Shown here: positions 1-33,975 of the stretch, piece by piece
How the letters are laid out: each line of letters opens with the position of its first letter
How positions within the stretch are numbered: position 1 is the first letter of the stretch
Source of the DNA: Solidesulfovibrio sp.
GTDB lineage: Bacteria > Desulfobacterota > Desulfovibrionia > Desulfovibrionales > Desulfovibrionaceae
Direction: 5' to 3'
DNA length: 33,975 nt
NCBI RefSeq assembly: GCF_029978005.1
Contig: NZ_JARKOZ010000033.1
Coordinates: forward strand, 1 to 33,975
The notes under the pieces: generated by a model
Told to the model about the DNA's origin: nothing
The model's input: the letters and a program-made list of their open reading frames with translations, nothing else
The model's database searches: none
Made by a program: the position numbers and the translations under genes

Positions 1-1530
1 CGCAACGCCCACCAGCGACTCCTCCACGGGCGAGAGCTTGCCCGCGCCGCACCGCGGCCCCAGGTTCCAGGTGCTCGGCACCACCAACTGGTAGTTGGCC
101 GTCCTGCCGCCCTCGATGCGGACCCAGTGCGACAACCCGCCACGGGTGACGGCGCAAAAGCCCACGCCCTTGGCCGCATCCGGCATCTTCCAGGGCTTGT
201 AGATCTCCACCGGCCCGGCCTTGGCCATGGCCTCAAGTTCGTCGAGCCAACCCTCCATGCGGTTGACCAGGACGATGCTCTCCACCATGCGGCAGGCCGT
301 GCGGCCCAGGGTCGAAAACAGGTTCTCGGGCTTGAGCTTGCTCGCAGTCAGCCACTCGTCCAGGCGCTTGACCGTCTCCGGCTCGCCCCTGGCGTAGGCC
401 ATGGCCCGCCGGGCCAGCGGCCCGGTCTCCATGGGTTCGCCCTTGTAACGCGGGGCCTTGGACCAGGAGTAGCGGTCCTTGCCGTCGTACTCCGCATAGT
501 CCGGGTCGGTGACGCCGTCGTAGGGATGGCGCGCTTCGCCGGGCTTGTACCAGCCGTGGGTCACGTGCTCCTTGATCTCGTTGGGGTCGAAATCCTCCAC
601 CCGCTTGAAGTCCCGGTTCCAGAGCACGCCGCCCCTGAAGAACGGATCCTTGCCGGTCTTGGGATCGTGAAAGTCCGAAAAGTCGAAGAAGTTGGTGGTG
701 CGGCCGTATTTGGCCGCCTCGGGATAGCGGCGGCCGAGAAGGATCAGATCGCCTTTGTAGTTGTGGTTGATGAACTTGCGGGCTTCGGCGTAGAGCTCCC
801 GGAATTCCTGGAAGCGCTCGGGCCGCAGGCTCTCGTAGCAGGTCACGCCGCCCACGCGCATGGTCTGGGCGTGGGGATTCTTGCCGCTGAAGATGGCCAT
901 GGCCCGGGCCAGCTTGAGCTGGACGCGCAGGGCTTCCAGGTAGTTGGCCGCCAGCACCAGGTTTTCCTCGGGCGAGAGGCGATAGGCCGGATGGCCGCCC
1001 AGGAAGTAGGCGTTGGCCAGGAATCCGAGCTGCTTGCTGTCGGCGAATTTCTTGAGCCTGGATTGGACCACGTAATAATCGCCGGGCATGGCCTCGCGGC
1101 CGGAGACTTCCGAGGCCAGCTTGGCCGCGGCGGCCGGATCGGCCTTGAGGGCCGCGACCATGTCGCAGAAATCCAGGGAATGCAGATGGTAGAAGTGTAC
1201 GAGGTGGTCGTGGACGTCGAGGGAGGACAGGATAAGGAGCCTGACCAGCTGGGCCGCCGGCGGCGGGGTGAAGCCCATGGCGTCCTCCACAGCCCGGATG
1301 CTCGCCAGGGAGTGGGTGGTGGTGCACACGCCGCAGGCGCGCTGCACGTAGAGGTGCACGTCCTCGGGCGGGCGACCCTGGACGATGAGTTCCAGGCCGC
1401 GAAAGAGCTGGGCGCTGGACCAGGCGTCGGCCACCACGCCGTCCTTGACCTCGACATGGATGCGCAAATGGCCCTCGATGCGGGTGATGGGGTCGATGGT
1501 GAGGGGTCCGGTGAATTTCTTCTCGGCCAT
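1..1530 (-). CDS. hynA: Periplasmic [NiFe] hydrogenase large subunit, partial (C-terminus outside window)
   Basis: Catalytic subunit of a membrane-associated or periplasmic uptake [NiFe] hydrogenase (H2 to 2H+ and 2e-). The frame is open from the ATG at 1530 to the window edge, 510 codons. The N-terminal Ni-Fe ligand motif RACGVCTTTH is at residues 64-73 (Cys66, Cys69, His73), preceded by the family opening DPITRIEGH at 13-21. Near the edge the frame reads RGGLSHWVRIEGG and then PSTWNLGPRC, as expected close to the C-terminus, so only the last segment with the second Cys pair is missing. Whether the final ligand is Cys or Sec cannot be seen. A strong Shine-Dalgarno, AAGGAGG, lies 5 nt before the ATG. 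It follows hynB by 10 nt in the same operon and has no export signal of its own; in this family it is co-exported with the Tat-bearing small subunit. Confidence 0.96.
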   Translation of the reverse strand, partial: MAEKKFTGPLTIDPITRIEGHLRIHVEVKDGVVADAWSSAQLFRGLELIVQGRPPEDVHLYVQRACGVCTTTHSLASIRAVEDAMGFTPPPAAQLVRLLILSSLDVHDHLVHFYHLHSLDFCDMVAALKADPAAAAKLASEVSGREAMPGDYYVVQSRLKKFADSKQLGFLANAYFLGGHPAYRLSPEENLVLAANYLEALRVQLKLARAMAIFSGKNPHAQTMRVGGVTCYESLRPERFQEFRELYAEARKFINHNYKGDLILLGRRYPEAAKYGRTTNFFDFSDFHDPKTGKDPFFRGGVLWNRDFKRVEDFDPNEIKEHVTHGWYKPGEARHPYDGVTDPDYAEYDGKDRYSWSKAPRYKGEPMETGPLARRAMAYARGEPETVKRLDEWLTASKLKPENLFSTLGRTACRMVESIVLVNRMEGWLDELEAMAKAGPVEIYKPWKMPDAAKGVGFCAVTRGGLSHWVRIEGGRTANYQLVVPSTWNLGPRCGAGKLSPVEESLVGVA

Positions 1531-1540
1531 GGCTGCCTCC

Positions 1541-2515
1541 TTAGGCGGACTCGCCCTTCATGCGGACGTCGCGGCTGAAGGGTGCGTAGGCGTCCCAGAA
1601 GTCGGGTTCGCTGCAGCCGATGCAGGGCGCGCCGGCGCGCACCGGCCAGTTGGTCTGGTTGAACTGGGCCGTGGGGCAGTTGTTGTAAGTGTAGGGGCCG
1701 CGGCAGCCGAGAAGATGCAGGCACCAGCCGTCGCGGGCCTCCTTGGTCTCGAATCCCCGGGCGAAGCGGCCGGCCTCGAAGTGGGGCAGGCGCGGGCATT
1801 TGTCGTGCACGGTCGAGCCGTAGAACATGGTCGGCCGGCCGTAGCCGTCCAGGGCCGGCACGCCTTGGGTCAGCAGGTGGACCACCGTGCCGATGAAGTT
1901 GACGGGGTTCGGCGGGCAGCCCGGGATGTTGATGGGCTTGACGCCCATGGGGCCGAGGGCCTCGCCCACGCCCGCCGCGCCCGAGGGGTTGGGCTTGGCC
2001 GCCTGGATGCCGCCGTAGCTGGCGCAGGAGCCCATGGCGATCACGCCCTTGGCGTTGCCGGCCACCTTGGCGAAAAGCGAAAGCATGGTCTCGCCGGCCA
2101 CCTGGCCGTAGAGTCCGCCCTGGCGCAGGGGGATGGCCCCCTCGATGGCGCAGTAGTAGCCGTTCGGGTTATGGATGGCCGTTTCCAGGTTGGCCTCGGC
2201 CGCCTTGCCCGAGGGGGCCATCAGGGTCTCGCAGTAGTCCAGGGAGATGACTTCCATGATGAGCACGTCGATGTAGGGATCGATGGAGCGCAGGAGCCCC
2301 TCGGTGCAGCCCGTGCATTCGGCGCCGTGCATGTAGACCACGCTCGGGCGCTGCTTGCTTTCCAGGGCGGCGGCGATGGTGGGGGCGTAGCCCGCCTCCA
2401 TGCCCATGGCCGCGGCCACCAGTGCGCAAAACTTCAGGAAATCGCGGCGGGACATGCGGCCGCCCTCGATCTGGCGTTCGAGGAGCGTGGCCGCGAGACG
2501 CGTCTTGGAGCTCAT
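1541..2515 (-). CDS. hynB: Periplasmic [NiFe] hydrogenase small subunit with Tat signal
   Basis: Iron-sulfur electron-transfer subunit of 324 aa. A twin-arginine signal, SRRDFLKF, is at residues 22-29, followed by a hydrophobic Ala-rich stretch, so the folded heterodimer should be exported by Tat. The proximal cluster motif ECTGC is at 66-70. Distal cluster residues are visible as HDKC and, further on, WCLHLLGC. The medial cluster region reads [14 protein letters not shown] then PCIGC. The proline in NWP, where NiFeSe enzymes carry an extra cysteine, suggests a [3Fe-4S] medial cluster and a standard [NiFe] enzyme. The ATG overlaps the stop of the cytochrome gene by 4 nt (ATGA), and AAGGAGG lies upstream within the cytochrome's end. 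Electrons would pass to a periplasmic c3 cytochrome pool. Confidence 0.96.
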
Positions 2516-2928
2516 TGGGGCTTCCCTCCTTCCGGGGCTTTGTGGCAGCTGGCGACGCAGGACAAAGGCGGCATGGCTTGGCCGCTGTAGCGCTTCTGCT
2601 TGTAGCAGCCGAGGCAGCTCATGGTCCTTTCATTGTGAAAGGCGCGGTAGAAATCGGCCTTGGAATCCATCCCCGATTGATTGTGGCACTGGGTGCAAGG
2701 CAAGAACTGGCCCAAGGTGCGGTCCAACTCTTCATGATGACACGACTTGCAAGGGTTTTGCACGGCATGGAAACCGTGCGGAAAATTCACGGGTCCGACC
2801 CATGCGGCAAGGGGCGTATTTTTGTCCGGTCTTTTGATGAGGATGTCCTTGGGCACTTCATAGCCGATGGCCACGCCGCAACAAAGGGTTATGCCCAGAA
2901 TCGATGGGATCCACGATAATCACTTCAT
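2512..2928 (-). pseudogene. Hydrogenase-linked c3-type multiheme cytochrome with in-frame UGA at codon 3
   Basis: First gene of the hydrogenase operon. The body resembles class III cytochrome c3: CKSCHH, CTQCH, CLGCY and CVASCH in order, with extra histidines for bis-His heme ligation. This layout matches the [NiFe] hydrogenases with a dedicated c3 cytochrome known in Desulfovibrio. The best start is the ATG at 2926-2928, 5 nt behind GGAGG. It opens M-K-stop, and the same frame then reads LSWIPSILGITLCCG VAIGYEVP, a typical export signal. The stop is TGA at 2920-2922. The only usual start after it, GTG at 2872-2874, has no ribosome site and would give a 120-aa protein without a signal, unable to reach the periplasmic heme-attachment system. 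The third heme motif has Tyr instead of His. This may be a recent nonsense mutation, a sequencing error or recoding; the rest of the frame is intact. Confidence 0.75.
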
Positions 2929-3337
2929 TTTAGCCTCCGGGGCAAGGGATTGGACTACGTTTGACGATGTCCACGATTTCCGGTTTCCGATCAAGAAATT
3001 TCGCGAAGAACAAAGGCAAACCCTTTGTAATACATTTTTATATTTTGTGTTATTCCAGAAAGAAGGAAGGCGTTGCATCGGAAGACGTGAGCATGAAGAC
3101 GTTCCGTGGTGCATATACATTTTATGGTGAACCTTGCCCGAAGGGCATGACGGCGTAATGCGATGCCATGGCGCGGAACAAGGGCGGCGACGAAAAAGAC
3201 CATAATTTCGTCGCGTCGTCGTGGCGTCGCCGCCGTGGAAACAGTGACAAATGTATGAGCCCATCGTATGGCTATAACGATGGTCGGCCCTGGAGCGGTG
3301 ACGAATACATGGGGTAGACCGAAAGAGGTGTTCGCCC
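2929..3337. other. Divergent intergenic region between hydrogenase operon and ligand-binding protein gene
   Basis: About 410 bases without a convincing gene. It should hold the promoters of both divergent units. The stretch around 3025-3060 is much richer in A and T than its surroundings and fits a promoter zone, with a TATAAA-like element on the minus strand, but I cannot assign a -35/-10 pair with confidence. A short hairpin, GCCCGAAGGGC, lies near 3137-3147. Short frames here lack ribosome sites. Confidence 0.5.
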
Positions 3338-4615
3338 ATGCGTGTCTTGCTCGTGGCCTTGGCCGCGTTTTTCGGCGTTGCGGCCGCGGCCGTGCTGTTT
3401 TTCGCTCCCCTGAGCGGCGAGAAGAAAAATTTCTGCGTCGATCCCCTGGGCTGCGTCGAGCTCGCCCCGGGCGCGCCGGTGCGTCTGGGCGTCATCCAGT
3501 CCCTGAGCGGCAAGGTGGCGGTCCTGGGCCGCGAGCAGGTGCGCGGTCTGGAGCTGGCCCTGGCCGACCGGGGGGACGCGGTGCTCGGGCATCCCGTCGT
3601 CCTCGTGGTGGAGGACACCGGCTGCCGCCGGGAGGGCGGGGCCAACGCCGCGCTGCGCATCGTCTCCGACCCGGACGTGGCGGCGATTTTCGGCACCACC
3701 TGCTCCGGGGACGCCGCCGCCGCCGCCCAGGTCATGACCGCCGCCGGGCTGTCCATGATCTCGGGCAACAACAGCGCTCCCTTCCTGACGTCCATGGGCG
3801 GCAAGGCCGCGCCCAAATGGCAGCCGGGCTTTTTCCGCACCGCCCCCAACGAGGAGCACTCCGGGCCGGCGGCGGCCCGCCACGCCTACGTGGCCCTCGG
3901 CGTGCGCAGGGCGGCGGTCATCCACGACGGCGACATCTACACCCTGGGCCTGGCCCAGGGATTTCGCCAGGAGTTCGAGCGCCTCGGCGGGGCCACCGCC
4001 CTTTTCACGGCCGTGGACAAGGGCGACGCGGATATGCGGCCCGTGCTCGAGGCCGTGGCCGCATCCGGGGCCGACATCCTCTTTTTCCCGCTCTTCCAGC
4101 CCGAGGGCAACGCGGTCCTGCTCACGGCCAGGGCCATGCCGGCCCTGGCCGGGCTTGCCCTCATGAGCGACGGCTCGCTGATCGACCAGAGCTTCATCGA
4201 CGCCGTGGGCGAGGCGGCCAGGGGCATGTATTTCGTCGGTCCGACCCCGCCGGGGCCGAGCGCGGCCACGACGTCGTTTCAAGAGCGCTACCTGGAGCGC
4301 TACGGCGAATCGCCGCCGACGACCTATTCGCAGCATGCTTTCGACGCGGCCGGCATTCTCCTGCGGGCCATGGAGACCGCCGCCAAGTGCGGCAAGGATG
4401 GGGCGTGCGTCCTCGGCCGCCAGGCGCTGCGCGACGCCCTGGCCGGGACCACGGACTATCCCGGCCTCACCGGGACCCTCACCTGCGACCGCTTCGGCGA
4501 CTGCGCCGTGCCGCGCTTCGACGTGCTGCGCCTGGACGACCCGGCCAAGGGCGTGACGGGCCTGCTCGCCAACGTCGTCTTCACCTACGACCCGCGAAAA
4601 GAGCATGGCCAGTAA
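3338..4615 (+). CDS. Periplasmic ligand-binding protein, branched-chain amino acid type, paired with a diguanylate cyclase
   Basis: 425-aa protein of the type I periplasmic binding fold (Peripla_BP_6 / LivJ-like). Residues 2-25 form a hydrophobic signal or membrane anchor; there is no lipobox. The body has the usual opening RLGVIQSLSGKVAVLG, then FGTTCSGDAA and the two-lobe pattern to the end. Two cysteines just after the anchor (FCVDPLGC) could form a disulfide. The ATG is preceded by AAAGAGGTG at a good distance. The stop overlaps the start of the diguanylate cyclase by 11 nt, so the two are translated together. No permease or ABC ATPase accompanies it. I infer it is a sensing partner that delivers a ligand signal to the cyclase's periplasmic domain rather than a transport protein. 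The ligand cannot be read from sequence. Confidence 0.85.
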   Translation: MRVLLVALAAFFGVAAAAVLFFAPLSGEKKNFCVDPLGCVELAPGAPVRLGVIQSLSGKVAVLGREQVRGLELALADRGDAVLGHPVVLVVEDTGCRREGGANAALRIVSDPDVAAIFGTTCSGDAAAAAQVMTAAGLSMISGNNSAPFLTSMGGKAAPKWQPGFFRTAPNEEHSGPAAARHAYVALGVRRAAVIHDGDIYTLGLAQGFRQEFERLGGATALFTAVDKGDADMRPVLEAVAASGADILFFPLFQPEGNAVLLTARAMPALAGLALMSDGSLIDQSFIDAVGEAARGMYFVGPTPPGPSAATTSFQERYLERYGESPPTTYSQHAFDAAGILLRAMETAAKCGKDGACVLGRQALRDALAGTTDYPGLTGTLTCDRFGDCAVPRFDVLRLDDPAKGVTGLLANVVFTYDPRKEHGQ

Positions 4616-6314
4616 GCTGGCGACATACTGGGACCGCCTCGGCATCACCTCCAAGCTGTGGACCGTCCTCGGACTGCTGTTCGCCATGTTCAGCCTGGCC
4701 GGCGGGGCGGCGGTCATTGGCCTCGCCGTCATGCGCGGAGCCGAGGACAACATCCAGGCCAACCTCGAAGTGCGGGCCAAGGTCCTCGAAATGGAGGGCA
4801 AGCTCGAGAAGTCGCGGCGGTTGTACCGGGATTTCCTGCTGGTCGGGCCGGAGATGGATTTCGAGGCGGCCCGGGAGCGGTTCTGCCAGCCGGCCCAGGC
4901 CGAAACGGCCCGGCTCATCGCCGTGTGCGAGGACCTGCGCCGGCTCATCGCCGCTCTGCCCTCGGGCGGGGCCATCGCCAGGCGCAACGTGGACCTCACG
5001 CTCTTCACCTCCACGGCCAGGCGGTATTCCGAGACGCTTCTGCGCGAAACCGAAATCTACGCCTCGCTCTACGAGGCCAAGGGCGGTCTTTTGGCGCGGC
5101 TTGCCGAGACCACGGCCGGGCTTGCCGCCTGTCTGGAGGGGAGCGCGGAGGGCGGCCGCCTGCTGCGCGAACTGGACGTCCTGGAAAAACGCTACGAGAT
5201 CACCCGGCAGCGGCCCTTCATGCAGTCCGCCCTCAACAAGCTCGGGGAACTGCGACGCCTGGTCGTCGCCGGCAAGGTCGCGCCCGCCAGCGGCCGGCCC
5301 GACGTCCTGGGTCTCATGGACGCCTATGCCCGGACGGCCGACCGGATCATGGAGGCCGTCAAGGCCATGCACGCCAACGCCAACGACTTCTGGCTGCAAT
5401 CCAGGGCCGTGGACCCCATCGCCGAGGAACTCAAGCAGCTTTCGGCCGCGGAAGTGGCCAAGGCCAGGAAGCGGATCGACTGGGCCAGCCGGCTGACCGG
5501 GGCCATCCTGGCCGGGGCGGCCCTGCTCGGGCTGGGCTGCCTCCTCTTCGCCGGCCGGCTTCTGCACGCCTCCATCACGGGCAAGATCGAGACCATGACC
5601 CGCCATGCCGAGGCCGTGCGGGCGGGACACCTCGACGTGGCCCTGCCGGACGGCGGCGGCGACGAGCTGGGGGTGCTGGCCGGGGCTTTCAACGCCATGA
5701 CGGCGCGCCTCAAGGGGCTGGTAGACACCCTGGAGGAGAAGGTCCGGCAGCGCACCAAGGAACTGGCGGACAAGAACCGCGAGCTCGACGCCAAAAATCA
5801 GGAGTTGGCCACCCTGTCCCTGACCGACCGCCTGACCGGGCTGTGCAACCGACGCAAGCTCGACCGCGAGCTCGAGGCCGAATTGCGCCGCGCCCGGCGC
5901 TACGGCACCGTCTTCTCGGTGATCCTGGCCGACCTGGACCATTTCAAGGCAGTCAACGACACCCACGGCCACGCCGCCGGCGACGCCGTGCTGGTGCGGG
6001 TGGGTGACATCCTGATGGCGTTCACGCGGGAGACGGATCTGGTCGGACGCTGGGGGGGCGAGGAATTCCTCGTCGTCTGCCCGGAAACCGACCTGCACCA
6101 GGCGCGGGCCCTGGCCGAGAACCTGCGCCGCGAATGCGCCCGTTGCCTGGTCCCGGGCATGATCGAGGTGACGGCCAGTTTCGGCCTGGCAGCCTACGAC
6201 GGCGACATGGGGGCCGCGGAACTGCTCGAGCGCGCCGACGCCGCCCTCTACCGGGCCAAGCAGGCCGGCCGCAACCGGACCGAGGCCCACCCCGGCATCC
6301 GCGACCACAAATGA
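4605..6314 (+). CDS. Membrane diguanylate cyclase (periplasmic sensor, HAMP, GGDEF)
   Basis: 569-aa inner-membrane enzyme making cyclic di-GMP from two GTP. Layout: TM1 at about residues 18-43, a largely helical periplasmic domain of about 250 residues, TM2 at about 297-320, a HAMP linker, a charged coiled coil (EEKVRQRTKELADKNREL) and a C-terminal GGDEF domain. The active-site motif is GGEEF at about 484-488, a functional variant. RETD five residues before it matches the RxxD inhibitory site, so product feedback is expected. The gene starts 11 nt inside the upstream binding-protein gene, suggesting a two-component sensor in which the binding protein contacts the periplasmic domain. Downstream is a strong hairpin at 6319-6343 without a T-run on this strand. 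Confidence 0.92.
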   Translation: MASKLATYWDRLGITSKLWTVLGLLFAMFSLAGGAAVIGLAVMRGAEDNIQANLEVRAKVLEMEGKLEKSRRLYRDFLLVGPEMDFEAARERFCQPAQAETARLIAVCEDLRRLIAALPSGGAIARRNVDLTLFTSTARRYSETLLRETEIYASLYEAKGGLLARLAETTAGLAACLEGSAEGGRLLRELDVLEKRYEITRQRPFMQSALNKLGELRRLVVAGKVAPASGRPDVLGLMDAYARTADRIMEAVKAMHANANDFWLQSRAVDPIAEELKQLSAAEVAKARKRIDWASRLTGAILAGAALLGLGCLLFAGRLLHASITGKIETMTRHAEAVRAGHLDVALPDGGGDELGVLAGAFNAMTARLKGLVDTLEEKVRQRTKELADKNRELDAKNQELATLSLTDRLTGLCNRRKLDRELEAELRRARRYGTVFSVILADLDHFKAVNDTHGHAAGDAVLVRVGDILMAFTRETDLVGRWGGEEFLVVCPETDLHQARALAENLRRECARCLVPGMIEVTASFGLAAYDGDMGAAELLERADAALYRAKQAGRNRTEAHPGIRDHK

Positions 6315-6343
6315 AAAAGGCCCGGTCGCCAGGCGACCGGGCC
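6314..6343 (-). terminator. Rho-independent terminator for the small minus-strand gene
   Basis: A near-perfect inverted repeat, GGCCCGGTCGCC at 6319-6330 and GGCGACCGGGCC at 6332-6343. On the minus strand it is followed directly by TTTTTC (6318-6313). It lies about 80 nt after the stop of the 64-aa gene. On the plus strand there is no T-run, although the hairpin may still protect the 3' end of the cyclase mRNA. Confidence 0.75.
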
Positions 6344-6424
6344 ATGGTTGCAACGAACGGGGGGATGGACCGAGGTCCCGGCGGCGGACGTCACCTCCCT
6401 GGCGTCCACCAAACCCCGCCGCCG

Positions 6425-6619
6425 TCAGACTTTCACATTGAGCCTGGTGCCTATATGCGGCTTGGGGGGAGCGGATTCGGTTTGCGGCAGGGCGGCCGTG
6501 GCTTCCTGGCCGCCTCCCGTCGCGCCGAAGACGCGTTTAAAGTACTGCTGTTCCTTGGTCGAGAGGACGGACGCCGTGGCGGCGCTGCCAAAGATGCCGA
6601 TCCCCGATACTTCGCTCAT
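6425..6619 (-). CDS. Small protein of unknown function, 64 aa
   Basis: I do not recognise a named family. The ATG at 6619 has AAGGAGAG nine bases upstream, and the gene has its own terminator, which argues that it is real. The product starts with a Ser/Gly/Ala-rich segment (MSEVSGIGIFGSAATASV), then a charged helical core LSTKEQQYFKRVFG, a flexible Gln/Ala/Pro-rich stretch and a basic-hydrophobic tail GTRLNVKV. It has no signal peptide, membrane segment or cysteine. It lies alone, convergent with the diguanylate cyclase. Two tiny frames with ribosome sites lie upstream (6793-6795 start, five codons; and MTDGKELLSR ending near 6635), which might be leader peptides. Confidence 0.65.
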   Translation of the reverse strand: MSEVSGIGIFGSAATASVLSTKEQQYFKRVFGATGGGQEATAALPQTESAPPKPHIGTRLNVKV

Positions 6620-7198
6620 GACGACTGCTCTCCTTCATCGCGAAAGCAACTCCTTTCCGTCCGTCATGCCTTCTCCCGCCGATGGTTGGCGCATGCCGGC
6701 CGGATATGGATCCCGGAAGGGATGAAAGACCCCCCTCCCTGATGGGGCGGACTTGAACGAATATGGCCGGGGATGGATTACGGATCGTGCGGCATGACCG
6801 TTCCTCCTTTCACGCGGCGCGCGGGCCAAGGCGCAGATCGGAGGATCCGGCGCATTGGCGGCCCGGCTGCCCTATCCTGTCTCCAGGACGTAGGCCCGTG
6901 GCTTTGCGTCCCCCCCTTTCGGAGGGTTTGCCTTTTTCAGTGCGTGGTGGTTGGCCGGGCGCGGGGGAACGGAAGAGGCGGACCCGGGGCGAACCTCCCT
7001 CGCCCGGGGTCTTCCCGTGTTCCGTCCGCCATCGCGGTCCGGCCCGTGACGCGTTCTTGTATCCCGGGGGGAAACGGACGGCGTCACGACTTCTCGGTAA
7101 CACGTATACGACTCTTTTACCATTTTGTATAGATGCTCTTGCCGCCCGGTCCGGCGGGGTTTGACGGCGGGACCCGCCTTGGGCTACCGCATCCGGCC
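6620..7198. other. Intergenic region upstream of the small gene and the ABC-F gene
   Basis: About 580 bases with no convincing full-size gene. It holds the promoter region of the minus-strand small gene, two mini-frames with ribosome sites on the minus strand, and on the plus strand a short AT-rich stretch near 7095-7133. That stretch contains TATAGA (7128-7133), a possible -10 for the ABC-F gene; a matching -35 is poor. Longer frames in this region overlap each other and lack ribosome sites. Confidence 0.45.
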
Positions 7199-9019
7199 AT
7201 GGGCACTTGCGTCACCTTGCGCGGCGTCGCCAAATCCTATGGCGTGCGCCGCCTTTTCACCGACATCTCCCTGACCGTCTCCGACCAGGAGCGCATCGGG
7301 CTCATCGGCCCCAACGGCTCCGGCAAATCCACCTTGCTCAAGATCCTGGCCGGCCTCGAGACGCCGGACGCCGGCGAACGGACCCTGCGCCAGGGGGCCC
7401 GTCTCGCCTACGTGGCCCAGCAGGACGCCTTCGACCCCGGGACGACGGTGGAGCGGGTGGTGACCGAGGCGGCCGTGGCCGCCTTCGGCCGGCCGGCCGA
7501 GGAGGCCGAGCAGCGAAAGCGTGTGGCCGTGACCCTGGGACGCCTTGGCTTCGAGGAGCCGGAGGCGGCCGTGGACGCCCTGTCCGGCGGCTGGCGCAAG
7601 CGGCTGTCCATCGCCCGGGCCCTGGTGTCCGAGCCCGACGCCCTGCTCCTGGACGAGCCCACCAACCACCTGGACCTGGCCTCCATCCTGTGGCTCGAAC
7701 GGTTTCTGGCCGGCGCGTCCTTCGCCTTCGTGGTGGTCAGCCACGACCGGTTCTTTCTGGAAAACGTCTGCCGGCGCACCGTGGAGCTCTCGGCCGCCTA
7801 CCCGCGCGGCTTCTTGAGCGTGGACGGCCCCTACAGCGCGCTGCTCGAGGCCAGGGAGGCGTTCCTGGCCAGCCAGGGAGCCCTGGAGCAGACCCTGGCC
7901 AACAAGGCCCGGCGCGAGATCGAGTGGCTGCGCCGCGGACCCAAGGCCCGGGCCACCAAGGCCAAGGGGCGCATCGACGCGGCCGGGGAGCTGTTCGAGG
8001 AACTGGCCGCGACACGGGCGCGAAACCGTGAGACGGTCCGGGCGGGCATCGATTTTTCCGCTTCCGGCCGCCAGACCAGGCGGCTGGTCGTGGCCGAGGG
8101 TCTGGCCAAGGCTTACGAAGAGCGGCCCCTTTTCCGGGACCTGGACATCGTGCTTGCGCCCGGCGCGCGCCTGGGCCTGGCCGGGCCCAACGGCTCGGGC
8201 AAGTCCACGCTGCTACGCGTCCTGGCCGGGCTCGAACGGCCCGACGCCGGCAGGGTGTCCCACGCGCCCGGGCTCGAGGTCGTGGTCTTCGACCAGAAGC
8301 GCGAGCAGCTCGACAAGGAGCAGATCCTGCGCCACGCCTTTGCCCCGGACAGCGACAGCGTCATCTACCGGGGGCAGCCCGTGCACGTGGTCACCTGGGC
8401 CAGACGCTTCGCCCTGCGGCCCGAGCAGCTGGACCTGCCGGTGGGGCTTTTGTCCGGCGGGGAGCAGGCGCGCGTGCTCATCGCCCGGCTCATGCTGCGC
8501 CCGGCCGACGTGCTCCTTCTCGACGAGCCCACCAACGACCTGGACATCCCCACCCTGGAGATGCTTGAGGAAAGCCTGCTGGAATTTCCGGGCGCGGTGG
8601 TGCTGGTCACCCACGACCGGTCGCTGCTCGACCGCGTGTCCACGCGGCTGCTCGGCCTCGACGGCGCGGGCGGATCGGAGGTCTACGCCGACTACGGCCA
8701 ATGGGAGGCCGAATTCGAGGCCAGGCGCAGGGACCAGGCCCGGGCCGCCCGGGAGGACAAGCCGCAAAGGCCCAAACCCCGGCCCCAGGGCGGGACGAAA
8801 AAGCTCACCTTCAAGGAACAGCGGGAATACGACGGCATGGAGCAGGCCATCGCCGCGGCCGAGGCGGCCCAGGCCGCAGCCCAGGCCGCCCTGGAGGACC
8901 CGGCCGTGGCCAGCGACGGCGCTGAGCTCTCCCGCCGCCTGGAGGCCTTCCAGGCGGCCGAGGCCGCTGTCGAGGCCCTCTACGCCCGCTGGGCCGCACT
9001 CGAGGAAAAGCTCGCCTAG
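7199..9019 (+). CDS. ABC-F family ATPase, Uup-like
   Basis: Soluble protein of about 606 aa with two ABC cassettes and no membrane segment, as in the ribosome-associated ABC-F family. Both cassettes are intact: GPNGSGKST, LSGGWRKRL and LLLDEPTNHLDL in the first; GPNGSGKST, LSGGEQARV and LLLDEPTNDLDI in the second. The C-terminal tail begins KKLTFKEQREYDGMEQAI and continues as an Ala/Glu-rich coiled coil, which is typical of Uup rather than EttA. I chose the ATG at 7199 because MGTCVTLRGVAKSYG matches the family opening; the frame extends 22 codons upstream to 7133 in sequence that does not look coding. No clear ribosome site precedes either. ABC-F proteins act on translating ribosomes; the exact role here is not shown by sequence. 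Confidence 0.9.
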   Translation: MGTCVTLRGVAKSYGVRRLFTDISLTVSDQERIGLIGPNGSGKSTLLKILAGLETPDAGERTLRQGARLAYVAQQDAFDPGTTVERVVTEAAVAAFGRPAEEAEQRKRVAVTLGRLGFEEPEAAVDALSGGWRKRLSIARALVSEPDALLLDEPTNHLDLASILWLERFLAGASFAFVVVSHDRFFLENVCRRTVELSAAYPRGFLSVDGPYSALLEAREAFLASQGALEQTLANKARREIEWLRRGPKARATKAKGRIDAAGELFEELAATRARNRETVRAGIDFSASGRQTRRLVVAEGLAKAYEERPLFRDLDIVLAPGARLGLAGPNGSGKSTLLRVLAGLERPDAGRVSHAPGLEVVVFDQKREQLDKEQILRHAFAPDSDSVIYRGQPVHVVTWARRFALRPEQLDLPVGLLSGGEQARVLIARLMLRPADVLLLDEPTNDLDIPTLEMLEESLLEFPGAVVLVTHDRSLLDRVSTRLLGLDGAGGSEVYADYGQWEAEFEARRRDQARAAREDKPQRPKPRPQGGTKKLTFKEQREYDGMEQAIAAAEAAQAAAQAALEDPAVASDGAELSRRLEAFQAAEAAVEALYARWAALEEKLA

Positions 9020-9029
9020 ACGGCTACGG

Positions 9030-9061
9030 CTGTCGCCGGTTCCTTAGGGGATCGGCGACAG
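9030..9061 (+). terminator. Terminator between convergent ABC-F and membrane-protein genes
   Basis: Inverted repeat CTGTCGCCG (9030-9038) and CGGCGACAG (9053-9061) with a 14-nt loop, followed by a pyrimidine-rich stretch (CGTTCCTCTCTTTCC). It starts 10 nt after the ABC-F stop. The T-run is broken by C residues, so efficiency is uncertain. Confidence 0.55.
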
Positions 9062-9085
9062 CGTTCCTCTCTTTCCCGATCCGCC

Positions 9086-10972
9086 TTACGTTCCGGTGCG
9101 GTCCGTGTCGCGCGACGGCGTGCCTGCGTGCTCCCGGCGCGGCCGCAGGAGCAGTTGCAGCGGCTTCGCCTCGCCCGGAGCCGTGAGCGCCTCCCGGGCG
9201 GCCAGCCCCAAGCCAAGTGCCACGAGCACGAATTGGGCCGCCAGCATCCAGGCGGCGTTCGCCGGGATCAAGGCATGGTGCGCGGCGGCGATGGACGCGC
9301 CGACCGCGAGGTCGGTCGTGCCCGTCTCCTGGACCAGCAGGTTGCCGTAAGTACCTGAGAACGCTCCCCAGTTGAAGAGAACCGCCAGATACAGGAGGGC
9401 CTGCGCCCCGGCCAGGCGGCCGAGCAAGGCCGGGCCGAGGAGCAGCCAGGTGAAAAAGGCCGGCAGGGCGGGCATGGCGTACCAGGCCCCGGTGGTGGGG
9501 AAGCCCCAGGCCAGGGCGGAGTGCAGGGCGTGGAAGACCAGGGCCAGGGTGCAGCCGGCCCACAGAAGCGGCAGTTCCGGGGCGGCCAGGGCCAGGGAAA
9601 GCAAGCGCCGCCGTCCCCCGCGGCGGCAAAGGGCCGCGCCAAGGGCCAGGGCGCAGCCGGTCAGGCCCGTCTTGAAGGCCAGGTTCTGCCAGTCCGGGGA
9701 CTGGAGGTTGGACCAGCCGCCCAGAAACACCGTGGCGTTGTAGGCCAGGGGGTTGCGGAAGACGCCGTAGCCCAGGTCCTTGGCCGCGCCCAGGAGCTTT
9801 GCGAGGCCGAAGCCCCGGCGCGAGCTGAAGATGGCCTCCTGCATGCCGGTCAGCTGGCCGTAGCGCATAAGATACGGCAGGTGGTAGGCCCCGGCCAGGG
9901 CGACGTAGCCGAGGACGAAGGCGCACGGCGCGGCCAGGGCGCGAAGGCGCGCCCGCCAGGAGAGTCTCGGCCTCAGGGCCGGCAGGGTCAGCAGGATGCC
10001 GAGGACCAGCGCCACGGGCAGGGCCGTGGCCTTGGCCAGGACGGCCAGCCCGGCCAGTGCGCCGAGGAGGGCCGTCCGCCAGCTGCCGGCCGGGGCGAGG
10101 ACCCCGCGCGGCTTGATCCAGACGACATAGGCGGCCAGGGCGGCGCTGGCGCAAAAAAGCGCCAAGCCGTCGTTGGCGAAGCGGGCGAAGTTGTAGGTCA
10201 CGTAGGAGAAGCTGACCAGAAGCAGGAGCACGCCGTCCGGCAGCCAGCGCAGGGGGCCGTCCGCCGGCAGCAGGCGGCCGAGGGCCAGCCGCCACAGGGC
10301 CAGCGTCGCCACGAGCAGGGCGACGTTGCAAAGCCTTCCCGCGTCGGCCCAGGCGAGCAGGGCGGCCGGGTCCGGGCCGGGGCAGAATAGGGCCATGAGG
10401 CGGTAGAAGAGCGGGCCGTGCTGGGCCTGGTAGAGGAACAGGTCGAAGCGTTTTTTCGGTTCCTCGCAGCAGGCCGGGGCGTCGCCGGGATAGGGCTTGG
10501 CGTTTATGCCGCGCAGCATGGAAAGCGAGGTCGTGGGGTGGGGATGGGCGGTGATGAAGGGGACGAGTTCGCGCGGCATGGGCGTGCGCGTCGTGGGCAT
10601 GCGCCCGGTCTTGTGGACGTAATAGGCCACGGCGAGATGCGGCAGCTCGTCCCAGCCGTTGAACGGCAGTTGCAGCCCCGCCACGCTGACGCCCCGCACG
10701 GCGGCCAGGGCCAGCAGGATCGCGACGAGCAGCCGCGAGGCGGCGTCGCCCGGCGCGGCGGCGCGGCGGCGCGGCGGCGGATTCGAAACGGCGGCGTCTT
10801 TTGCGTGCACAAGCAGACCCAAGAGCGAACGGGTTGGTACGAAATCCGTGGCAACGCGGGCCGCGCCGTCCAAGCGCCCCAGACCCGGCCGGAGGCGGAG
10901 AGGCCGCAACGCGGGGATGCCCTCGATCGATGCCCAGTGGGTCGCCGTCCGGTGGCGTGCGGTTACAGACAC
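9086..10972 (-). CDS. Multi-spanning membrane protein, GT-C glycosyltransferase-like
   Basis: Polytopic inner-membrane protein with about ten or more hydrophobic segments. After the first segment comes FNGWDELPHLA; an acidic motif in the first periplasmic loop is a hallmark of lipid-phosphate-sugar-dependent GT-C transferases. A long loop with HPHPTTSLSM and a Cys pair (PACCEEPKKRF) follows, then paired membrane helices. I infer a sugar transferase or related envelope enzyme; substrate unknown. The start is uncertain. The longest frame begins at a GTG at 10972, but the first 55 residues look non-coding and no ribosome site precedes it. A GTG at 10808-10810 (VHAKDAAVSNPPPRRR) just before the first membrane segment is at least as likely, also without a clear ribosome site. 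Confidence 0.75.
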   Translation of the reverse strand: MSVTARHRTATHWASIEGIPALRPLRLRPGLGRLDGAARVATDFVPTRSLLGLLVHAKDAAVSNPPPRRRAAAPGDAASRLLVAILLALAAVRGVSVAGLQLPFNGWDELPHLAVAYYVHKTGRMPTTRTPMPRELVPFITAHPHPTTSLSMLRGINAKPYPGDAPACCEEPKKRFDLFLYQAQHGPLFYRLMALFCPGPDPAALLAWADAGRLCNVALLVATLALWRLALGRLLPADGPLRWLPDGVLLLLVSFSYVTYNFARFANDGLALFCASAALAAYVVWIKPRGVLAPAGSWRTALLGALAGLAVLAKATALPVALVLGILLTLPALRPRLSWRARLRALAAPCAFVLGYVALAGAYHLPYLMRYGQLTGMQEAIFSSRRGFGLAKLLGAAKDLGYGVFRNPLAYNATVFLGGWSNLQSPDWQNLAFKTGLTGCALALGAALCRRGGRRRLLSLALAAPELPLLWAGCTLALVFHALHSALAWGFPTTGAWYAMPALPAFFTWLLLGPALLGRLAGAQALLYLAVLFNWGAFSGTYGNLLVQETGTTDLAVGASIAAAHHALIPANAAWMLAAQFVLVALGLGLAAREALTAPGEAKPLQLLLRPRREHAGTPSRDTDRTGT

Positions 10973-11242
10973 GGCGGAGCTCGCCCGGCCAGGAGGAGGG
11001 GCGTACGCTAGTGCGCGGACCCGAAGATGCGTCGGGAAACATGATCGGTGCGTTGAGCCAGGCGTGTTTCACGAAGATGGCGAATGTCGCAATACAAGGT
11101 ATGTAGCCGTCTCTCAAATGACACAAAGTCTTCATCGTTCTGCGCATGGTCGGAAAGTAGCAGGGATCGGCCTGCCCCCATCGGGCGGCTTCGATCCGGA
11201 TTCCCAAGTCGTATTTCCCGAGAAGCAGCCCCGAGAAACGTC
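10973..11242. other. Intergenic region before the chemoreceptor gene
   Basis: About 270 bases (430 if the membrane protein starts at 10810). The part from about 11040 to 11150 is richer in A and T and probably holds divergent promoters. I could not fix a promoter or operator. Confidence 0.4.
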
Positions 11243-13636
11243 ATGACGCTCAAATACAAATTGATTCTGTTCTGCCTGGCCATCAGCATCCTTCCCCTCG
11301 CCGCCACGGGCGTGGTCAGCGTGCGCCAGGCTTCCGGCATCCTCGGCGAACAGGCCTTCGGCGGTCTGGCCGCCGCCAGGGACAGCCGTCGCGAAGCCCG
11401 GGAGGCGGCCGCCGCCACTTGGCTTCGCGAGGCGGCCATCCTGGCCGCGGTCAAGGAAGTCTACAACGCCGTGGGCATGACCCGGGACTACTTCATGGGC
11501 GTCAAGCCCGGCCAGAAAGCGGCCGTGGACACGCCGGAATACAAGGACCTGCACGAATACGTGGGCCCGGCCTTCGGCCCCTTCACCAAGGTGCTGGGAT
11601 TCGGCGACGCGCTGCTCGTGGCCGACGACGGCCGGGTGATCTTCGGCGCGGCCTCGGGCAAGGAAGTGGGGGAGGACCTCAAGGAGGGGCCGCTTAAAAA
11701 TTCCAGCCTGGCCGCCGCCTGGCGCGGGGCCATGAAGGGCGAGGTGGTGTTCGCCGACTTCGCGCCCTATCCGCCGCTCGGCGGCGAGGAGGCGGCCTTC
11801 GTGGCCGCGCCGGTCAAAAACCACACCGGCACCATGATCGAGGCGGCCGCGATCCTGCGCGTGCCCAAGGACGAACTGGCGCGCATCATGCGCCAGGGCG
11901 AAGGCACGGGCGTTTCCCGCGACTTCTTCCTGGTCGGCGGCGACGGCGGGGTGCGCCTGGCCGCCGTGGCCGCCTCGGACGCCAAGGGCGCTCCGGCGGG
12001 CGCGGCCGTGTCCCGGGCCCTGGGCGGCGAGACGGGCAACCTCACCGACAAGGACGGCAAGGGCGATGAGACGCTCACGGCCTTCGCCCCGGTCAGGTTC
12101 GGCAATATCGGCTTCGCGCTCCTGGCCCGCACTCCGGCCGACGAGGCCTTTGCCGCGGCCAGCGGCCTGCAGCGGGTGTCGCTGCTCGTGGCCGGCGTCA
12201 CGGCGGCTCTGGTGCTCGTTGCCGTGACGCTCTTTTTGCGCAAGGAGATTCTGCGCCCGCTGGACGGCATCCTGGGCTACCTGGCCGCCGTGACCCGGGG
12301 CGAATTCTCGGCCGCGCCCCCCAAGCGCCTCAAAGGCGAGATGGAGGCCCTGCGCTCGGGCCTGCTCATGATGGTGGCCGAGATCAAGAACAAGCTCGGC
12401 TTTGCCTCGAGCATCCTCAAGGCCGTGACCCTGCCCTGCCTCGTGGTCGACACCGAGGGGAAGGTGACCTTCGTCAATCCGCCGCTTTTGCGCCTGCTCG
12501 GCCTCGGCGAGGACTACAAGGCCCTGCTCGGCCGGCCGGCCGCCCAGGCCTTCGGCAGGAGCGCGCCCATCGCCGGGGAGCTTTCCTCCTGCCTGACCGA
12601 CCGGGCCTGCCGGCTGGATGTGGAGTTCCTGCTCGACGACGGCGCGGGCGGGACGCGCCACGTGCGCGTGGACACGGCCCCGCTCTACGACCTGGACGAG
12701 GGGCTCATCGGCGCCTTCGCCCTGGTGGTGGACCTGACCGACGTCAAGTCCAAGGAGGCGCTTATCGTCTCCAGAAACGAGATGCTGCGCCGGGTGGCCG
12801 GCGAGGCCGAGACCATCGCCCGCCACGTGGCCGCCAACGCCGAGGAGCTTTCCAGCCGCGTCTCCGCCGTTTCCAGCGGAGCCATGGAGCAGACGGCGCA
12901 GTTGCAGGAGACGGCGGCCGCCTTCGAGAGCCTCAACGTCGCCCTGGACGCAGTGGCTTCCGGGGCCGAGGGTGCGGCGACCGGGGCCGAGGCGGCCATG
13001 TCCCAGGCCATGGCCGGCCGGGAGGCCGTGGAACGCACGGCCCGGGCCATAGGCCAGGTGAGCGGCATCTCGGGCGAGCTGCGCCGCAGCATGGACGCCC
13101 TGGGCAACCGGGCCGCCTCCATCGGAGGCATCATCGAAGTCATTTCCGACATCGCCGACCAGACGAACCTGCTGGCGCTCAATGCCGCCATCGAGGCGGC
13201 CCGGGCCGGCGAGGCCGGGCGCGGCTTCGCCGTGGTCGCCGACGAGGTGCGAAAGCTGGCCGAAAAGACCATGTCCGCCACCAAGGAGGTCTCCACCTCG
13301 GTCCACGCCGTGCTGGAGGCGGTGGACGACAGCGCGGGCAAGGCCGTGGCCGCCACCCAGGCCGTGGCCGAGGCAGACGGGCTGGTGTCCCGCTCCGGGG
13401 ACACCCTGGCGGCCATCGTGTCGCGCTGCGAGGACGCGGCCCGGTCCGTGCGCGAGATCGCGGCCTCGGCCAAGGCGCAGGCCAGCGCCCACGACGAGAT
13501 CAACCGGGCCGTGTCCACCATCGGCGAAGTGGCCGAAGAGACGGCGCTCGGCATGGACGAGGCCGCCGGCTCCGTCTCGGACCTGGCCGGCCAGGCCGGC
13601 GACCTCATGCGCCTGATCGAGGACATGCGGGGGTAG
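11243..13636 (+). CDS. Methyl-accepting chemotaxis protein with periplasmic sensor and PAS domain
   Basis: 797-aa chemoreceptor. TM1 is at about residues 6-28, a periplasmic ligand domain (Cache-like size, about 280 residues) follows, and TM2 is at about 311-332. Next comes a HAMP-like linker, a PAS domain starting near [19 protein letters not shown] (about 390-510), and the cytoplasmic signalling domain. The hairpin tip that contacts CheA and CheW is intact near residue 641 ([20 protein letters not shown]), followed by [16 protein letters not shown]. There is no C-terminal CheR-docking pentapeptide. I took the ATG at 11243 because [18 protein letters not shown] opens a clear signal anchor; the frame extends further upstream without support. 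The PAS domain may add a redox or oxygen input. The gene stands alone, with no che gene nearby. Confidence 0.92.
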
Positions 13637-13657
13637 CGTCCCCGTGCCTGATTCCCC

Positions 13658-13686
13658 TTGACGGGGCCAGGTGAAATCCGTATGCC
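13658..13686 (+). promoter_or_regulatory. Putative sahR-ahcY promoter
   Basis: TTGACG (13658-13663) and TATGCC (13681-13686) are separated by 17 nt. Transcription would start near 13693, inside the palindromic operator, which fits repression by SahR. The -10 element is only a moderate match. Confidence 0.5.
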
Positions 13687-13687
13687 C

Positions 13688-13711
13688 GCATATCAGGATA
13701 TCTTGATATGC
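13688..13711. promoter_or_regulatory. Palindromic SahR operator overlapping the sahR start codon
   Basis: GCATATCA (13688-13695) and TGATATGC (13704-13711) form a perfect inverted repeat around GGATATCT. The central GATATC is itself a palindrome, with one asymmetric position. It covers the likely transcription start, the AGGA ribosome site and the ATG at 13708. ArsR-type regulators bind such palindromes as dimers, and the SahR family is known to control SAM-cycle genes through an ATATC/GATAT-rich palindrome. Autoregulation of the sahR-ahcY operon is inferred. Confidence 0.75.
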
Positions 13712-14658
13712 TGAAAGACGCATCTTCGCCCCTGCCCTGGTTCAAGGCCCTGGCCGACGAGACGCGGCTGCGCCTTGTGCGCATCCTCGCCCGCCACGAG
13801 CTGTCCGTGGGCGAGATCGTGGCCGTGCTCGGCATGGGCCAGTCGCGCGTTTCGCGCCACCTGGGCATCCTGGTCGGCTGCGGCCTGCTGACGAGCCGCC
13901 GGGAAGGGGCCTGGACCTTCTACAGCGCCGCCGCCGGCGACGAGCCGGCCGCCTTTCTGGCGGCGCTTGCTCCCTGGCTGGACGCCGCCGGTCCCGAGGC
14001 CGACCTCACGGCCGTGGCCGAGGTGCTGCGGGAGCGCCGCCGGGAGACCCGTCGCTTTTTCAACGCCATCGCCCCGGACTGGGCCGGGCTTCGCCGCGAG
14101 GTGCTGGGCGAACTCGACCCGGCGGACCTCGTGCGCGAGGTCATGCCGGCCACGGTCGGCCTGGCCGCCGACCTGGGCTGCGGCCCGGGCGACCTGCTGC
14201 CCGTGCTGGCCGAGCGGGCCGCCGCCGTCATCGGCGTGGACAGTTCCCCTTCCATGCTCGCCCTGGCCGAGCGGCGCACGGCCGGGCTGCCGGTCGGCGT
14301 GCGCATGGGCGAACTCGAGCACCTGCCCATGGCCGACGGCGAGGCGGATTTCCTGGTCGTCTGCCTGACCCTGCACCATCTGCCCGATCCCGCCGCCGCC
14401 CTGGCCGAGGCCCGGCGCGTGCTGGCCGACGCGGGGCGGCTGGTGGTCATCGACTTCACCGCTCACGAGGACGAGGCCATGCGCCGGCGCTTCGGCGACC
14501 GCTGGCTGGGGTTCTCGCGGGAAAAGCTTTCCGAATGGCTGGACCGCGCCGGTTTTGACCTGACGCAATGGTCCGAACACCCCGTCAACCGGGGGCTGGC
14601 GGCGGCGCGCGCCGTGGCCGGGCCCCGTCAACCCTCCCCCGAAAGGAGCCCTTCATGA
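13708..14658 (+). CDS. sahR: SahR-type regulator: ArsR DNA-binding domain fused to SAM-dependent methyltransferase domain
   Basis: 316-aa protein. Residues about 8-75 form an ArsR winged helix ([17 protein letters not shown], then the recognition region [13 protein letters not shown]). Residues about 110-300 form a class I methyltransferase fold with the SAM loop DLGCGPGD, the acidic loop VIGVDSS, and LTLHHLPDP. This fusion beside ahcY is the pattern of SahR, known in Desulfovibrionales and other Proteobacteria as a repressor of SAM-cycle genes that senses S-adenosylhomocysteine. The methyltransferase-like domain is then a ligand sensor and may not be catalytic. The ribosome site AGGA lies 9 nt before the ATG. 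The stop overlaps the ahcY start by 4 nt (ATGA), so the two genes are co-translated. No metal-binding Cys pair of classic ArsR is present. Confidence 0.88.
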
Positions 14659-16079
14659 GCGTCAAGCCGCTTGACCTGACCCTTCCCTACAAGGTCGCCG
14701 ACATGTCCCAGGCCGATTGGGGCCGCAAGGAGATGCAGCTCTCCGAAGGCGAGATGCCGGGACTGATGGCCGTCATCGAGAAGTACGGCCCGAAAAAGCC
14801 CCTGGCCGGCCTTCGCGTCACCGGGTCGCTGCACATGACCATCCAGACGGCCATGCTCATCAAGTGCCTCCACGCCCTGGGCGCGGACCTGCGCTGGGCC
14901 TCGTGCAACATCTACTCGACCCAGGACCACGCCGCCGCGGCCATCGCCGCCGACGGGCTGGCCGCCGTGTTCGCCTGGAAGGGCGAGACCCTGGAGGACT
15001 ACTGGTGGTGCACCGAGATGGCGCTCACCTGGCCCGACGGGGCCGGCCCGGACCTCATCGTGGACGACGGCGGCGACGCCACCCTTTTCGTGCACCACGG
15101 CGTCAAGTGCGCCAAGGACGCCAAGATCCTGAACGCCCCCACGGACAACAAGGAAATGGCCATCATCATGGACCGCATCAAGGCGGTCGTGGCCGTCGAC
15201 GCCGGCCGGTTCGAGCGTCTGGCCAAAAAGATCCGGGGCGTGTCCGAGGAGACGACCACCGGCGTGCACCGCCTCTACCAGATGATGCAGGCCGGCGAGC
15301 TGCTCTTCCCGGCCATAAACGTCAACGACTCGGTCACCAAGTCCAAGTTCGACAACCTCTACGGCTGCCGCGAGTCCCTGGCCGACGGCATAAAAAGGGC
15401 CACGGACGTGATGGTGGCCGGCAAGGTGGTGGTCGTGGCCGGCTACGGCGACGTGGGCAAGGGCTGCGCCCAGTCCATGCGCGGCTTCGGCGCGCGGGTG
15501 CTGGTCACCGAGATCGACCCCATCTGCGCCCTGCAGGCGGCCATGGAAGGCTACGAGGTCACGACCATGGACGCGGCCTGCGCCCAGGGCGACATCTTCG
15601 TCACGGCCACGGGCTGCTGCGACGTCATCACCGGCGCGCACATGGAAAAGATGAAGGACGGGGCCATCGTGTGCAACATCGGCCACTTCGACTCCGAGAT
15701 CAACGTGGCCTACCTGGAGACCACGCCCACCTGCAGGAAGGACCAGATCAAGCCGCTGGTCGACAAGTGGACCATGGCCTCGGGCAACGCCATCCTGATG
15801 CTGGCCGAGGGCCGGCTGGTCAACCTCGGCTGCGCCACCGGCCATCCGAGCTTCGTCATGTCCAACTCCTTCACCAACCAGGCCCTGGCGCAGATCGAGC
15901 TGGCCACCAAGCAGTACGCCATCGGCGTCTACACCCTGCCCAAGCTCCTGGACGAGGAAGTGGCCCGCCTGCACCTGGCGCGCCTGGGGGCCAAGCTCGA
16001 GACCCTGACCCCGGCCCAGGCCGCCTACCTCAACATCGACGCGTCCGGCCCCTACAAGCCGGACCACTACCGCTACTAG
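14655..16079 (+). CDS. ahcY: S-adenosylhomocysteine hydrolase
   Basis: 474-aa cytosolic NAD-dependent enzyme that splits S-adenosylhomocysteine to adenosine and homocysteine, clearing the product of methyl transfer. Family motifs are intact: the substrate region with [35 protein letters not shown], the NAD loop [10 protein letters not shown], and the C-terminal KPDHYRY that completes the neighbouring subunit's NAD site. The length fits the bacterial form. The ATG at 14655 has AAAGGAG seven nt upstream and overlaps the sahR stop; the frame extends upstream through sahR only by chance. Control by SahR through the operator over the sahR start is expected. It is followed by a strong terminator. 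Confidence 0.97.
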
Positions 16080-16100
16080 GCTTTTCGCCTCCATAACCTG

Positions 16101-16146
16101 CCGCCGCGTCGTGGGAACCGCGCCCACGGCGCGGCGGTTTTTTTTT
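16101..16146 (+). terminator. Rho-independent terminator of sahR-ahcY
   Basis: CCGCCGCG (16101-16108) pairs with CGCGGCGG (16130-16137), with an inner stem GTGGG/CCCAC. A run of nine T follows (16138-16146). It lies 22 nt after the ahcY stop. Confidence 0.9.
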
Positions 16147-16625
16147 GCATCGCCCGCGCGGGAGCCGCCCCGCGATACGGCAAGGCCGGCCATGGCGGCC
16201 CGGAAACCGTACGGCGCGTTTCTTCCCGGCTCCGGACAGGCATGGCCGGTAGTGGCCGCTTCGCGAACGACCGCGGGACGACGGCATGGAGATGCTGCAT
16301 CCTCCAACGCAACGTTCGCGGCACGGTGGAATCGGCGGCGTCGCTTCGAAATCGCACCCAGTTTTCGGCGATTGTCCAAGGCTGCAACTTGATAAGGATA
16401 TTGACAGAAGAAGGATGCAACAGGACGAAACGTCACAAATGCGGCGTGGGAACCGCAAAATATCGGTGACTTGCCTTTTTTCGTTTCTGTCGTGTGCTTG
16501 TGTAGCAAAAAGAAACAGCGTCAACAAACAGCAACAATTGGCTGGCTCCTTGCCTGGGTGAAATACGAAGCCCTTCCCGAGGAATGGTTTGCCTGCGCCT
16601 TGGAATCCGTATATCGAATCCTGGA
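16147..16625. other. Intergenic region between ahcY and the second diguanylate cyclase
   Basis: About 480 bases. The left part is GC-rich without a supported frame. From about 16380 to 16560 base composition shifts to more A and T (GATAAGGATATTGACAGAAG and onward), as expected for a promoter region of the next gene. I could not define the promoter. Short frames here lack ribosome sites. Confidence 0.4.
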
Positions 16626-17804
16626 ATGCAGTTCTTCGATTTCAGGACCGCTTGCGTCATCTATTTGTGCAGCCACGTCTGCATCGCCGTGCTGCTGTCC
16701 GTGGCCTTTTCCGACAAGCGGGCCCGGGGGGCGCGGCTGTGGATCGTCGGGCTCGTGGCCCAGATACTGTCCGTTCCGTTCTTCGTTTTGCGTTCCTCGC
16801 CGCCCGGGCCTTTCCCCCTCCTGGCGGGCAACGCCCTTTTCGCCTTGTCCTGGGTGTGCTTCTGGGCGTCCTTCGACGTCTTTTTCGGCAACAAGCGCTC
16901 CTTTTGGAGCTATGCCCTGCCGCCGGCGCTGGCGGCTGTCGTCGCCGCCGTCTTCGCCGGCGCGGTCAAGCCCAGGGTCCTGCTGCTGACGACTATCTTC
17001 GCCGCCGAGGCCTGGTGCATCGCGGCCGTGGTGCTGCGCCGCGTCCGGGAGTTCCGGGCCCGGGTGATCCTCATGCTCGGGGCCGGCTACCTGCTGGCCG
17101 GCTGCTCGTACCTGGTGCGGGCCGGGGTGGTGCTCCTTTCCCCGCAAGACTTTCCCGACCCCTTCGCCCCGAGTCTGGGCCAGAACGTGGCCATGCTGCT
17201 GTCCGTGCCGAGCCTGTTGGCCTGCACCTTGGGCTTCGTGCTCCTGCACAGGGACATGGCCGAGGAGGAGGTCCGCCGCCTGGCCGACAGCGATCCCCTG
17301 ACCGGCCTGCAGAACCGCCGGGGCTTCGAGGCGGCCTTCACCCGGGAACTGCGCGGCGCGGCCCGCGCCGGAGCCTGGACGAGCCTCGCCCTGGTGGACA
17401 TCGACCACTTCAAGGCCGTCAACGACCGCCATGGCCACGGTCTGGGCGACGAGGCCCTGCGCCTGTTGGCCCGGATCGTCGTCCGGGAGCTGCGCGGCGA
17501 CGACTGCGTGGCCCGCATCGGCGGCGACGAGTTCTGCGTGCTGCTGCCCGGGGCTGCGCCCGAGCGTGCCGCCGCGGTGGCCGAGCGTCTGCGCCTGGCC
17601 GTGGCCAGCCACGACTGGCGCGCCCTGGGCCTGGCCGATCCCCTGACCGTGACCATCGGCCTGTCCAGCCACCGGGGCGGCGCGGACGACGCCGGCGAGG
17701 ACTTCCTGCGTCTGGCCGACATGGCCCTGCTCGCGGCCAAGCAGATGGCCCGCGACATGGTCCTGCACGCCGACGCCCTGTCCCGCCGCTCCGCCGACGC
17801 CTGA
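16626..17804 (+). CDS. Diguanylate cyclase with multi-pass membrane sensor
   Basis: About 392 aa. The N-terminal half has roughly six to seven hydrophobic helices (from CVIYLCSHVCIAVLL to VPSLLACTLGFVLL), like other integral-membrane sensor cyclases. The C-terminal GGDEF domain is intact: DPLTGLQNRRGF, DIDHFKAVNDRHGH, and the active site GGDEF at about residue 298-302. RGDD five residues before it fits the RxxD product-inhibition site. Start choice is uncertain. The ATG at 16626 (MQFFDFRTACVIY) suits the first helix but lacks a clear ribosome site; an in-frame ATG at 16584 has GAGGA too close. No partner gene is adjacent. The signal may be membrane-borne or a small hydrophobic ligand. Confidence 0.85.
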   Translation: MQFFDFRTACVIYLCSHVCIAVLLSVAFSDKRARGARLWIVGLVAQILSVPFFVLRSSPPGPFPLLAGNALFALSWVCFWASFDVFFGNKRSFWSYALPPALAAVVAAVFAGAVKPRVLLLTTIFAAEAWCIAAVVLRRVREFRARVILMLGAGYLLAGCSYLVRAGVVLLSPQDFPDPFAPSLGQNVAMLLSVPSLLACTLGFVLLHRDMAEEEVRRLADSDPLTGLQNRRGFEAAFTRELRGAARAGAWTSLALVDIDHFKAVNDRHGHGLGDEALRLLARIVVRELRGDDCVARIGGDEFCVLLPGAAPERAAAVAERLRLAVASHDWRALGLADPLTVTIGLSSHRGGADDAGEDFLRLADMALLAAKQMARDMVLHADALSRRSADA

Positions 17805-17888
17805 CCTTCCCCTCGTGCGGGGATGCGCCGGGCTGGGGGCAGGGGAGAGGGGCTGACCAATCCCCCCGGGCCTCGCCTCGCCCCTTCG

Positions 17889-17937
17889 CCTCCCGGACCG
17901 CGGGAGGCCTGGCCTGCCCCCGCGCGGGGGACAGGCC
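17889..17937. repeat. Two adjacent GC-rich hairpins after the diguanylate cyclase
   Basis: CCTCCCG (17889-17895) pairs with CGGGAGG (17901-17907) around a 5-nt loop. Next, GGCCTGCCCCCGC (17911-17923) pairs with GCGGGGGACAGGCC (17924-17937) apart from a one-base bulge. There is no T-run, so this is more likely a repeat or a 3'-end structure than a classic terminator. Confidence 0.55.
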
Positions 17938-18093
17938 ACGATCACGATGCTCTTCTTGTGGATTTTCCAACCGGGAAGCCTCGCCGATTTTGCGGCCTCC
18001 CTGTGGAAAAGTCCTTGGCTCCGGCCGGGTTGCGCCACCGTGGCCGTCTCCCTTGCCGCGACCGTCACGTAAAGTAAAATTTTCGTGTCTTTT

Positions 18094-18122
18094 TATAAGG
18101 TTGTCGGCGGCGCGACAACTTT
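18094..18122 (+). promoter_or_regulatory. Palindrome at the putative promoter of the trmO-GTPase-ABC operon
   Basis: AAGGTTGTCG (18097-18106) and CGACAACTTT (18113-18122) are inverted repeats (9 of 10 pairs) around a 6-nt spacer GCGGCG. A TATAAG hexamer (18094-18099), a possible -10, overlaps the left arm. Position and symmetry suit an operator over the transcription start, about 130 nt before the first gene. The regulator is unknown; a matching -35 was not found. Confidence 0.4.
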
Positions 18123-18251
18123 GTATCGCGTAAAAACGGAATTGTCCGGTCCGATTGTCGGTCAAGCCGGAAAACCAGCGATTCCGCGCCGTCCGCCCTG
18201 GCCCGATTCTTGATGCAGCCGATCGGGGCGTCCGGCCTCCAAGGAAACGAC

Positions 18252-18749
18252 GTGAACGACCAGACGCAAGAAGGCATCGCCTACCGCGCCATCGGCATCC
18301 TGCGTTCGCCCTTTCGCGACATCCAGGGCATGCCCATCCAGCCCGTGGGGGCTCTGGGCGTGGCCGGCCACGTGGAGGTGCACCCGGATTTCGCCGGCGG
18401 CCTGCGCGACCTGGAAGGCTTTTCCCACGTCTTCCTGCTCTATCACCTGCACCGGGTGACGGGCTACGACCTCGTCGTGCGGCCTTTCCTCGACAACGCC
18501 GACCATGGCATCTTCGCCACCCGCTCGCCCAAGCGGCCCAACCCCATCGGCCTGTCCGTGCTGGAACTGGCCGGCGTCGAGGGGCACGTGGTGCGCCTGC
18601 GCAACGTGGACGTCCTCGACGGCACTCCGGTGCTCGACATCAAGCCCTATGTGCCGCATTTTGACGTCTGGCAGGCCGGCCGCATCGGCTGGTTCGACGC
18701 CAAGGCCGAAAACGCCGGGAACTACATTTCCGACGACCGCTTTCGTTAA
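18252..18749 (+). CDS. trmO: TsaA/TrmO-like SAM-binding protein
   Basis: 165-aa protein of the TsaA/TrmO beta-barrel family. In E. coli, TrmO uses SAM to methylate N6 of threonylcarbamoyl-adenosine 37 in tRNA-Thr. Family signatures: AIGILRSPF at the start, the central FSHVFLLYHLHR, TRSPKRPNPIGLS and VLDGTPVLDIKPYVP. This is the short single-domain form without the C-terminal extension of E. coli TrmO. I chose the GTG at 18252, preceded by AAGGA at 6 nt; an in-frame ATG at 18210 lacks a ribosome site. It heads an operon with a metallochaperone-type GTPase, an ABC ATPase and a binding protein, so its role here may differ from tRNA modification. The symbol is by family and the function is not proven. 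Confidence 0.85.
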   Translation: MNDQTQEGIAYRAIGILRSPFRDIQGMPIQPVGALGVAGHVEVHPDFAGGLRDLEGFSHVFLLYHLHRVTGYDLVVRPFLDNADHGIFATRSPKRPNPIGLSVLELAGVEGHVVRLRNVDVLDGTPVLDIKPYVPHFDVWQAGRIGWFDAKAENAGNYISDDRFR

Positions 18750-18775
18750 CCCCGCCGAGGAGAAATCAAGCCTTC

Positions 18776-19474
18776 ATGAAATGCGTCACCGTGGCCGGAC
18801 CGCCCTCGTCCGGCAAGACGTCGATCCTGCTCAAGGCCGCCGCCGTCCTGGCCGGACGCGGCCAGCGCCTGGGCGTGGTCAAGTTCGACTGCCTGGCCAG
18901 CCGCGACCGCGAGGCCTTCGCCGCCGCCGGGGTCCCGGCCGTGGTCGGGCTGTCCGGGGCGCTGTGCCCGGACCATTTCTACGTGTGCAATGCCGCCGAC
19001 GCCTTCGCCTGGGGAGCGCGCCAGGGACTGTCCATCCTGGCCGTGGAAAGCGCTGGCCTCTGCAACCGCTGCGCCCCCCACATCGAGGGGGTGCTGGCCG
19101 TGTGCGTGGTGGACAGCCTTTCCGGCGTGGACACCCCGGCCAAGATCGGCCCCATGCTGCGCCTGGCCGACGTGGTGGCCGTGACCAAGGGCGACGTGGT
19201 CTCCCAGGCCGAGCGCGAGGTCTTCGCCTTCCGGGTGCGCCGGGTCAATCCCCGGGCCACGGTGCTCTTCGTCAGCGGCCTTACCGGCCAGGGGGCCGAC
19301 GCCCTGGCCCACGTCATCGCCGCCGCGCCCGAGACGCCGACCCTCGACGGCGCGACGCTTCGCTTCACCATGCCCGCCGCCGTGTGCTCCTACTGCCTGG
19401 GCCAGCGCCGGGTGGGCGCGGACCACCAGATGGGCAACGTGCGCAAGATGGATTTCTCCGAGGTCGCCCCGTGA
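18776..19474 (+). CDS. HypB/CobW-like GTPase with three cysteine pairs
   Basis: 232-aa SIMIBI-class GTPase. Walker A GPPSSGKTS is at residues 8-16; an ESAGLC motif near 91-96 resembles the G3E family; TKGD at about 137-140 is a variant of the NKxD guanine-specificity motif. Cysteines come in pairs: Cys64 and Cys71 (LCPDHFYVC), Cys96 and Cys99 (CNRC), Cys204 and Cys207 (CSYC, followed by LGQRRVGADHQMGN). HypB, UreG and CobW relatives deliver nickel, cobalt or zinc to enzymes, so a metal-handling role is inferred; no known target gene is adjacent. GAGGAGA lies upstream of the ATG. The stop overlaps the next gene's GTG start by 4 nt. There is no His-rich tail. Confidence 0.8.
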   Translation: MKCVTVAGPPSSGKTSILLKAAAVLAGRGQRLGVVKFDCLASRDREAFAAAGVPAVVGLSGALCPDHFYVCNAADAFAWGARQGLSILAVESAGLCNRCAPHIEGVLAVCVVDSLSGVDTPAKIGPMLRLADVVAVTKGDVVSQAEREVFAFRVRRVNPRATVLFVSGLTGQGADALAHVIAAAPETPTLDGATLRFTMPAAVCSYCLGQRRVGADHQMGNVRKMDFSEVAP

Positions 19475-20484
19475 CCGGGTCGAGCCGGGAGATGGCCCGG
19501 CCGTTCAAGGAACTGTGGCGCGAGCTCGGGGCCAGCCGCGACTTCTTCGCCGTTCAGGGCCTGCCCGCGCCCGCGCCCGAGGCCACGCCCGAGGCCTATT
19601 TCGCCGCCCTGGGCGAGGCGGTCCTCATCGAGGCCGGCTGCTCCCGCGAGGAGCTGGCCGCCCGTTTCGGGAAGTTCCTGGCCGCCCTTGGCCGCATCGA
19701 CGCCGCGCCGCCCGTGGTCGCGTCCATGACCGTGCGCGGCGGCGCGGACAAGCGCGGCCGGCCCGAGACCCTCGACATCACCCTCGTGCCCGGCGACGTG
19801 GTGGCCCTGGTCGGCCCCACCGGTTCGGGCAAGAGCCGGTTTCTGGCCGACGTCGAATGGCTGGCCGACGCCGACACCCCCACCGGTCGGCGCGTGCTCC
19901 TGGACGGCGCGCCCGCCGACGCCGCCCGCCGCTTGTCGCTTTCCGGCCGGCTGGTGGCCCAGCTCTCCCAGAACATGCATTTCGTCATGGACATGGCCGT
20001 GGGGCCGTTTCTTTGCGCCCACGCCGAGAGTCGCCTGCTGGCCGATCCCGACCGGGCCGCCGCCGAGGTGACGGCGCTGGCCAACGAGCTGGCCGGCGAG
20101 CCCTTCGACGCCGCCACGCCCCTGACCGCCCTGTCCGGCGGCCAGAGCCGGGCGCTCATGATCGCCGACGTGGCCCGCCTGTGCGCCTCGCCCGTGGTGC
20201 TCGTGGACGAGATCGAAAACGCCGGCATCGACCGCCGCCGCGCCATCGCGCTTCTCACCGGCAGCGGCAAGATCGTGCTCGTGGCCACCCACGACCCGCT
20301 GCTGGCCCTGCTCGCCTCGCGCCGCCTGGTCTTTTCCGGCGGGGCCGTGGCCCATACCCTCGAAACCTCGCCGGCCGAACGCCGGGCCCTCGCGGAACTG
20401 GCCGCCCTGGACGCCGTCCTCACCCGGGCCAGAGAGGACCTGCGCCTGGGACGCACGGTCGCCGCGCACAAGGAGACGCACTGA
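19471..20484 (+). CDS. Soluble ABC ATPase with extra N-terminal helical domain
   Basis: 337 aa starting at GTG in the GTGA overlap with the GTPase gene. Residues about 1-85 are a helical domain, not part of the cassette. The ABC core follows: Walker A GPTGSGKS at about 115-122, Q-loop QLSQNMHFVMD, signature LSGGQ at about 221-225, Walker B VVLVDEIENAG, and switch histidine ATHDP. The residue after the Walker B Asp is Glu, so ATP hydrolysis should work. No transmembrane protein exists in the operon. The N-terminal domain resembles by eye that of the next gene product: both have RD..A..GL/V, then an aromatic, and end near G(C/L)(S/T)..(E/A)L. I infer a non-transport ABC protein acting with the cytosolic binding protein. 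Confidence 0.82.
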   Translation: MTGSSREMARPFKELWRELGASRDFFAVQGLPAPAPEATPEAYFAALGEAVLIEAGCSREELAARFGKFLAALGRIDAAPPVVASMTVRGGADKRGRPETLDITLVPGDVVALVGPTGSGKSRFLADVEWLADADTPTGRRVLLDGAPADAARRLSLSGRLVAQLSQNMHFVMDMAVGPFLCAHAESRLLADPDRAAAEVTALANELAGEPFDAATPLTALSGGQSRALMIADVARLCASPVVLVDEIENAGIDRRRAIALLTGSGKIVLVATHDPLLALLASRRLVFSGGAVAHTLETSPAERRALAELAALDAVLTRAREDLRLGRTVAAHKETH

Positions 20485-21692
20485 TGGAAGAAGGCGCTCT
20501 CGACTGGCCGGTCACCCGGTTTCTGGCCCGTCATCCCGCCGCCCGCGACGCCCTGGCCGGCCTGGGTGTCGCCGCCGTGGCCGACGCCGAATTCCTGGCC
20601 TCGGCCGCGCCGTTTCTGACCATGGCCACGCTGCTTTCCCTGCACGGCCTGACCCCGGCCGCCCTCGACCGGGCCCTGGCCGGGGCCGGGCCCGCCGCCG
20701 GCATGGTGCCGCTTTTCTGCGACGGCTACCGCGCCGATGGGACCGGGCCGCGCATGTTCTTAAGCCTCCCCTGTCCCCTCAAGGCCCCCATGGGCATCGC
20801 CCTGGAAAACCTCAAGGAACGCCTGGGGCCGGATTTCCCCTGGCCGCGCATCTTCATGGACAGCTGCGGCAAGCACACCCTCAACGACCTGGCCGCCGGG
20901 CTGACCACGGCCCGGGAAGTGCCGGATCTCATCGTTTCCGCGGGCCTCAACGGCTTCTTGTCCAAGAGCTTTCGCGACCGCTTCGCGGACGGCGGCCTGC
21001 TGGCCAGGCTGCCCCAGGAGATGCACCCGGCCCTGGCCCGCGCGGGCCTGGCCGACCCGCGCGGCGTGTGCCGCATCTACGGCGTCAACCCGCTGGTCAT
21101 CGCCGTGGTCGTCTCCCGCCTGGGCGGGCTGCCCGTGCCGCGCTCCTTCGACGATCTGCTCGATCCGGCCTACGCCGGCAGGATCGGCCTGTGCGGACCG
21201 CCGGAAACCGCCGGCGACTCCACGCTGCTCCTCGACATCCGCCTGCGCCACGGGCCCGGGGCCGTGGCCGCCCTGGGCCGGGCCATGGTCTGCGACACCC
21301 ACCCGTCCCAGATCTTCCGCCCCGCCCCGGGGACCAACCCGCCGCCCATCGGCGTCATGCCCTCTTTCTTCGCCACCGCCGCGCCGCGCCGCGACGACGT
21401 GCGCCTCGTCTGGCCCGAGGAGGGCGGCCTCGTCTCGCCGCTTTTCGTCATGGTCAAGGAAAAGGCCCTGCCCACCCTCGGCCCGCTGGTGGAGTTCTTC
21501 ACCGGCCCGGAAACCGCCGCCATCAGCGCCGGGGCGCTTATCCCCCCCACCTGCCCGGATGCGCCTTCGGGCCTGCCCCAGGGGGCCAAGGTCGGCTTCA
21601 TCGGCTGGGACGTGCTCGAAGCCAACGACCTGGGAGCCCTCATCGCCGAAGCCGGCGCGACCTTCGCGGAAGCGTACTACGCCTCGCACTGA
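20484..21692 (+). CDS. Cytosolic substrate-binding-protein-like protein (PBP2 fold) with DUF1858-like N-terminus
   Basis: 402 aa, starting one base inside the ABC gene's stop (TGATG), with AAGGAG upstream. Residues about 1-75 form a helical module like DUF1858/ScdA_N (DWPVTRFLARHPAARDALAGLGV) but without its cysteine pair. The rest resembles iron-type type II binding proteins: YGVNPLVIAVVVSRLGGLP, SFDDLLDPAYAGRIGLCGPPETAGDS, and WPEEGGLVSPLFVMVKEKA. There is no signal peptide, Tat motif or lipobox, so it should stay in the cytosol, which is very unusual for this fold. A Cys and a His in MDSCGKHTLND could bind metal. It could scavenge or present a metal or a metallocofactor to the ATPase. The ligand is unknown. 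Confidence 0.8.
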   Translation: MEEGALDWPVTRFLARHPAARDALAGLGVAAVADAEFLASAAPFLTMATLLSLHGLTPAALDRALAGAGPAAGMVPLFCDGYRADGTGPRMFLSLPCPLKAPMGIALENLKERLGPDFPWPRIFMDSCGKHTLNDLAAGLTTAREVPDLIVSAGLNGFLSKSFRDRFADGGLLARLPQEMHPALARAGLADPRGVCRIYGVNPLVIAVVVSRLGGLPVPRSFDDLLDPAYAGRIGLCGPPETAGDSTLLLDIRLRHGPGAVAALGRAMVCDTHPSQIFRPAPGTNPPPIGVMPSFFATAAPRRDDVRLVWPEEGGLVSPLFVMVKEKALPTLGPLVEFFTGPETAAISAGALIPPTCPDAPSGLPQGAKVGFIGWDVLEANDLGALIAEAGATFAEAYYASH

Positions 21693-21693
21693 C

Positions 21694-21898
21694 GGGGCTT
21701 TGCCCCGAACCCCACCAGGGCGTTGCCCTGGACCCACTGGGGGGAGTCACTCCCCCCAGGCCCCCCGACCGGCGTGGTCGGGCGGGGAGGGCTGCGGTCA
21801 CCGGGGCGGCTGGCGTTGGCGGAACGAAGATGGGGGCGGAATTTTCCCTGCCGCTGCCGCTGCTTCGCGGCAGGCTCGGCAGGAAAAATTCCGCCCCC
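21694..21898. repeat. Array of consecutive hairpins ending in a large imperfect palindrome
   Basis: Directly after the operon's last stop: GGGGC/GCCCC (21694-21706), CCAGGGC/GCCCTGG (21715-21731), CTGGGGGGA/TCCCCCCAG (21737-21759) and CGACC/GGTCG (21766-21780). Then a 22-bp arm at 21832-21853 pairs with 21877-21898 with one mismatch and encloses an inner stem CTGCCGC/GCGGCAG. The last could act as a terminator in both directions because its arms contain T-runs and A-runs. The regular series looks like a dispersed intergenic repeat (REP or MITE type). I cannot count copies from one window. Confidence 0.7.
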
Positions 21899-22543
<645 letters not shown>

Positions 22544-22671
22544 TCGCGCGTTTCCCGACGGGAGACGGGGAAAGCGCGGGGAGGATGCACGATACGGCGC
22601 GCGCGGGCAGGCGCAGCGTCTTTGCCGGGACGGTTTCCCGTAGGGACGTCCCGTTTGCCTGGAGGCACATG

Positions 22672-23034
22672 ATGGCTTGCACCAATGGAAAATGCGAATT
22701 GTCGTCCAGCGTGCGCCAGCTGCGCGAGGCCGGCATGGAGGCCCTGGACCGAGGCGACATGGAGGGGGCCGAGGAACTCCTGCGCCGGTCGGTTACGCTT
22801 TCGGAAAAAGGCGGCGGCGTGAATACGGCCACGGCCCATTCGGTCTTCCGCCTGGGCCAGGCGCTGCACGAGGCCGGCCGCGCCGACGAGGCGGCCCGGG
22901 AATTCGAGAAGGCTCTGACCCTGGTGCGCGAGCGTGCCGGTTGCGGCAGCAAGCTCTACCAGACGATCCTCGGGCATTTCGCCGAAGTTCTTCCCGGGCG
23001 GGCTCCTGCCTGGGAATGCGCGGCGACTCTCTAG
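22672..23034 (+). CDS. Small TPR-like protein, 120 aa
   Basis: The protein has two to three tetratricopeptide-like helical hairpins: LREAGMEALDRGDMEGAEELLRRSV, then FRLGQALHEAGRADEAAREFEKAL. Cysteines sit near both ends (MACTNGKCEL; RAGCGSK). No signal peptide or membrane segment is seen. GGAGG is 6 nt before the ATG at 22672; another ATG lies immediately upstream at 22669. It is probably a protein-interaction adaptor; partner unknown. It lies between flavodoxin and the convergent H2-sensor operon, with a 129-nt gap after fld, so co-transcription is possible but not shown. Confidence 0.75.
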   Translation: MACTNGKCELSSSVRQLREAGMEALDRGDMEGAEELLRRSVTLSEKGGGVNTATAHSVFRLGQALHEAGRADEAAREFEKALTLVRERAGCGSKLYQTILGHFAEVLPGRAPAWECAATL

Positions 23035-23054
23035 CGCGGGGAGCCTTGAAAATC

Positions 23055-23126
23055 CGGGAGTATTCTCAAAAAATACTCCCGCTTCAGCATGTTGTCCGCG
23101 AAACGCAGGTACACGTATTCGCGGAC
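23055..23126. repeat. Two hairpins in the convergent gap
   Basis: CGGGAGTATT (23055-23064) pairs with AATACTCCCG (23072-23081). GTCCGCGAA (23094-23102) pairs with TTCGCGGAC (23118-23126). On the minus strand the first is followed by GATTTTC and could terminate the phosphatase operon. Confidence 0.55.
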
Positions 23127-23165
23127 GCGGGATTCGCGCGATCGGCCGAAGGCCTGTTGCGCGAC

Positions 23166-23210
23166 GCGCCCCGTCCGGATCGGCGGTTTCCGGCGGGGCG
23201 CGGTTTTTTT
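23166..23210 (+). terminator. Rho-independent terminator after the TPR gene
   Basis: GCGCCCCG (23166-23173) pairs with CGGGGCGC (23194-23201), with an inner stem TCCGG/CCGG-type, followed by GG and seven T (23204-23210). It lies about 130 nt after the TPR stop. Confidence 0.65.
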
Positions 23211-23232
23211 CGATGTCCTGGCCGGTGCGCGG

Positions 23233-24420
23233 CTAGAACACCCGCATGTGGGTTTCCTTGAGGAACTTCTCCTCGAGCACCGTGCGGATGCGCTTGACGA
23301 TGTTGCGCCGGATCTCCAGGTCGATGGGCAGGTTGGGGTCCTGGTGCGCCTCGTTGATGCGCGCCCCGACCACGAACTCGATGGAATCGCTGTCGAGGAA
23401 GATTTCGTAAAGCTGGGTGGCCGGGTTTTTCTCGCGCGGCACCTCGTCGCTTTCCAGCAGTTGGGCGGTGCGCGTCAGCGTCAGGATGCCCTCGGTCACC
23501 AGGTCCACGCCGTCCATCTCCGCCGCCGGCGGAATGTCGCCGCCGCCCCGGCCCGGGCCCGTCAGGCAGTCGCGGATGGTCAGTTCGAGTTCCCGGGCCA
23601 CGATGTTGGCCGTGGTGCCGCCGCAGATGACCTTGCGCCCGTTGAAGTCCCCCAGGGCCTCGGCGAATTCCCTGTCGCGGCCCGAAGCGTAGGGCGGCCC
23701 GGTCAGGATGATGGTGCGCCGGGGCCGGCGCAGGTAGATCACGGCCGCGGTCATGTCGTCGAAGGCGCGCTGGAACGGCTCCTGGCGCAGGGCCTGGGAC
23801 AGGATCTTCTGCGACAGGGCCCGGGCGGAGATCTTCGGGTCCTTGCCCACCTGCTCCAGGGCGAATTCCCGGCAGCCCTTGATGCGCCAGCCCAGGCGCA
23901 GCCGCTCGGACCCCAGCCCCGCCTGGGTGATGCCGTCCGAGGTGAAGATCAGCCGGTCCCCGGGGTGCAGCGCCATGTCGTAGACCCGGATCACCCGGTC
24001 GTTGTAGCGCGGCGAGGACACTTCCTCGTACTCCAGGTTGACCGCCAGCCCGTCGCGCACCAGCGTCACGGGCGGGTTGTCCATCTCGACGACCCGCGCT
24101 CCGCCGTTGGGGTGGATGTCCACCACCGTGAAGGTGGCGTAGCTGATCTTGCGCACCTGGCACACCGGCAACGCGTCCATGATGACCTCGGCCGCGCGCA
24201 CGATGTCCGTGTCGCTGGCCGTGTACTTGAGCGCCATGGTGGCGGTCATGAGCGACAGGATCGAGGCCTTGACCCCGTGGCCGAGCCCGTCGGAGAGCAC
24301 GGCGATGGTGCGCCCCTCGTCCGGCAGGCGCAGGGTCTTGAAGGCGTCGCCGCAGATGTCCTCGCCGTGGCGGTTGCGCTGGGACGCCTCGACCTCGACG
24401 AACACCTCCTCCCGGGTCAT
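23233..24420 (-). CDS. SpoIIE/PP2C-type protein phosphatase, output of the H2 sensor
   Basis: 395 aa, soluble. The N-terminal half is a SpoIIE-like PP2C domain: the metal-binding VLSDGLGHG near residues 40-48, FTSDGITQAG, and DDMTAAVIYL, supplying the Asp ligands for Mn/Mg. The C-terminal part (about 220-395) reads RTIILTGPPYASGRDREF, then KVICGGTTANIVAREL. It is a separate conserved domain found behind such phosphatases in anaerobes; I do not know its role. The ATG overlaps the stop of the [FeFe] hydrogenase gene by 4 nt (ATGA). The expected job is to dephosphorylate a Ser/Thr target, possibly an anti-sigma-factor antagonist, in response to H2. No kinase or antagonist gene is nearby. Confidence 0.87.
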   Translation of the reverse strand: MTREEVFVEVEASQRNRHGEDICGDAFKTLRLPDEGRTIAVLSDGLGHGVKASILSLMTATMALKYTASDTDIVRAAEVIMDALPVCQVRKISYATFTVVDIHPNGGARVVEMDNPPVTLVRDGLAVNLEYEEVSSPRYNDRVIRVYDMALHPGDRLIFTSDGITQAGLGSERLRLGWRIKGCREFALEQVGKDPKISARALSQKILSQALRQEPFQRAFDDMTAAVIYLRRPRRTIILTGPPYASGRDREFAEALGDFNGRKVICGGTTANIVARELELTIRDCLTGPGRGGGDIPPAAEMDGVDLVTEGILTLTRTAQLLESDEVPREKNPATQLYEIFLDSDSIEFVVGARINEAHQDPNLPIDLEIRRNIVKRIRTVLEEKFLKETHMRVF

Positions 24421-26168
24421 GCGCGACGTCCCCGCAGCTCTTTTTCGGTCAGGGCCCGGGCTCCGCTGGAAAAACCCTCGGACAGCGAGCGCAGCAATAT
24501 CTCGGTGTCGGCCATGTTCTCGCCCAGGCGGCAGGCGATCTCCTGCACGGTTTCCAGGTTCTTGCGGATGATCTCGCGGGCCCGGTGGGCGATCTCCTCG
24601 CGGCGCAGCTCCGAGCCCGTGACGTCGAAGATGACGCCGCCGATGACGCTTCGCGGCTCGATGGTGAAGATGGTCACGCTGAACACCCGGTCGTCCTGGC
24701 GCAGGGCGTCGCGGTGGATGTCGGTTTCGGTCTCGAGCGCCCGGCGGAAAAGCGCGATGAAGGGCACGATCTTCTCGAGCGCCGCCCCCTCCATGCCGGG
24801 GCTGGCCTCGTAGGCCATGAGCACCTCCTCGCCGAAAAGCCTGGCGAAGTGCTCGTTGCACTCGATGATGTGCAGCTTGTTGTCCGCGATGACCACGCCG
24901 GCGGGAATGCAGCGAAGGAGCGCATTGGCCTTGCGCGTGGCGCGCTTTCGCAGGAAATGCACGCACATCGACGGCTCGGCCAGGCCCTCCAGCATGGCCC
25001 GCGCCAGCCCGCGGCAGGTCTCGTGGCCACAGCCGCCGCAGTTGATCTCGTCCTCCGGGGCGAACTTGCCGATCAGGCGCAGCACCTTGACGTACTGGTC
25101 CTCGCTGTAGACCGGCAGGTCCACCGGGGCCGGGTTCTTGCGCTCGGCGATGGACAGGGCGGGCGGGCGCACCGGCGTCTCGGGCGCGGGCTTGGCCGAC
25201 CGGTTGAACACGTCGAGCTGGTCGAGCAGGCGCGGCCGGTGGCTGGACACGCACGGCCCGCGCACGCAGCCGCCCACGCAGGCCAGCATCTCCACGAAGA
25301 CCGGCCGGGGCAACACATGGTTCTGGATGCCCTGCAAGGCGGATTCGATGGTCGGGATGCCCGACAGGGTGGTGAAGCAGACCTGGGCGTTGCCGGCGTA
25401 GGCCTTGACCGTGTCCGACATGCCGCCCTCGATGGGGTAGAGCGCCCCTTCCCTGGCCGGCTGGGGCATGAACACGTCGGCCGGGCCGGGAATGAGCGCG
25501 GCCGGGTTGATGTCCTCCTGGCGCAGCATGGCCCGCAGGTCGGTGAAGGTCATGGCCGCGTCGAGCAGGCCGGGGTGGTTGTCGGCCTCGGTCTTTTTGG
25601 CCACGCAGGGCCCGAAGAAGACCACGCCGATGTGCTGGCCGTAGGCCCGGCGCAGCAGGCGGCAGTGGGAGAGCAGCGGCGAGAGCAGCGGCGAGAGGTT
25701 GGGCACGAGCTCGGGCATGTAGCCCCGGATGAAGTCCACCGCCGCCGGGCAGGCCGTGGAGAGCAGAAGCCTGGGGCCGCCCTGGGACAGGCTCTGGGCC
25801 ACGGCGGCCGAGACCTCCTGGGCCCCGAGCGCCGTTTCGGACACGCCGGAAAAGCCGAGCCGGCGCAGGGCGGCGATCATGGCCTGGGGCGAGACGTCGG
25901 GAAATTCCGTCACCCAGGACGGGGCCAGGGAGACGTAGGTCGGGCGGGAGGAGCGCAGGAGCTTGAAGACCGCGAAGAGGTCGCTGCGCACCTGTTTGGC
26001 GTGTGAGGGACAGGCGGCCACGCACTGGCCGCAGGCGATGCACAGCTCCGGCACCACGGTCGCTCTTCCCGACTCCACCTGGATGGCCTTGACCGGGCAG
26101 TGGCGCAGGCAGCGGTAGCAGTCCTGGCACTCGGTTTCGATGGTGTAGATGGGGTAGTGCTTGAGCAT
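24417..26168 (-). CDS. hydS: Sensory [FeFe] hydrogenase (HydS/HsfB type) with PAS domain
   Basis: 583 aa. The N-terminus has two [4Fe-4S] motifs (CQDCYRCLRHCP; CIACGQCVAACP). The H-cluster domain follows with all four cluster ligands: STACP, GPCVAKKTE and ACVGGC. In catalytic enzymes the first motif is TSCCP, with the extra Cys moving protons; here it is Ala, as in sensory types. Next are a PF04060-like Fe-S motif (CGGCGHETC ending at SMC) and a PAS domain near 430-540 (IPAGVVIADNKLHIIECN), then a coiled helical end. No signal peptide. The ATG at 26168 has GGAGG 4 nt upstream. It lies between a [2Fe-2S] protein and a SpoIIE phosphatase, with the latter overlapping. I infer H2 or redox sensing passed through PAS to the phosphatase. 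Maturases HydEFG are not in the window. Confidence 0.92.
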   Translation of the reverse strand: MLKHYPIYTIETECQDCYRCLRHCPVKAIQVESGRATVVPELCIACGQCVAACPSHAKQVRSDLFAVFKLLRSSRPTYVSLAPSWVTEFPDVSPQAMIAALRRLGFSGVSETALGAQEVSAAVAQSLSQGGPRLLLSTACPAAVDFIRGYMPELVPNLSPLLSPLLSHCRLLRRAYGQHIGVVFFGPCVAKKTEADNHPGLLDAAMTFTDLRAMLRQEDINPAALIPGPADVFMPQPAREGALYPIEGGMSDTVKAYAGNAQVCFTTLSGIPTIESALQGIQNHVLPRPVFVEMLACVGGCVRGPCVSSHRPRLLDQLDVFNRSAKPAPETPVRPPALSIAERKNPAPVDLPVYSEDQYVKVLRLIGKFAPEDEINCGGCGHETCRGLARAMLEGLAEPSMCVHFLRKRATRKANALLRCIPAGVVIADNKLHIIECNEHFARLFGEEVLMAYEASPGMEGAALEKIVPFIALFRRALETETDIHRDALRQDDRVFSVTIFTIEPRSVIGGVIFDVTGSELRREEIAHRAREIIRKNLETVQEIACRLGENMADTEILLRSLSEGFSSGARALTEKELRGRRA

Positions 26169-26275
26169 GCCGCCTCCCTGGGTTCCGGTGTCGGGCAAGC
26201 TGGTGGGCATTGTCTGCTTCCTGGGGAGCGAAGGCAAGGGGAAGGCTCTGTCTGGCGGGATGCCGGGGCGCGGGA

Positions 26276-26518
26276 TTACTGGGAAAGATGGCGGCTTAGG
26301 AGTTCCATGAGACGCTCGCCGTTGATCTCGCCGTAGAGCTGGCCGTCGATGCGGATGTTGGGCCCCGTGCGGCACTGGTCCTCGCAACGGCTGCCGGTGA
26401 GCACCACGCTGTCGGTCAGGCCGTGGTCGGCCAGGTACTGCTCGATCATGAGCAGGTGCTTCTTGTTGCCCCGGGCGAAACACGAACTGCCCATGCAGAT
26501 GACGATTTCATGCTTCAT
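26276..26518 (-). CDS. Thioredoxin-like [2Fe-2S] ferredoxin
   Basis: 80-aa protein of the NuoE/HydC C-terminal type. Four cysteines sit in the family spacing: CMGSSC near the start (residues 9-14) and CEDQC near 45-49. It begins MKHEIVICMGSSCFARGN and ends with GEINGERLMELLSRHL. Such proteins pass electrons to or from [FeFe] hydrogenases. It is the first gene of the sensor operon, 107 nt before hydS. The ribosome site is weak. An AT-rich segment (26525-26585) upstream probably contains the operon promoter, but no clear hexamers were found. Confidence 0.88.
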   Translation of the reverse strand: MKHEIVICMGSSCFARGNKKHLLMIEQYLADHGLTDSVVLTGSRCEDQCRTGPNIRIDGQLYGEINGERLMELLSRHLSQ

Positions 26519-26628
26519 GCGGCTCGGGCCTTTTTGTCCCTTTTTTCACAAGATAAACGTAAAAAGGACACCTCGCAAGCAAAATCGCCGCAGCCGCCCC
26601 GGCCGGCGCGTTCCGGTCGCGCCGGGGG

Positions 26629-27009
26629 CTAGACGACGGCCACGGCTTCGACTTCGACCACGAAGGCGGCGTCCACGAGCTTGGCCACCTCCACGATGGT
26701 CGTGGCCGGCCGGATCTCGCCGAAGACCTCCCCGTGGGCCTTGGCCACGGCGTCGAAGTCGGCCATGTCGGCCAGGAAGAGCCGGGTGCGCACCACGCCC
26801 GCCAGGTCAGCGCCGGCCTGGGCCAGGGCGTCGCGGATGATCTCCAGGGCGCGTTTGGTCTGGGCGTAGGCCCCTTCGGGCACGGAGCCGTCGGCGGCCA
26901 CGCCCACCGTCCCGGAGACGTAGACCGTGTTGCCGGCCAGCACGGCCCGGCTGTAGCCGAGCAGGGGCTCCCACTTGGAGCCGGAGGAAATGTTGCGTCG
27001 CGGGGTCAT
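26629..27009 (-). CDS. ridA: RidA/YjgF family enamine/imine deaminase
   Basis: 126-aa cytosolic protein. The family hydrolyses reactive 2-aminoacrylate-type intermediates from PLP enzymes. Visible motifs: WEPLLGYSRAVLAGNTVYVSGTVG and the C-terminal catalytic-arginine region (EIRPATTIVEVAKLVDAAFVVEVEAVAV). The Arg of RPATT is the residue that binds the substrate carboxylate in active RidA. GGAGGG stands before the ATG at 27009. It is a single gene, 110 nt from the sensor operon start, and looks functionally unrelated to its neighbours. Confidence 0.93.
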   Translation of the reverse strand: MTPRRNISSGSKWEPLLGYSRAVLAGNTVYVSGTVGVAADGSVPEGAYAQTKRALEIIRDALAQAGADLAGVVRTRLFLADMADFDAVAKAHGEVFGEIRPATTIVEVAKLVDAAFVVEVEAVAVV

Positions 27010-27164
27010 GCGCCCTCCTTCGGGAACATTCGGGAATCGAATGGCAACAACGATAGCCGGGATGGCCGGCGGGCGCAACCGGAGCAAACTTCCGGCGCTG
27101 CGGGCAAACATCCGGCGGCGAGGCGGGAGGGGGGCGGCGGCCGCCCCCCCGGCGGACAGGAAGG

Positions 27165-28466
27165 CTAGTGGGAATGCCCGGAACCCAGTTCCGTCAGGGA
27201 ACGGGCCAGGCTGGACAGGCCCGAGGACCGGGCCAGGACAAGCGGTTTGAGGCAGCCCTTGCAGGCCTGCTTGACCAGGGCGCAGGCCTCGTGGCTCACG
27301 CAGTCCACGGGGCACACCACGGCATCGGCCGCGCCGAGCAGCTCCCAGAGCCGGTGGGCCGACTGCTCCCGGCCGCCGTCGTGGTGCAGCAGTTCGCAGC
27401 CGAATTTTGCGGCCAGAAGCTTGTAGTGGGAGACCAGCGAGCAGCGGCCGCCCACGTAGAGCACCCGTTTGCCGGCCAGGCCGGAGGGGCCTTCGGCCCG
27501 GCAGGGGCAGGCCCCGCCGCAGGAGCCCTCGGCCAGGCCCTGTTCCCGGCAGGCGCAGGGCGCGTGGCCGGCGGGGACGTCCAGCTCGTCGCGGTGGTGT
27601 TCGGCGTGGGCGGCATGGGCCGCGGCCGCGTCGCCGAGGGCGGCGAAGAGCGTCGCCTCCAGCGCCTCCACCTCGCCTGTCCGGTCGGCCAGGTCCTGGC
27701 GAGCCAGGGAGAGCTCGGCGTGGACCCGCTCCAGGGCCAGGGCCTGCCGGCCCGCCTCGGCCTCGGTGGCCTCCAGGCGGGCGGCGACCTCGGCCAGCTG
27801 GTCGCGCAGGATGTCGCGGTCGCGGCGCACGGCGGCCACGGCCGAGTTCTCGATGGCCTCGCGCAGGGAAATGCGTTCGCGTTCGGCCGCCTGCCGCTTG
27901 ACGCGCTCGGCGGCGAGCTCCTCCATGGCCTCGCGGCAGCGGCCCTTCCACACGGCCACGGCCTGGCGCAGCACGGCCTTGCTTTCCTCCAGGGCGGCCT
28001 CGGTCTCGGCCAGCCGCTCCTCCAGCCGGGCCAGCCGGGACAGGTCGGCCCGGTTGGCCGCGCCCACCCGGTGGGAGAGCATGTGCACCTCGCCGTAGAC
28101 CTCGCGCAACAGCGCCTCGGGCACGGTGGGGTGGGACATCAGGGCCCAGAAGGGGCCGGGCACGTCGCCGGCGTCGGCGCGCTCGCGCCACATGCGCCTG
28201 AGTTCCGCCGGGTCGTCCACGCGCAGAAAGGCCCGCAGGTCCTTGCGGAACTTCTTGTCCAGAAAGCGCTGCAGGTGCTTGGCCGGCCCGCCGCCCGCCA
28301 CCTTGGCCTGGCCGACGAGAAAGACGTGGGCCTCGTAGTCCGAGGCGTCCTCGGACACGGCGTCGCCGCATTTGCGGCACAGGCGGCGCAGCTCGGCCAT
28401 GGTCAGGCAGGTGCCCACGATGGGGCAGGCGTAGTCGGCGTTGTCCCAAAGCGTCCTTCGCGTCAT
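27165..28466 (-). CDS. DUF2325 protein with cysteine-rich segments and long coiled coil
   Basis: 433 aa, cytosolic. The N-terminus has CPIVGTCLTMAELRRLCRKC. A charged coiled coil spans about 140-290. A second Cys cluster follows (CACREQG, then CGGACPC), and the C-terminal DUF2325 domain starts near KRVLYVGGRCSLVSHYK and contains CPVDCVSHEACALVK and CKGC. DUF2325 folds like a small Rossmann domain; function unknown. The Cys content suggests metal binding. AAGGAGGG precedes the ATG at 28466. Upstream lie a TTGACA element and Fur-like sites, so iron control is likely. It is common in anaerobes, but I cannot assign a reaction. Confidence 0.85.
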   Translation of the reverse strand: MTRRTLWDNADYACPIVGTCLTMAELRRLCRKCGDAVSEDASDYEAHVFLVGQAKVAGGGPAKHLQRFLDKKFRKDLRAFLRVDDPAELRRMWRERADAGDVPGPFWALMSHPTVPEALLREVYGEVHMLSHRVGAANRADLSRLARLEERLAETEAALEESKAVLRQAVAVWKGRCREAMEELAAERVKRQAAERERISLREAIENSAVAAVRRDRDILRDQLAEVAARLEATEAEAGRQALALERVHAELSLARQDLADRTGEVEALEATLFAALGDAAAAHAAHAEHHRDELDVPAGHAPCACREQGLAEGSCGGACPCRAEGPSGLAGKRVLYVGGRCSLVSHYKLLAAKFGCELLHHDGGREQSAHRLWELLGAADAVVCPVDCVSHEACALVKQACKGCLKPLVLARSSGLSSLARSLTELGSGHSH

Positions 28467-28515
28467 GACGGTCCCTCCTTCGAAAGCGCCGCGCGTCCCG
28501 CGGCGGTCATGTCGG

Positions 28516-28544
28516 GTGTAATTGAAATTGAAATTCGTTGTCAA
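28516..28544 (-). promoter_or_regulatory. Putative iron-regulated promoter of the DUF2325 gene
   Basis: On the minus strand TTGACA (28544-28539) is followed 17 nt later by TTACAC. GACAACGAATTTCAATTTC, at 28542-28524, matches the 19-bp Fur box at about 12 positions. The arrangement repeats that of the flavodoxin promoter, where TTGACA also leads into the Fur box. Confidence 0.5.
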
Positions 28545-28636
28545 TAAAAATGCCGCTGATCGACCGGGGCAGGTTGCGGCGTGTCGGCAAAGGGGGCGAG
28601 GGGACATGGCGGCGCTCCGGGGTTGGGCGAGACGTG

Positions 28637-28672
28637 TTGTCATTAAATCGATTGAGTTAATGATAATTAAAA
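28637..28672. promoter_or_regulatory. Second Fur-like palindrome upstream of the DUF2325 gene
   Basis: TTGTCATTAA (28637-28646) and TTAATGATAA (28657-28666) are inverted repeats (9 of 10) around ATCGATTGAG. The right arm, GTTAATGATAAT, is close to a Fur half-site pair. CATTAAATC followed by A or G and ATT also occurs beside the flavodoxin Fur box. The only gene it can serve is on the minus strand, about 170 nt away. Confidence 0.5.
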
Positions 28673-28709
28673 GGCCCGAGGTGCGTCAAGGCAAAGCGGG
28701 GGAAAGGGC

Positions 28710-29792
28710 CTAGCCCGGAAAGAGGAGCCGGGAAAGGCGGAAACCGGAAGCCCGTCGGGCCAGTCGCGTCAGGGCCAGGGAGCCGGTCCAGGAAAGGGCC
28801 AGGGCGGCCAGGCCCAGGGGCAGTCGCCAGGCCGGGGCCACGGGCGGGGGGCAGGCGGCGTAGAAGGCCAGCACCAGGACGTAATGGGAGAGGTAGATGC
28901 CCAGGGTGTCGCAGCCGCACCCGGCCAGGAGGTCGAAGAGGCGTCCGCCGCCGCTCGCCTCGGCCCGGCGGCAGGCGGCGCACAGGGCCAGGCTGCCGAG
29001 GACCTGGAAGGCCAGGCCGGAAGGGAGGAAGTACTGGCGGAAATTGGCCCCCAGCGCTCTGGACTCGGCCGACACCTCCCACAGGTAGGCGGCGAAGGAA
29101 AGGGCGGTCGCGCCGGCCAGCAGGGGCAGCCGCCGGGTCAGGGCGGCGAAGGCTTCCTCGTGGCGCGACAGCCAGCAGCCGAGGAAGAAGAACCCGGCCC
29201 AGGCCGGGGCCAGGCGGATGCCGACCAGCTCGAAGCGGTAGTCGGCCGGGGGGGTGGCGTAGTAAAGGACGGCCGAAAAGGCGTGGAAGGCGACGGTGGC
29301 GGCCGCGGCCCAGGCCGTCGCGGCCCGCAGCCGTGCCGGCGTGGCGAAGGGGTTGAAAAAGCGCAGGAGCAGCAGGAACTGGAGCATGACGAAGACGAAG
29401 TAGAGCTGCACGGCCCCGAAGAGCATGTCGGCCAGGCTCGACCGGGTCAGCAGAGGCACGCCGTAGAGGAGCTTCAGCGCCAGGAGGGTCAGGGCGTTCC
29501 AGGCGAAAAAGGGCGGCGCCAGCCGGGCCGCCTGCCTGGCCGGGCGCCGCTGGAAGGGGATTTCCGGCGGCCTCGCCAGGTCGTTTCGGCCGAGCAGGTA
29601 GCCGGAGATGAAAAAGAAGGCCGGCACGGCGAAGGTGACCAGGCAGGCGGAGAAAAGCGGGATGGCGGAGAAGTCGCCTTCCCGGAAGAAGGCCATGTTG
29701 CCGGAGTGGGACCAGACCACCACGGCCATGGCCGTGGTGCGGGCCGCCTCGATCCATCGCAGTTGGCGCGGGCCGCCGGCGGGTCGGGCCAT
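28710..29792 (-). CDS. Membrane acyltransferase (acyltransferase 3 family)
   Basis: 360 aa with about ten hydrophobic helices. The opening, RQLRWIEAARTTAMAVVVWSHSGN, is the family's first helix with its catalytic-type His. The ISGYLLGRND region and the late SHYVLVLAFYA segment also fit. These enzymes move acyl groups onto envelope sugars or lipids. It starts 8 nt after the stop of the small exported protein, so the two share a transcript. The ribosome site is weak (GAGCCGGACC). Substrate unknown. Confidence 0.85.
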   Translation of the reverse strand: MARPAGGPRQLRWIEAARTTAMAVVVWSHSGNMAFFREGDFSAIPLFSACLVTFAVPAFFFISGYLLGRNDLARPPEIPFQRRPARQAARLAPPFFAWNALTLLALKLLYGVPLLTRSSLADMLFGAVQLYFVFVMLQFLLLLRFFNPFATPARLRAATAWAAAATVAFHAFSAVLYYATPPADYRFELVGIRLAPAWAGFFFLGCWLSRHEEAFAALTRRLPLLAGATALSFAAYLWEVSAESRALGANFRQYFLPSGLAFQVLGSLALCAACRRAEASGGGRLFDLLAGCGCDTLGIYLSHYVLVLAFYAACPPPVAPAWRLPLGLAALALSWTGSLALTRLARRASGFRLSRLLFPG

Positions 29793-29800
29793 GGTCCGGC

Positions 29801-30301
29801 TCAGAGCTTTCCGGCGCGGCGGTCGTAGATGATCATATAGACTTGGTCGATCTGCACGTAGAGGTCGGGCTGGACCCAGATGGTCTGGATCATGGTGGTG
29901 GTGGTGGGCGGCCCGAGCTTGGCCGTGGTCTTCTCCACCAGTTTGCCGACCGAGAGCAGGTCGTGGACGAGCACGACCAGGGAGAAGCGGCCGGTGTCCT
30001 TGTTGCAGCCGTAGTAGATGCGGTTGAGCGGCACGCCGTCGAGTTCCGGCTTTTCGTCCTTGTCGTAGTGCAGGACGAAGGGGCTCTTGGCCACGGTCTC
30101 GGGATCGTAGGCCAGGCCGAACATCTGGAGCTGGGCGTTCCAGAGGGGGCGGGCGCGCTCCACGGCGAAGGAGGGCCCGGAGAACATCTTTTCGCAGGCG
30201 TCGCCGTAGCGGTACTTGCCGAAGCCCTGGCGCATGTCCATGCCCCAGGCGGCGCTGGCCGCGGCCAGAACGATGAGGCAGGTGGCGAGCAATCTCTTCA
30301 T
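29801..30301 (-). CDS. Small exported protein of unknown function
   Basis: 166 aa with a clear Sec signal, MKRLLATCLIVLAAASAAWG, then MDMRQGFGKYRYGDACEKMF. No lipobox follows. The mature part is mixed alpha/beta with two cysteines (ACEKMF, YYGCNKD) that could form a disulfide, and ends VQIDQVYMIIYDRRAGKL. No named family recognised. GGAGG lies before the ATG. It is coupled to the acyltransferase downstream, which suggests an envelope role. Confidence 0.82.
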   Translation of the reverse strand: MKRLLATCLIVLAAASAAWGMDMRQGFGKYRYGDACEKMFSGPSFAVERARPLWNAQLQMFGLAYDPETVAKSPFVLHYDKDEKPELDGVPLNRIYYGCNKDTGRFSLVVLVHDLLSVGKLVEKTTAKLGPPTTTTMIQTIWVQPDLYVQIDQVYMIIYDRRAGKL

Positions 30302-30339
30302 ACTTCCTCCCGGCGCGACGCACGGCCGGCGCAGCCTGT

Positions 30340-30993
30340 TTAGGCGCTTGGGACCGGCTTGTAAAGGCCGCCCACCCCGAGCGCGGCCCGCAGGACCGGC
30401 AGGGCGCGGGCAAGCGGTCGGCCGAGGTAGAAGGGCAGGTCCGCCGCGGCCACGCCGGCCCGGGCCGGCAGCAGCTCCCGGAAGGCCGCGTCCAGGCGCA
30501 CGGCGCGCGCCACTTCCTCCCGGGAGGGGGCGTGGCCGGCCAGGGCCCGGCGGCAGAGCAGCGCCAGGCGGACGAGGTCCGTCTCGGCTTCGTGGTGGGC
30601 GCACAGGGCGGCCAGGGGATCGTCCGAGGCCAGGATGTCGCGCCGGCTCAGGCGGTCTTCCAGATAGGTCGCGGCCACGGCCCCGGGCGCGTCGCAGGAG
30701 AGCGTCCGGCACTGCTCGGGCCGCTCGCTGTGGACCGAGCAGGTGTGAGGCTCGCGAAAAAACAGGCAGCCCCGGCCGTCCGGCCCCGGGCGCAGGCGCA
30801 CCAGCTCCACGGCCAGCGGGCCGACGCCGCCGGCCACGTTGTCCGCCACATGCTCGCCCCGGCGCAGGACCATGAGCCTGGCCGGACGGAGCAGCCCCGA
30901 GGCCACCAGCGGCAGGTCCCGGCGCGACAGGGAAGGGCCGCCCCGGCGGCAGCAGACGCCGCAGCGGCGGCAGGCGGGGACGGCTTCGATCAT
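30340..30993 (-). CDS. YkgJ-family cysteine-cluster protein
   Basis: 217 aa. The zinc- or iron-chelating pattern of the YkgJ/CxxCxxCC family is present: CRRCGVCC near residues 8-15 and then GCLFF, TCSVHSERPEQCRTLSC. The remainder is helical and rich in Arg and Ala. The ATG at 30993 lacks a strong ribosome site but directly precedes the first Cys motif as usual. It lies 38 nt before the exported-protein gene and may be in one transcript with it. The molecular function of the family is not well established. Confidence 0.85.
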   Translation of the reverse strand: MIEAVPACRRCGVCCRRGGPSLSRRDLPLVASGLLRPARLMVLRRGEHVADNVAGGVGPLAVELVRLRPGPDGRGCLFFREPHTCSVHSERPEQCRTLSCDAPGAVAATYLEDRLSRRDILASDDPLAALCAHHEAETDLVRLALLCRRALAGHAPSREEVARAVRLDAAFRELLPARAGVAAADLPFYLGRPLARALPVLRAALGVGGLYKPVPSA

Positions 30994-31136
30994 GGCCCGT
31001 GCATGGAGGAAAAGCGGCGGATTGGCAAGCCCCGGGCCGCGTCCGGGGCGCGCGGACGCAAAAGGGCTTTGCATCGGAGACGCCCACGTGGTATGGGCCG
31101 GGATGCAGGATGGACCGTCGCAATTGCGTTTTCCCG

Positions 31137-31165
31137 TTGACAGAAGGCTGGCGTCAATTTAGTAC
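31137..31165 (+). promoter_or_regulatory. Putative dsrAB promoter
   Basis: A perfect -35, TTGACA (31137-31142), is followed 17 nt later by TAGTAC (31160-31165), a weak -10. Transcription would start near 31172, leaving a leader of about 165 nt. Confidence 0.5.
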
Positions 31166-31173
31166 GGGAGCGA

Positions 31174-31191
31174 TTGTGCAATAGTTCACGT
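31174..31191. promoter_or_regulatory. Rex-like operator at the dsr transcription start
   Basis: TTGTGCAATAGTTCACGT matches 11 of the 14 fixed positions of the Rex consensus TTGTGAA-N4-TTCACAA. Rex senses NADH/NAD+ and represses sulfate-reduction genes in Desulfovibrio. A CRP/FNR-family regulator such as HcpR, with a similar TGTGA-N6-TCACA site, is an alternative. The site lies just after the putative -10. Confidence 0.5.
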
Positions 31192-31337
31192 TCCATCCAG
31201 ACCCCCCTAGCGATTAAACGCCCCGCCCGTCGGCGAGCAGGGTCGGCGGGAGGGGAGGCGCCCAGGCGGCCCGGCCGCCGGCGGCGCGCGTCGATTGGTT
31301 AAGGCGGTAACTCTTCAAACCCCACTGGAGGAAGCAA

Positions 31338-32651
31338 ATGGCGAAACACCAAACCCCCTTGTTGGACCAGCTCGAAACCGGGCCATGGCCCAGCTTCGTG
31401 TCCGACATCAAACAGGAAGCCGCGCACCGGGCCGCCAATCCCGACGGTCTGGACTATCAGGTGCCGGTCGACTGCCCTGACGATCTGCTCGGCGTGCTGG
31501 AACTCTCCTTCAAGGACAAGGAGACCCACTGGAAGCACGGCGGCATCGTGGGCGTGTTCGGTTACGGCGGCGGCGTCATCGGCCGCTACTGCGACCAGCC
31601 CGAGATGTTCCCCGGCGTCGCCCACTTCCACACGGTGCGCCTCGCCCAGCCCTCCGGCAAGTACTACACCTCCGAATACCTGCGCGGCGTCATGGACATC
31701 TGGGACCTGCGCGGTTCCGGCCTGACCAACATGCACGGCTCCACGGGCGACATCGTGCTGCTCGGCACCACCACCCCGCAGCTCGAAGAGATCTTCTACG
31801 ACGTCACCCACAAGATGAACACCGACCTGGGCGGCTCCGGCGGCAACCTGCGCACCCCGGCCGACTGCCTGGGCCAGTCGCGCTGCGAATTCGCCTGCTA
31901 CGACACCCAGGACCTCTGCCACACCCTGACCAACGACTACCAGGACGAGCTGCACCGTCCGGCCTTCCCCTACAAGTTCAAGTTCAAGTTCGACGGCTGC
32001 CCCAACGGCTGCGTCGCTTCCATCGCCCGTTCCGACTTCTCGGTCATCGGCACCTGGAAGGACGACATCCGCATCGACCAGGACCGCGTGAAGGCCTACG
32101 TCGCCGGCGAGTTCAAGCCGGGCGGCGGCTCCCACTCCGGCCGCGACTGGGGCAAGTTCGACATCGTCAAGGAAGTCGTCGACCGCTGCCCCACCGGCTG
32201 CATGAGCTACGACGGCGCCAAGCTCGCCATCGACAACAGCAACTGCACCCGCTGCATGCACTGCATCAACACGATGCCCGCCGCGGTCAAGATCGGCACC
32301 GAGACCGGCGCGTCCATCCTGGTCGGCGCCAAGGCCCCGATCCTCGACGGCGCGCAGATGTCCTCGCTGCTCGTCCCCTTCGTCGTGGTGGAACAGCCCT
32401 ACGACGAGATCAAGGAAGTCATCGAGAACATCTGGGACTGGTGGATGGAAGAAGGCAAGAACCGCGAGCGCGTGGGCGAGACCATGAAGCGTCTCTCCTT
32501 CCAGAAGCTGCTCGAGGTCACCAACACCAAGGCCATGCCGCAGCACGTCGTCGAGCCGCGCTCCAACCCGTACATCTTCTTCAAGGAAGAAGAGGTGCCC
32601 GGCGGCTTTGCCCATGACGAAAAGGCCTATCGCCAGAGACACATGAGATAA
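31338..32651 (+). CDS. dsrA: Dissimilatory sulfite reductase alpha subunit
   Basis: 437-aa cytosolic subunit of the siroheme enzyme that reduces sulfite in the last stage of sulfate respiration. Siroheme-coupled [4Fe-4S] cysteines are visible in CLGQSRCEFAC and FDGCPNGC. An inserted ferredoxin domain follows with CPTGC and NCTRCMHC. Sequence and length match the Desulfovibrio protein throughout. GGAGG lies 6 nt before the ATG. dsrB begins 15 nt downstream; both chains are needed for the alpha2beta2 core, to which DsrC docks. Confidence 0.98.
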   Translation: MAKHQTPLLDQLETGPWPSFVSDIKQEAAHRAANPDGLDYQVPVDCPDDLLGVLELSFKDKETHWKHGGIVGVFGYGGGVIGRYCDQPEMFPGVAHFHTVRLAQPSGKYYTSEYLRGVMDIWDLRGSGLTNMHGSTGDIVLLGTTTPQLEEIFYDVTHKMNTDLGGSGGNLRTPADCLGQSRCEFACYDTQDLCHTLTNDYQDELHRPAFPYKFKFKFDGCPNGCVASIARSDFSVIGTWKDDIRIDQDRVKAYVAGEFKPGGGSHSGRDWGKFDIVKEVVDRCPTGCMSYDGAKLAIDNSNCTRCMHCINTMPAAVKIGTETGASILVGAKAPILDGAQMSSLLVPFVVVEQPYDEIKEVIENIWDWWMEEGKNRERVGETMKRLSFQKLLEVTNTKAMPQHVVEPRSNPYIFFKEEEVPGGFAHDEKAYRQRHMR

Positions 32652-32666
32652 GCGGGGGACACAGAC

Positions 32667-33812
32667 ATGGCATTCATTTCTTCCGGATACAATCCCGACA
32701 AACCCATGGAAGGTCGGATCACGGATATCGGCCCTCGTAATTTCGAGGAGTTCTATCCGCCGGTCATCAAGAAGAACAAAGGTCAGTGGGACTACCACGA
32801 GATCGTCAAGCCCGGCGTGCTCAAGCACGTGGCCCTGTCCGGCGACACGGTCTACACCGTGCGCGTCGGCGCCGCCCGCCTCATGAGCGTCACGCACATC
32901 CGCGAGATCTGCGAGATCGCCGACAAGCACTGCGGCGGCCATCTGCGCTTCACCACGCGCAACAACGTGGAGTTCATGGTCGAGACCGAGGCCGCGGCCA
33001 ACGCCCTCGTCGCCGACCTCGAGACCCGCAAGTTCCCCGGCGGCAGCTACAAGTTCCCCGTCGGCGGCACCGGCGCCTGCGTCTCCAACATCGTCCACAC
33101 CCAGGGCTACGTGCACTGCCACACCCCGGCCACCGACGCCTCCGGCCCGGTCAAGGCCGTCATGGACGAGATGTTCTCCTACTTCCAGTCCATGACCCTG
33201 CCGGCCATGGTCCGCATCTCGCTCGCCTGCTGCCTCAACATGTGCGGCGCGGTCCACTGCTCCGACATCGGCATCGTCGGCATCCACCGCAAGCCCCCCA
33301 TCGTCGAGCACGACCGCCTGGACAACATCTGCGAAGTGCCGCTCGCCGTCTCCGCCTGCCCCACCGGCGCCATCAAGCCGACCAAGGTCGAGGTCGACGG
33401 CAAGAAGCTCAACTCCGTCGCGGTCAACGCCTCGCGCTGCATGTACTGCGGCAACTGCTACACCATGTGCCCCTCGCTGCCCCTCTCCGACCAGGAAGGC
33501 GACGGCGTGATCATCATGGTGGGTGGCAAGGTGTCCAACCGCATCTCCATGCCCAAGTTCTCCAAGGTGGCCGTGGCCTTCATCCCCAACGAGCCGCCCC
33601 GCTGGCCTACCCTGGCCAAGGTGGTCAAGAAGATCATCGAAGTGTACGCGGCTGAAGCCAACAAGTACGAGCGCCTGGGCGACTGGGCCGAGCGCATCGG
33701 CTGGGAGAGCTTCTTCGAGAAGTGCGAGCTGGACTTCACGCACCACCTGATCGACGACTTCCGCGATCCGGCGTACTTCACCTGGCGTCAGTCCACCAAC
33801 TTCAATTTCTAG
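32667..33812 (+). CDS. dsrB: Dissimilatory sulfite reductase beta subunit
   Basis: 381 aa. Cluster and siroheme motifs: [33 protein letters not shown], and the ferredoxin insert with ACPTGAI and [12 protein letters not shown]. The catalytic siroheme is bound mainly by this chain. A GGGGGA ribosome site lies before the ATG. It is followed by a strong hairpin and then dsrD. Confidence 0.98.
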
Positions 33813-33827
33813 GCAACCCATACCGGC

Positions 33828-33851
33828 GGCGCGGGCCTTAGGGCCCGCGCC
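33828..33851 (+). other. Intercistronic hairpin between dsrB and dsrD
   Basis: GGCGCGGGCC (33828-33837) and GGCCCGCGCC (33842-33851) form a perfect 10-bp stem with a TTAG loop. No T-run follows, so it is not a normal terminator. It may stabilise the dsrAB mRNA or lower expression of dsrD. Confidence 0.75.
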
Positions 33852-33877
33852 ATCCGGAAACCAAAGCGAGGTTCCGA

Positions 33878-33975
33878 ATGGACGAAGCACAAGCCAAACA
33901 GCATATCATCGATACGCTGAAGGCCAAGACCAACAAGTCCAAGTTCTACCTGAAGGACTTCTACGCCTTCCTGCC
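33878..33975 (+). CDS. dsrD: DsrD, partial (continues beyond window)
   Basis: The first 32 codons are present: MDEAQAKQHIIDTLK, then the basic segment KTNKSKFYLKDFYAFL. This matches the N-terminus of DsrD, a winged-helix-like protein of about 78 aa encoded next to dsrAB and reported to stimulate sulfite reductase. GAGG lies before the ATG at 33878. The C-terminal half lies outside the window. Confidence 0.92.
   Translation, partial: MDEAQAKQHIIDTLKAKTNKSKFYLKDFYAFL

Follow-up and report, generated by a model that had tools for sequence, protein, structure and literature searches.

A set of three proteins encoded by many anaerobes, namely a G3E-type GTPase, a soluble ABC ATPase and a binding protein, probably helps to supply metal to nitrogenase. 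The set (hereafter the module) is described here from a Solidesulfovibrio locus within a stretch of 33,975 nucleotides (the window), and its link to nitrogenase is strong. When 296 evenly drawn genomes of the phylum (the phylum sample) were searched, with the GTPase counted at an identity of at least 49 % and NifD at E-values of 1e-140 or lower, the GTPase orthologue was found in 13 of 70 NifD-positive and in 0 of 226 NifD-negative genomes (Fisher p = 3e-9); the 13 carriers include G257, which has only the copy of a second clade. Counted by genus, all nine genera with the GTPase are NifD-positive (p = 3e-6). PF00142 was too broad as a nitrogenase marker, since each of the 59 relatives and 14 controls matched it, and NifD was therefore used. 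Among the 45 module genomes searched, NifD was found in 36 at an E-value cut-off of 0.001, in 35 at 1e-150 and in 32 over the cut-off of its model. In the window's own group it was found in 31 of 33 genomes (E-value 1e-150 or lower); G083 of this group has the module architecture and no nif. The link to nitrogen fixation was absent from the preliminary description of the locus and is the strongest evidence available.

AnfD scored over the cut-off in 13 of the 45 module genomes against the 36 with NifD, by which an Anf-only accessory was ruled out. Where AnfD or VnfD lies on the contig of the module, it is 6-21 kb away in eight of ten cases. The alternative nitrogenase of G174 is 2.2 Mb from the module, and that of five AnfD-positive genomes of the window's group is on a different contig. 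The module is not required for nitrogen fixation, because it is missing from 57 of the 70 NifD-positive genomes in the phylum sample, and there are NifH-positive relatives without the module or NifQ.

NifQ is the molybdenum donor in proteobacterial FeMo-co synthesis. It was found in only two of the 45 module genomes and in none of the 59 relatives; the controls run with the relatives gave no match either, though the same model found the two cases among the module genomes. Like NifQ, the module possibly supplies molybdenum, but its proteins are unrelated to NifQ, and since relatives with NifH exist that have neither NifQ nor the module, a simple rule of NifQ replacement was ruled out. For the route of molybdenum and iron to the nitrogenase cofactor in NifQ-less diazotrophs, this widespread accessory module, with its links to nitrogenase and molybdenum uptake, offers concrete candidate genes, and it could matter for the transfer of nitrogenase into other hosts. 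No description of the three-protein module was found in a literature search, and term look-ups gave no mention of it in the matched parts of two C. difficile papers on HcpR and Fur (PMC12915319, PMC6311696) or of a survey of alternative nitrogenases (PMC5328986).

The locus consists of four real open reading frames in the same direction (18252-21692, Table 1). The first two genes are separated by 26 nt, the GTPase and ABC ATPase genes overlap by 4 nt (19471-19474) and the ABC ATPase and binding protein genes by 1 nt (20484). Both overlaps, as well as the lack of a permease gene in the four-gene locus and of a signal peptide on the binding protein, had been proposed before and were borne out. 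When the best 80 loci were collected by GTPase (56-94 % identity; titles span ten phyla and some MAG labels are possibly wrong), all three module genes were present at 78, a count that takes in five loci cut at an end (in the binding protein at L027, L051 and L073, in the ABC protein at L032 and L089), and both remaining loci stop at contig ends. TsaA adjoins or accompanies the module at only eight of the 80. The proposed four-gene operon is to be corrected: the four frames are co-directional and overlapping or closely spaced, but the conserved unit is one of three genes; conservation of the set across genomes applies to these three and not to TsaA.

Table 1 Genes of the module locus and sequence elements upstream of it (window positions)
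Feature	Position	Strand	Basis or remark
TGT-N10-ACA dyad (TGTCGGCGGCGCGACA)	18102..18117	+	shaped like a NifA-type upstream site
GACAACTTTGT element	18114..18124	+	resembles the ACAWTTTTGT that precedes nifH in this genus
Sigma-54-like promoter element TGGC-N7-TTG (TGGCCCGATTCTTGAT)	18199..18214	+	alignment
TrmO_N/TsaA-like gene	18252..18749	+	optional member of the set; PF01980, TIGR00104
G3E (HypB/UreG/CobW-type) GTPase gene	18776..19474	+	PF02492; six invariant Cys
Soluble ABC ATPase gene	19471..20484	+	N-terminal helical domain and complete nucleotide-binding domain
Cytosolic (predicted) SBP_bac_6 binding protein gene	20484..21692	+	PF13343; N-terminal DUF1858-like helical domain

The neighbours of the module include nitrogenase genes, ModABC/ModD/ModE, TonB/FecCD importers, NRAMP, DUF364 and PF12727 regulators, and gene maps show anf genes, ModEDABC, a NifA-type activator and nifHDK near it. 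When neighbours within about 8 kb were tallied by sequence cluster, on the basis of one or a few HMM-checked members of each, ModA and ModB were each found at 19 of the best 80 loci, ModD at ten and FecCD-type importers at 13. A nif-type neighbour was present at 23 of the 80, with the 'NifA' category (any sigma-54 activator) left out and with NifB and NifX representatives that score below their own NCBIfam cut-offs; 'ModE' is a cluster-level category. No tallied neighbour was present at 19 loci. Molybdenum is not the sole candidate metal because the module adjoins genes of Mo-, V- and Fe-only nitrogenases.

The GTPase matches PF02492 (E-value 2e-9; 37.5 bits, cut-off 20.7) and has a G3E P-loop, in which G8, P9, P10, G13, K14 and T15 are invariant in the alignment. 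Its best NCBIfam match, hypB (TIGR00073), reached 43.9 bits, far below the cut-off of 121, and it does not classify as HypB. C64, C96, C99, C110, C204 and C207 are invariant among 81 sequences; they form two CxxC motifs and two lone residues, not the three Cys pairs described earlier. These residues and the gene neighbourhood suggest that the protein may be a G3E metallochaperone. It is like the HypB/UreG/CobW metallochaperones, covered in excerpts of a review (PMC9164220), in being a P-loop G3E protein with conserved Cys encoded near metal-uptake and metalloenzyme genes, in one clade with a HypA-like zinc-ribbon protein. Unlike them, it falls far below the hypB and ureG cut-offs, has a different Cys pattern, is linked to nitrogenase and shares its module with an ABC ATPase and a binding protein.

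The ABC protein has a helical domain (residues 4-76) followed by a complete nucleotide-binding domain (PF00005, 46 bits against a cut-off of 25). Key residues of Walker A, signature, Walker B and H-loop are invariant in 22 aligned sequences, and no permease domain was found by domain search. When its AlphaFold model (mean pLDDT 88.1, pTM 0.73) was used for a fold search, generic ABC ATPases were matched, archaeal SmsC structures among them. Like SufC-type ATPases it lacks a permease and presumably acts on a soluble partner, whereas its N-terminal DUF1858-like domain, PBP-fold partner and generic ABC fold matches set it apart from them, and neither SufB nor SufD was noticed among its neighbours.

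The binding protein belongs to SBP_bac_6 (PF13343; E-value 1e-53, 182 bits against a cut-off of 24.6). Its model (mean pLDDT 88.5, pTM 0.78) has the PBP2 fold, and ferric-ion, sugar-phosphate and related binding proteins were matched. Sugar phosphates and phosphonates are further ligands of proteins with the SBP_bac_6 fold, which speaks against a nitrogenase metal as the ligand. Of 77 binding proteins, 74 keep Cys97 and 72 keep His273. The family profile of the N-terminal domain matches the solved domain 2fi0. DUF1858 (PF08984) was not detected in the window protein, and L079 and an extra copy of L091 do not reach its cut-off, whereas module proteins of L026, L070 and L078 and an extra copy of L095 score above it. 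The N-terminal domain of the ABC protein is related to that of the binding protein (hhalign 93 %). Fold and Pfam family are shared with FbpA, FutA and AfuA; these are periplasmic, whereas the module protein is cytosolic as judged from its sequence, has no cognate permease, carries the extra helical domain in many cases and conserves Cys97 and His273.

The TsaA-like protein matches PF01980 (E-value 5e-40) and, with 123 bits against a cut-off of 93, TIGR00104, and is thus a predicted TrmO member. TsaA also lies next to the module in Verrucomicrobia (L055, L060, L084) and Pelosinus (L095); at L054 it is 7.8 kb away, and at L023 the match is N-terminal only. The window genome has three TrmO_N genes, including the copy at the module, so that a tRNA role of this copy is only putative; TsaA would be an optional helper in metal trafficking.

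We give an even chance to the reading that the module is a cytosolic, NTP-driven metal-trafficking system for nitrogenase cofactor assembly. A cytosolic device using GTP and ATP to handle a metal or cofactor had already been proposed and remains the best reading, now backed by the nif, Mod, FecCD, NRAMP, DUF364 and HypA-like neighbours; metal binding is predicted. The metal, the docking, the delivery and the target are parts that we infer. The likeliest metal is molybdenum, as the heterometal, or else iron. It would enter via ModABC, a TonB/FecCD importer or NRAMP and then be bound in the cytosol by the binding protein, in which Cys97 and His273 are candidate ligands. The ABC ATPase would dock on this protein via the N-terminal helical domains, which are related in the two, and by hydrolysing ATP would open the binding protein and release the ligand to the Cys-rich GTPase for GTP-gated delivery to the NifB/NifEN/Vnf/Anf assembly line. 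The need would peak when molybdenum is scarce. If true, transporter parts would here be put to an unusual use, with the binding protein and the ABC ATPase acting jointly in the cytosol and away from any membrane.

A more specific version is held only tentatively: an energy-driven cytosolic metal-insertion machine that mobilises scarce molybdenum, or sorts Mo, V and Fe, mostly in NifQ-less diazotrophs, with a sister clade and its miniature HypA serving another metalloenzyme. This separate clade is largely independent of nitrogenase, as NifD (E-value 1e-150 or lower) was found in four of its 12 genomes and eight are nif-less. A tiny HypA-like zinc-ribbon protein often accompanies the module in this clade, and Hcp and YgbA are neighbours. 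These nif-less carriers speak against a role for nitrogenase, as does a Fusobacterium in which the module architecture lies beside ZnuA and ABC-3 genes.

It is rather unlikely that the module is a supply or repair system which moves iron or Fe-S units, in place of the heterometal, to Fe-S-rich enzymes, with nitrogenase as the recipient in one clade and Hcp and others in the second, perhaps under CO or NO stress. All three nitrogenases, beside which the module occurs, have iron as the common metal; NRAMP is directly upstream of the module in L128 and L131; and the fold is like that of ferric-ion binding proteins, among others. Hcp adjoins both Tepidibacter loci, YgbA_NO was found at eight and CowN at five of the best 80 loci, and divergent ABC and GTPase pairs without the binding protein adjoin Rrf2 regulators (L138, L139), the L139 pair also being near a class-V aminotransferase of cysteine-desulfurase type. 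However, the ModA, ModB and ModD counts and the PF12727 regulators favour molybdenum. FbpA binds Fe(III) through a Tyr pair, and this pair is not among the conserved columns of the binding protein.

That the binding protein senses cytosolic metal, with the two NTPases signalling to or sequestering an activator of alternative-nitrogenase or molybdenum-uptake genes, is improbable. A NifA-type activator, ModE and PF12727 regulators are nearby, and AnfD is enriched among NifD-positive genomes with the module (4/13 against 2/57 without it, p = 0.009; p = 0.03 once the window genome is left out). Nevertheless, no DNA-binding or signalling domain was found in the three proteins by domain search, two complete NTPase machines exceed the needs of a sensor, and the module is also seen in genomes without an alternative nitrogenase.

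We consider it very improbable that the three proteins belong, as soluble components, to a conventional ABC importer with a permease encoded elsewhere and an unusually exported binding protein, even though every importer part but the permease is present and FecCD-type importers occur nearby. The only permeases tallied in the neighbourhood are ModB and FecCD, at the minority of loci given above, so that an always co-occurring permease, which the preliminary description had named as evidence against a cytosolic system, was not seen within about 8 kb. Over the first 35 residues of the window binding protein, the hydropathy of 15-residue stretches peaks at 1.32, below a threshold of 1.8 that 19 of 20 ModA controls, but only eight of 14 Peripla_BP_2 controls, passed. 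With any start tried and three fragments excluded, 76 of 77 complete binding proteins have no signal-peptide-like segment, and the remaining protein (L097) gains one only if translation is taken to begin at a TTG further upstream. The binding protein thus appears to stay in the cytosol, and the N-terminal domain common to it and the ATPase fits a soluble complex. Least probable of all is a HypAB-type loader of nickel or another divalent metal that merely hitch-hikes with nif, for which the GTPase, nearest to HypB/UreG, and the HypA-like partner of the second clade would speak, but not the 0 of 226 NifD-negative genomes of the phylum sample with a copy of at least 49 % identity.

The elements upstream of the locus are weak as sequence patterns, the sigma-54-like one included. 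TGGC-N7-TTG is conserved in all ten aligned module upstream regions of Solidesulfovibrio, but the -12 GC of the sigma-54 consensus is present in only one, and in the window 11 matches to the sigma-54 pattern were observed against 13.9 expected by chance. Outside this genus, sigma-54 sites before the module were not convincing, either in the window's group (10 of 51 loci, 4.6 expected) or in the other clade (1 of 20, 0.8 expected). When nifH copies of the genus were aligned, TGGCATGACTC[TC]TGC was read in ten of 12, and ACAWTTTTGT precedes all 12 copies examined; the upstream region of anfH in the window genome is without this nifH-like motif. The only copy of ACAANTTTGT in the 34-kb window is at the GACAACTTTGT element, with 0.47 chance matches expected if one mismatch is allowed. 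A matrix trained on nifH ranked this site top of the window with 15.5, yet below the training scores of 20.9-25.9. The dyad has the shape of a NifA-type site, and a CRP/CooA-type reading of it is possible. It is the sole match to TGTCGNNNNNNCGACA in the window with zero or one mismatch, where about one is expected by chance. TGY-N10-ACA is kept in eight of the nine Solidesulfovibrio rows spanning the dyad, with the full TGT in the window only.

Four genes lie in the same direction at 18252-21692 and were assigned by Pfam/NCBIfam to TrmO_N/TsaA, a G3E-type GTPase (PF02492), an ABC ATPase and an SBP_bac_6 binding protein; the nearest equivalog of the GTPase is hypB (44 bits, cut-off 121). These genes, their families and the overlaps of 4 nt and 1 nt agree with the preliminary description, but the "three Cys pairs" reported there for the GTPase are two CxxC pairs plus two single Cys (C64, C96, C99, C110, C204 and C207, each in 100 % of 81 sequences). 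When species-representative genomes were scanned with the GTPase and the best 80 of 210 loci were analyzed, the GTPase was present in all 80 and all three proteins were found within a few kb in 78, including five loci with one member truncated by the contig end. The two loci without the full trio (L042 and L044) are both at contig ends. The conserved unit is three genes: of the four-gene set proposed earlier this core is retained, but TsaA was observed in only 8 of these 80 loci (three Solidesulfovibrio, one Pelosinus and four Verrucomicrobia, in one of which it sits 7.8 kb from the module). The commonest module order is binding protein - GTPase - ABC, and that of Solidesulfovibrio is GTPase - ABC - binding protein. 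As the window genome contains three TrmO_N genes, the operon copy may be specialised. In Desulfovibrio sp. DV (locus L023, about 7565-8143), the TsaA match upstream of the GTPase covers the N-terminal part only and thus the gene may be degraded. A description of the three-gene set was not found in our literature search, which covered few subscription papers.

The GTPase was matched at E<=1e-70 in 17 of 59 relatives. NifH was matched at E<=1e-100 in 15 of these genomes (its model, PF00142, is broad), and the remaining two (G002 and G007) contain NifH fragments. In an evenly drawn phylum sample of 296 genomes, a GTPase match at E<=1e-30 was found in 15; 13 of these GTPases show at least 49 % identity, all in NifD+ genomes, and the other two (39-40 %) are in NifD- genomes. 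NifD was detected at E<=1e-140 in 70 of the 296 genomes, 66 of them above the cut-off. GTPases of at least 49 % identity were present in 13 of 70 NifD+ versus 0 of 226 NifD- genomes (Fisher p=3e-9; 1e-8 when the window genome was dropped, 2e-7 with the two divergent copies counted against, and 3e-6 by genus), and these tests remove relatedness only partly. One of the 13 genomes (G257) has a second-clade copy only. AnfD is commoner in module-bearing NifD+ genomes (4/13 versus 2/57 without the module, p=0.009; p=0.03 with the window genome dropped). We consider it highly probable that the module of the window's group, i.e. the GTPase clade with the window copy, is linked to nitrogenase.

In the tree of 101 GTPases the second clade is a group of 24 with strong support (100/99), which includes every HypA-like, Hcp and Fusobacterium locus. 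The NifD search covered 45 module genomes, i.e. those of 45 of the best 80 of 210 loci, and NifD was found in 36 at E<=0.001 and in 35 at E<=1e-150. At the stricter threshold it was present in 31 of 33 genomes of the window's group versus 4 of 12 of the second clade (p=8e-5); the two genomes of the window's group missing it are G083 and G080, and G080 has a weaker nitrogenase-type match only. Trichlorobacter has both GTPase types, one adjoining nifH and a NifA-type activator and the other adjoining a HypA-like gene. The HypA-like proteins are mostly 79-80 aa, start with MHE, MHD or MHQ and match the HypA zinc ribbon only weakly (E=0.005); in HypA itself, MHE is the nickel-binding N-terminus, and these proteins may be a miniature HypA. 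At the divergent ABC+GTPase pairs L138 and L139 no binding protein was detectable. The L139 pair also adjoins a cysteine-desulfurase-type class-V aminotransferase and an FeS-domain protein, and the two pairs are possibly an Fe-S version.

Features outside the window operon
Feature	Location	Strand	Basis or remark
HypA-like protein, ~80 aa, zinc ribbon	L066 9702-9941 and nine further loci		second clade, 3' of ABC gene
Divergent ABC+GTPase pairs	L138, L139		39-40 % identity; adjoining Rrf2 regulators
[FeFe]-hydrogenase large-subunit C-terminal, ferredoxin, FeS and PAS domains	window 24417-26483	minus	profile matches
DUF2325 protein	window 27165-28643	minus	profile match

Within 8 kb of the best 80 of 210 loci, the neighbours included ModA (19/80), ModB (19), ModD (10), TonB (15), Peripla_BP_2 (14), FecCD (13), NifX-like (9), NifD/K-type (7), NifB-like (6), the "nitrogenase-associated" TIGR01616 (6), NifH (5) and CowN (5), and 19 loci contained none of the tallied families. 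Families were checked by HMM on representatives, namely NifD, VnfD, AnfK, NifK, TIGR01616, NifV and CowN, the ModA, ModB, ModD and ModE domains, and PF12727 regulators, DUF364, NRAMP, Hcp, FecCD and the TonB receptor. An alternative nitrogenase on the same contig is usually near the module, with VnfD 6 kb away in one case and AnfD at ~8 and 9 kb (two Pelosinus), 11, 13, 16, 18 and 21 kb; the distant cases are VnfD at 55 kb (L054 genome, family checked) and AnfD at 2.2 Mb (G174). In the window genome itself, as in five further AnfD+ genomes that belong to the window's group, AnfD is on another contig. Where an alternative nitrogenase is near the module, NifD is often elsewhere. In the gene maps, the module shares an island with FecCD/TonB-type genes, anf genes, modEDABC and an activator, and G236 adds nifHDK.

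Metallocofactor handling had been raised as a possible role, and, all metal readings taken together, the module probably handles metal, with Mo and Fe as candidates, given the family to which the GTPase belongs, the conserved Cys and His residues and the surrounding transporters. It may serve when Mo is scarce, as alternative nitrogenases, outer-membrane importers, ModABC and Mo-type regulators are found together around it. However, the majority of NifD+ genomes manage without the module and the sister clade is mostly nif-less.

Upstream of ten Solidesulfovibrio modules TGGC-N7-TTG is invariant and has the spacing of the sigma-54 promoter consensus, although only one of the ten has the -12 GC. 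In the window, ACANNTTTGT lies ~85 nt further upstream and is kept in all 9 rows covering the stretch. Solidesulfovibrio nifH has ACAWTTTTGT in 12/12 copies (twice in 8) and TGGCATGACTC[TC]TGC in 10/12. The single occurrence of ACAANTTTGT in the window is at the module operon (0.47 chance matches expected with one mismatch allowed). With a nifH-trained matrix, the module site was the top-ranked one in the window and in loci L020, L021 and L023; it came second in L108 and fourth in L022, and its score was below the nifH training scores in every locus. These shared nifH-like elements suggest that the module is co-regulated with nif in Solidesulfovibrio; upstream of anfH in the window genome the nifH-type motif is absent. 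At G000:C64:41680-42491 and G000:C157:542-1354 of this genome, nifH was matched as two overlapping pieces in different frames and another nifH copy has one in-frame TAG, by assembly error or decay.

Of the 77 complete binding proteins, 76 have no hydrophobic N-terminus with any start codon tried (three fragments were left out); L097 differs, but only when read from an upstream TTG, and from its ATG it too has none. Among controls from the same loci, ModA passed the hydropathy threshold in 19/20 and Peripla_BP_2 in only 8/14, and thus the test is imperfect. An N-terminal DUF1858 domain was found in 3/4 module binding proteins and 1/2 extra copies scanned, and residues 4-76 of the ABC protein likewise form a helical domain at the N-terminus (structure model, mean pLDDT 88). 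The N-terminal domains of the two proteins are related (hhalign probability 93 %, control comparison 0.5 %), which suggests that the binding protein and the ABC protein form a docked pair in the cytosol. In its fold, the model of the binding protein resembles proteins that bind ferric ion, sugar phosphates and related ligands; Cys97 (kept in 74/77) and His273 (72/77) would be located, as placed from secondary structure, at the usual ligand place of this fold.

Extra binding proteins of this family adjoin FecCD-type importer genes at L091 2123-3166 and L095 2418-3689. Locus L102 (G011) has a second cytosolic copy at 9636-10790, a Peripla_BP_2-like gene a few kb further and, just past the latter, a strong nifH-type upstream site (16103-16118).

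Elsewhere in the window, TTGACAATGAGACTCATTATCATT (22014-22037), which resembles the Fur-box consensus, lies upstream of a flavodoxin gene (22085-22543). The protein with hydrogenase-type domains scores far below the hydrogenase cut-offs and, from its profile matches, is classed as a sensor-like hydrogenase relative.
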